Shown: positions 1 to 64,000 of the stretch, in pieces
Numbering within the stretch: the first letter of the stretch is position 1
How the letters are laid out: each line of letters starts with the position of its first letter
Assembly (NCBI GenBank): GCA_033220425.1
Contig: CM065651.1
Location: 2,976,001 to 3,040,000 of the forward strand
Direction: 5' to 3'
Length of the DNA: 64,000 nt
From: Lepraria neglecta
Taxonomy: Eukaryota; Ascomycota; Lecanoromycetes; Lecanorales; Stereocaulaceae
Position numbers and translations under genes: made by a program
Notes under the pieces: generated by a model
Told to the model about the DNA's origin: nothing
Database searches by the model: none
Seen by the model: the letters and a program-made list of their open reading frames with translations, nothing else

Positions 1-3000
1 TATAGTAGGGGTAGCTATAAAGAGATCAATATATTAACCCCTAAATAATATCTGTATTCCGCGCAATACGATATATATATAAAGACACCGGTAATTATTA
101 ATAGACAGCGGACCGTTGCGATAATAGACTCTAGAGCTACTAGAAACTTTATCTTACGAGATCTAGTACGGATAACTAGAATACTAACTCGAAAGAAGTC
201 GCAGTAGTATAATCTCTAGATAGCCGACAGGTTAATACTATTAATAGGAAAGGTAAACGAAGAGATACTTTCATTACCTATTATAATTTAGCGCTACTAT
301 AAGGAGATTACCTTTAATATTATTAGGATAGCTACCTATTATATAATTTTAGGAATATCTTAGTTAAAGAAGTACAACCTAATAATCGATTAGGCTCGAG
401 GAGTACTCAAGATAGATCAATCCGGAAATATCACCAGGATTATACCTATATATTAGCAGCGTTTAATAGTAGATAAGAAGTCGAACCGAAGACCGGTCGA
501 GGTATATATTATCTTAGCTTCGTATAAGGATAGTACTAAAGGGTAGTCCGACTCTATAGTTACTAGTAAAGGTTAGCGGGATAATAAAGTAAGAGTTAGA
601 AGAGGAACTAATATACCCTCTATCCCTCGGGAATATAGTAAGTAGACGTACTTATTCGAGGAAGAGACGAATATAGAAGTATTACCTAAGTATTAGCTAT
701 AGGATTATAAGATCGAACTCGAACCTAGTAAGTAACTAATATTTAGACCTATTTATATATTATTAGAAAAGGAACTTAAAGTACTTCGTAGGTATATTAA
801 CGAGAATCTCAAAAAGGGATTTATTCGAGAATCTAAATCACTAGTAGGTTACCCGATCCTCTTTATACTAAAGAAGGATAGAAGCCTATAACTATACGTC
901 GACTATTAAAAGTTAAACGATATTATAATCAAGAATAGATACCCTTTGCCTAATATCGGCGAGCTATAGGACTAGCTCGGGAAAGTAAAGATATTTACTA
1001 AACTAGATCTTAGAGGCGTATATAACCTAATTTAGATAAAAGAAGGCGAGGAATAGAAAACTACCTTCCGAACGAGATATAGCCACTATAAGTATCTAGT
1101 AATACCGTTTAGACTTACTAACGCACTAGTAACCTACTAAGTACTTATTAATAATATTATACGAGTATACTTAGATTGAATAGCGATAGCGTACCTCGAC
1201 GATATACTAATTTATTCTAAGAATAAGAAAGAATATATTATATATATATAGGATGTCCTCGGATACCTATTATAAGCGAAACTTCTTCTTAAACTAGAAA
1301 AGTGCGAATTCTATAGGGAATTAGTAGAGTTTCTAGGATTTATAGTTAGTATAAAAGATATTAGTATAAGCCCGGAGAAGATTAAGGCTATAGCTGAATA
1401 GCCTATACTATAGGACGTTAAAGTAGTATAAAGCTTCTTAGGATTTACTAACTTTAATAGGAAGTTTATTAAGGGCTACTCTAAGAAGGTACTATCGCTA
1501 ACGGATATTACTAAGAAGGATATCGGATTTATATAGGGAAAAGACTAATAGAAGGCGTTTAATATACTAAAGAAAGTATATATAGATCTACTAGTACTCT
1601 GTACCTTTTAAATAAACGAGCTAGCTCGTATTAAAATAGATATATCGGATCTTGTAATAGGAGTATACTTATACTAGATAAAAGACTAAAAATAGTATCT
1701 AGTTACCTACTATTCAAGGAAGATATTAGTAGTAGAATAGAACTATAATATATACGACAAGGAGTTACTTACCGTAGTATATATACTTTAGAACTAGCGA
1801 GTATACGTAGAAAGCTGCTTAGACTTAACTATCTTTACGGACTATAAGAACCTTCTTAACTTTATAATAATAAAGGAGTTAAATAGATAACAGGTCCGAT
1901 AGTTAGAACTACTAGGTTAATATAAGTCCAAGATAACCTATACCCTAGGAAAGGATAATAGTCGAGTAGATACCCTTAGTAGATAATTAGACTATATAGA
2001 AGAAAAGAATATTATAGAACAACTAATCCTAAAGAAAGAAGCCGATAGATTATTAGTACTATACTAGGTATTAGCCATGACCCTTCGTATAATAGGACCT
2101 AATATAACTAATAGGATCGTAAAGGCCTACGAAGATAATATATTTGTAATAATCCTAAGAAAGGATCAGCCGGATATAGTATTACTTAAATACCGGGAAA
2201 AGACTTATCTACCTGAGCAATATATAGAGGAAGTAGTTAGGGATTACTACAACGACCTATTATAAGGTTATCCGGGAGTTACTAAAATAATAGAGCTCCT
2301 AGAAAGGGGATACGCGGCGCTAAAGCTTCGAGCGCGCGTTAAACAATATATTAAAGAATATATTCAATGCCAGTAGAATAAGTCTATACGATATACCAAA
2401 TATAGATAAATATAATTTATACTAGTTCTAGAATTACTATAGGACGATATCACAATAGACTTTATAGTTAAGTTACTACTATCTAAGGATCCAGCTACTT
2501 AGGATACCTTCGATTCAATTATAGTTATTATGGATAAACTAACGAAGTATACTATTATAGTACCTTTCAAGGAAACCTATAAAGTAGATTAGCTAGTATT
2601 TATATTGTTAGATAGGCTAATAAGGGATTATAGTATACTAAAGTCAATTATATTAGATAGAGACAAGCTCTTTATATCTAATTACTAGAAGATGCTTATC
2701 GGAGTAATTAGAACGAAACTAAGGATATCGACGGTATACTATCTATAGATAGATAGATAAATAGAACGTATAAATTAGATAATAGAAGCGTACCTTAGGT
2801 ACTACGTTAATTAGAAATAGAATAACTAGGTATTACTACTTCTAATAGTATAACTGGTATATAATAATAAGATATTAGATATAATAAAGCTGATACTATT
2901 CTTTACTAATTATAGAAAGAATATAAATACTTTTCTATAACCTAGAGAGGGACCTAATATAGAAAAAGCCTTAGTAAAGGCGGATAAGCTAAAGAATTTA

Positions 3001-4538
3001 TATAAAGATATATAAAGATCTATTAAAAGCTTAAATTCTAAACTAAAGGAACGAATTAATAAGAAAAGAAAGAATATTCCTTAGCTAAAGAAGGGGGATA
3101 AAGTATACCTCCTAATAAAAAATATAAGAACGACGAGACTAAGTAAGAAACTAGATTATATTAAGGTCGGACTATTCTTAATTAAATAGGTAAAAGGACC
3201 TATTAACTATAAACTCGAGCTTCTACCTGACACCAAGGTATATCCGGTATTCTATATCTTACTCTTAGAGCTAGCAGACTCTAATATACCCTTATAGGAA
3301 ATATTTTATTATAATATTAAAGAAGAAACGGAGTTCGAGGTTAAGAGGATTCTAAATTAGGTTAATTAGAAGTATCTAGTTAAATAGAAAGGGTACGATA
3401 ATACCGAAAATACCTGGGAACCTCTTAGGAACCTCCGGAACTGCTAGGACCTTCTATAGGAGTTCCGGGAATGATCGGGAAGGAGGACCAATCGGTTCCG
3501 TCTAGGAAGCCAAACTGTTCGGACAAGATATTAAATATCTAGCTATCAGGAACGCTTAGGATAGACCGCTGGTCTTCTTCTAACTCCTTAATATTCTATA
3601 TCTCTCGGTCTATAATCTTCCGCTTTTTATCTTCGAGTTATTTATACTATATCTAAAGGCGTATTAGTATAGCCTAAAGACGTATAGACTCTTCCGTATT
3701 ACGAGCTAACTCTTCGCGTATAGTTTTTAACTGTAACTATACTTCCTTTCGTTCTATCTCGATATAATATATCTTAAGGGGCGATACTATAAGGTCGTAT
3801 TTTCTACCGCTGCCTACACAGTTAGAATACCTATCGGAACCTGTACCTATCAAGTACTACTTGCCGCTGGTAATATATCGGGAATACGGCCGTATCACGA
3901 CTTCGGTTAGCTTACTGGCCAATACCGTTCAGCGGATAGTCGGTTTATCTAAACGTTTAGTACGTCGGGGTGGTATAAAGGATAGATAGTTTCTCGGGAC
4001 GAGAAATCTGGGAGAGGGAGCTAATATTACGATTAGGAAACATGATCAGGGATGCGCTCAAGGAGCGTAGCGCCCGTTATAGTTCGAGTCGACGAATTAG
4101 TATCCGACTTAGATAGACCCTAAAGGCTTAGTATATTAAGCGATAAGCGCAGTAGTCGCAATGAGCGCGGTGTAATTAGTGCGATTAGTGCGATCAAGAA
4201 GGCTTGGCATATTAAGCGATAAGCGTAGTGGTCGCAATAAGCGCGGTGCGATTAGTACAACTAGTGCGATCAGGAATGCTTGGCATGGATTTCGTATATC
4301 TATATATGCGGAGCACTACTTACCACTTGGAGCATCGTGCTCAACTTCTGTTTTCATCTAGTATCTACTATATACGATAGATCTCTTAGGCTAGGCACTG
4401 AATATATATTATCTGATTATATACCAGACCCGCTTAGTATTACTTGAAGCCTACTTTATACTCTTGTCTAGTTATACCTCCATCCCTATTAAGAATCAAT
4501 CTATATACGATATATAGCACGCAACGTGGTTCGTAACA
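1..4538 (+). mobile_element. Ty3/Gypsy chromovirus fossil (Gypsy-A), 3' part
   Basis: Recognisable pol remains on the plus strand in the order reverse transcriptase (about 770-1,450), RNase H (about 1,500-2,000), integrase with its zinc-binding head near 2,080-2,270, and a chromodomain near 3,320-3,440, followed by a polypurine tract and the 3' LTR. The 5' LTR and gag lie left of the window. The copy is broken throughout by RIP-type changes. It is closely related to Gypsy-D at 10,364-16,895 and to the inverted Gypsy-B. It ends exactly where Gypsy-B sequence begins, so it probably inserted into Gypsy-B; the other target-site copy is outside the window. Confidence 0.85.
4022..4538 (+). repeat. 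3' LTR of Gypsy-A (about 517 bp)
   Basis: It follows a purine tract (gggagagggag) and ends in TAACA. Its second half matches, in reverse complement, the inverted LTR at 7,435-7,844. It holds a 76-bp tandem duplication (4,135-4,210 and 4,211-4,286), which accounts for most of its extra length over the 410-bp LTRs of Gypsy-B and Gypsy-D. The left boundary could be 4,022 or a few bases later. Confidence 0.75.
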
Positions 4539-5431
4539 TGTATATTCTTCCTATAGTATACTTTTGTGACTACGGTGGTTTCGATCTATCCGATAGTCTA
4601 TTATAGTATATTCTTATTCTAGTTCCTTAGAGTTTTCTCCTTTTTCCTTAGACGTAGTAGATCCAGGTGTTAATTCTCTTAGTGGCTATATATCTTCCTA
4701 TTTAGCTTCTGACGTGCTAAGGGCTTCTTCCTACTCTAGGTCTATTTCTTCTTTTTCCTAGTCCTACTCGAATTCTTCCTAAGTACTACTACCGTCTCTA
4801 ATATCCAAGCCTTCCTTGGTTTACGAGTCAATATCCTCTATAAGTTCGTCCTCGCTTTAGGATTCGTAGTTGTATTATTCTTGTATTATCCTATTATACT
4901 AGGAGTTAATATCTTTAACTTTATTCTATAGTAGTAGAATCTCCTTAGGCGTGTCGTCTATATCGTCCTAGGTGTATACTTTCTCTAGTATATTTAGCTG
5001 CGGTTGATATACTATGTTTTTCGACTTGTAGTCTCTAGCGAAGTAGCCCGGTTTGCTATAGCTATAATATATAAGTGTTTTCTTACCCCCTTACTACTTC
5101 TTGCCCCTAGCTAGCCCTTTATAAGGCCTCTTGCCCTTTCTCTCTATAAAGTCTAGTTCTATTAGTATATATCTATAAGGGTCACGTCCTTCTTTATATC
5201 CTAGGCGGTAGCTCTTCGATTTAGTAAAAAAGCTCGAGCGTCCTATTCTATCGACTCCTCCGTTATACCTTTTCTCTATAGTCCTTTCAAATAACTTATT
5301 ATTAATCTCGATTACTTCTTCGATTAGTTTATCTAGGGTATTAATAATAATTCCTAATCTTATAAGCTCGTCTTTAATATTATCCTTAAGACCTCTCCGG
5401 TATATAGTCATTAATACGTTATCATCCTAGT

Positions 5432-5614
5432 TGTTACGGCCCTAGCCTGACCTTCTATAGTCTTCTACCACTAGCCCTATTGGGCCTAGCTCAGGGGCTG
5501 CCGCAGCCGCCCACCTATATAGATCCTCGTCGCGCCCATATGGCCTTCCTTCCTTAGATTCTATATCATCGTCTATTCTACCCCTATAACTTGACTCTAG
5601 GCCGGCCCTTGATA
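5432..5614 (+). repeat. Left LTR of the 1.5 kb non-autonomous element
   Basis: 183 bp, TG at the left end. The right end reads TA where the partner copy reads CA. Preceded by target copy CTAGT. Confidence 0.85.
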
Positions 5615-5713
5615 GTATATAGAATCTCCATCGTTAACTGGCGATGTAAAAACACCAATGCCACGCTCCCACGGTAGTTGAGCTAAAACACTACTCCTAA
5701 CATAACCCCCGCC

Positions 5714-5860
5714 CTCGTGAGCTTGTCAGCGAGGTTAAATAAACGACAGGGCTCGTGAGCCAGTCAGCGAGTCTAAACAAACGACGTGGAACCCGCTCGT
5801 GAGCCAGTTAGCGAGTCTAAACAAACGACGTGGAACCCACTCGTGAGCACGCGAGCCAAA
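5714..5860. repeat. Short tandem repeats inside the non-autonomous LTR element
   Basis: The word CTCGTGAGC recurs at 5,714, 5,752, 5,796 and 5,840 (spacing 38, 44, 44 bp), each with a similar tail containing AACAAACGACGTGGAACCC in the later copies. Degenerate tandem array of about 44 bp. Confidence 0.7.
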
Positions 5861-6748
5861 ATAATGTGGCCTCGGACCTAACACGAGGATAAAGAATGCG
5901 GCCTGGTGAGCACGCTAGGATAAAGAATGTGGCCTCGTCGCGTGGGCACGCGAGGATAAAGAATGGTGGCCTCGTCAGCTGGCCTGCTTGAACGGCACCT
6001 CGATTCGACTGGGGAAGCGCCCCACACCTAGCAACAGTGGACCCGCTTCAATGGCATTCCGATTCGTCTAGGGACGCGCCCTACATCTAGCAATACTAAG
6101 CCTACTTGAATCGCAAAGCAATACTGATAGTCAGGACAATTCGTCAATTGCACCTCGTTTGAGCTCTGCCCTGTCCTGACTCAGTTTGAATAGCAATAGC
6201 AAACCAAACAATACGCCAAATAGTGAGCCTGCTACAATGGCAACATTGACAACCGTGTTGATGATCCTCAACATATTCAATTCTTCTACCTGCCGCTCGA
6301 TGGCCCCTACCTACCATTCAACCCATGAGATCACGACCCCTACAAGGCGATAGCAACGCTGGACTAGGATGACTTGGTAAGGTGATGGCAACACCAAGCT
6401 GGGGTAAGAGCTAGGAAGCTTGGTAGGACTATATATAGGGTAGAGGCAGCGGAGCTGGGGGACTACTATATATGGGATGGATGCGGTGGAACCACGTGAT
6501 GAGCGCCAAGCATCAGGAGCGCCACCAAATTTGGGCAATGTTTTCGGATGCCCAATGATCAAATTCGAATGCGTATTTCGCTTGATGTTTTCGCTTTATC
6601 AGTAACGACTTTTCAATTACTACCTACTACCACCACATAGCCTAATCGACCCCCCCAACGTCGCCAACACCAAAGGACATATGGAATGGGCTCTGGAGGG
6701 AGGATTGGCTGCAGCATCGCGGACGATGCTTGATAGAGAGGGGGGTAG

Positions 6749-6931
6749 TGTTACGGCCCTGGCCTGACCTTCTATAGTCTTCCACCACTAGCCCTATTGG
6801 GCCTAGCTCAGGGGCTACCGCAGCCGCCCACCTATATAGATCCTCGTCGCGCCCATATGGCCTTCCTTCCTTAGATTCTATATCATCGTCTATTCTACCC
6901 CTATAACTTGACTCTAGGCCGGCCCTTGACA
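6749..6931 (+). repeat. Right LTR of the 1.5 kb non-autonomous element
   Basis: 183 bp, TG...CA ends, followed directly by the second CTAGT target copy and then by continuing Gypsy-B sequence. Confidence 0.85.
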
Positions 6932-7434
6932 CTAGTTAGTCTTTGCTATATACTACTAAAACTAAGTTAAGTATTCTAATATAGACTTCTTCTAAGTCAA
7001 GTGCTGGATAGTTTATATTACCGTATTGATTTCGTTTAACGGACCGAATATATAATAGATTTCGAGTCTAAATATAGCTATACTCTCTATCTATAATTTG
7101 ATTTCGCTGTCTTCGTCGTTATCTTCTATATATTTCTTTAGAAACGAATTAACCTACTTTTGGGCTCTTCTATATAAGTAAGTAATAGTAAAGGTAGGAT
7201 ATCGTTAAATAGGTATTAAGTCCCCTTAGAACTTTAGATACAATAATACCTAGGATAGCTATCCCTCGAGCTTATCTCTTTCTCTATAGTATAAGTTAGG
7301 CTAGGCTATCTTAATATATCTACTGAGTCTTTATCAACCGTAGGGCGTCTCTATCCGCTTCCTCCTCCTGAGGAGCTTAGGGTAGGTGCCCTAGGGTCTC
7401 TTAGTGTAGCACTCATCCTTGAGGGTACTCAAAG

Positions 7435-7844
7435 TGTTACAAACCGTATTGCGTACCGACGGTTCCGTGGATTGATTCTCACTAGGATGAGAGTGTATAG
7501 AGCAAGAGTATAAAGTAGGCTTCAAGTAATACTAAGCGGGTCTGGTATATAATCAGATAATATATATTTAGTGCCTAGCCTAAGAGATCTATCGTATATA
7601 GTAAACAATTGAATAGCAAGTTGAGCACGATGCTCCAAGTAGTGAGTAGTACTCTGTATATATAGCAATAGGAAATCCATGCCAAGTATTCTATAAGCGC
7701 TGGATCGCTTAGCGCTCCTAGCGCTCATTATTCTTGATCGCCTTGATCGCTTAGCGCTCCTAGCGCTTATCGCTTTAGCTACCTATCCTGTCCCTAGTCC
7801 TTCCGTTCTACGCGATAGTCCTATTAGAACTACTAGTTCTAATA
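7435..7844 (-). repeat. 5' LTR of Gypsy-B (410 bp, inverted)
   Basis: On the plus strand it runs from TGTTACAAACC to TTCTAATA, the mirror of the TG...CA ends of this family after C-to-T change. It has the same length (410 bp) as the LTRs of Gypsy-D and shares long stretches with the Gypsy-A LTR in reverse complement. The base next to its right end is the resumption of pogo-A coding sequence, so this edge is well placed. Confidence 0.85.
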
Positions 7845-8029
7845 TAGGATTAAAGGGGTATAGACCAGTTGCTTTAAATCTAGAATAGATATTTTCAGGG
7901 GTAAATAAGGTATTCTAGGCTTGCCAGAATAGTTAAAAGAAATCCCGTTTAGTAATAGATGAAAAGCCCTGGTATTAATCCATAAATATCGCAAGTTGGT
8001 TTGAATATACCTATAATAATGGCCGAAAC
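7845..8029 (-). mobile_element. pogo-A (Fot1-like DNA transposon), C-terminal transposase piece
   Basis: On the minus strand this 185-bp piece encodes, with a few stops, the conserved tail of Fot1-type transposases: recognisable words are FSSITKRDFF, LFTPENIYSRFKATGLYPF and N-P. It is the direct continuation of the fragment at 20,952-21,156, which breaks off in the LDVCF motif at the far side of Gypsy-C. Gypsy-B cuts it again at 7,844. Identification rests on motifs I recognise in this family, not on a search. Confidence 0.8.
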
Positions 8030-8255
8030 TATAAGGGCCGACTATAGAGATGCTAGACTAGGTTCGGGAGACTATCCCTCTAGTGCGGCTATATAATAGC
8101 GCAAGTCGTATAGTGGATCGGCTTGATACGAGGGTATAATCTCCCTCGATAAATATATTGTCCCTAAGGACTCCTACCTGAGTTCCTTAGGATTTAGTCT
8201 ATCTAGTAGCAAATCCACCAGTTATATTAGTCACGTATACCTAGACCCCGTTATA
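8030..8255 (+). repeat. 5' LTR of Gypsy-C (226 bp)
   Basis: Begins TATAAGGGCCGACTATAG and ends CCCCGTTATA. Aligns over its whole length with 20,721-20,946. Preceded by target copy GAAAC. Confidence 0.9.
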
Positions 8256-10363
8256 TTTCTAAATCCTTAAACTCTCGCTATTATCGACACGATAGTAAGG
8301 GGGGTATACCCGTCTAATAACCGACTAACGCTATAACCACCGTTACTACTACCTACCTACCGATTAATACCGGCGTCGAGCTAGTTAGTTAAAATTCGAA
8401 TCGAATATTAAATCGAATAGTTAACTATAAGTTATAATAGCTTCCTTAGCGGGAGCAAGATAATAACTTAGATTAGATCCTAGCGATAGTACGCTTAGAG
8501 GAGCCGACGTAGGTGAAGAAGCCGGTGCTAGTACAATATAGGTAAACGCCGAGGAGTATACGGCGTTTTAGGCCTATTAGATATACCGTTAATAGGCCTT
8601 ATTAAGTTTTAAGATATAAGGGATAGTAAAGAGATCGATCCTAAGCTTAAAGATAAAAGACCTAAAGCTATATAAGGGTAATACCCCGGAGGAACTAGAT
8701 AACTTTCTATACGAATACGAGTATTAGTTTAATACTAAGGGCTTTAAGTAAGAAGACCCTAAAGGCAAGATACTAGCGGGCTAAGTATATTAAAGGGAGG
8801 AAATAAAGAAGAAAGTCGCTTACGCTATAGGCTTCCTAGAGGATAGAGCTAAGACTAACTAGAAGTCTTGGTTACTATAGTTCCCGGTAGGGGCTAACTC
8901 GTAGATATATTTTAAGATATTATTATATAAGTTCCTTAAGGGCGATAAAGATAAGGCGTATACTAAAGGTAGCTAGAATCTAGTAAACGCAAGATAGCGA
9001 AAGGGCGATTCGGTTAATAAGTATTATAACTATATATATAAGCTATATATTCGCCTTAGGGCCCTTGATAGGGAATAATCTTTTACTAATTAATAATTCT
9101 TCGACTACTTCCGAGTATAACTACTTTAGAAGTATAGAATAAAGCTAGATAAGCTAATTCCTAGGCTAAAGACTATATACGAACTATTATATTAGGTTTA
9201 CTAATACAAGAAAACGGTAAGAATATATATATAGAAGGATAGATAGAGAGATAAGTCTTATCCTAAGGGGTCTATAAAACCCTAAGTTTCGAAGAAGGAT
9301 AATAAATCCGACTAAATAGCCAATTATAATTAGAAGAAGGGTTATAATAGTAAGAAGGACTTAGGTAATAAGCCTCCCTTCGTTATATAGAAGGATAAAT
9401 TATCTAAAGATATCCGGGACCGCCGATAGAAAGATTAGATATACTTTAAATATAGGTTATCTAGATATAAGACGCGCGATTATATAGTAAAGGAATAAAT
9501 ATTATATAATACCTAAGTAATACTCGATATAGCAAAAAACAAGTAGGTATAGTAATAGCTCCGACCGCTGTACCTATATAAGGAGTAATTATAATAACTC
9601 CCCCCGTCGATAAATCCGAGCTAATAGATATCTTATTAGGTAACGCTAGTCCGAGTTAGAATATCGAGTCGAATATCGAGTTAAATACTGAGTCGAATAT
9701 CGAGTCGAATACCGAGTCGAATATCGAATTGAATACCCCGCTAGCTACTAAGGTAGAACCCGTTATTAATATAAGGGTATAGGTAGTAAAGGTTCACGCT
9801 GTAACCTAGCGAATTAAGGAACTATTAAAGATAGATAGTATCTTTATTAGTAATACCCTAGTACTAAATATAAAGGGTAAGACTAAGACTTTTAGTATAC
9901 TAGTAGATAGTAGGGCTAAAGTAAATATTATTAACTGTATAAGCGCCTAGAAGATGGGCTTACTAGTACTTAATACCAATATTAGGCTGAGTACAATCTA
10001 TAGAGAGGTAGTAAAGACCTACGGGATATACTATATCGAATTCCAGCAAGAGGACGAATAAGGCTAAGTCTACTACTTTCAGGATACCTTTCTCGCTATA
10101 GATATCAATACCTAAATAATTCTTAGTATACTATAGCTAACTATAGCGAATCTAGATATTGATTAGGTTAAGAAGTTATTCCGGTAGAGGATCTATACTA
10201 CGGCAGTAGCTCTTACGACTACTTATCGAGTAGATATTATAGATCCGAAGGAGTTCACTCGGCTTACTATTAGTAAGGAAGTATACTACTTTATTATATA
10301 TATATATCAAGTAGTGAACGCTAACGAGCCTCCGGTCTATAGGGATTGTCACGTATATATCGG

Positions 10364-10773
10364 TGTTAGAACCGATGGTTCTGACAGGACTATTCTGTAG
10401 GACGCATCGCTATAGATAGGACTAGTAGCTCAAGCGATGAGCGACGGATCGCAACTGCGACCGTTCGTTTATTAGTGATGAGCGATGGATCGTAGCTACG
10501 ACCATAAGTTCATGAATTGCTTGGCAGGATTTCTTATATCTATATATACGGGGCTTTACCTACTATTTGGAACAGCGTGTTCAACTTGGTTAATCTTCCT
10601 GGTACTCCTTGCACTATACTTTACTAGTTATTAATATAGAACGTATTAACTACCTATCTATATCGAAGACTACTATTCTACCTGAGTAACTCCTCTCCTA
10701 TAGAAGTATAAGATATACGTAACTCCTAGTAGCTATCGCACCGTTAGGTATATAACCGCTATAGGTCGTAACA
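10364..10773 (+). repeat. 5' LTR of Gypsy-D (410 bp)
   Basis: TGTTAGAACC ... GGTCGTAACA, preceded by ATCGG. Matches 16,486-16,895 along its entire length. Confidence 0.92.
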
Positions 10774-13700
10774 CTTTGAACACCCTAAGGGATGAGTTCT
10801 TTAATAACTTTAGGCAGAAACCCTACCCTAAGTACCTTAACGGTTACTAGCTAGAAACGCTATACTATAGACGAAGGATCTGGAAAGAGGATCAAGGTTA
10901 TAGTACCAGACTTATACTATAGAGATAGAGACAAGCTTGAGCCATAGCTTACACAAGTATAACTATACCTTCTATTCCAGGGAGACTTGCTCCTAGTAAC
11001 TAGATATACTACCTTCGCTATATCGTACCTACGAGGACGGGCCTAAAGATGGGTCGAACCTTTTCTAAAGAAGTATATAGAAGACGACGATAAAGACGGC
11101 GACGTTAAGTTATAGATAGAAAGTATACCAAAGTTTATGGTTAAAATCCGCCGTATATTCGGACCTTCTAATAAGGTAAACGTAGTAATATATATTATCT
11201 AGTATATAAAATAGAAGAAGTTAGTATTAGAGTTCTTAACTTAGTTTTAGATATATACTACTAAAATAGGCTAGGATAATAACGCGCTGATAACGATATA
11301 TTATTATAGCCTTAAAGATAATATTAAAGACGAACTTATAAGGTTCGGAGGAGTAATCGATACTCTAGATAGACTTATAGAAAATACGATCGAGATCGAT
11401 AATAAGTTATTCGAATAATCTATAGAGAAACGGTATAACGGAGGAGTCAGCGGAACCCGGAATAAAGGATTCTTCTCGAAGACGAAGAATTATCGACAAG
11501 ACTATAGGGAATGTAATACTTACCGTAGTACGGTACTAATAGAGATTAACTTTATATAAATAGGAAAGAAGAAAGGAAACTTTAAAGGGAAAAAGCAGCA
11601 CGGGGGAAAGAAAGTAATTACTTGCTATAGCTATAGTAAACTGGGCTATATAGCTAGAGACTATAGGTCGAAGAATATAGTATACTAACTATAGATTAAT
11701 ATAATAGAAGGAGGACCTCTAGATAACGAGGAAGACTCCGAAGAAATATAGTAACCCTATAATAAAGAAGGATTCAGTTAGGATTTAGAAGATAATACCT
11801 TCGAATTAGAATTCAATAAAGAAGTATAGAGGTATTACTATAGGGATAGTAATAGATCTTAATAATATAAGACGGATCAGGAACAGCGGAAAGCTAGTCT
11901 AGAGAGACTAGCGTTAATACCCGAACCTAGATCTACTATATCCTAAGTAGAAGGAAAATTACTAGAAAATAAGGAACCTTAATCGGACGAAGACGAATAT
12001 AGACTCTTCGATAAAATCGAAGGAAAAGTATAAGGTATACTAAAAGAGTAATTATCTACAAAACCCGAATAGGAAGAACCTATACGAGACTATTAATACG
12101 ATAGGGAATATCGGTAATATAGTAAAATACTATATACTAAATATATATTGCCTAATTACTTAGTATATAGGGAAGAAAGAGGCCGTTTGGCGAAAGAATA
12201 CACGGTACCTCTATTAAAGAGAACTCCTTATAGAGAGATATAGTAGTATAAGTATAGGGAAGATAGGTATTAGTAGTATCTTATAAGTAAGAGGAAGTAT
12301 TAATACTTCCTATACTTTACCGACAAGTAGGAAAAGGAAAGAAATAACTTACTTAAAGTCTTTAAGAAAGGATCTTATAACTAAGTACTATAGTATAGCT
12401 ACCTATATAACGAATATATTCCGTATAAGGGAATAAAGGAAGTACACGGATTCCTACTATTACAGGGAAAAGAATAATCTCTTATACTACGGGGAAGTAT
12501 AAGGAGATTAATACGTTATTCCCTAAACAACAATTGTGTTCCGCCTAGTATTACACTTATATTATTATACTAGTAAATATTAATAGATAGCGGACCGTAG
12601 CGATAATAGATAGCGGGGCTATAGGAAATTTTATCTCGAGGAACTTAGTGGACTTAAGCGGCCTACTAACCCGAAAGAAGAAATTATCCTACGAGTTACG
12701 CCTAGCCGATAGGTTAGTATTTTCAATAGGAAAAGTAGAGGAGGAAATACGCTCCCTACTAGTAATAATTTAGTAATACTATAAGGAGATTATATTCGAT
12801 ATAGTTAGGATAGCTACTTATAATATTATTTTAGGAATACCTTGGTTAAATAAATATAACCTAGAAATTAACTAGAAGATAAAAGTACTTAAATTTGGAT
12901 AATCTAGAAACGTTACTAGTATTAGCCCTATTAGTTAATAGTAGACGATAATAGATAAGAGAAAGAACCGAAGACCGGTCGAAGTATATATTACTTTATT
13001 CTTAAATAATAAGAGCGACTTCTAAGAGAGAAGGCTTAACTCCTTAGTTACTAGTAAAGGTTAGCGGGATACTAAAGAGAGAGCTATTAAAGGAAAAGAC
13101 GAACCTTCTATAATCCCTCGGGAATATAAATAGTAGGTATACCTATTCGAGGAAGAGATAAGCGTAAAAGCGTTACCTAAGTACTAACTATAGGATTATA
13201 AGATCGAACTCGAACCTAGTAAGGCGCTAATATTTAGACCTATCTATATATTATTAGAAAAGGAACTTACTATACTTCGCGGGTATATTAATAAGAACCT
13301 TAAGAAAGGATTTATTCGGGAATCCAAATTACTAGTAGGTTATCTAATCCTCTTCGCGCCAAAGAAGGACGGAAGCTTATAGCTATATATCGACTATCGA
13401 AAGTTGAACGATATTACTATCAAGAATCGTTACCCTTTACCAAATATTAGCGAGCTATAGGATCGGCTCGGCAAGGCAAAGATATTTACGAAACTAGACC
13501 TTAGAGGCGTATATAATCTAATCTAGATAAAAGAAGGTAAAGAATAGAAAACTACCTTCCGGACTAGATATAGCTACTACGAGTACCTAGTAATACCGTT
13601 TGGACTCACTAACGCACTAGTAACCTGCTAAGCACTTATTAATAACGTCGTACGGGTATACTTAGATCGAACAGCGATAGCGTACCTTAATAATATCTTA

Positions 13701-16485
13701 ATCTACTCTAAGAACAAGGAAGAATATATTAAGTATATATAGGACGTTATCGAATACCTATCGCAAGCGAAACTTCTCCTTAAACTAGAAAAGTGCGAAT
13801 TTTACAGGGACTCTATTAAGTTCCTAGGATTTATAGTTAGCACAAAAGGTATTAGTATAAGCCTAGAAAAGATCAAAGCTATAGCGGAATAGCCTATACT
13901 ATAGGACGTCAAAGCAGTACAAAGTTTCTTAGGATTTGCTAACTTTAATAGGAAGTTTATTAAAGGCTACTTAAAGAAAGTACTTCTACTTACAGATATT
14001 ACTAAGAAGGATATCGGATTTATATAGGGATAAGAATAATAAAGGTCGTTTAATACATTAAAAAAAGTATATACAGATCTACTAGTACTCTATACCTTTC
14101 AAGCTAACGAACCGGCTCGTATTAAAATAGATACCTCGGATCTTATAATAGGAGCGTGCCTTTATTAAATAAAGGACCAAAAGTAGTATCTAGTTACCTA
14201 CTTTTTACGAAAGATATTAGTAGTAGAATAAAACTATAATATATACGATAAAGAACTACTTGCTATAGTATATATACTTTAAAATTAGAGAGTATACGTA
14301 GAAAGCTACTCGGACTTAACTATCTTTACGGATTATAAGAATCTTCTTAATTTTATAATAATAAAAGAGTTAAATAGAAGACAAGTTAGATAGTTAGAAC
14401 TACTCGGATAATATAAGTTCAAGATAACCTATACCCTAGGGAAAGATAATAGTCGAGTAGATACGCTTAGTAGGCGATCGGACTATATAGAAGGAAAGAA
14501 CGTCACGGAACGACCAATCCTAAAACGAGAAGCCGATAGATTATTGGTACTACATTAGGTATTAGTAATGACCCTTTATATATTAGGATCTAATATAACT
14601 AACAAGATCGTAAAGGCCTACGATAACGATATATTCGCAATAGAGCTATAACGGGATTAACTAGATTTAGTATTACTTAAATATTAGGATAAAACTTACT
14701 TGCCTGATATATACGTTAAAGAAGTAATTAGGGATTACTACGATAACCCTTTATAAGGTCACCCTAGAGTATCTAAGACTTTAGAACTCCTAGGACGAGG
14801 ATACGCAGCGCCGAAACTTCGAACTCGCGTTAAATAATATATCAAAGAATATATACAGTGTCAGCAAAATAAAGCGGCACGATACGCCAAATACGGGCAA
14901 ATTCAATTTGCGCCTATACTAGAGTCACTATAGGATAGTATTATAATGGACTTTATAGTTAAACTACTACCTTTAAAAGATCTAGCCACGCAGGATACCT
15001 TCGACTTAATAATAGTTATTATAGATAAACTTACTAAGTATATAATTATAATACCATTTAAAGAGACGTATAAGGCAGATTAGTTAGCCTTTATACTACT
15101 CGATAAGCTAATAAGGGATCACGGTATACCTAAGTCGATAATATCCGATAGAGACAAGTTGTTTACTTCTAACTATTAGAGGACGCTAATTATAGTAATT
15201 GGAACTAAACTTCGGATATCAACTATATACTATCTATAGACTAATAGATAAACGGAACGTGCAAACTAGACGATAGAAGTATACCTAAGATATTATATAA
15301 ACTAGAAATAAGATAATTAGGTTTTACTACTTCTAATAGTATAACTAGTATATAACGACAAGAGGTTAGATATAATAGGCCTGATACTATTCTTTACTAA
15401 CTACGGGAAGGATATAAATATATTTCTATAACCTAGGGACGGACCTAATATAGAAAAAGCCTTAGTTAAGGTAGAAGAGCTAAAAAGCCTATATAAGGAT
15501 ATATAAGCGATAATAGAGAGCTTAAATAATAGGTTAAAGGAATACGTTAATAGTAGAAGAAAGAATATTCCTCAGCTTAAAGAAGGGGATAAAGTATACC
15601 TCCTAATAAAAAATATAAAGATAACGAGACTAAGTAAGAAACTGGATTATATTAAGGTCGGACTATTCTTGATTAAGAAGGTAAAGGGGGCTGTTAACTA
15701 TAAACTCGAGCTTCCGCCTGACGCCAAAGTATATCCGGTATTCTATATCTTACTTCTAGAGCTAGCAGACTCTAATATACTACTCTAAGAGACGTTTTAT
15801 TATAACGTTAAGGAAGAAATAGAGTATAAGGTCGAGAGGATCCTAGATAGAAGAAATTAGTTCTATCTAGTTAAATAGAAAGGGTACGACGAAATAGAAA
15901 GTACCTAGGAACCTCTTAGGAACCTTGCGGGGAATTGTAGGGAATATCTACAAGAGTTCTATTAGAGAGAAGAGAAGACTAGTCGAAGCTCTTAGGGACT
16001 TCGGGCCCGTCGGGGAGATCGAAGCGCTTGGACGAGACGTTGAATATAAGGGTACTAGGAGAAGCTAATACTTGCTCCTTCTTAAGCTCCTTAATATTTT
16101 AAAGTTCGCGCTTAACTACCTTATCTTTTTCTTTCTTAATAGAGTTCAGCTATACTTAAAGGCGCACTAGCTTCGAGAGTATCTCGGTTACCTTAGTACG
16201 AAGTTCGTTACGACGGGCTTCGATATAACGCATTTCCTTAAGCGACACTACTAGATTATACTTTCGACCATTAGCGATACAGCTCGAATATCGGTCGGAT
16301 TCGCTACCGACTAAATACTCCCTCCTAGTCTAAGTATAGTAAGTATACGGACGTATCACGAATTTCTTAAGTCTATCAGCAAGCTCGTTACAACGAACTT
16401 TCGGGTCCTTTAATCGATAAGTACGGCGGGGCGGTATAAAGAATGGATAGTTTCTCGGGACGAGAAATCTGGAGGGGGGACCTAG

Positions 16486-16895
16486 TATTAGAACCGATGG
16501 TTCTGACAGGACTATCCTATAGGACGCATCGCTATAGATAGGACTAGCAGCTCAAGCGATAAGCGACGGATCGCAACTATAACTGTTCGTTCATTAGTAA
16601 TAAGCGATAGATCGTAGCTGCGACCATAAGTTCATGAATTACTTGGCAGGATTTCTTATATCTATATATACGGGGCTTTGCCTACTATTTGGAATAGCGT
16701 ATTCAACTTGGTTAATCTTCCTGGTACTCCTTGCACTATACTTTACTAGTTATCAATATAGAACGTATTAACTACCTATCTATATCGAAGACTGCTATTC
16801 TACCTGAGTAACTCCTCTCCTACAGAAGCATAAGACATACGCAACCCCTGGCGGCTATCGCACCGTTAGGTATACAACCGCCGTAGGTCGTAATA
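16486..16895 (+). repeat. 3' LTR of Gypsy-D (410 bp)
   Basis: TATTAGAACC ... GGTCGTAATA after the purine tract ggagggggga, followed by ATCGG. Its terminal TG and CA have become TA, as RIP does. Confidence 0.92.
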
Positions 16896-19800
16896 ATCGG
16901 TTAGGCAAGTAGTACTGCCACTAAGATAGTACAAATACCGCCGGAGTATAGCGAGTACTCTAACGTCTTTTCGGATAGTAGTACTATAGGGTTACTAGAG
17001 TACGGACCTATAGATTACGCTATCGACCTTATAGACGAGTGATAGCTACCCTACGGTCCTATCTATAACCTGAACAAGGTAGAGCTTAAGACCTTACGAG
17101 GCTATATTAAGAGTAACCTTGCTAACGGCTTTATATAGCTATCTATATTGCCAGTAGGGTTACTAATCCTCTTTATACAAAAGCCCGGTAGAGGTCTATA
17201 CCTCTATATAGACTATCGAGGACTGAATATAATTATAATTAAGAATTAGTACCCTCTTCCCCTCGTCGGAGAATCTATTAATCGCCTAGCTATAGCTAAG
17301 AGGTATACTTAATTAGATCTAACTACTATATATTACCGCCTTTATATTAAGAAGGGTAATAAGTAGAAGACTACGTTTAGAATATATTATAGGTACTTCG
17401 AGTACTAAGTCTTGCTATTTAGGCTTATAAATACCCCTATAACGTTCTAAGCGTATATTAATTAAGTATTAGCCGAAAAGCTAGATATCTTCTATATTAT
17501 TTACCTTAATAATATTCTTATTTATACGTAAGATATTAGTACTAAGTATATCGAGGCTATAAAGTAGGTTCTAGACAAATTAAGATAGTATAGCCTATTT
17601 ATTAATCTTTAGAAGTATCGTTTCGGTATAGATAAGGTATACTTCCTAGGCTATATTATCGCCCCTATAGGGGTGAATATAGAGGAAGACCGTATCTAGT
17701 TAGTTAAGAACTGGCCAGAACTAAAATCTATTCGAGAGATTCAGGTCTTCGTAGGCTTTGCGAATTTCTATTATAGGTTTATTAAGGGGTTTAGTTATAT
17801 TATAGCTCCTCTAATAGAGTTAATAAAGATATTACTACCTAAAAGAGATATAGACTTATACGCCTAAGTAGTCTCTAATATATAGAGAAGTATAGATATT
17901 ATATTTAGAGGTATAGTATAGAGGGATATAAATATTGTATCTAAAGGTACTCTAGATATAGACTTGTACACCCGAGTAGTCCTTAAAGGTATAGACTCGT
18001 ATACCTAAGTAGCTACTAAAGATATAGACTTATATACCTAAGTAGTCTTTAACGTGTAGAGGGATATAATTACTATATCTAGAGGTACTAAGATAAACGA
18101 AAAGAGCTCTAAGAGTCTATTTATTCTTATACCTAAGGTAAAGAAGGCCTTTAAAGATTTAAAGATAGCTTTTACTACCGTACCGGTACTAAGGTACTTT
18201 AACCTAGAACTACTAATATAGGTAGAGACTAATATATCGGGCTATACTATTAGTAGTATCCTGAGTCAGTTATATAGCGAAGTTTAGTACCTAGTAGTAT
18301 ACTACTTATATAAATAAATTCCGGTAGAGACCCGGTACGACACGTATAATAAAGAACTATTAGCTATTATCGAGTTATTTAAATACTAGTACTACTACTA
18401 TAAGGGTAGCAGGTATAAGACTCAGGTCTTAATAGATTATTATAATCTTAAGAGATTTATAAGTACTATACGACTAAATAGTTATTAGATTTATTAGGCA
18501 CAAGAACTAAGTCGCTATAACTTTACTATCGAATATCGTTAGGGGAAATATAATCCCGCGGACCTACTAAGTTAGATCCCTGACTACGAGTAGGATAATA
18601 GTATTACTAAATAAGAGAACTATTATCTACTTAATAAGCTAAAGTATACCCTATAAGGGTTCTATACTATAGGGCGGTCTACTTTTATAGTAGGCTACTT
18701 TTAGATACTTATTACTAGTACTAACAGGGTACCCGGTATATATAGATAGTAGGCCTAAATACAAGCTACTATTATAATCGAAGACCCTACGGGTAACTCT
18801 ATTAAAAATTAGTCTTTTAATAATTAACTTGAAGAGTTAACTCTCAAGGATAATTACGCGAGGAATATTATAGAATAATTAAAGAAATCTATAATTAACT
18901 CTCTAAGCGGCCTAAGTAGCTAACCCTATAGTCTCGCTAGAGGTAGACTATACTATAAGGGACGAATATATATTCCTAAGGTATTACGAGACGTCGTTAT
19001 AGAACGCTATTATAATAGTCCGCTAGTAGGCTATTTCGGTACTAAGAAGACTTAAGTACTTATTTAACGTAAGTACTTCTAGCCGAAGCTTGCCAAGGAT
19101 ATAAGCGAATACGTTACTATATACTCTATATATACTATAACCAAGTTATTAAGGTATAAACCGTATAGTAAGTTAATACCCTTACTAGTCCCTACTTATA
19201 AGTAGAAGGATATATTATTAGACTTTATAACTAGGCTACCCCTATCGAAAGATTAGCGTAGGTATATATATAACTCGATCCTTATAATCGTAGACTGTCT
19301 TATAAAGATATTATATTATATAGTAGTAGATAAGATACTCGACGCTAAGTAGTTCGCCTAGGTACTAATTAAGAACCTAGTTCGCTATTATAGATTACCG
19401 GACTCTATAGTAACGGACCGTAGGTTACTATTCACCTCTTAGTTCTAGTCTAGCCTTATATATTTCCTAGGGGTAAGATATCGCCTCTCGATAGCTTTTT
19501 ACCCTTAGACTAATAGCTAGACTAAGTAACAGAATAGTACTATAGAATAATACTTATAAGCGTTCGTCTGCTGGGAGTAGGATAACTAGGTATAGTAGTT
19601 ACCTATAGTAGAGTTTGCTTATAATAATATAAAGAACTCTACTACTAGTATATTACTATTCGAGGCTAACCTTGGCTATAGTCTAAGGATATCTTAGGAC
19701 GAGGAAATCGATCCGAAATCTTATTCTTATACTATAGTTAATAATATAAAATACTTATTTATACTAATAGACGTATATAAGGATACTATCTTAGCTATAT

Positions 19801-20720
19801 AGTAATTATAAGTAGAGTTCGCTAATAGATATTAGAAGTTACGAGACTATAAAGTCGATGACTATATTTAGTTAAATACTAAGTATATAAAGATAAAGCG
19901 AAATAGGAAGCTAGAGTTTAAGAAATTCGGTCTATTCCTTATTATAGATATTATTAGCTTATAGTTATACTAACTAAAGCTACTAGATAGCTGGCGAATT
20001 TATAATATATTCTATATATCCTTACTAGAAAAGGACTCTTTAAAGTAGGGGGAGATAAGCTAAAGTCTAGAGGATATAGAATTCGACGAGGGTAATATAC
20101 AGGACTATATTATCGCTGGCGTTATAGATAGTATAATTTTTAAACCCGGTAAGGATAGTAAGGTAGGAGGCCTATACTATTAAATCTATTAGGAAGGTTA
20201 TCCTAATTTAGAGGATACTTAGGAACCCTTTAAGGGGGTCTCTTATCTACAGAAGCTATTAGGAAAGTTTTATAAGGAATACCCTAATAGGTCTATAGTA
20301 GAATCGGTAGCCGCCGGAAGGAGGCTATAATAACGTATTCTAAAGAGACCTACGTCTACGAATAAGGGTAAGAGTAGAAGAAAGCGTTAATATCCGTAGC
20401 GATACTATAACCGATAGTACTCTTTTATCTATTTTCCTACCTACTAGGGAGGTTTTTATAGTTTTAATAAGACTAAGGCGTTATATAAGACGGAAGGATT
20501 GAAGTTCGAAAGATATCGATCTAACTAATCGACTCGGACTTCGAGTCGGATCTCGTCTGCTCGGTAGTTATCTAATAATTACTAGTATATTAGTATAATA
20601 TCTATATAATAGGGTACCGGCGTACTATAAAGCTGCTCCGGTAGGGGTAGCTAATTGCTATTATTCTTCTTCCTACGCTTACTACCTTACAGGAGCTTGT
20701 CTTAGAAAAGAGAGGATAAT

Positions 20721-20946
20721 TATAAGGGCCGACTATGGAGATACTAGACTAGGTTCGGGAGACTATCCCTCTGGTGCGGCTATGCGACAGCGTAAGTCGT
20801 ATAGTGGATCGGCTTGATATAAGGGTGCAATCTCCCTCGATAAATGTGTTGTCCCTGAGGACTCCTACCTGAGTTCCTCAGGATTCAGTCTATCTAGTAG
20901 TAAATCCACCAGTTGCATCAGTCACGTATACCTAGACCCCGTTACA
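20721..20946 (+). repeat. 3' LTR of Gypsy-C (226 bp)
   Basis: Begins TATAAGGGCCGACTATGG after a purine-rich tract (aaaagagaggataat) and ends CCCCGTTACA. Followed directly by target copy GAAAC and then pogo-A sequence. Confidence 0.9.
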
Positions 20947-20951
20947 GAAAC

Positions 20952-21156
20952 AAACAGACATCTAGGGGCTACAGCGTATATATTAAATATGGCGGATATA
21001 TAGCCAATAGGATCCTATAGGTATCGCAGTAGTCGATAAACTTCATACTAATGTATAATCTATGGCCATCTAGAATTAGGAGCCTCTAAGATCTTTACGC
21101 CTTGGCTTTTGTTTCGCGGTCGAATATTTACGTCAGCCATTAATATCCAAGCTTAT
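20952..21156 (-). mobile_element. pogo-A, middle transposase piece
   Basis: The minus strand encodes remains of the catalytic core of a Fot1-type transposase: FDRETKAKA, then LLILDGH, FIDYCDTYRILLAI and PLDVCF, with stops and small frame changes. It lies between the right TA target of pogo-B and the GAAAC target of Gypsy-C. It links the N-terminal piece (23,745-23,003) to the C-terminal piece (8,029-7,845). Confidence 0.8.
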
Positions 21157-21158
21157 TA

Positions 21159-21206
21159 ACGTAATCTACCCCCAAACGAGACATACCCCCAAACGAGACA
21201 GCGCCC
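21159..21206 (+). repeat. Left terminal inverted repeat of pogo-B (48 bp)
   Basis: Structure: 8 bp, two tandem 17-bp copies, then GCGCCC. Exact reverse complement of 22,953-23,000. Confidence 0.93.
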
Positions 21207-21704
21207 ACCCCGAAATGCAACTAACGTATGAAATATCAACAAATTTCCATAGAATTAAGCTATTTATAACTAGAAATCAAGCTACACGTATCGGACATAC
21301 CCTGGCATTATACTCCAGCGAGCTATATATACTATATCTTAGTAGCGCGCGGCCAGAAGCTTACGCAGTAACTCCGCTCAAAACAGCTTTATCAGCTACT
21401 TAAGCTCTTTTAACTCGATCTTGTCCTTCCTCCGCAGTTAGAACCCCCCTACTAGCTATATATAAGCGAGGAGTTTCTCGCTTGCGCTTTTAACGCGCGC
21501 TTATAGCCTATAGATCCTTGATTTCGCTGGCTAAAAGGGCAGCGTTATATATAGCCATTTAACACCCTTTGACCACCCGCTTCAGTACCTTTTCCGTCAG
21601 ACTTGGGGGGCTTTTTAAACATCGTTTCAGTAACTCCTTAATTATAGTATATTCCTGAGCCAATTAAGCCGCGGTATAGGGTGTTTTGGGGGTTTGGCGG
21701 GCTG

Positions 21705-22919
21705 CTATAGCCGTCTCCGATGCAGGGGGGTAGGCGTTCGTAGCCTGAACTGGAGACGCGATAGGACTCGCTCAGGATTATGTGGCACTAGTCCAGCTGT
21801 AGCAAATCCGCTGTAGATATTCAATGAACTTAGGGCTACTGCGCGGGCAGGTTTAAAAGCCTCTAAGAAGTCAAGCTTGTCGATATAATTGCGTCCAAGC
21901 TGCATATAGATTTCCACCTGATATCTATACGCGCGTTTCAGCGGCGAAAAGCAGCCGATATCCAATAGCTACAGCAGATATGACGAATGCGGTAGCATAC
22001 ACAAGGTTATAATCGCGTTGTCCAGGTAGAATCGATCGAATTCAGGGGTCGCGTGACTTCTATGGCCGTCCAAGATTAGGAGTCGATACTGCCCAATCGT
22101 ACGGGCCTTTGTGTATTCATTGAATACGGTCTGGAGCCAAATCAGGCCAATTTTATCGGTAGTCCACCCATTGTCACTAACAGCAATCGTCTACTGCGGT
22201 GGCAGGGCCTTATACCACGCGGCCTGATGCATTTTGCCCGCGAAAATGATCATAGGGGGCAGGGCCCAGCCATTGGCGTTAATAGCTTCCACGGCTGTCA
22301 CCCATTCTCGATTCCCCGGCTGTATAATTAATGCTTTTCCAGCTCTTTGTAACCCTGTTACCACCTTGGCGGTGCCTATAACCCCCATTTGGAACCCCGT
22401 TTCGTCGAAATTGTAGACGTCTTCGTCCGGGATACCATATTTCGCCCGTGTATTTTCTACGAGCCGAAACCAGTCACCTATGGCTTTAGGGTCCTCGCAC
22501 AAAGCCTGTTGGTAGTCGTACTTCCGTGTATATTTCGATTGGAGCTGCTTATAGCGATTGACGAATTTGCGGACCCAATTTTCGCCCACGGTAGGTGACG
22601 CGTTAGCGGGGGATCCAGCGCGCGCTGAAAGAAGAATATCAGCCATTTTGCGTACAGCAGAAATCCGGGGTGGAAATCCCCGTTCGCCCATAGATATAAT
22701 CTATTGGAAAAGAGCTTCTTCTTCCGTAGGGAGGAGCTTTCGATTTGCTATTCGGGATTGTTGATATATTGGCTACCCACGAAGACGCTTAGCTAAAGTT
22801 GAGCGAGGGACATCGTAGGTACGGGCTGCGGCGCGTATACTTGGGGAATCATTATTATGGATAGCTTCAATGGCTTCGGAGATTCTAGCTTCTTGATCGC
22901 CTTTATGGTTGGGGGGCAT
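21705..22919 (-). pseudogene. pogo/Fot1-type transposase of pogo-B, with in-frame stops
   Basis: The frame starts with ATG at 22,919 (MPPNHKGDQEARISEAIEAI) and shows an N-terminal psq-type helix-turn-helix (SIRAAARTYDVPRSTLAKRL), a CENP-B-type DNA-binding part (about GFPPRISAVRKMADIL to VGENWVRKFVNRY) and a DDE catalytic core. The core carries YNFDETGFQMGV (first Asp), LLILDGHRSHATPEF (second Asp) and, after CMLPHSSYLL, a LLDIGCFSPLK box (third Asp). About four stop codons (TAG/TAA) interrupt the frame, for example after KRLRG, after EALFQ, after KALPPQ and after SSYLL. All catalytic acids are still present. It reads on for about 400 codons to 21,705. A dead but recently active-looking copy; non-autonomous today unless complemented. 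Confidence 0.88.
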
Positions 22920-22952
22920 TTTCGAATTTTGTTGAAAAGACGCGTCGGTGTG

Positions 22953-23000
22953 GGGCGCTGTCTCGTTTGGGGGTATGTCTCGTTTGGGGGTAGATTACGT
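22953..23000 (-). repeat. Right terminal inverted repeat of pogo-B (48 bp)
   Basis: Exact reverse complement of the left repeat, followed by TA. Confidence 0.93.
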
Positions 23001-23002
23001 TA

Positions 23003-23745
23003 TTAGTCCAACCAGATGGCGATAAGGCGAAGAAACAGCTTTGCACGTTTAGATTGAAATCCTGAAGCTATGAATCCTAGATAAGGCCTGTAGTTGCTTA
23101 ATAGATAAGCTCTAGTAATAGAGCTGATCCATCCGCGCATATAGCTGCAATAGTTGTGATCCATTCGCGATTCCCATCCTGAATAAGTTGTTTGATCGAT
23201 CCTTCTTCATAACGCCTGCGGGAAAAAATTCGCTTCATCTTTGAAAGTATTCCCACTAAAAATCCTTTTTCATCCATATTGTATATATACTACGGCTCTA
23301 CCCTATACTGCTCGATTTTCTTCCTTAATAGCTCAAAATATAATGTATATTTAAATACCGAATCTACGCGAGAACGATTATAGTCTAGGCCCATTGTCTA
23401 TTTTGAAACCAGCTTAATATGGTAACGGTGTAGAAAGCGCGAAACCCATTCTTTTCCTATCTCTTTATAGTAGATTTCCTGCGCGAAATTCCAAATCATA
23501 TGTTTGCTAGGTGGTAGGCCGCGCGCGCATAAGCCATCGATATATTTTACTAAGGATTTTTCTTATTGGTTGTTGAGATTTCGTTAGTTTTGATATTGGG
23601 TATTGCGGGATCTAGTTTTGCCGCGATATCGTTTTGATAGGGTAGAACGGTCATATTCGAACTGCTTGGCTATCTTAGTGATATTAATGTGATCGTCTGG
23701 TGATAGGCTATCTATGAAGGCCAGGGCTGCATCTATCGAGCTCAT
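23003..23745 (-). pseudogene. pogo-A transposase, N-terminal piece
   Basis: From ATG at 23,745 the minus strand reads MSSIDAALAFIDSLSPDD, then a helix-turn-helix (ITKIAKQFEYDRSTLSKRYRG), a CENP-B-like part (KYIDGLCARGLPPSKHMI, GKEWVSRFLHRYHIKLVSK) and the start of the DDE core (YNMDEKGFLVGILSK, QDGNREWITTIAAICADG, ending SPSGWTN). Several stops interrupt it. It is cut at 23,002 by the TA insertion of pogo-B and resumes at 21,156. The element's own 5' terminal repeat should lie just right of 23,790, perhaps near 23,800-23,850, but its partner end is outside the window, so I cannot place it. Confidence 0.85.
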
Positions 23746-24072
23746 ATTGGTGGAGGTGTATACGGTGGAAGATATGGTGGAAAATGTCAAAATCGTGCAT
23801 CAGGTGGGGCCGTGCACCAGATGACGTAAGCCGGTAGCCGATAGGGCTGATCGATGGAAGTTGCCTGAAGGCAAGCAAGGTATGCCTGCAACAGAGCTAT
23901 CTAATTACCTTGGACCTCTTTTACAATGACACCTAGTTAAGATTTAGCTGGGATCGAGAGACTCTTTGAGTGACAACCACGATCAGATTACCTGCCGCGG
24001 TCTCCTGGGGTCTCTGAATTCTTCCCGTTGTATCTGACTCAACGTGGCTGCGGACCTCTGGCTCCTCTTTCA

Positions 24073-27000
24073 ATGTCGCAAAGCTACCCATCTCAAGCCG
24101 CTACGACGATGTGCAGCAGAGGCACTGTCAAGACCACAGGCCTCAACATTTGGGTCAGCGGTGGGCACAATCATAACGGACCTGAAGTAGAGTAAGACGA
24201 GCAATCCTTCATGAAGCCCAAGCAGCACCATTAACAAGCGTTGCAGCGTTGTTGCAGTTCAAGGCCTTGGCGCCCATCCATACTATACATGGGTGGGGAG
24301 GCAGACTCCTGTCGAGGAGGTGAAGCCTACACATCGTCACCGACTCAATTATTTTAGACGCCGCGAGAAGAATGCCCAGGCTGACGGACTCCCTCATGTC
24401 GCTCAAACGGCATCCGGCGCTGAAGAAGTGATGTGGCTTCGAGACCTCTTGCCAGATCTAATTCCAGATGCTCGGATTATGACATACAGTTACGAATCTG
24501 ACTGGCGCAGAGCGGACGTCAAAACAAGTCTACGCAAATGTGGAGAGCAGTTGCTCAACGTGCTTCATCAGAATCGGTCAACCGAGAAGGTCGGTAGGAT
24601 TTCTCCGGGTGTTCTTCATTCATTATCACTAAGAATCACTATAGGAGGGTCGACGACCGCTGGTGTTTATTGGACATAGCCTCGGAGGTCTGATCATTAA
24701 AACGGTCCGTGCGGTTTTGGCGCGAATTCCCCCTGTACTAAGCTCTCCACAGGCGCTAGTGTTGGCCGATCATGGTAATACTTTCAGAGATATTCGGTTG
24801 TCCACGGCTGGGATCATCTTTCTTGGAACACCACATCAAGGAAGCGAGGCCGCAGTGTATGGTGTATGGCTTGCTCAGGCAGTGGGACACGATAAGGCGT
24901 TGCTCAAGTCCCTCAGAAGAAATAGCCCTGCTCTTCATGACATTGCGCGGGACTTTGAGGCGAGCTACAGTAATGCCGATATCGTTTGCTTTTACGAAGA
25001 CAAAGACGCGTCGTACGGACCCTGGCGGACTCAGGTGTGCTGACTCCTGCCTTTACACTCGACTGACTGTGAGAGCTTACGACACACACAGTTTGTTGAT
25101 CACCAGTCAGCCTCCTTGCACGGGAAAAGAGCAGTTTATCTCACTACGGATCACTCGGGGTTGAACAAATTTCGTGGCCCCGAAGATGAAAACTTCCTCT
25201 TGGTGCGGCCAGAGATCCAAAGAATAGTTCAGACGGCGCCCCGAAGGATCGAGGAACGATACCGTTGTACGGTCCCTCTTCTCTATACCCCCAACTTTAT
25301 GTTTTTGAAAGCTCCTCTGACTTCTCAGAAGCACACGCCGTAGGTACCGAAAAAGAGTCCTTCCGCGTGGACTTTAGTCTCCAGGGCATCCCTGTGGTGA
25401 AAAAATTTGTGGCGCGGAACGCGGAGACGACGCGATTGACACAAGCTTTGCTTCCCACCTCGACCGATCAAATGCGTCGTAAAGTATTCATCGTTCATGG
25501 GCTTGGTGGGATTGGGAAGACCCAGCTCTCCGTTGAATTCACTCGAAAATATCAAGGGAGCTACAGCGCGGTCTTCTGGATCGATGGCTCGAGCAAGGAG
25601 CGATTGAGGCGAAGCATCGCTGACCTCGCCAGCCGACTGCCACAGCATCAGCTTTCAGAAGGAAGCAGAAATTACTCACAAAACGGGAGCGCTAACGCTG
25701 ATGAAGTTGTTGAAGACGTGCTCAAATGGTTATCACAGACATCAAACGACCAGTGGTTACTGATCTTTGACAACGTGGACCGAGAGTTTTCAGTCCCATC
25801 GAGAGATCCGGAAGCCTTCGATGTGAAAGAATATTTCCCAACAGCAGACCAAGGATCTATTCTTATCACTTCTCGACTTGCGAGTCTGTGGCAGCTGGGA
25901 ACGGATATAAAACTAGAGCCCGTGAATGCACTGCAAGGACAAAGTATCCTAGAGAATAGCCTCGGACGATCAGTGGAAGGTGAGTGCAATTGAAAGCATA
26001 CTTGTTCGAACCCTATCTGACGTCTAGGGGATATTAGGTTCATTAGAGCTCGTCAACCTACTTCAAGGTCTCCCTTTGGCGATCAACCAAGCCGGATCAT
26101 ACTTACGAAATACAAACACTAGTGTGCATGAGTACATCGAATTGTACGATCAAACATGGGAAAGATTAATGAGGATGCAGCATCGTTCCATGTTGCGAGA
26201 AGATGCAGATCGCAGCATCCTCACGACATGGACGTTGTCATTCAATTCCCTCCGATCACAAAGTGAGGACGCAGCCAATCTCTTGATGCTGTGGGCATTT
26301 CTCCATAATCAAGATCTCTGGTATGAGCTTCTTAGGCCTGCACTCGATCTTGAAATTGCCGACAAAATGCCTAGTTGGTTCGCCAGGTGTGCAGGTGACA
26401 AACTTGATTTCAAGGAGTGCATAGGACTTCTGTTGGAATACTCCTTCATCGATGCAAAACTCGAATCATCTTCTTTCTCCATGCATACTGTGCTTCATCA
26501 TTGGTGCTTTCACGCATTTGAAGAAGACAAGGCTACTATGAGCTGGCTCGCCGTGGTCATCGTTGCGTCCGCTGTGCCTTCAATGACCGTGCTCCATTAT
26601 TCGCTTATACAGAGACGTCTCCTTCCACATTGTGATCAAGTCTACTTAATGCTGCAGCGACATTCACAAGAAGCCTTCAAGAATAGGGAATACCTCCTGT
26701 CCCTTAGCGGCGCATGTCACAAGCTAGGAAATCTGTACTCCGATCAAGGCAAGATGAAAGAGGCCGAAGACATGTTCCTGCGGGCATTGGCAGGATACGA
26801 AAAGGCCTGGGGTCCTGAGCACACGTCGACGCTTGGCACGGTCAACAATCTAGGCCTTCTATACTCGGATCAAGGCAAGATAAAAGAAGCCGAAGATATG
26901 TACCTGCGGGCATTAGCAGGATACGAAAAGGCCTGGGGTCCTGAGCACACGTCGACGCTTGGCACGGTCAACAATCTAGGCCTTCTATATAAGGATCAAG

Positions 27001-28511
27001 GCAAGATAAAAGAAGCCGAAGATATGTACCTGCGGGCATTAGCAGGATACGAAAAGGCCTGGGGTCCTGAGCACACGTCGACGCTTGACACGGTCAATAA
27101 TCTAGGCCTTCTATATAAGGATCAAGGCAAGATAAAAGAAGCCGAAGATATATTCCTGCGGGCATTAGCAGGAAGGGAAAAGGCCTGGGGTCCTGAGCAC
27201 ACGTCGACGCTTGGCACGGTTAATAATCTAGGAATTCTATACTCGGATCAAGGCAAGATGAAAGAAGCCGAAGATATGTTCCTGCGGGCATTGGCAGGAT
27301 ACGAAAAGGCCTGGGGTCCTGAGCACACGTCGACGCTTAACATAGTTAATAATCTAGGAAATCTATACTCGGATCAAGGCAAGATGAAAGAAGCCGAAGA
27401 TATGTACCTGCGGGCATTAGCAGGAAAGGAAAAGGCCTGGGGTCCTGAGCACACGTCGACGCTTGACACGGTCAATAATCTAGGAATTCTATACGAGGAT
27501 CAAGGCAAGATGAAAGAAGCCGAAGATATGTACCTGCGGGCATTAGCAGGAAGGGAAAAGGCCTGGGGTCCTGAGCACACGTCGACGCTTGAGACGGTCA
27601 ATAATCTAGGCCTTCTATATAAGGATCAAGGTAAGATGAAAGAGGCTAAAGACATGTACCTGCGGGCATTGGCAGGATACGAAAAGGCCTGGGGTCCTGA
27701 GCACACGTCGACGCTTGACACGGTCAATAATCTAGGCCTTCTATATAAGGATCAAGGTAAGATAAAAGAGGCTGAAGACATGTACCTGCGGGCATTGGCA
27801 GGATACGAAAAGGCCTGGGGTCCTGAGCACACGTCGACGCTTCACACGGTCAACAATCTAGGCCTTCTATACTCGGATCAAGGCAAGATAAAAGAAGCCG
27901 AAGATATGTACCTGCGGGCATTAGCAGGATACGAAAAGGCCTGGGGTCCTGAGCACACGTCGACGCTTGACACGGTTAATAATCTAGGCCTTCTATACTC
28001 GGATCAAGGCAAGATGAAAGAAGCTGAAGATATGTTCCTGCGGGTATTAGCAGGAAAGGAAAAGGCCTGGGGTCCTAAGCACACGTCGACGCTTCACACG
28101 GTCAATAATCTAGGAATTCTATACAAGGATCAAGGCAAGATGAAAGAAGCCGAAGATATGTACCTGCGGGCATTGGCAGGATACGAAAAGGCCTGGGGTC
28201 CTGAGCACACGTCAACGCTTGGCACGATTAATAATCTAGGCCTTCTATATAAGGATCAAGGCAAGATAAAAGAAGCCGAAGACATGTACCTGCGGGCATT
28301 GGCAGGAAGGGAAAAGGCCTGGGGTCCTGAGCATAAGCAGGCCTTAGACACGAGGTATAATTTGGGACGACTTTACAAGGCAAGGTCCATGTTCGGCAAT
28401 GCGGTACAGCTGTTCGAGCTTGTCGTACAAGGCTATACAAAATTGTTAGGCCCAGAACATGGCGAGACCCTTGAGGCCTTGAATCAACTGGAAAATTGCG
28501 AAGTCGATTAG
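24073..28511 (+). CDS. Fungal NLR: SesB-like hydrolase, NB-ARC, TPR repeats
   Basis: Seven exons give 1,362 residues: 24073-24191, 24247-24589, 24645-24704, 24753-25034, 25092-25266, 25344-25979, 26038-28511. The N-terminus is an alpha/beta-hydrolase effector of the SesB/DUF676 kind: VAVQGLGAHPYYTW, nucleophile elbow GHSLGG (Ser166), FLGTPHQGS, and TTDHSG (His289). NB-ARC follows with P-loop GLGGIGKT (about 379-386), Walker B LLIFDNVD, GSILITSR and GLPLA, then a winged-helix part. From about residue 757 come kinesin-light-chain-type TPRs of 42 residues. Such proteins are cytosolic self/non-self or pathogen sensors that trigger cell death in fungi; that role is inferred from the family. The start is the first ATG in frame with a clean GTAAGA splice; exon 3 and exon 5/6 borders use weaker splice sites. 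Neighbours are transposons and a DUF3435 recombinase. The hydrolase and NB motifs all look intact. Confidence 0.85.
26729..28330 (+). repeat. Near-identical 126-bp tandem repeats coding TPRs
   Basis: The word GCCTGGGGTCCTGAGC recurs every 126 bp from 26,804 to 28,316 (13 occurrences). Each unit codes a 42-residue TPR (AWGPEHTSTLxTVNNLG). Units are almost the same at DNA level; changes cluster at a few codons (after STL; N-L-G-x-L-Y; x-D-Q-G-K; ALAG-x-EK). The last units diverge (HKQALDTRYNLG). Confidence 0.95.
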
Positions 28512-30525
28512 AAGAGAAGAAAGAGGTGTCGTGGTTCACGCTAAAGCAGCTTGATTCTGCATCATTATAGGACAGGTAGTCTGCCCTACCATTCGACACT
28601 AATAAAAACCCGTTTAGTGTCAGAGGAAGGCTGTTTCCGTCGCAATTGAGTCAACTTGGTAGCAGCCCAGAGAAATTTCTGAAGGAAGAAGCGTAGAGCA
28701 CGATGAGTCAATGTGATTATGACGCTTATGATATGGATCGGGTTTCTGGAAGGCACCGTCGACGATTTGAGAGCGCCAGACACTTCATTCCGCAGATTGC
28801 TCCTCGGCTTGTTCCTCAAGATAAAGAAGAATTATATATCTGTGTAGTCGACGGAGGCATTGAGGCTCCTTTGTAATCCGGCACCATATATACTTGCGAG
28901 GTTATTTGGTTAAGGAAAACAGTTTTGCGAGTTTTGATTTACGATTAAAAACTTCTATATTGACACTAAGATTATTGTACAAATATCTCCAAACTATTTT
29001 TACCTGCCCCAAATAATACTTACCGGGAAAGGCGGAAACGGAGGTTGAAAGAATCGAGACGGGAGTTCTATTCATATATTGTTGGCTAGGTCCTAATTAA
29101 ATCTAAACAACCAACAGAGAAGTGAAATAGCAACTCTAAGTGAAAAGTAATAAAAGGTAAGAGACTTCGCAGAGCCTTTTGAGGTCTCTGCTATTATGAA
29201 TCTGCGTTGTGTAAGATATAGAACTTGTCGTCGTTCAAGGACATACCCCTTCGAAGATCAGCTGTCCTATCATATTATATCAAATTATTACCCGTAGGAT
29301 ACTATAACCGGGACTCCGCAAGCGCCCTCCTAGGATCCTAACCTTCGATATATGACTCTCAGAGACGAGTTAGCTTCTTAACTTACGGCGGACTCCCCGT
29401 CGGCTAAAGGTTTTCGGCTCCTACGCCTAAGTCTTAAGGTAAAGCTCCTAACCTATACTACCTATCGAATCAGTACAGCTTATGACGTTCAGGCATGCTT
29501 ACCAACGTGGCATATTTAACTTATACGGAGTGCCCTCTCTGCTTATCCTTTGCGGATGAAGTTCGTTATGATTATCTCTTGTAACGAAGACCGGGGGATT
29601 AGTTCCCCCCTATCCCGTCCAGTTAGACATACTTTTGTGAACTCCCCTATAGAGACCTATTCTTGGGCGCCAAAATACGAAAATTGAAGGAGTAAATGGA
29701 AATCCTGCTGATGCGGCTAATAGACTTCGCTAATGGCAGAATATCTTCTTGACTCTTTTGTAACCAGCCGTTAGATACGTTTTCGATGATATAGAAAGTA
29801 CTCTACTCCTTTAGGAGCCCTACCCCTTCGTTCCCGTGTGACGGTTGAGAGATTGTTCTTGACCTAGGCGAGTGAATAGTGGAGATATATTGCATCTTCA
29901 TTCCGGCTCACGGGATCATACGTCCGCAGCGCTTGCACCAGATCTCTGGTAAGCCTTCACCTTTCTGTCTTAGTTCCGTGGGTGCCTGATTTATATTGCT
30001 CTTTTTTAAAGCTTGGCACCTGGATGAATAGCGGATCAAGCGTTTCATTGGACGGAGACGGTGCCGAGGTAGGTGACGCACTGCACCAACCTACCTTCGC
30101 TCGTATCATAGATCTCCGACTTTACCAGCAGTTCACGAAGCTCAGGTGTCCCATAGACCTGTCGAGCAGTTTTCTACCCCGCAGCAGGTGAATCTGCAGG
30201 CTCATCTCAGACTCACCAGTGAGAGTGAGCCGCATGGTATTCAACATGCAAGGTCACCTTTATGTTGTATGGCGTCTTAAGGATGGCCAGAAGATAACAG
30301 GCAATCAATTGTCCACACACTCTGCTCGACTTTAGAATCGCCGCCTCACAAATTCGCGGCAGTAGGTCTACATCAAATTTCTTTGTCTTTTGAAGAATTT
30401 GTTAGACGGGCCGATCGGAGTAGCCAAGACGCTGAGTGTAGACAATTGATCTCACGCCAGAATGGTAAGACGACCTTAACAAATCTAATGCATATGGACT
30501 ATTGCAATAATGATATAAGATCAGA
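28512..30525. other. Long non-coding stretch, no gene recognised
   Basis: No supported gene. About 28,900-29,700 is AT-rich with a TpA-rich, RIP-like look (possible old repeat relic, family not recognised); 29,780-30,500 has normal composition but only short open frames. Confidence 0.5.
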
Positions 30526-30954
30526 TTGGATTCCGGTGCCCTAGATCAGCGTCTCGACGCCCTAAGTAGAGATCTCAACACCACCAATCAGAATGTAAAC
30601 AACCTCAGTCACCGTCTCGACATCACCCGTCAAAGCGTAAATGACGTTAATCAGCGCCTTGAAGGTATCAACCAGGATCTCGAGCGGCGGCTTCATGATG
30701 TTAATCAGAGTGTCAACAACCTCAGCCAGAAACTCGACACCACCAATGAGAATGTCAATAACCTCAACTTACGCCTCGAAAACACCATTCAGAATGTCAA
30801 CAATCTCAACCTACGTCTTGAGAACCTCATTCAGAACGTCAATAATATCGATATCGATCAGCGTCTTCAAGCCGCCAACCAAGATCTTAATCGACGTTTC
30901 CGTCGCCTCTCTAACAGAGTTGACCATTTACAAACCTCCTGTACCATTCTGTGA
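30526..30954 (+). CDS. Asn-rich coiled-coil repeat protein, 3' exon or remnant
   Basis: An open frame of about 140 codons encodes a regular 14-residue repeat of the form NxNVNNLxxRLExx (two heptads), for example NVNNLSHRLDIT, NVNNLNLRLENT, NVNNLNLRLENL, ending DLNRRFRRLSNRVDHLQ. A continuous amphipathic coiled coil is expected over nearly the whole length. No ATG is in frame; a stop lies 12 bases upstream of the first codon used, so an upstream exon joined at an AG near 30,524 is likely, with a GTAAG donor at about 30,466 as one candidate. Function unknown. The repeat sense and lack of stops argue for real coding sequence. Confidence 0.45.
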   Translation: MDSGALDQRLDALSRDLNTTNQNVNNLSHRLDITRQSVNDVNQRLEGINQDLERRLHDVNQSVNNLSQKLDTTNENVNNLNLRLENTIQNVNNLNLRLENLIQNVNNIDIDQRLQAANQDLNRRFRRLSNRVDHLQTSCTIL

Positions 30955-31482
30955 AGTAAAAATTACGAGCACGACTACATGAGAACAGCCGAGTCTTTTC
31001 TGGAAGGCGAAGACAATGACGGTGAAGGGTCAAGTTGCCCACTACTTTGCTGTGAACCATGCCGAGCGATACTTAAACGTGCCACCTACCGCCTTCCCCG
31101 AGAAAGGTCTCTTGAGAGCCGGGCGTGACAAAGGAAGACCTCGCTGTAGTCCTCGTATGATTCGCGATCTTTCGCTCCGGATATACAAGGAAGCATTGCA
31201 TTATACTCAAGCTCTCTTCAATTTATAGAAGGGACCTTGACAGGCGCAACTGTGGTGTCATCAGGCTTATCACATTTCAAAAGACAAATCTTAATAGATA
31301 TTATCATCTCTTTATAACGTCAACAATAGCAAGCTGATAGAGGTACACCAAGGATGGACGTATTAGTTTTTGAACTATCGCTGAGAAGAAACATGTGACG
31401 AGGAACGAAATGCAGGACGCGAGAGGGGTCTACGCACGCAAAAAGATTTTGTGCACCGTCGCCGTATGATTCTTGAAACCCA
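30955..31482. other. Intergenic, nothing recognised
   Basis: Only short open frames. Lies between the coiled-coil ORF and the stop codon of the DUF3435 gene, so it should hold the latter's 3' UTR. Confidence 0.4.
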
Positions 31483-34111
31483 TCACACTGGGCAGGACCA
31501 GTCCGCTGCCTTGCACTGTGGGTGCGGACACGGGACCTGATCCTTGGGGGTGTACTTCTTCAAGTGCTTCTCAACCTCATTCATCATCTTGTTGGGTTTG
31601 GCGTACTCGTAGACCCGACCTTGGTAGGATAGCCTTTCGTCACCCAGGCGGAACAGACTTTGGGTGGGCCGGCAGACCATAGGGAAATCAGCGTTCGCGT
31701 CCTCTTCGGACTCATTCACCGCACCTTCCGACTCCTCTTGTTTGACAGTGGACTTGGGCCGACCGCGGCGCTGGGTTTCCCGCCGATCGCATAAAGCCGC
31801 TCTGGCTTCGATGACCTGGATTCTCCGCCGGAGCTTTTCTCGATCGCTCAGACCATCGCCAGGACTGCAGGTCAGTCGGACCACCTCAGCTCGCTCGGGG
31901 ATGTTGTATTCGATCGGCTTCGCGGGGTGGGTGTCTGGTGTAACCATGTGAGCGGCTGCGGTCGCGGTAAATTGAGCGTCAAAAGCCAGAGTATCAGCCT
32001 TCCGGAAGTGTCGTTTGCGGGCTTGCACGATCATGTGATTTCGTAGTTTGATTTTGAAACAACTCAACCGGGCTTCGGCCTTTTTCTTCTTATTAAAAAG
32101 GGGAGTCCCTTTGGCATCGCCGATGGTGTTGTATCCGGTGGCGTGGATGCGCGTCGTCAGAGCTTTGTTTCGTTGGCCGAGGTGAATCACTTGAGAGTGT
32201 TGTTTCAACTTGGTCTTCTGCTCGGACGACAGCTCCATCGGGGCGCTCGCGTCGGCCGTCAAACTAGCAAGCCTGGCCATCTTTTGGACCACCTCGTTGG
32301 ATGGCTTCCCGAGGTAGCAGGATTCAGTGTCAAGCCGGATCTCCTGGTCCAGATAGTAACCGACTGCTCCTTGCTGGTGGTCAAAGAGTTGATCCCGGAC
32401 AGACGCGGGAGCGCTGTCTATAGATAGCGTATGGGATCAGTATTGGACCGATAGTTTGGAAGCAAATAGGAAGCGGGAATCAAGGCCAGACGTACTGTTG
32501 ACGACATTCAGGAGGCCACGTCGGAGCCCATACTGGGTGAAAGCATGTTCGAAGCCCGCCTTCTGCCCGAGACGCTTGAGGTAAGTGATCCACGTGCTCG
32601 CACGCAAAGGTGCCGTTGGCGACGTGCCCACTGCACCCGCACCGCGCAACGGCTCACGGAAGACCGGAAGATCCAGAACTTGACGTTTCCATTTCAACGT
32701 CAAGCTCTTCCTGCCTGGCGGTATCTGCACCCGAAACATATTCTCGACGTTTTTCGCGGACGTAGCTTCGAAAGCATCACCGCGCACCGCGAGAGATATA
32801 AAGTGATCGAGGAGGGAGAACAGCGGATCATCGTCTCCTCCACCGATGACCAACGTTTTTCTGCAAAGTATGTAGGTCAGCCATGGATCAGCGTCAGTTG
32901 GAGGGGACGGGTGGCATGCAGCTTTGCTCACATTCGTGGATTGTTGTCTTCCCCTTTGGTGTGGAGAAGTGTCGCCTTCATGAAGACCAGGTTGGGTTTC
33001 CCGGGGGTTGGATTGGCAACGATGCTGATGGTGAAATGGCGATACAGGAACGATCGAGTTTCTTCGGGTCCGGCATCACAATCGTCGTCGGTGTCGCAAT
33101 CCTCATCGCAAACATAAAGCGAGCCGGAATCGCTGTCGCTGTCGCTATCGCCATTCCAGGCGGTGTTGGAATCGCGGTCAACTTTGAGGGCAGCATCGAT
33201 AGACATTCCAGTATCACCATCCCGGTGGCTCTTCGCGTGATTGCTTTCGTCCATTTTGACATCGTTCGCAGCTTTTCTGGCCCTTTGGGCACTGGCGACC
33301 GCTGTGTCGTCGGTGGGCACGTCCGAGTCATCGGGCTCGTCGAGCTTGACTCGAGTGTCGAACAATGAACACGGTCGGCAACCGAAAAAAGCGGCCATAA
33401 GTAAACCGGTGGCAACTTGAACTCGCTGCCGCTCATCCTTAAATGTCGAATCATCGAGCATCCAATGTGTGTAGAGGAGAAGGTAGAGATCGTCAAGGCC
33501 GATGACCGGTTTCTTCTTGGGCGTGGTGCGAAGGCCATACTCATCGATGAGCACATTGATGTACTGGCACATCCGAGACGTCAGCGTGGAGCTTCCCAAG
33601 CCCGCAAGAATCAGCATCTCACATTTTTGATGTCCCTTCTCTCGCGTGGATCGAAGTCTCGATCCGCCTTGTCGAGGGCATGCATTCTCAGAACCCGCCA
33701 GTAGTTCTTCAAACTTGAAGCCACGCCGATTCTGTTGTAGCGATCCATCGTCCATTTCCAAAATATTTTGAAGTCTGGCACTTGTGCGTCTTCGAGGAAA
33801 GTTCCAGGATTGTAGCCAAGTTCGCCGCAAAACCCAGATAGTGATTTCATTAGCGACGGCAACCACAGACTTCGATGGAAGATGAATTTCCTCTTCCACT
33901 TCTTCAACACTGATGCCAGGCTCTTGGTCGTGTTGTCAGCAACCTTTGGCTGAGTCTTCCCTTGTGCGGCGAGCTGTGCGCGCTGCTCAATGTAAAAGCT
34001 CGGTGGTAACCTGCCCTTTTTGCGCTGTGCTCGTCCCATACTGTTGACCTGAGTGATGTATGACTGCTGTGGCGAACGAGCAGGGGGCCAAGAAAGGGAA
34101 TCCCAGGTCAA
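31483..34111 (-). CDS. DUF3435 tyrosine recombinase (Starship captain-like)
   Basis: Four exons on the minus strand, 34111-33623, 33563-32932, 32860-32496 and 32417-31483, give 806 residues in one frame; introns of 59, 71 and 78 bp have GTGAGA, GTGAGC and GTACGT donors. Tyrosine-recombinase boxes are visible: GLLMAAFFGCRPCSL (Arg226), the box QYGLRRGLLNVVN (Arg487/488), LFDHQQGAVGYYLDQEIRLD (His509, candidate nucleophile Tyr516/517). After this come the basic coil typical of the family and a C-terminal CPHPQC zinc-ligand-like motif (792-797). An acidic Ser/Asp-rich insertion (about residues 240-330) lies between the first Arg box and the rest. DUF3435 proteins move giant Starship elements by site-specific integration and sit at the element's 5' edge, reading inward. 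Here that would place the body of the element to the left. No frameshift or stop is needed, so the gene may be functional. Confidence 0.82.
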
Positions 34112-34582
34112 GATGGCTCTAGGGTTGACTGCGAGGTGGTCACTGGGATGAAGGATGATAGCGGCGCGGGCAAATGATATAAGTGAAGTCCTGCTTCACT
34201 GATGGAAATGAGGGGATGAACGAAATGAGGGTAAGAGGTGGGCTCCAGGCCTCACTTATGTTCGTTGCCTCACAGAGACTTGCTTGAAGGAAGGAACGAT
34301 GGTTTGGAGGGGGAGAGCCAGAAAGGCAATGCGCGAAGATTCCAGCAGGGATCCGACAGGGGTCCTCGGCGGTGCCTTTTTTTAGCGCTAAGGTCATCGG
34401 TGTTTAATTCAGCCGATCTCCGAACCAGCCTGCGTGGTACTTGAGCTGCTTAAAGCAGCTGCCAGACCATCTCTTTTCGGCCACCTCGGTACCTGAAAAT
34501 ATATATTGATGTAATTTATGAGTTAATCACGTCGTTTTAAGTTCAAAATATGTAATAGCTTTTACCGTCATTCCCTAATTGA
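34112..34582. other. Region upstream of the captain-like gene; candidate Starship 5' edge
   Basis: 471 bp between the DUF3435 start codon and a tRNA gene. It changes from GC-balanced to AT-rich near 34,490. No gene. I see no convincing terminal repeat or target duplication, because the other end of any element is not identified. Confidence 0.4.
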
Positions 34583-34670
34583 GCTGTGATGGCCGAGTGG
34601 TTAAGGCGTCTGTCTTAAGTCAGATTAACAGATGGAATATTCCGCGCAAGTTCGAACCTTGCTCACAGCA
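34583..34670 (+). tRNA. tRNA-Leu (anticodon UAA), with a putative 7-nt intron
   Basis: Acceptor stem GCTGTGA/TCACAGC with discriminator A; D arm GCC-GAGTGGTTAA-GGC; T arm GCAAG-TTCGAAC-CTTGC; a variable arm GGA-ATAT-TCC marks a type II (Leu/Ser) tRNA. The loop CTTAAG places UAA at the anticodon. The anticodon stem pairs perfectly (TCTGT/ACAGA) only if seven bases after position 37 are left out, so a tiny intron at the usual 37/38 site is likely. Internal A box TGGCCGAGTGG and B box GTTCGAACC are present. An oligo-T terminator follows. Confidence 0.85.
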
Positions 34671-34676
34671 ATTGAG

Positions 34677-34683
34677 TTTTTTT
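34677..34683 (+). terminator. Pol III oligo-T terminator of tRNA-Leu
   Basis: Seven T residues start six bases after the tRNA discriminator base. Confidence 0.75.
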
Positions 34684-34949
34684 GCTTGTCGCTACCACCT
34701 GCAGGTTTTCCGAGAGTTAAACGAGTTAAACGTAGTAGAGGGAGGATTTAGCTTGGTAGCTTAGTCATTTAGTAGTTTAGGTAGCCGAGCCACTCCAATC
34801 AACCGTCTTCTACCCTCACCAACGTTAGCGTAGTATATTCTACGGATGCAATCAAACATATATGTCAACAACACTCATGTTCTCGCATTTGATTGATTGA
34901 GTTTTATGGTTCAGTGAAACCTAATCATACACAATCGCCATTCTAAGAA

Positions 34950-37900
34950 CTAGTTTGTGTTACAACCAACCTGCAAGACCCTTGGAAAGACTCCAAGGCT
35001 ACGCGTGCAAAGATCTATTTCGAGATTAGGAGGAGGTTGCGGAACCAAAATATCGATGTTTCAAGCCTCCATCCCAATATCCTACTCTTTTTACCGACGT
35101 CGCAGAAAAATTCAGATTGGTGGCGCAGATTACTGCAGGAGCCAATCCAAGTGTCTGACGATCAGCTAAAACGCCTCTTCAAATTAAGGGAATCGGTCAA
35201 GAATTCGTCCGCACATACAAGCTGAAAGTGAAACAGCTTCACTACATTATCGCCAAGTGGGAATACCAGGGCCGTTACTACAGCGAAAGCATCGAGTGGG
35301 CAAAGATAACAGAGTCTTTGGACCCTAGTGATTTTATGTTCATTCGGTACATCGGTATGACAACTCGTACTGGCATCGAGCGGTACATCGAAGACAAGAA
35401 TCGCACGTTTGGGCTTCTACCGACGTTCTTAAGAAGCCTGTATGATTTCTTTGAGTCTCCTGAAGAGCTATGCACGTGTTATGGATTCGTTGACAGCACT
35501 CTGGAAGACCTTGTCTCAGAACCATCAGGAGATCTCAAGGAAAAATCATTGATCGCATTGTTTGGCCATCTCTCATTGCTGAATAAGCAACATGGTGGGT
35601 TTCTCAATGATTATGTCCCCTCGAGCCACGAAAAGTCATTGTTTCTCTCCCTGAGGACAAATGCGTTTGAGCTGCTAGACAAATGTGATGAAAGAGCTCA
35701 ACATCGAAGGGCCTTGCAGCATTGGACGGAAAGGATGCAGGCGTATGCCAACGAAAACGCAGACTTGACCGGTACAAACAGAATTCCGTTCTCCGACGCA
35801 TACAGAAACCGGGTTCTAAGTCAAGGACTGCCTGTTGTCATACTCGAAAAGTTCAGTCTACTCGTTTTCGTAGCCGAGCATGCTCCAATGCTAGAACTCA
35901 TTGAGGCTTATGGATTTTGGGATGGCGGAAGTGCAGCAACCACCCTATTAAAGAAATCCCTCTCTCGACTATCAGCATGGGAGAATGACAGATCGATCCC
36001 CAACGAAGACGATGCAAAAACTGGTAGTACCAAGTGTCGAATCCCAGTTGTTGATGTATGGAACTGGCTCAAACATTATGACGCCAAAGAGGCCTTCTCA
36101 TTTATCGGACAATACATGGGAATTTCGGACCCTCTAATAACAGTATGTCTAGAGCTGTCGCAGCGCTTCTTCACAAGTTCAGAATGTTGGCCAGTCTTCC
36201 ATTGATACGAAGACGAATTGAGCTTTGTGGGAAGTTGGAAATTGTCAACTACGATGATGACGAGAAACAGCCCTGGGCTATCATGATCTCGTGCATTCAT
36301 CCTGGGATGGACATGTATAATCCTCACCACGTGTCAACACGACAGGACTTGGAAATCACATTGTGGATCGTTCTCTTGACTGTCTCAATCGCTGGAGAAG
36401 AATTCACCAAAGCTTCAACAAAGACACGCCTGCAAAGATTGGGTGAGATTATGTTGCGCGTCCATGAAACGCTCGAAAAGACGGGGGTGTCTGCTGAGCT
36501 GGAGAAAAGAAAGGCAGAGCTAATCCAAGCTCTCGGGGATGCCAGAGCTAACCGCCAAAAGCTCTTGGAACCCCGGCTGAAAGTAGGCTTGAAGGAATTT
36601 GGCCCTATACAAATGCAGGCCGTGGTAGGCGAATTCCAAAATCGACCCTAGTACTCTCGCTGATGCTTGAAAGCGGCGTATAGTAGAATGCGGAGTTGCG
36701 AAAGGCCCGAAAAGCTCCTCAGTCAGAACTCAGCAGATTCAATTGCTATAGTCCTCCGGACTTGATGATCTGCATATTCACGTACCTCGCTCAGGAAAGG
36801 CCAAGTAGGAGGCCAGGGCTAACCAAGTGGGTGAGGGTGGCTCTCATTCACCTGAAGAACACTTCAAGTCCGTTCTGGCCGAATGGCTTCCTCCTCGCCA
36901 TCCTAATACCACTGCTCTCCCACTGTCTTAAGCGGAGCGCCGTGATATAGTCAACTCAGCAATCTCGACTTGGTCTACTTTTATGACTATAGCGGAGGCT
37001 ATGAGAATGTCCCCTTTGCCTAATGCGGTCTATCGAAAGTCATTGAACGGTCATCGCATTCGTATATCGCGTAAGAACACGGCATATCTAGATATCGAGT
37101 CTCCAAGAAGAGAACACTATTCTATCAAATTAAATGTCCCAAAATCAACAATACCTAAAGACGAAGATGATTTGCGGTACATCTGGTTATGAGTAATATG
37201 ACCCCTGAACTTCCTCGTATCACTAAATCTAATGTGTGATTTAGCACTCCCGATGGCATAGACATTCGTACAGAACAGGGGCAGACTTGTAAAAGCTTGA
37301 GAACAGACAGTAACGCTACCTTCGATCTGGCTCGCATGATTCGGGCATGGAGAACGGGTAATGACCCTCTCGCAGGTCAAAAGATTTGGCAGTTATGGGA
37401 GCGAGAGACCGACCTCAATTGCGCTTCAAGTTTAGCAAAATTCTCTGCTTGCAAGCTTCCTTCTCTTGACCAAGATTACTTACCGAGAGCATACTTCACT
37501 GTCCCCATTAAGGCTCTTATTTCTGCGCAAACCGAAATTAACATCGGACCAGGCACGTCAGCTTATCCCCCGCGTTCAGCTGAGGCGATATGGATTCTAG
37601 ACCAATTTCTAAAGTCTTGGCGACCCAATGCTGGCGAGGTCTTTGCTGGAAATCCAAAAAAATGGATACTCGAAAAGGACCCGAGCTTTTGGACTCACTT
37701 TCTACAGTGAGTGGCATTCAATTACTCTTTTCTTTTTCGGACTAACGCAGCTGTTGTTTGAGGTTTACGTATCAGGCCAAGTGGCAACATCACCCTCAAA
37801 TCCTAAATGTTCGAGCTTTGGCATGGATCTACGATGCGATGAGGCTTACTCCTAATCTAAAGTTCCTTCGAGACATTGTGAAACAGTTCAAGGTGGAGTC

Positions 37901-37982
37901 ATCTCGCACGCTGGCTATGGGAATGGAAGCGACGGTCTATATAATTGGGCCGCCAAGAGACGTCTCTGGTATAGATCAATAG
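34950..37982 (+). pseudogene. Decayed large gene with GIY-YIG-like motif, function unknown
   Basis: Long coding stretches follow each other on one strand: about 34,960-35,195 (NLQDPWKDSKATRAKIYFE), 35,228-36,205, 36,145-36,651, about 36,800-37,190, and 37,198-37,706 joined by a good intron (37707-37762, GTGAGT..ACTAAC..GAG) to 37,763-37,982. The second contains FIRYIGMTTRTGIERYIED, which looks like the core of a GIY-YIG nuclease fold; the rest I do not recognise. Stops near 36,806 (TAG), 36,929 (TAA) and 37,237 (TGA) each fit one C-to-T change from CAG, CAA and CGA. Frame also changes near 36,140-36,205 and 37,190 without a clear intron, and no start codon is evident. A broken gene is the simplest reading; a many-intron model cannot be excluded. 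Confidence 0.55.
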
Positions 37983-38810
37983 ATCGGGAGGTGGCGCACA
38001 TGCTGTTGGCATACAGGCACAATGCTCCCACGATTATGCTTAGGACTAAAGCTTCAGTTTAACCGAGGATTAGCCGGAGAAATTCCCTCTTAATCCTTTT
38101 CCATTCCAACTGACCCTTACTATAGGTTGTTACATGCTAAAGCATGCCTCCCAGCTTATATTTATAGGAGGGGCGTCAGTTTGAGAGGATCGGTGGGAGG
38201 GTGGGTACATTTATGAGCATATGTCGCCCCCCTTTCCACCATTTCCTCCTGCCACCTTCCTTTCACCCTCCCGCCCCCTCCTCTCTCAACATCAACGCCA
38301 GGAAGAAATAAGAGGCTCGAACCTCAATTTTTGAAGGACCCTATTTGTGGGGATTACTTCCTTGCTTCTCCGGCGAACCTCAAATTTGGGACGTGAGGAG
38401 TACTCTCTCAACGATCCTCAATTTTTGAAAGTATTCGAAGCACTCCAAAGAAGCCAAGTCACATGACAATAGATTTATGTCTGCACGCTGAAAAATATTG
38501 TCACGGCTTCAATCTCCCTCCATCGACCCGACTTTAGGACGTAGATCCCGTTCTCTGCGCCCCTGCACTGCCTCGCGGCACAACACTCTAAATAGCACTC
38601 TAAGCAATGAATCTTTGAAATCCACTGATCAATACCGTTAGATCGCATTTACATTTCAAGCCCCCCAAAAAATATGTGGAAAGCCCTCGTGAAGCAGCGC
38701 CAAGACCATCACGTATCGGACACGATTTCACCTGCACACAAAGTATCCGCGTCTCTTTCTGCCTTTCTTCCCCTTCATTCCCTCTGCCCCAAACCTCCTC
38801 CAACTTCAAC
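37983..38810. other. Non-coding stretch with repeated short motif
   Basis: No gene. A polypyrimidine run at 38,226-38,288 is followed by three copies of a word close to CGAACCTCAATTTTTGAA (about 38,319, 38,374 and 38,412). Confidence 0.45.
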
Positions 38811-39002
38811 TTAAGAACAACATATCGCAGGCGCTGGACTAGGACTCCCACGAGGCTTGCAAGAGCGAGCAATCAATTCCGCCAGCCCTTGGATCTCTGG
38901 TACCTCGGGCATGGCTTCGGGAGCGGGAGCAGGGGCGCCAATGACGGTTGTAATGAGGGCAGTTAGGGCGAGGGCGAGGACGAGGAGGGTATGTGGACGC
39001 AC
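38811..39002 (-). CDS. Small secreted protein candidate, 63 residues
   Basis: The frame opens with a textbook signal peptide (MRPHTLLVLALALTALITT, then VIGA) and a probable cleavage before APAPAPE. The short mature part has three Cys (SCKPRG and a terminal ICCS). No domain is recognised. A TATATAA element lies about 175 bp upstream on the same strand. The ORF ends with TAA; a further exon is possible. Such short Ala/Pro-headed secreted peptides are common in ascomycetes, some being effectors, but nothing here shows that. Confidence 0.5.
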   Translation of the reverse strand: MRPHTLLVLALALTALITTVIGAPAPAPEAMPEVPEIQGLAELIARSCKPRGSPSPAPAICCS

Positions 39003-39175
39003 TGCAGATGGTGATGAGGGTTGGGATGGATAGGGTAAATGTGACGTGAGGTCGATGGAGGATAATTGGGTAGAGCGGACCGGGAAATGTAGAGGTTGAG
39101 ATTGGTCTTGGAGTGGTCTTGCGTGAGGATGGGTTTTGATGTTGATGCTGTTACGTCTCAGAATGAGGCAGGGGG

Positions 39176-39182
39176 TTATATA
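39176..39182 (-). promoter_or_regulatory. TATA box candidate for the small secreted protein
   Basis: TATATAA on the minus strand, 174 bp before the ATG at 39,002. Confidence 0.35.
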
Positions 39183-39798
39183 GACATGGTTTCGCGGTCA
39201 AGACTGGCTGCTCCCAGCCTGTGGAGACAGTGTGGAGAACTGCATTGCATTAAACCGGGCCTTGCATTCAGGTCTTTCAAACAACAACCAATTGTTTTGC
39301 ACGGTTGAAATATCGGCTTGTCGTGCAGACAGTGAGGAGAGGCTCCTTGCATACATTAGCTTATGGTTTCAAGACGACAGCCAATCATCGAAGCCCATCT
39401 ATAGCACCTTCGCAGTATGGAATGCACGGCACTCACGGCATTGCTGTATTGCTCCATACAGCCGTGTCTGCATAGCCTGCGAGAAAAGTAGTTATCACAA
39501 CTAGGTGCGCAAGACCCATTGATTCGAGTTTAGAGACGCTTGTTGGATAAATGTAATTCAATGATTGGTGAAGTCGGGCTGACGGCTTCCCTCTTTATAT
39601 AGAAGTGGAGATGGGCCCGTGGTCGGCTTCAAAGCACGGGAGATATAGCGTTCATGACAAAGAAGGTGTTGGCAATGAATTGGAGTCTTAGTCTCATGGA
39701 TCCTCAGACAACTTAGTTAAGATCGCTTTGAAGGTGTCACCTTTGACGCTGTTCGTACAAGACGAGCCAATTCAGTAATCAGACAGTTACCTCACAAC

Positions 39799-39846
39799 AA
39801 TCAATTCAACAATCAATTCAACACTCAATTCAACAATCAATTCAAA
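39799..39846. repeat. 12-bp tandem repeat, four copies
   Basis: Unit AATCAATTCAAC; the third copy reads ACTCAATTCAAC. Confidence 0.85.
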
Positions 39847-40519
39847 TAGCTCTCTGTTATCCTTCACCAATTCAGGTGCATCTTAATCCCACTGTATGTG
39901 TCGACCGTCGGTAAGGAACAGAAACATCATCGGTCTTGCAACCTTGTTCGCTCCAGCTACGGCGCCGTCAAGCTTGGTCTTGGATCACCTAGCAGAGGAG
40001 GGAGCGGTGTGTTTCAGGATGTGGATAAACAAATCTTCGCCACTCCCTCCTACAATAAAATGTGTCCTAATGAGTATAATTGGAGGAAAAGATTTCGAAG
40101 CTCGAATTGGAATTTTATAGACAGGCGCTTGTTGCGCTACTTTAATAAGCGCGATAGCGTATCATAGACAGTGAGATGTCATTGCTGACAGGCGAATATC
40201 TGGCTCGGCTTTGCTCTGCCCGCAAAACATCGCGAAAACGTATATTTGCTTATGACTTTTGCGCAAATGGACCGATTTTGAAAATTTTGACGGCGTTGGA
40301 ATACGCTTAGCTGGTTCCAAAACTTGTGAGATTATCTTGATATCGTATGACGTATATAGCGCAAGGCAGTGCTGCGAAGAAGTTGCGATACGTATTCAAC
40401 TTTTGGTGGTTGAAGGCGCTAGGCCGAAAAGCGTAGTAGCAGGGGGGGAAATTGTAGGGCCATTCTGATTGGCTGCAAGTGCGGAATACCTTCCGAATTT
40501 CCTGTTATTAGAAGAAGAT

Positions 40520-40635
40520 ATCTTACAGACGTATATCTTTAGACAGGTGTGCAGCTCTTATATGGTATACATCTTATAGGCGTGCGTCTTTAACAGGCGT
40601 ACAGCTCTTACGGAGCTTGCATCTTATAGCCGTTC
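40520..40635. repeat. Imperfect 51-bp tandem repeat, about 2.3 copies
   Basis: CTTACAGACGT ... CAGCTCTTA and CTTATAGGCGTG ... CAGCTCTTAC, then CTTATAGCCGTTCAG. Confidence 0.6.
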
Positions 40636-41613
40636 AGATTTTGACGCTAACAACCAACTTGGCGCAAACTGTCCCTCGGGCCTCGCATATAACAGACGAC
40701 ATTGAAAATGTTATCCAAAAAAAAAAGTAGACAATCTCCCAGACAGGCTTTATTGATATTAGTCTTGATAATTAGAATTTGGCATTCAGCTTACGAATCG
40801 AACCCTGAGCGTGTTAATGGACTGCATTTTACAGTTTGGTATTGCTTACCTGGTCTCCCGCGCTTGCGTATTTGACAAGCGGAAACTGGAAGGGTTAGCG
40901 TAAGCGGGAGAAGATAGGTTGACATGCGTACTCATGACCACTAGACCATCTAGGAACTGTTGGAGGTGAAACAAGATATTTAATATTATAAACCTTTGGA
41001 ACGTATCACGGATTACTAGTAATCTGCTTCGCGTCCTCGACAAGTCCTGTTCAATTGAATAGTACTCCACATGCGACCGTAAGTACAGTTCGCGATGGCT
41101 TCGGCTGGTGCTTTTGGTGTCGGGTTGCCGCTGTACCAATCGCGCCGACCACAACTCCACATTATTGGCCACACCAGCGCACTCGATGGGCTCTGACTGC
41201 ATGAATTGGGTTACGCTCTTGCATTCCTACAGACTACGCGTCCTTCTTGCTGAATAAAACTTGCGCGTAGCATTTACAGATCTCTGATGCTACCTACTAG
41301 TCATAGTCGTTCAGAGATCTGCTAATACTCAGTTTCAGCACGTGCATTTTTGATGCCGGAGATACATTTCAACATTAAAAGCGACTTGAGCGCTTGTGTA
41401 CATGTAGACATGTCCTGGCCAGTACGTATGAGATGACGATTCTATTACTCGCTGCGCAATACGTCTCTTTTACTCTCTACTACTCTGCCGATAGGGTCAA
41501 CCTGATGGAAAACACACACACACCCCCCTTCTAGCCAATGAACTTTTCCTCTACCACTTTTTGACCCAAGCCCCAGCTCTCGCTATTTGATCTTCAAAAT
41601 CTACAGCAACGAG

Positions 41614-41814
41614 ATGGGGGGCACTAAGCGTGACGACGCGCGGAACCAGGCAAGGTTGCTCATTTCGGAGCTTGACGATCAATCGTACCACGACTCTGTC
41701 CAAGTGCCGCTTACTGCTGATGGTAAGAAGAAGCTTGGAAAGGCGATATTGTACAAAAGTGCGGCATTCAATCCGAAGGTGACGAGCCGTTCTATGCATG
41801 AAATGGACGTGTGA
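41614..41814 (+). CDS. Short ORF, 66 residues, unknown
   Basis: ATG-started frame MGGTKRDDARNQARLLISEL..., hydrophilic and Lys-rich, ending HEMDV. No domain, no homologue recognised. Composition is coding-like, but such a length can occur by chance. Confidence 0.2.
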   Translation: MGGTKRDDARNQARLLISELDDQSYHDSVQVPLTADGKKKLGKAILYKSAAFNPKVTSRSMHEMDV

Positions 41815-41902
41815 CTCTATCAAGAAGCTTTTCTCGCACAATGTCCTAGAGATCTATGTTCGGCAGTTCGCAGATCTGACAGGAACTCATTCCAGGGAAA
41901 CA

Positions 41903-42349
41903 TCATTGGCCAATGCAAGACCAGGCCTCCACACCAACACAAGCTCTCCAGAAGACAGCATTGCCGTCGCTCACAAGACATTTGCCTTCAGAGAAACGCA
42001 GTCTACCAATCAACGACTTGGTGCATCCGTCAGGCACTTTAAAGGATAGGCTCGGTATGTTGCTGCATTGGCCCACACACGTGACGGCCTCAGAGCCTCC
42101 GGAGCAGAACGAGACAGCAGATCCCTGAACAACCGGAAAGCTGGTGTCGCCGGGTCGCATCTGTGGCGCGATGCACACAGTCAATCTGGGGAACCTACAG
42201 AAGTCGAGGTGCATTGCGCAAATTGTCAAGCCGAATCCTCTAGGCGCATCGATGGAAGACCGCAATACATTATGACCAAAGGCCTCTATGTGGCTTGGGA
42301 GCACTGCTGCGATAATTGTTGCAAGAGGAAACTTGGGGGTGGCCAGCAA
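41903..42349 (-). pseudogene. Cys-rich secreted-protein-like frame, start broken or in another exon
   Basis: The minus-strand frame reads a signal-like hydrophobic stretch (SLLLATPKFPLATIIAAVL) and then about 110 residues with ten Cys (for example CAMHLDFCRF, VTCVGQC, WSCIGQ at the end). The frame has no ATG of its own at the start; an ATG-AAG stands two bases out of frame just upstream (near 42,363), as if a small shift had separated the start codon from the signal sequence. Cys density and the leader suggest a small secreted protein. Function unknown. Confidence 0.4.
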
Positions 42350-42439
42350 CAGCGAAACTTCATCCCTGTTGAATCAAGCCTTCGATATGTCAAGAAGCAT
42401 ACACTCCTTGACGGCGTGAGGAAAGCTGAAAGGAGGCAG

Positions 42440-42471
42440 GCCAAAAGCCTCGAGGCCTCGAGGCTTTTGGC
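42440..42471. repeat. Perfect 32-bp palindrome
   Basis: Reads the same on both strands; the half-site is GCCAAAAGCCTCGAGG, with no spacer. Confidence 0.95.
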
Positions 42472-42766
42472 TGCAAGTGGAGGAATAGTGGCCAGCAACT
42501 GAGTTGCGATTACGGCACTGATCAAGCTACAGTCGGAGATCCTGAGCCTTTTGCTGCCCGGCTCGCTAACCCTAGTTCCTTGTATTGTCGGCAACAAGAA
42601 TTGCGAATTGACTAAGATGAATACGAAGGCGCTATCCAGGATCAAGCATGCGAGCACATTCATGGGTGTAGCCAATCATGAATATTTATAGTGGGACTAA
42701 CGCCGAGTCAAAACAATCCTATATACATGCTTCTCTTCTATGGTGGTTCGACTTCTACCATTATAT

Positions 42767-43158
42767 TTAGGCCACGCTTACAGCACTGCCACAGCCCCCC
42801 AGAACGCCCATAACCACAACCGCGCCCATCCCCACACTGCCCGTCGCTCGCTCCGGCCACGCACTACTTGTGCTCGTCGCGGCCGCCTCCTTCGCCACCG
42901 CGCCCTCTCCTCCACCCATTCCACTTCCGCTCTGACCCGCTCCAGCTGCATTCGTCGGCTGCGTATTGAAGTTCACACTCCCCGCACTAATCTGCTCGCC
43001 CACCGCACCCACATAGCTCTTCACCTCCGGGCTCCGTTGTAGGGTGTTGCCATTGACAAAGGCTGAGACCATGCTGGCTTTTGCCGTAGGGTTCGCCAGA
43101 GCGGCAGGGACGGTAGGTGGAACGGCGGTTATAATCTGGGCAATGAGAGTGCTGACAC
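42767..43158 (-). pseudogene. C-terminal piece of a GPI-anchored-type cell-surface protein
   Basis: From about 43,158 the minus strand reads SVSTLIAQIITAVPPTVPAA, then FVNGNTLQRSPEVKSYVGAV, a Gly/Ser-rich spacer and a C-terminal hydrophobic tail (GMGAVVVMGVLGGCGSAVSVA) like a GPI-attachment signal. The stretch begins right after a splice-like CCTAG, but I found no upstream exon with a signal peptide in the next 400 bp. It may be the last exon of a gene with a distant start, or a remnant. Confidence 0.4.
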
Positions 43159-46100
43159 TCTAGGCTAGTGGCAGCAAGGTTCCATCCGGGGCCTTTGGGT
43201 AATCACGGCCCAAACATTGGGGATACGAGGCAGCCGCCTCCATGGTCGCTGTTGGAGTCGTGGAGAAAGCTGGGGAAGCTTCGGCCTACTGATGAAAAAT
43301 TGCACATGCAGAAGCGCGATGCAGCAATATCACGAAGTTGGTATGCGACTTGGATTGTAGGCCGTGGTTGGTAACACGGTCCTGTATATACCGCGAGCCA
43401 TGATGGGCAGGGTAGATGGAGAGAAGTCCATTTTGGGGACAGAGCTCGTGGAGCCAAAATAAGTCCCTCTGAGGACAGAAGGTGGGGAGGGTAAGTGAGA
43501 GTGGAGGTCGAGCAACAGTCTGGGTGGAGGCTCTCTGGGCGCTTGGCGCACCAGAGCCTAAAAAAAGGTTAAAGCGGCCAGACGCGCGGATTGGGCTCTG
43601 GTGGCCCCAGGGTCGCCGTTTTCTGCCACGAGACTTATGCGGTTAGGAATAATCGAACACACCGGGAGGTACCCGAATTACGTCTCTAGTGTAGTACCTC
43701 CTCGACAGGTTCTCTATTGCGATCGACGGCTATTTCAATCTAGATCAACCAGTTACGAGCCGAATTTCTCCTAAGCTGCTCTCTATTTCACCTGAAAGGG
43801 AATTTAATGCGTTAGTACCACAGGCTTTCCTCTCTCTGGACGTTGTTGCTCTTTTTATTACTAATGTGACTTCCTATATAGCTTACACTGGTACAAGGCC
43901 GCTTCTACCTACTCGACCTCAGGCGACGTAAATAACTATATTATAGAACGGAATCACAGAGACATATATGGCTCCCGGCTAAGAAGACATTCCACCCAAT
44001 CCTCGAGACGTATCCGTCTCTAACTCCTTATAACGGTATCGTAAGCAACCTTCATAAAGACCCGCACACTCCAAGAATAATCCCGGCAGACGGTACAGAG
44101 ATACATGCGTTCAGGCGGCTATACTAGAGGCATAATCCCCTCTTCCTTCAAGACGAGGATGTGCTCGTCTGCAGTCCTAGAGCCTTGCGAAAGTTAGCGT
44201 GATTGTGGCCGCCTCAGCTGGCACATCCCAATCCGGCTCTGCTGCCGTCATGCAACTTTGAGTTAAGCTGCACCGTACAGCCTGAGCCGCGGCGTGCAAG
44301 ACCTGCAGGGTCATTCATACTAAACCAGGGAGTTATATCTCCGCCAGATCCGTCTGCGTACACCACCTCCATCGGTCAAGCCGATTAGAACCCGAAGACC
44401 TTGAGCAAATCTGCCTCGCGTCGCTTAGGAGTTGAAGATCGCCTCACTTGCATTTTATCCTCTGGGCTGGTCCGTCTCAAAGCCTGCGCCATGTGACCTC
44501 ACCGACCTATCACCACCCAATACGTGTTCTGGGCGTTCACAGAGGTGCTACACACCCGGTAGTTTGATCCTCCGGACCCCCTTTCTCCGACACTAGCTCC
44601 TAGTCTTCGCATCCCTTCTGGCCTGATAACGACGCAGCTCAGCAGATAGGTTCCAGCGAGCTATAAGCCGCTGGACTCGAGCCATACCCAGCTGAGGTCT
44701 TCGCCACCACTGGTCATCTAAGCCTTTCACCTGTGTTAAACTTACGGCTACCGTAGCTCTTAATCCCTCCGAGCCTAAATTGGTTACTGAAGTGGCTGTA
44801 CAGGGCAGATTCATGCGAAAATGCCTCCTGTTAGTTACAGGAAACCAGGTTTTAATTGCCTAAGATGGATAAGCCCGACCTAGCCGGGACTTGAGCGCTC
44901 GAGGTAGCGACCCCAGAGAGCTAAGTAAGATATGCTGATCAGTATTAGGCAGAGGATGGCTGCGGTATAGATGGTGACATAACGTCCGACAGATTACCGC
45001 CTGTAACTCGATCCTTGCCACCGTCAGATTATAATACTACCCATCCTAGGTTATATTCGTGAGAACCTCCGAGTAGCTCCCTCTATATGCTGACATCATC
45101 TAATCCAGTTCCTATACCCTCCAGCAAACCCTGTTCATACGAATCCGCCGTCGCTCAAAATAATATCTGGAGGCTTCTAATCCGGTCCAGGCTGCAGCTA
45201 CACGAGTCTGCTCCGCTCCGTCATCCTACAGGATGTCAATACTTATATAAAACCGTGCGGTGCTTATCTATCGTACAGCCTTTATCTCCGTGAGCCAGAT
45301 TTATATAAATCCACTTGGTCAATGGTTATGAGCACAACTCCAATCCTTGCAGTCCTAGTTGGGCACTAGTTCACGCCGTCTAATCGTTTATCTGCCGCTC
45401 GTAAAGGCACCTCGCACGAACCTGCGCCGTATAGTCCAACCGGCGAGGATTATTCTTTTAGACTGTAACCGCACTGATCAACGCCTTGAATCTCTGCGAG
45501 GTTTTTATCATCCAATCCGGTCCACTTTATCCCTCTATTGAGCGGCATTGGCACGGGGTCCGCGACGCCTTCCGATAAGCATTAATCCACTTCGCACCAT
45601 ACATAGATTAAGATTGTTCAATCCAGCTTCCTAATTCCCTAGGAGAATCCAGGGCCCTTGAGCTATTGAAGGCGCCATCGAAGCTAATTAGTCTGGCTAT
45701 TCATGTTATCGGATCCACCTCCGTATACGCATCCTATAGCTGATTACCTTGCGGTTATGAGGGCGCAAGCGTAAAGGAGGTGACGGAGAGAAATTATAAG
45801 ATCTATTAGTTAAAATATTTATAAATAAAGGACCAGCGAGAGATCATAAAGAAACACGAAGTAACGGACATCTTCAACAGGAAACACATTGTGCTGCGTA
45901 GCTAGGTAAGGCTTTATTACAATGCGATAATAGGCAAAAGATGAGTGGCATAAAGTTGTTCTCTTGGTGACTGCATAGAGTCGTACTGAGTACGTCACCG
46001 ATAGCTTGAAGGATTCGAAGGAGTCGACTGAGGTCGAGGCAGCAGGCTGGGGCCGAAAAGGTAGCAACTATAGCCAGGAGGGGGCGGGGCAGGAACGGGG

Positions 46101-46625
46101 AGAAAAAAATCTTATTGCCTACTATTGAGGTAATTGACATGAGGACGTTGGCATTATGTGGTGGAATCTCTAGCAGTTAGGATTATGACCCCGGTACTAA
46201 GCCCAATGGGGGTTAGCGTGGAACTAATAAGTCTCCTGCATGGATTTAGCAAGAACATGCAATATCACCATTCTTCTCATATGAGCTTATTAGCTCGCCC
46301 ACATGCTAAAGGAAGACAAATCGAGAGCTGTCGTGAAACCTTACGGGAACCAGTTATTAGAGATTGAGCGCGAGTGGCAATCTTATTTTCCGACTTTTAT
46401 GCAGCCATCTCCGAGACGCAGATAAGCAGAGGGAGGGGGGTACCACACCTTTCTTGCTTCTTAGAAGAACATTGTTGTTACCTTACCAGAGCCCCCATCG
46501 AGTAGTCGAGTCGGCTCGTCTCATTTAAACATTGGTCCTCGATAAATATTCTGTGCTCCCTCCAACCCAGAACCCCAAAGGTGATTGATTAGTAGTACAT
46601 TTGAAGCTTCCGAGCTCAAAACCCA
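43159..46625. other. Long stretch without supported gene
   Basis: Moderately AT-rich with scattered stops. One open stretch without start codon, about 43,690-43,928 plus strand (DRFSIAIDGYFNLDQPVTSR...), reads coding-like for about 78 codons and may be a gene or transposon relic. An inverted repeat GAGGTAC/GTACCTC lies near 43,657-43,693. Confidence 0.4.
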
Positions 46626-46632
46626 TATAAAA
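46626..46632 (+). promoter_or_regulatory. TATA box candidate
   Basis: TATAAAA, 128 bp before the thioesterase ATG at 46,760. Confidence 0.4.
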
Positions 46633-46759
46633 CAGCCAGACAGTCGGAAATCATGCTTCAACGACTAATTCAGTTCCCGGACTGGCAAAGCTCATCTCCC
46701 TCCCGAAATCCTTCACCAAGTCCATTACATCCACTCAAAATCAATCCCTCATCCCCGCC

Positions 46760-47384
46760 ATGGAAAAAGGCTTCAAACTCCCCATCTCAGAGCTTCTCGC
46801 CCCACACGCCGAAGACACGCGCGACTTCACCCTTCCATGGTGCAAAGCCATCATCTCCGATCCCGCCTTCACGCGCATCACCATACGCTCCAAACTCCAC
46901 GGGACCAACGCGCGCCGCTCGCTCTTCTCGAGAACGCTGTGGACGGCTGATACCATTCGCGGCTGCTTGGCTTTCTACACCAAGTCTATTATTGATCAGG
47001 CTGGTTCTCCGGGTTTCGGTACAAATCTTACGACTGAGGATTTTGGCGAAACGAGAATACTCCTTTCTCTAGGGACGGGTATTAATGGTATTGCGGGGGT
47101 TTTCGCATGGTGGGCTTATTGGGTTTTTGCTTGATGAGGTTACCGGCGTGCCGGTTTATGTGCAGGCTGAGGGGTATTTCGTTACTGGTGAAATGAAGAT
47201 CCGGTATCTAAAGCCGGTGACGACGCCGGGAGTTATTTTATGTAGGAGCTGGGTAGAGGCTGAAGGCAATGAGAGGATCCATGAAGGGAAGAAACTTAAG
47301 GTCATTGGGACTGTGGAGGATGGCATGGGTGGGATCCTGGCGAGAGGGGAGGCTGTGTTTGTTAGGTTGAAGGGGAAGCTGTGA
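46760..47384 (+). pseudogene. HotDog-fold thioesterase (THEM4/4HBT type), frameshifted
   Basis: The first part (MEKGFKLPISELLAPHAEDT ... GINGIAGVF) and the second part (HGGLIGFLLDEVTGVPVYVQ, EMKIRYLKPVTTPGVILCRS, LARGEAVFVRLKGKL) are the two halves of a fungal 4HBT-type acyl-CoA thioesterase of about 207 residues. The HGG of the active-site loop is in the second frame. One extra base near 47,105 (TTC-G-CAT) separates the halves; no intron signals fit. Either a recent pseudogene or an assembly error. A TATAAAA box upstream supports an expressed origin. Confidence 0.7.
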
Positions 47385-48891
47385 GGTGAGAAGGAGCCCC
47401 TTGAGGGATATGAGGCTCTAGTATTAGGAAGGAGATATAGGTTATCGAGCTAGAGCTAGGTGGATTGAATTTGCAGGGCCAGAGCTGCATCGAAAATGCA
47501 AGAAGCGATTCGCAAGAAACTTCCACTTAGGCGATCGCAGGGAGCTCAACGTGCGAGCCAGTCGGGGAGTTTTTTGTCACGGGGGAAGCCTTCAAAAAGC
47601 CATCAAAAGTGTCATAATATACTTCGTACCTCTTGCCACGAAATGGCTTTCGTTACTGCTATTGAACATGTTTCAGGTACCATTGAGAAAGAAATTAAAA
47701 GCGTGGGACGGGAGCGCAGACAGTTTCTGGATTTGATGAAGTTGAGTTACATATCAAGATAATTCTCAGTCCTCATGACACGAAATAGGCCTGGCTGAGC
47801 TACCTAGGCTGGTAGAAAATGGGCTCTCTCATATCAATGACTGGAACAAAACATGTATGAGGGATTGCAACATTGTGCAGCCGCCATGATACAGATGACC
47901 TACCTCAGAGTGCAACGTACGCCGAGTACCGAGATGAGTTAGTTTTGAGGTACGCCATTCCCGATTCGGAAGATGAATCTTTGACTGTGCTACAATATTT
48001 CATGTGAACTAGACTCCACGATGAATTTCCTTTCTAGTTTGAAGGGTGTGATGGGATGGCGTGAAAGAATAAAGGTCAGGCCAAAAAAAAGCCGACCAAC
48101 CCAAGGCTCGAGCTCGGGACCTCCAAAATAGCAAAAAGAAGCTGATGCTTGTTATACCCTTAGATAAAGTGGCAGCTAACTCTTAGAACGGTTCCCGAAG
48201 ACCAGAAGTAAAACCAATGATGTGTTTTATCTTTTGACTGCGCGACGCGAAGGGATCTCCACTGCCATAGACCTTGCCGTATTGCCGCTGTACCAAAGGA
48301 TGGCTTATTATGGGACATATATCGGGAATTACCTAGAAGCTTGAGGGGCGGAAAGGGTCATCGTCGTTTCGCGATGAGGGACCCGCCCAGTGTCGTCGCA
48401 GTTCTCGTTCCTCTTTCTTCAAGCAATGTTCGTATTTGGGAAAGACAGTCCCTGGACAAACATAACGGCAAGCGAGCCATATGAGTATGCATTCAACAAT
48501 TACACTCATTTGCTGATTGCACCGGTCATTTTAGGCGGTCCAAAGTCCTTTGCAATAACTCACGGGCCTTTCTCAAGGTTGCACATTTACCATGCTCTTC
48601 AGCTCTCCCAGTAGACGTCCCCATATTTCCCTTGCTGCCATGATCGTTCGAACAGTGTGAAATTGCCTGATCGCAAGGACTAGAAACCTTTGATAGACGT
48701 GCTGTCAAAGCACTTTTCATGGCGCGCTTGTTGAGCGAATCAGCGGTTTGATGATTATCCGGCGCTAGGATTAGCGGAGCCGAGGGGACGTTCGAGGCGA
48801 TCATCACTCTAGCATTGCTCTCCACTGGTTTTGCCATTGCACCCCCACTGCATACCCTTCTTTTCTTTTGTTACTTTTGTTGGTCTTCAAG
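47385..48891. other. Intergenic, no gene recognised
   Basis: Only short frames. The part after 48,840 is pyrimidine-rich (CTTCTTTTCTTTTG), as expected of the 5' UTR/promoter of the complex I gene. Confidence 0.4.
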
Positions 48892-51247
48892 ATGCTACGG
48901 GCGTCGCTGTCGAGGTCTGCAGCCCGGCTAGCAAGGCAGGCAAGATGGCAAGCTGGTGCGAGATGCTTCAGCGCCACAACGAACAGGCCCGCGGAAGTTC
49001 AGCTCACGATTGATGGCAAGCAGGTTTCGATAGAAGGTATGGTTCCCATGATACCACGCGTAAGATCTCGAGCTAAGGAGTATGGTAGCCGGCTCCGCCC
49101 TGATTCAAGCGTGCGAAAAGGCTGGCGTCACGATACCTCGATACTGTTACCACGAAAAGCTCATGATTGCTGGGAATTGTCGTATGTGTCTGGTCGAGGT
49201 CGAAAGAGCACCTAAGCCCGTTGCATCATGTGCTTGGCCCGTTCAGCCAGGGATGGTGGTCAAGACAGACTCGCCCCTTACGCACAAAGCAAGAGAAGGT
49301 GTCATGGAATTCCTACTAGCCAACCACCCGCTAGACTGCCCAATCTGCGACCAAGGAGGAGAATGTGATCTGCAAGATCAATCGATGAGATATGGAGCCG
49401 ATCGAGGCCGATTCCATGAGATGGGTGGCAAGCGTGCGGTTGAAGATAAAAACATGGGACCTCTGATCAAGACTTCGATGAACAGGTGTATCCATTGCAC
49501 GAGATGCATACGGTTTGCGAACGATGTCGCCGGTGCACCAGAGCTGGGCTCAACGGGAAGAGGCAACGACATGCAGATTGGAACATACCTCGAGACGGCC
49601 CTCGATTCGGAAATGTCAGGCAATGTCATTGATCTATGTCCGGTGGGCGCACTCACTTCAAAGCCATATGCGTTCCGAGCTCGGCCATGGGAACTGGATC
49701 ATTTTGAATCAGTCGATGTAATGGATGCTTTGGGCTCAAACATCAGGATCGATGCAAGAGGGTTGGAGGTCATGAGGATCATCCCAAGGCTCAACGACGA
49801 TATAAACGAAGAGTGGATCAATGACAAGACACGGTTTGCCTGCGATGGATTGAAGACACAAAGACTGACTACTCCTTTAATTCGGCGAGACGATAAATTC
49901 CTCCCAGCAACATGGGAGCAAGCTCTCACAGAAATCGGCACCGCCTATCAAAAAATCGCGCCCAAAGAAAATGAGTTCAAAGCCGTCGCAGGCCATCTCG
50001 TTGAAACCGAAACCCTCGTCGCCATGAAAGACCTAGCCAACAAACTCAACTCCGACAACCTCGCGCTCGACCAACCTCTTGGTGACAAGCCCCCAGCCCA
50101 CGGTATCGACCTCCGCTCCTCCTATCTCTTCAACAGTAAAATCTTCGGCGTCGAAGAAGCCGACGCCATCCTCCTGGTCGGCACCAATCCCCGCCACGAA
50201 GCTGCCTGTCTCAACGCACGCATCCGAAAGCAATGGCTGCGCTCTGACTTGGAGGTCGGTCTTGTTGGCGAGACCTTCGAAAGTACATTCGAGTTCGACC
50301 ACCTTGGCACGACGGCCTCTGACCTAAAGAAAGCCCTTTCCGGTCCATTTGGTAAAAAGCTTCAATCTGCCCAACGCCCCATGATCATCGTCGGCTCCTC
50401 AGCCGTCGAGCACCCAGACGCAAAATCCATTTTCGAAATGGTCGGTGCCTTCGTCGACAAGAACGCCGCTAACTTCATCACACCCGAATGGCAAGGCTAC
50501 AACGTTCTCCAGCGGGCTGCATCTCGTGCAGGTGCCTACGACGTCGGCTTCACTACACCCTCTCCCACGGTCGCAAATACAACACCCAGATTCATCTGGC
50601 TCCTCGGCGCAGATGAGATTCAGGAGTCTGATATTCCTAAGGGCGCATTCGTCGTTTACCAAGGCCACCACGGCGACAAGGGCGCTCAGCTCGCAGACGT
50701 CATCCTCCCTGGTGCCGCTTACACTGAAAAAGCCGGCACATACGTGAACACAGAAGGCCGTGTACAAATGACGAGAGCAGCGACATCAATGCCAGGCGCC
50801 GCAAGAGAAGATTGGAAGATCCTGCGAGCAGTTAGCGAGTACCTTGGTGCAGCTCTGCCATATGATGATATTGAAGCTCTGAGAGATCGCATGGAGGAGA
50901 TCAGCCCGGCTTTGAGGCGGTATGATATAGTTGAGGGAACTGGCATACCTCAACTATCGAAAGTTCAGCTCGTGGATCAGAATAAGGGAGCGAAGCCAGA
51001 AGGCAAATCGCTCAAGTCTTCGATTGAGAACTTCTTCTTTACGGATTCGATTTCCAGGTCTTCGCCGACCATGGCACGGTGTTCAGCTGCTAAGGCTACA
51101 GGCAATCCATTGACCAACTTCATGGCCCCGGGTACGTTCCCATATTCTAATTCTATGACAGGAAAATGCTAATATTTTCTTACAGGCGAACCAAACTCTC
51201 AAGTCGACTATGGAACGCCGCAAATAGCACATACGGCTACTATGTAG
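48892..51247 (+). CDS. nuo-78: NADH:ubiquinone oxidoreductase 78 kDa subunit (complex I, NDUFS1)
   Basis: Three exons, 48892-49036, 49089-51131 and 51186-51247, give 749 residues. An Arg/Ser/Ala-rich mitochondrial presequence leads to a 2Fe-2S domain (C68, C79, C82, C96; cluster N1b). Next is the His/Cys set H128-C132-C135-C141 (N5), then C182-C185-C188 with C232 (N4). The molybdopterin-oxidoreductase-like domain follows (CDGLKTQRLTTPL onward). It is the largest subunit of the peripheral arm and passes electrons from the NADH site toward quinone in the mitochondrial matrix. The last exon codes only about 20 residues (EPNSQVDYGTPQIAHTATM); its GTACGT..TTACAG intron is needed because the unspliced frame ends soon after. 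Length fits fungal homologues. All cluster ligands are present. Confidence 0.96.
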
Positions 51248-51769
51248 ATGTTCACGAGAAACCTGAAAAGGGAGGAGAGCACTTAGAGCATGGAGACATC
51301 TTATACAGGGGAACCATTGGGGAACAGCACAGGCGTCGGAGTTTCGTTCTTGTACATATTGTCTTATTGAAACCAGATTTCAAAACAAAGCGTAAAATTA
51401 CCCATGCATATCGAGGTTTCTTAGTCCACGATAGACAGATGTTTCCCAGTGAACTAGGTGAACTAAGTCGCGTTCATGTTTACTAGTCTCAAAATATCGA
51501 GGAAGAAAGCTCGATGAAAAGCAAATGCGTGCTTCTCTCGTGCCAAAAAGAAACATTCGAAATCCTATATTTGATTCAGCTTTGATGCCCTGAATCGTCC
51601 TATTCTCACTGTTCTCGATGAATGTAAATACGTGAATGCTTTTATCCCCTATTAAAGATACAGAAGTAGCCACCCTCTATGAATGCGCAATGCCCTGAAT
51701 CGTCGTCATGAAGTCCATAGCACCTCGAAAACACCTTCGCTAAAAGAATATGCTATGCGAACTTCGTCG
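51248..51769. other. Convergent 3' intergenic region nuo-78/byr4
   Basis: No gene. It contains the 3' ends of two convergent transcripts. Confidence 0.5.
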
Positions 51770-54700
51770 TCACGAGATCTCGAGTATCTTCCCCCTAATA
51801 GCCCATTTCCACCCGTCATCTCTCACAACACCCTCCCCAACCCAGCCCTCGACCTTCATTCTCCATCGCTCTTCTTCTGCTCGCTGCCGCCTGATGAATT
51901 CAGGTCCCACGTCGAACTCTTCGCCTACGAGCCACTCGTCCTCCACGAGCGATGATCCTTTGGCAGTAGTGCCGGTAAGGCTATCCTCACGATGAACACT
52001 CTTCCCAGCCTTAGTCCCATCATCCAGATCGTCTAGGCCGGCAAAGGGATCATCATCTTCGTCGATAGTGTCAGGAGACATCGGATTCGAGCTGCTGCTA
52101 GTGCGGTGCATGCCGGTTTGAGGCGCCATTTTGAGCCAGCACATTCGCTGTGGGTCGAAGACCATGCCTCCTTCCATCTGCACGCCTTTTGTAGCACCGA
52201 CATTTGAGATGAGCGCAGGTACTGCTTTTCCTCCACTTGGGGATCTCGGACTTGTGTGTCCCGCTGGTGGAGGAATGGGTAGGTCGAAAGGCGATGATTC
52301 GTTCTCATTGCCTTCCCAGCGGAATGTGGCCGGATTCCATGTCATGCCATTCACGGTCTTTGGACTATTAATGCCCTCGCCCATGGGCTTAATGAGGCGG
52401 GGCTTTTGGGGTAGGCCTTTGGCACGCTTGATGCGAGGATTTGGGAGGAGTTTACCTCGGTCTTGATGGAGGGTTGTTTTCCGATTGGTACTGATGGACG
52501 AAAGAGGACCGGTTTCGCGGACCGTAGGTAGACTAGGAGCGACATGAAGGGCCGCAGAGACGGAACCCATACGTTGTTCACGTGCCAAACGAGAGGCATT
52601 GGTATCTCGAGCGAAGCGAGGCGTGAGGTCTTGCTTGAGTGGACTCAGGGGTGTTGAGGTTGTTGCGGGTGGAATTTCATTGACCGATGTGGTGGAGACA
52701 TTGTGAGATTGCAGGCCAAGTCTGCTTCGCGCCTGGACGGACTTGGGTGCGCCACGAGCGATAGGCTGTTTACTAAACTTAGACTCGATCGAGGCAGACG
52801 TAGGCAGGTCATCAAAGGCGTCAAGTTCATTGCCATCACCAAAGTTTCTTCGCCTAATCGGCTTCGTGAGTGGCCGCTTTGCTGCAGCTTCGCGAGTCAA
52901 AGCCTCGGGAGCGTGATCTCGGCGACCAGTTGGTGTCGTGGGCCGGTGGTGTGGGTTGGAGAGACGAGAAATAGGACGGTTGACCAAGCCGCTCTCATTC
53001 GAATCTGATGAGTTGGGTCGCCTTGAGGTCTTGATGCTTATATGGTGAGATTGCGAAGAAGAAGTGCCGGCCGGTAGAAATGGTACAGGTGCTTTCCTTG
53101 AGTTGGAGAGGCTCGATTCAGGATAATGCCGCTCGGTAGGTGTCTTTGGTCTAGAGGTCAACCCTTGGCGACCACCGTAGTCGCCTCCACGGGAGGGAGG
53201 TCTCGGGTAGGATGGCTGAGAACGACCTGGAGAAGGCTGACTTCTCATTACAGGCGCCGACCGCTTCGATTTGAGGAACTGCGCGGCATTCGTTGTGGGC
53301 TCAGTTCTCAACGTGTCTCGGGATGCTTTGGTGTTGAGTCCTCGACGGGAAGGTGTAGATGGCGCGACTGAGTGTGAAGATGAAGGAGTGGAAGGAGTCG
53401 GGATAGCTGACATGGAGGATTGCGCAGAATGACCAAGTCGTGACCCAGGTCTGCGGTAGTGAGGTATTGGGCCTCCACTTTCTGAGACAGGCTCCAAAAC
53501 AGAGCGGTTTCGGTCTTGAACATGGGGCTGAGGTCTAGGTATCTTGCTAACACCTGGCTCAAGCTTGTTTGTGAAAGTTAGTGTTGTCGCAGGTCGTCTC
53601 GCAGGGCTAGTCTTCCTTGCTGCGGTGTGTTTAATGTTGCCATTTAAGGTGAGCTTCCCAGAATCAAAGACTTCCCCGTCTCCAATATCAAGCCCAGACA
53701 GCATATCGTCCTCTGCGACTGGAGCCTTTTTGGCTCTTTGGCCAGGCTTCTCTGGGTCATGTTTCACAGGATCTGGGGAGTATTCAAGACGCTTTTTGAG
53801 CGCCTCGTCAAATCTCAATGGGCCATCTGGAAGGACTAGGCCCTCCAGACCTTCGTCTTCGCTCTCTCCCGTAAGACAGCTTGAGGCACTAGGACTGAAA
53901 GCCGAGATGGAGGAGCTTGGATTTGACCTGGCGTCTCTTCGTGTACCACCAAATCGTGTACCCAGACTACCCTCGGCCCATTCCATGTCAAGATCATCTT
54001 GGAGCGGAGTCTTCGGCGCCTCTCTCCGAGATGAGAGCCTAAGAGGTTTTCCGTCATCGGGCAATTCGAAGTCGTCGTCGATATTTTCTGCGTCCTTATT
54101 TGGTTTTGGTGGTGGTGGTGGCTCGAAGTTGATGGGTTTTTGCAGAGTTCGGTTTTTCGCGACCTTGATGGTTGGCACATCTCCGAAGAACTCGTCGTCA
54201 TTATCGCGGAATTTATCCAACGCAGAGTTGCCGGTCTTTGGCTTTGTAGCTGATGCCATTCTCTCCATGAAGGTCATGTGGGACTGTGGTGGGTTGGATA
54301 GTTTCGGTGATGCTGGAAACTCCGCACTGAATTGCCGTAAGCTGTCTTCGACATCCTTGCCATCCATCTTCTTGAGCTTAAGAGCGCCATCCTGGGTTTT
54401 AGGTATCTCAATATCCTCGCCCCAGTCATCTACCATGACCTTCTTGACTCGTCGCCCTCCCATTCTTCTGATCGTACCACCCATCAGAGCTGAAGCTGGT
54501 ACGTTCTGGGGTATTGGAATGCCGGCGGTTTTTGCGGCTGTGATAGTAGCATCTGCAGCGGACTTCTCATCATCTGTAGGAAGCAAGACCTGCCAATCTT
54601 CATCGCCACCACCAGCTGAGTCCCGGTCAGAGCGTGTAGACATACGCGAAGATGATGAGTCACGGCGCTGAGAAGCTGAAAGTGAGCCAGTTGTGGTGCT

Positions 54701-54811
54701 GGACACATTGCGGAACTGTAGGTCGTCGATGCCCTGGAAATCTGTATCATCGTCCCAGCATTCGATGTCATCTTTGTGAGGTTGTCGTGGTTTCAATGTC
54801 AATGGCTCCAT
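51770..54811 (-). CDS. byr4: Byr4/Bfa1-like regulator of the septation/mitotic exit network
   Basis: One uninterrupted frame of 1,013 residues. The N-terminus (DDIECWDDDTDFQGIDDLQF) and the block VMVDDWGEDIEIP are conserved marks of fungal Byr4/Bfa1. A long disordered Ser/Pro/Arg-rich middle follows. The C-terminal part holds the tandem WNPATFRWEGNE and MVFDPQRMCWLKMAP motifs, DPFAGLDDLDD and a Trp-rich end (RWRMKVEGW, DDGWKWAI). Byr4 binds the GTPase Spg1/Tem1 and the GAP Cdc16/Bub2 at spindle poles and restrains cytokinesis. It is convergent with nuo-78 and divergent from the XRCC4 gene. Assigned by motif recognition. The long antisense open frame at 53,544-54,671 is its shadow. Confidence 0.82.
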   Translation of the reverse strand: MEPLTLKPRQPHKDDIECWDDDTDFQGIDDLQFRNVSSTTTGSLSASQRRDSSSSRMSTRSDRDSAGGGDEDWQVLLPTDDEKSAADATITAAKTAGIPIPQNVPASALMGGTIRRMGGRRVKKVMVDDWGEDIEIPKTQDGALKLKKMDGKDVEDSLRQFSAEFPASPKLSNPPQSHMTFMERMASATKPKTGNSALDKFRDNDDEFFGDVPTIKVAKNRTLQKPINFEPPPPPKPNKDAENIDDDFELPDDGKPLRLSSRREAPKTPLQDDLDMEWAEGSLGTRFGGTRRDARSNPSSSISAFSPSASSCLTGESEDEGLEGLVLPDGPLRFDEALKKRLEYSPDPVKHDPEKPGQRAKKAPVAEDDMLSGLDIGDGEVFDSGKLTLNGNIKHTAARKTSPARRPATTLTFTNKLEPGVSKIPRPQPHVQDRNRSVLEPVSESGGPIPHYRRPGSRLGHSAQSSMSAIPTPSTPSSSHSVAPSTPSRRGLNTKASRDTLRTEPTTNAAQFLKSKRSAPVMRSQPSPGRSQPSYPRPPSRGGDYGGRQGLTSRPKTPTERHYPESSLSNSRKAPVPFLPAGTSSSQSHHISIKTSRRPNSSDSNESGLVNRPISRLSNPHHRPTTPTGRRDHAPEALTREAAAKRPLTKPIRRRNFGDGNELDAFDDLPTSASIESKFSKQPIARGAPKSVQARSRLGLQSHNVSTTSVNEIPPATTSTPLSPLKQDLTPRFARDTNASRLAREQRMGSVSAALHVAPSLPTVRETGPLSSISTNRKTTLHQDRGKLLPNPRIKRAKGLPQKPRLIKPMGEGINSPKTVNGMTWNPATFRWEGNENESSPFDLPIPPPAGHTSPRSPSGGKAVPALISNVGATKGVQMEGGMVFDPQRMCWLKMAPQTGMHRTSSSSNPMSPDTIDEDDDPFAGLDDLDDGTKAGKSVHREDSLTGTTAKGSSLVEDEWLVGEEFDVGPEFIRRQRAEEERWRMKVEGWVGEGVVRDDGWKWAIRGKILEIS

Positions 54812-55397
54812 GGTGTCCTGGAATTGGGGTGGGTTGGGTGAGTTGAAATATGGTAGGTACGATCCTCGGTCGTGTTTCGCGATATTATGTTCTCGTCAAT
54901 AGATAACTAAGAAACGAAAGTCGTGACTCGAAGTTTCCAATGTCGTGACATCATGATGGATGCAGTTGAAGTGCTGGTATGCTTGCGGAAGCGTCGAAGA
55001 GCTGTGGTCGGCCGGTTGCAGGAGATCGATGTGAGGTGTACCGTGAATGTAAGGAGCAACTCCCAAGGCCCGTCGGAAGGGCAGGGGCTGCAAAGAAAAG
55101 CTGCAGACCACGTGTGCCTGGAGTTGTAGAAGTGAGCAATGGCTGAGAGCACAAACAACAGCTCTGAGCCTTGGTCGGTGGATCGGTTGGTCGTTTGAGG
55201 GGCTGGTTGGCCGGTTGCGAAGGTCACTTAGCCCCAGCCTCTCTCTACATTAGCGTGTCTTGGCATTTCTCACGCGTCACGCAGAAGTCTGAGTCAACCA
55301 TGTGATTTGCTACAGGCAGCAGTCCCGAGTGTTTATAATAATGATGGCGGTATTTCCCTGCTGCTTGTCTTGAAAACCAAACCATAGATCACTTATC
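54812..55397. promoter_or_regulatory. Shared divergent promoter region byr4/XRCC4
   Basis: 586 bp between two divergent start codons, with no gene. Specific sites cannot be assigned by eye. Confidence 0.5.
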
Positions 55398-56574
55398 ATG
55401 GAGACTGAGCACATCCTTCGGGTTCCCCGCAGTGACAACGAGGGTGACTATGTCCTTATCAATGTCACCTCCAAAGGCAAGAATCTCCTGGACCTCAAAC
55501 TCTTAGCTACAGAGGGAGAGGCGCCCTACATAGCTGAAAGTGAGTCTGCATGGCCCTCTTCCTCGACCTTGACTGACCACTGATCACCCAAGTACAGTAA
55601 AACAATCCCGCATCTCTAAACTCCGCAACAAACGAAACAAGCTGTCAGACGCCGATTGGGAGACTAGCCTGAAGTCTGCGCTGTGTCAACGCCGACCTCA
55701 ACACCCAGAATCGAAGGCCGAAAATCTCGAGAAGCTCGAAACAATAGCGACCATCGCAGGAGACTCTCTCGTCCTAACCTTCCGCCACAACATTTCCGGC
55801 ATAACACAAAAACTCGGCGAGATCATCTTCAAAAAGGACGAGAACCAAGAAATCGACATCACGAGCTGGGCAAGTACAGCAGTGCAGCGCTCTAATGAAC
55901 TACAAACCGAAGTCCAAGACCTGGCTGTCAAGTATGACGAGCAAAGCAAGACAATCGAGAAGCTCAACCAACAACTCGAAGATCTCATTCAAGCCAAGAA
56001 AACACATGAGGATGCACTGTTACAAAAGTTCAGAGAGCTGCTGAACACCAAGAAATTGAAGATACGAGATCAGCAACGCCTTCTGGCTGGAGCGAAGGTC
56101 GATCCAAAGCAAGCCGCGAAAGTGCAGAGCGCAAGGGAGACGTCGAAAGGGCATACGCCGAAGGCTTCCAGGGCTGGGAAGCGGAAAGCGGAGGTGAAAG
56201 CGGAAGAGTCTGAGTCGGAGGACGAGGATAGCTTCGAGAGGAAGGCACCCCCAGAAGAGCAAGAAGACGATTTGTCAGAGCAGGTCAATACTCCAAAGGC
56301 TTCGGATCAGGATGTTACTGAGGATGAGAGTGATGATGATTTGGACTCTGCGCCAAGAGAAGCGAAGTTACCTGATAGGAGTAAGGAGGATGATGGGAAA
56401 CTGGAAAAGATGCAGTTGGATACTCCGCCGCCCACAAGAGAGCTGCCCTTTGGGAAAGCGGATTTTGGGGGTGGCAGGGAGCAGGTGATGCCGCCAGAAA
56501 AAGACGATAAGTCAACGCTGAACCAGGAGGCGGGCAATGAGGATGACGAGACTGATGATGACGACGAGCTATGA
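55398..56574 (+). CDS. lif1: XRCC4/Lif1-like non-homologous end-joining protein
   Basis: Two exons, 55398-55539 and 55598-56574, with a 58-bp GTGAGT..TACAG intron, give 372 residues. The N-terminal head (METEHILRVPRSDNEGDYVL ... LSDADWETSLKSAL ... DSLVLTFRHN) fits the beta-rich XRCC4 head, and residues about 142-212 form a long coiled coil (LQTEVQDLAVKYDEQSKTIE, LNQQLEDLIQAKK). A basic nuclear-localisation-like patch (SRAGKRKAEVK) follows, then a very acidic, phosphorylatable tail (SESEDEDSFE, EDDETDDDDEL). XRCC4 dimers hold DNA ligase IV at double-strand breaks in the nucleus. Family assigned from overall architecture and motifs; a search of the XRCC4 profile would confirm it. The acidic tail is long compared with the head and coil. 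Confidence 0.75.
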
Positions 56575-56807
56575 TTGTTATAATGAGCGTATGACATGAA
56601 ACATGCGATGATTGGAAAGGTATTGGATGGGTAGAAAGTGCACAGTGGGAACTCAATTTTCAGAGCGCCCAGCTTTACGCCTGCATCGAAGGGTATCCAT
56701 GAAACCCATTTTCCATTGCCCATTGAAATGCCATCCTTATGAATACACGGAGCCAGCTGGCAAAAAGTGCGCTGCAAGGCTGATGATAAAATCTGTTTCC
56801 CAATCCT

Positions 56808-57754
56808 CTATACTGGCAAGTTGAACTTTTTGCCCTGCAAGACCCTAAACGTAGATGTTAGCCCTACCAGAACCATTGTCTACACCAGAATTCCAACTCA
56901 CTTTGTATAATAGATGTAGAAGAAGTCCGAATACAGCACCGTCTGTATTATCCCTGCAACCCAAGCGATCTGATCCACATACCCTTCCGCAAAGTACCTA
57001 TACAGCCAGTTTGGAATATACAGTGCCCGATACAGTCCCAGCGCGAAAAGGTAATGCGTCGTTATCGTTTCAGCCTCGCCCGTTCGTTGTAGCATGAAGA
57101 GTTGGGGTAGCACGGCCACCGATTCAAGCCAGATCGAAAACGCCCAGAGGATCTGTGTGTGCGACATCAGTACACTATCTTCCGCGTGGAGCCCAAGAGT
57201 TGGGGAAGGGACTAACTTCAGCGATCTCGTAACGGTACGGGAAGAGAACTGCTAAGACAGCGCTGCCGCCTAGCAGGTATTGAACTTTGAAGGTGTCGAC
57301 GTTGGGATCGTGAGTCGGCTTGTAGTCGTTGAGCATTAGATAGATGGTGTAGGCTTGAGAAGCTAGAAAGAGGAGCTTGAAGGTCGTATTGTAAAGGGAG
57401 CCTGATGTGAAGGTCCAGAATATGTCTGAAAGCAGAAGTCAGCTTCGCAGGCTTCAATTGGATGCTGAAAGGGGTAGACGGACCAAGGTATCGTGTCGAA
57501 TAGACCATCATGTACAGCGCCTGCGATTTGAACGATATGCCTGAGCAGCTCTGGAGGAATGTTTAGCAGGGGCGCCGATGCTAGAGGACTGGGGCTTAGG
57601 GACATGAGATGATTTCATCTTCTGGAGAAGTATAAGGATGGACACGAGATGGGACAAGTCCGCTGGTCACTGTTAGCATCCAGGATTGCAACACGAGCCA
57701 TCCGTGAGCTCCAGAGTTGCTGGGCTTCGTACCAAGTAGGCGGAAGATGTTCAT
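56808..57754 (-). CDS. erd2: ER lumen protein-retaining receptor Erd2 (KDEL/HDEL receptor)
   Basis: Six exons on the minus strand, 57754-57733, 57662-57604, 57550-57484, 57425-57217, 57152-56902 and 56844-56808, sum to 645 bp (214 residues). The protein starts [20 protein letters not shown] and runs through [59 protein letters not shown] and [20 protein letters not shown] to a Lys-rich end, [13 protein letters not shown]. These are the hallmark segments of Erd2, a seven-helix Golgi membrane receptor that returns HDEL-tagged ER proteins by COPI vesicles. The 22-nt first exon and 37-nt last exon are easily missed, but both are required by conservation. It is divergent from the ENGase gene. Confidence 0.95.
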
Positions 57755-58106
57755 GGCTGCAACGGTGGCTGGAGCAGCTCCAGCAGCCTATTCAGAGTAT
57801 TTGAAGTGGTCCGGCGTCTCAAATAGACAAGTGCAAAGCTTTAGGAACATCAATTGAGCGTCGTTAGCTGTCATTAATGATCGTTAAAAAGTTGTCGAAG
57901 GACACGTTCAGGGAGCTGCGCGAGATTCCGCGCTTCGTTGCCAAGACTCGAGGCGGCTTGGCGGACGCCAAGCTTCAGCTCCGTACACCTCAACTTCTCC
58001 CAGTCTTCAACTTCCTTGGATAATGATATGTCCGGATGGCTAGACCTAGGCGCATCGCCTTTGAACATCCGAATTGTCGATAGTAGACGTCACGGCTTTC
58101 TCTTAG
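57755..58106. promoter_or_regulatory. Shared divergent promoter region erd2/ENGase
   Basis: 352 bp between two divergent start codons. No gene; no specific sites claimed. Confidence 0.5.
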
Positions 58107-60480
58107 ATGATGGCGCCATTCCCAAAATTGGATTCTTTGGGATTTCCTGATTGGAAAAAGATTGGTTGGCATGCCGGCAAGAAGCTGAGGGATGTCTTAA
58201 ATCCTCCAAGGGACACTGGTCCGACCAGAGAAGAGAGGCGTGCTCAAAGACTGCGCGATAATCTCAAAGGGTTCGTTTACTTTGATGACTTTGACGAAGT
58301 GCACGCTTGGAACCCAAAAGACATCGACCCCATCCAGGTGGCAAATACTCCGCTTTTAGAACGCTCAGCTGCCCAGGTTTATGATCAGAAGGGACCCACC
58401 ACGTTTGTATTGTTATGCCATGATTACACTGGTTAGCATTCCAATACGCACTGGTTGGCGTTGTTGTCAAGCTGAAGCGACAGGTAGGTGGCTATCACGA
58501 TTACGAGAGTGTACGGGCCCCACTTCTAGAAGATAAGCTTTACAGTTGCAATCATCTCCAATGTGTCGATACGTTCGTCTATTTCTCTCATAAGCTCGTC
58601 TGCGTTCCACCTCCAACATGGACCAATACTATGCATCGAAATGGCGTGAAGGCACTGGGCACGTTCATCATCGAGTCTGAGAAACTTCAGATTGAACGGA
58701 TGTTTGAGCACAACAGAGGCGAATTCATCATCGCACAGCAATTAGCAGATATAGCTAATGCGTACGGGTTTGATGGATGGCTGCTCAACATCGAAGCAGA
58801 ACTCCCTAAAGCTATGGAAATCATCCAATTGAACAGATTCATTGAGAGTTTAAAGCTTCTCCTCGGACCTGAGCGGAGTGTCGCCTGGTACGATGCTTTG
58901 ACTGTCGATAACGAAGTGGATTACCAGAATGGCCTGAGTGTGAAAAACTTACCTTTTGCCCTCGCTGCAGACTCTTTGTTTACCAACTACAAATGGACCG
59001 AAAAGAAACTGGACGAAGCTAGAATAGTCGCGGAGAGAAATGGACTAGACATCGCGAAAATCCATTTTGGGGTCGACCTGTGGGCGCAAAACACGAATAT
59101 GCCAGGTCCACCTCGAGTGACCTTTCCTCCGAAGGGTGGAGGAGGTACGAACACTGGACTGGTAAGCCACACCTCTTTTACTTGAGACCTGTTCACGAAT
59201 ACATCGACCACGGCTTCACGGATATATTGAAGCCAAAGAATGCTTACTCAAGATCGTGATCAGGCTTTGAGCGTCCTTGCGGATCGTGGCTTTTCAACAG
59301 CCATATTCGGGCCAGCTTGGACGCATGAGCACTTTTCAACATCTTCTGCTAATGGCCCGTCGATAGCTGAAAAAGTTGAAGGTGCCGTGTGGAAAGGCCT
59401 ACCTTTACCAGATCGGCTTGGCTGCGACTGCCGTAAAGGAAGACCTCATCACACAACAGAGTATCAAATGAACCCAATTGTCAAATACGCGCGTGAGTTT
59501 CCTGTGGGGACCTCGTCCTACTTTGAGACGGACTTTCAGGCCGCCTTCGAACGTGTAGCCAGCTCAGAGGACCAGGTGCGTGTTTAGCTTTGGACCACTG
59601 AAGATTTTCTAACCGAGCTCAGGACGGCCACAAAGTACGCTCGAGACTTGGGTCCCAAGCCATCTTACCACGTCCATTGCCTGAGCCATCGCCTGGAACG
59701 GAGCATCCAATCTATTGGGAGCTGCCAGAGGAACCTTCCAAAGGCCTTTTGATCATGACAAAGATTCCTGGCCACGGCAAGCCAAAGATCTCTCCTCCAG
59801 CAGAAGCATCTCGTCTTTGTCTTTTGAAGCTCAATATGCCCGCGGACGGTACCCTTGAAGGCATTATTACTGCTGGAGAGCCTACGTCGTTGCAAGCGAA
59901 CTGGGGGTTTTACACCGTTTTCACCCGCCCGCCATCTCAGGGCTTGGATTACAATTATTGGTCATACGGGAAGTTTGGTAGACTCGGACACATCTCCATT
60001 GCTTTGAAATCCGAGCATGCTCATTGCCGCCTGGTTGAGCTAGGGGTTTATTGTGAGGGTCTCCACTCTAACAACGTAGGGCCGCTAGAACTGTGCCAAA
60101 TTCTTGACATTACCATCAGACCAAGAGATCCAGTGCCGCTCGTTTGGAACATAATCGACATTCAAGTAGCGGAGCCAGCGAATGCCAGTGCTGTTCAGAA
60201 ACGATTGACGTGGGCATGGAGTGGAATGCGCGATTCCAAACCATTTGGGTTACCATGGAGCAAGACGACAGGACCATTTTCACACTTTGTGGTCGTCTGT
60301 GGGAGCAAGGAACTTGGCCGAGCTTATTGCAATGAGTTCCCTCTGCAGCAATCAGACTTCGAAGATTGTGAGTGGCAGGGCGAAGACGTGGAGGTTGTCA
60401 TTAATGGGGTTTTCTTCGGAGGAGGTAAAGCCAGCAGTGGACCAGTTGTCATACCTGGCTCTGAAGTGATGCATGCTTGA
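58107..60480 (+). CDS. Cytosolic endo-beta-N-acetylglucosaminidase (GH85, ENGase)
   Basis: Four exons, 58107-58431, 58488-59161, 59264-59575 and 59623-60480, give 722 residues. No signal peptide is seen. GH85 marks in order: GFVYFDDFDEV, VYFSHKLVCVPPPTWTNTMH, VLG-like KALGTFIIE, the catalytic NxE in FDGWLLNIEAEL (Asn209, Glu211), VAWYDALT, DSLFTNYKW and FGVDLWA. The C-terminal part (about 490-722) is a beta-rich region as in other ENGases. The enzyme cuts the GlcNAc-GlcNAc core of N-glycans; cytosolic forms trim free or misfolded-protein glycans after ER retro-translocation. Three short introns have clear signals; the third has a weaker branch site. All catalytic residues that I can see are present. 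Confidence 0.92.
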
Positions 60481-61197
60481 CGAGCGAATCGGCGAATACC
60501 TAGATACTTTTAGCCATGGTAGCACGAAATCTGAGGCGAGCGAGTCCCACTAGCCGCACAGACTAGTCTATTTTCAGAACCCTTCGGGTAAGGCTGTTCT
60601 TTACCGGCAGATCAGCCTCATCAACGGCGGCTGGCCACCGATAAAGCAATGCATGACAGCGCCGCGACCTCCAAGGTACCATTCTGACATCGCCTCAAGC
60701 ATAGGAACTCAAAATCTCCATAACGAATGTTGGCACCATGCTTTGTCGCTCTTGCTTGCGACTGCAGCCCTAGCATCCATTGTCCCACGTCAATGAGCGA
60801 AGGCGGGACACCCCCCGCGTCATTCAGCTCATTATTCGTATAGCACAGTTTGAGCTATTGAGCAGATTATTCACTTTCCTGCCGCATGTCGGACCTGAAA
60901 CACCATCGTCATATTCACGCGGTGGTGGAGGGTATCGATATTGCGCATTGTCAATAGCAAACGCCTTCATTCATATTGTCTACCTCAAGCCAACCACCGA
61001 CATATACCTTCATCTTCCGCCGGCATACTCAACTCTCACTACGAACAACCACCTCATCCAACACAAGAGTAGAATCAATATTGCCCATAACACCTTCAAC
61101 ACTCCCGTTCCTATGAGATAGCCGATCAATCACCGCGCTCCACTGGGCTGACCGTTAGCCAAATCCACGCACCTACGCACTCAACACGACTGGAGAC
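60481..61197. other. Intergenic region before the AFF4/Ebp1-like gene
   Basis: No supported gene. The second half is C/A-rich (CACCACCTCATCCAACACAA) and likely contains the downstream gene's promoter and 5' UTR. Confidence 0.45.
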
Positions 61198-63824
61198 ATG
61201 TCGGTGCCTTCGATCGCAACAACCCAGCCGTCGACGAAAGAGATCAAGCCGCAGAAGCCCGTCACCAACCACGAGCATCCCGTAGATGCCAGACTCAGAC
61301 GCATCAATGACAAGATCCTCCCCACCGCACCCTACATGCTCTCTGTCGACCACTCTATAGCCAGGGAGTACGTGAAACACGCGTACTCACACAATGCCAA
61401 CAATTGGCTAAAGCACACACACTTTAACCGACACGAAGAAAAGCTCCAGTATCTGACATTCAAAGACCGAACAGGTGACACCAGTATCAACGGGATGCAC
61501 GTCCGTGGTGGATGGGAAGACGGAAAGGGAGGAATAGCACCACCAGAGGATCCAGCCAGTCGGACCAGCAGTGACGGTACTCCTCGTGCAGGGCAGGCAC
61601 CCAGGAAGAAGATCAGTTTAGCAGACTACAAGAACAAAGACAGGAGCAAAGCAACGCCAGTGGCTTCAAAGCCTGAAGCAGCAGCAGTCAAAGAAGATAT
61701 CAGGGCTAGTGAGAAGCATACTGGGCAGGTAGCGACCGTCAAGGAGCCGAGCAAGCCCGAGAAAGGCGAGCAACACGGTCAGAAGAGGTAAATCTCATTG
61801 ATCATCTGCACAATCGAGCTCTGTAGCTGACGTTAAATAGATCTGCAGACACCATGTCCGGAGTGAAGGATCTTCATGCTTTCGAGCGTCATCCAACGAC
61901 CCCACCTAACAAAAAGCCTCGTGTCACTCCAGACACCACCGCTACGGGTTCGAAAGACCCCCACAAGACCGACTCACAAAACTCCACCGCCGAAGTCAAA
62001 CCTACTGCAGCCAAACCTGAAGCGCACCGCGTCTCGTCCCAAAAACCGCAAACCGAAAATAGTACTACACATGCCATCACGGACTCTTCGAAAACTTCAC
62101 AGACCGCACCAAAACTCCCAAAGATAGAAAAACCAGTGATGCTCAGTCTGCCACCGATGCTGTCGCCTCTGGCTTCAGACATTGAAGAGGAGCTCGCCAG
62201 GCTACCGCCACCTGCTCGTGGACGCAGCCACAGTGCTGCGAGCACAAAGGCTGCAAGTGTTTCACCGATGGTCAAGCCATCAAAGACAACCCCTATGAGT
62301 ACACCGAGCAGCGGGGAAAAGGCTAGGCCAAAGAACGTCGTGGCAAAGGCTACGTCTACTCCTACGAAAGGACCTCAGGAACAAAAACAGATAACATCAG
62401 CTCCCCGAAAAGGGACTGAAGATGTTGGAGCAAACAAGATTGCAGCCGCAAAAGCCACTTCCAAAGGGCTTACAAATGGAAATAAAGAGGACGAAACACA
62501 TGCGGCCAAGCCTGTGGCTCCAGAGTCTTCCAAGAAATTGAGATTGCGTGTCACTCTGAAGATCAAGAAGAGACATCGGAGGATATTGCTACAGTATTTG
62601 AGGATGAAGCCCACTCCGGGTAAGTATCCTTGGGGAATGCAGCCAGAAACTCGCCAAGAGGTTGCCAAACAAGAACCGAAGCAGACCAGCCGTACGTCAG
62701 CCCATCAGATCGAGGAAAAAGCCAGCACAAAGCGCGCCAACTCGGAAGCTCCCAAGTCTGGTGAGAAGCGGCGAAGGGTCCAAGAGAGCGATGATGAGCC
62801 TGAGCAATCAGTCAAGCGTCAAAAAGCTCCAGGTTGGATGCCACAGAAGACACATACACCAAAACAATCGTCAATCAGCTCGCCAGCTCTGTCGCACCTT
62901 GGAAGTGCTCAGAAGCAACACCTGTCTGCTCCTGAGGTTGAGCCGAGGAGCACTCCCATGCTGCGTGGTCCGTCCGGCGAAGGCTCTGTACATACTCCGC
63001 ATCAGCCTACTCTGAACGACACCCCTAATGCACCTGACACTGGGAACTCGCGCAAGTCTATCAACGCAACAGCAGGTCCTAAGCCGAGATCAGAGGAATT
63101 ACGGACTGAAGCTAGGAAGTACATGGCCTTGGGTAAAACGCTGAAGTACGACTCTGATAGGTTCTTCAAAAAGCCTGAAGGAATGAGCGAAGCCGAACGC
63201 AAGCAAGCAGTTATCATCGGTACTGAGTCTTTACTCTCTTTCATATTGGGCTTCATTCTTGACGACGCGTACCGACATGCCGGCGACCGTGCTGCGTGGA
63301 ATTCCATGATCGGAATGTTATCGAAGGTCACTGAAGAAGCTAGAGGTTTCCCCTACCTGACAGGCCTTGCCAATCAGCTTGAAGGTGTCGTTCGAGACGT
63401 GCTCGTCTACAATGATCTTCAAAGTCTTGACAAAAACCCACTAGCCGAACAATTCGTCAACAAGGCAACTGAGGACCCGGCGAAAAACGAAGAGCAGAAC
63501 AAAGCAGCAGAGTACCATCGCCAATTCAGAGAGCTTCACCGTCAATCCGAGAAAGCTCGTAATGTATGGCATGCAGGCTTGACGCACCTCAGCGTCGCTG
63601 AGATCGCTTCCAAATTTCCGAATACTTGGGCTAAGCGGGAGGAGCACCGCGCACCTTTTGGGAAAGGACTCGAGGCAATCAAGACCGGGGACTATACGCG
63701 AAGCTTCGCGATACCGATGGGCCACATGACGAGCGGCTTGGAGGCCGTGAACTTTGGACTCAGCATTCTTGGCGAGTTGTGCCAGAACGAAGGAGTGGAT
63801 TGGAAGCCAAATCTCGTGCTATGA
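61198..63824 (+). CDS. Disordered nuclear-type protein with C-terminal AFF4/Ebp1-like helical domain
   Basis: Two exons, 61198-61787 and 61841-63824, with a 53-bp intron (GTAAAT..CTGACG..TAG), give 857 residues. A conserved-looking N-terminal block (HPVDARLRRINDKILPTAPY, YSHNANNWLKHTHFNRHEEK) is followed by about 400 low-complexity residues rich in Lys, Pro, Ser and Thr, with basic patches such as KSGEKRRRVQE. A short basic motif (RLRVTLKIKKRHRRILLQYL) interrupts it. The last 240 residues are helical: EARKYMALGKTLKYDSDRFF, GTESLLSFILGFILDDAYR, AWNSMIGMLSKVTEEARGF. The spacing of LK-x-DSD and the SLLSFI helix recalls the C-terminal homology domain of AF4/FMR2 proteins, matched in fission yeast by Ebp1, which binds Ell1 and Eaf1. 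That relation is my inference and needs a profile search. Confidence 0.6.
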
Positions 63825-64000
63825 TACGAGGAATCATTTATTCGAGGATTGTGTTTAGATCTTTAATCCGGCGTACGGGCGTTCAGACCTGGATTTGTGA
63901 TACCACCAGTGACATTTACCTTCGGCGCAGAGATAGCTCTGGACGAGCACCGGTATCACTTGCGAAAATGCAAGAGGGGGAACAATGATACCATGTACTA
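63825..64000. other. 3' flank of the last gene
   Basis: Downstream sequence only; no gene begins before the window ends. Confidence 0.4.

Follow-up and report, generated by a model that had tools for sequence, protein, structure and literature searches.

Probable 5' part of a degraded Starship beside an NLR gene and a transposon nest in Lepraria neglecta

Does a captain-like DUF3435 gene that lies between an NLR gene and a transposon nest on one side and a tRNA gene on the other stand at the edge of a Starship, and how much of the neighboring DNA would belong to such an element? The question arises from the window studied here, a stretch of 64,000 nucleotides of Lepraria neglecta DNA (G000:C6:2,976,001-3,040,000) from an assembly of 42.0 Mb in 11 contigs. 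Positions below are those of the window, and negative coordinates lie to its left on the same contig (C6). We conclude that the locus probably represents the front portion of a degraded Starship whose captain is of a Hephaestus-like subfamily that targets TTAC sites; the 5' end of this element is supported, and its 3' end is a weak candidate.

The captain-like DUF3435 tyrosine recombinase gene occupies positions 31,483-34,039 of the minus strand. Its four exons (34,039-33,623, 33,563-32,932, 32,860-32,496, and 32,417-31,483) comprise 782 codons and are open throughout; the three introns between them measure 59, 71, and 78 bp and have GT..AG ends. The profile PF11917 matched exon 3 (E value of 5.7e-25) and exon 4 (4.7e-20), reached exon 2 with 25.3 bits, which is slightly under the cut-off of 25.8, and had no match in exon 1. 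When residues 1 to 547 were taken together, the PF11917 match had an E value of 1.5e-47, and the second match, to Phage_integrase, was faint (0.22); a PDB sequence search returned a single match at chance level (0.99). The nearest paralogs of this captain are located at C6:4.016 Mb (L004), C4:3.037 Mb (L002), and C6:1.526 Mb (L003). The proteins of these three loci are ~36-55% alike in the aligned stretches, and stop codons are present in them. In all three paralogs, the C terminus continues in frame into a conserved tail, whereas the body and the tail of the window captain lie in different frames. The first-pass annotation had described this gene as looking intact over four exons; the four-exon DUF3435 structure on the minus strand is confirmed but, judged from its reading frames, the captain is not wholly intact. 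In L002, and across two frames in the window, we read the tail as resembling a C-x4-C ... H-x4-H finger; it is altered in L003 and L004. A further captain, at C8:541 kb, resembles that of the window at the 3' end. Similarity to the L003 locus (78%; window 31,264-31,516 against C6:1,525,044-1,525,300) extends ~170 bp beyond the conserved tail into noncoding DNA, an extension that was not seen in the similarity to the other three paralogs compared.

The 5' end of the putative element was recognized through comparison of these paralogs. Positions 34,036-34,500 of the window are alignable as a whole to the upstream DNA of the three paralogs, and the stretch at 34,445-34,485 is 86-89% identical to it (over 41 bp with L004 and over 35 bp with L002 and L003). 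A leave-one-out profile made from L002, L003, and L004 only matched positions 34,444-34,485 with an E value of 2.4e-9 in a search of 264 kb, in which the next best match had a value of 0.89. This terminal box, which is common to the three paralogs, is ~40 bp long and lies ~400 bp upstream of the captain ATG on the minus strand. It had no match below an E value of 0.9 in any of the 12 other captain loci examined (eight upstream stretches along with L006, L007, L008, and L030), out of 18 DUF3435 loci that do not belong to the subfamily. One of the 12 is the C8:541-kb captain (L132): despite the similar 3' end of this gene, no box was found in the 2 kb upstream of it. Homology among L002, L003, and L004 breaks off 20 to 25 bp outside the box. 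At the break, read in the captain sense, L002 and L003 contain TTAC(N7)A and L004 contains TAAC(N7)A, with the final A located 0 to 3 bp from the break itself. The alignment of 5' ends places TTAC(N6)A at the matching position in the window (34,504-34,514 on the minus strand, with TTAC at 34,514-34,511), where the spacer is N6 and not N7. Outside the nest, the region contains one GTAA per 399 bases, so the presence of the motif within one base of the matching position has a probability of ~1%. The outermost ~20 bp of the end in the window depart from the family consensus, as the leave-one-out match covers model positions 22 to 63 only. On the basis of this alignment, the 5' terminus would lie at ~34,504, between the captain and the tRNA gene, and the captain ATG, 465 bp inside it, opens a gene that reads inward. 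An edge between 34,112 and 34,582 with the captain reading leftward from it had been predicted, and the end recognized by its shared box and TTAC motif falls within that interval, which lends the prediction independent support.

This arrangement, in which a DUF3435 captain reads inward from near a 5' end that carries a TTAC-type motif, is like that of Hephaestus-family Starships. The canonical Hephaestus target is given as TTAC(N7)A and that of Nebuchadnezzar as TTACA(N5)AAT (PMC12153272), and the exact Hephaestus motif is present in two of the paralogs, L002 and L003. The window locus differs from Hephaestus in its TTAC(N6)A spacing, and neither a 3' direct repeat nor a TIR is confirmed for it; the likeness is drawn from the target motif rather than from a captain tree. 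Sanctuary (PMC12506042) offers a second comparison. Its captain is of similar length (786 amino acids, against 782) and lies ~350 bp from the 5' edge, a few hundred base pairs as in the window, and NLRs are among the accessory genes listed for its cargo. The R..Y-x-x-R..Y residues follow one another in the same order and with similar spacing; by motif reading only, R202, Y460-x-x-R463, and Y492/Y493 of the window captain correspond to R260, Y424, R427, and Y458 in the residue map of the Sanctuary captain (PMC12506042). Unlike Sanctuary, which spans 170 to 196 kb and has direct repeats and empty sites (PMC12506042), the window locus has a candidate repeat only, and the tail of its captain is out of frame.

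On the right, a tRNA gene predicted by ARAGORN (34,583-34,670, plus strand) is separated by 79 bp from the proposed 5' terminus and so falls outside the element. It had been called a tRNA-Leu beyond the edge, and its position holds, but ARAGORN assigned it no amino acid. In a search of eight captain loci, two of them overlapping, the same program found no tRNA. The tRNA gene was also considered as an attachment site and was rejected, as the 12- and 13-bp matches between it and the nest sit in copies of a repeated transposable element (TE) and cannot be lengthened. Core genes, which had been placed on this side, are shown only from ~49 kb (NADH dehydrogenase subunit G-like); no Pfam family was matched by the nearer gene at 35,159-36,651.

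The NLR gene (24,100-28,511, plus strand; start approximate) lies 3 kb downstream of the end of the captain, on the side where cargo would be and as first annotated. Its product has an NB-ARC domain that scored slightly above the cut-off, 12 to 13 TPR repeats, and a weak, sub-cut-off match to an alpha/beta-hydrolase at the N terminus. The coiled-coil open reading frame that had been reported with it is also present (30,514-30,954, plus strand); it is possible cargo and has ~70% identical DNA at C8:1.46 Mb. We infer that the NLR gene is cargo, although its inclusion in the element depends on the candidate 3' end. Within this gene, positions 26,742-28,333 consist of 12.6 TPR copies of 126 bp each with 92% matches, and these copies are without RIP-like skew, though the genome has heavily RIP-like repeats.

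The association between captains and NLR genes was assessed across the genome. At least 36 exon matches to PF11917, merged with earlier matches, gave 22 DUF3435 loci, which were compared with 51 merged NB-ARC loci, 55 NACHT loci, and the 101 loci obtained when all were merged. NB-ARC genes occurred within 20 kb downstream of 4 of the 22 DUF3435 loci and upstream of none (null expectation of 0.51, P = 0.0013); with the window left out, the downstream count was 3 of 21 (P = 0.0097). NACHT loci were not associated with captains (one downstream, one upstream). For all 101 merged loci, four were downstream and one was upstream (P = 0.017, or 0.065 without the window). Within 30 kb, DUF3723 was downstream of 2 of the 22 DUF3435 loci and upstream of 1. 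The null was uniform, the sizes of two contigs were guessed, and contigs 9 to 11 were left out, and the association is therefore only suggestive. Of the 22 DUF3435 loci, 18 are on the minus strand of the respective contig (two-sided binomial, 0.004), a bias that may reflect the search or chance. One other DUF3435 gene, at C1:4,646,831-4,648,173, has no stops inside its PF11917 matches, with NACHT ~5 kb and NB-ARC ~16 kb downstream; the box of the window was not found there.

These counts bear on the possibility that only the captain and its 5' end survive, the rest of the element having been lost through deletion or rearrangement, so that the NLR gene, the coiled-coil open reading frame, and the genes further left are unrelated neighbors. 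The excess of NB-ARC genes downstream, and not upstream, of captains over the uniform-null expectation argues against such a loss. However, "solo" DUF3435 genes are described as the more usual case (PMC12134995), and in Verticillium, 21% of 556 captain-like genes were in resolved Starships and 79% were unassigned (PMC12289983). The window has no proven 3' end or TIR, and L002 and L003 have their 5' ends in common but share no DNA past the captain 3' end in the 1.6-kb stretches compared. We regard the loss of everything but the 5' end as conceivable, if doubtful.

Left of the NLR gene, the degraded Starship that we favor is interrupted by the transposon nest. A nest had been annotated here, and it is present, but with coordinates that were far too small; it runs from -38,913 to 23,836, with positions 1-23,836 in the window, and its 62.7 kb are contained in a single TIR element of 2,120 bp, here called T. 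From its open reading frames and TA ends, we read T as Tc1/pogo-like. Five collinear pieces of T were recovered (T 1-206, 202-900, 896-1079, 1075-1286, and 1284-2120), two of them left of the window (-38,913 to -38,726 and -7,626 to -6,928) and three within it (7,846-8,029, 20,947-21,158, and 23,000-23,836). The junctions between pieces have 5-bp duplications in three cases (CACGA, AGGAT, and GAAAC) and TTA/TA in the fourth. A second TIR element of 1,841 bp (21,159-22,999), with a minus-strand open reading frame that encodes a Tc5-type helix-turn-helix and a weak DDE match, is inserted in T. Compared with an intact copy, the pieces of T have mainly C-to-T and G-to-A changes, the short left piece excepted. 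GC content across the nest is 0.31 to 0.44 in 4-kb steps, and RIP-like ratios are found nearly throughout, with a weaker signal at the right end (~21.5-23.8 kb). The collinear pieces and the junction duplications indicate that the block is one T insertion at TA followed by later insertions, and so the DNA of C6 up to ~2,937,086 formerly adjoined window position 23,837. The nest had been proposed as Starship cargo; original cargo is ruled out, since the nest grew by serial insertions inside one transposon that was itself inserted separately. Like the nested, RIP-affected TE clusters of filamentous ascomycetes, it combines serial insertions, 5-bp duplications, and an excess of C-to-T and G-to-A changes, and it shows no notable difference from them; here, the nest splits a probable Starship.

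Several further features of the nest were observed. Two inverted copies of a 6.4-kb element, 93-95% identical, lie near its ends (-37,641 to -31,251 and 20,958 to 8,032), and the right-hand copy is interrupted by a 6.5-kb LTR element. Among the matches listed, T was found in six other places in the genome at 94-96% identity, of which three were read. The intact copy at C1:957,830-959,949 (L125) is located ~1.3 kb from the NB-ARC exon (C1:961,252) of the closest NLR paralog (51% identity) and on the same side of it as the T copy beside the NLR gene of the window.

An AT-rich block of this kind could also be the centromere of the contig, which would make the captain and the NLR gene merely pericentric. 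At ~60 kb and with RIP-like composition, the block is near the ~50 to 80 kb of Fusarium fujikuroi centromeres (PMC3694855). This candidate was made unlikely by the sampling of C6: 13 of 99 evenly spaced samples were RIP-like, with this block just one of them, and three neighboring RIP-like samples (0.936, 0.984, and 1.032 Mb) suggest a larger block elsewhere. The descent of the block from one copy of T with insertions also speaks against a centromere, which would leave the 5' box unexplained, and we consider this origin very improbable. The three samples at C6:0.936-1.032 Mb, spaced 48 kb apart, mark a possible centromere of the contig.

The remaining question for a degraded Starship is where its far end lay. 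Directly left of T is a DUF6601 gene (E value of 1.5e-84) that ends at -39,426. Without the T insertion, this gene would lie only ~0.8 kb from the NLR gene, and a small element of ~10.7 to 11.2 kb could have ended between the two, with the captain, the coiled-coil open reading frame, and the NLR gene as its entire content. Such an element would fall below the lower limit of the 15- to ~700-kb range given for Starships (PMC12134995), and direct or inverted repeats above shuffles were not found between the DUF6601 and NLR genes; we consider it unlikely. For the larger degraded Starship, more genes come into question. Left of T are also open reading frames whose translations, in our reading, suggest a RING protein, ankyrin repeats, and a CK1-like kinase that is broken, together with DUF7924 and a triose-phosphate-type transporter that ends at -52,142; FDF-domain and carnitine acyltransferase genes lie beyond the transporter. 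A short direct repeat had been expected at the far end. The 231 kb on the left contain a single copy of TTGATGTAA, which repeats 9 bp of the right end in direct orientation; it lies at -52,132 (C6:2,923,868), 6 bp past the transporter stop codon. It is a candidate for the expected repeat, but 0.05 to 0.07 such repeats are expected by chance (5-7%; the scan covered 24.7 kb, with 74 GTAA sites), and the boundary is not confirmed. The far end may thus lie at -52.1 kb, just past the transporter gene, although this placement is weak. If the repeat is real, it speaks against the loss of all but the 5' end, and the element measures 86.6 kb in total, or ~23.9 kb once the nest is subtracted. No TIR of the putative Starship was found in the zones searched; TIRs, present in 18 of 20 Starships (PMC12153272), are common but not universal and are not a required feature. 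Blind repeat searches for element ends gave nothing above shuffles.

We infer that the element was once mobile and that its captain recognized the box. In the proposed scheme, the captain, a tyrosine recombinase, would have cut and joined DNA at TTAC-type sites, perhaps with recognition of the conserved box that lies a short way in from the 5' terminus, and would read inward over cargo that includes the NLR gene and probably the accessory genes further left. The TIR element T would then have landed left of the NLR gene, retrotransposons and the second TIR element would have piled into it, and the pile would have decayed by RIP-like mutation, its growth separating the front of the Starship from the back. 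A more specific version, which we put forward only tentatively, is that the ~40-bp box, with its nearly fixed spacing from TTAC across captains that are ~36-55% alike, is the captain's own cis-acting binding site and that the locus is a Starship of ~24 kb that carries the NLR gene, ends at -52.1 kb, and is hidden by the 62.7-kb nest.

Starship ends are usually called through strain comparison. Here, comparison of four paralogous captains that belong to one subfamily was enough, within a single genome, to reveal a 5' end and a target-site signature, and other "solo" captains could be assigned in the same way. The nest illustrates that boundary callers can miss a Starship when ordinary TE insertions conceal it. 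If the box is indeed a docking site, each captain subfamily would carry a readable sequence of its own, and the 5' ends of Starships would become callable from a single genome, without strain comparison.
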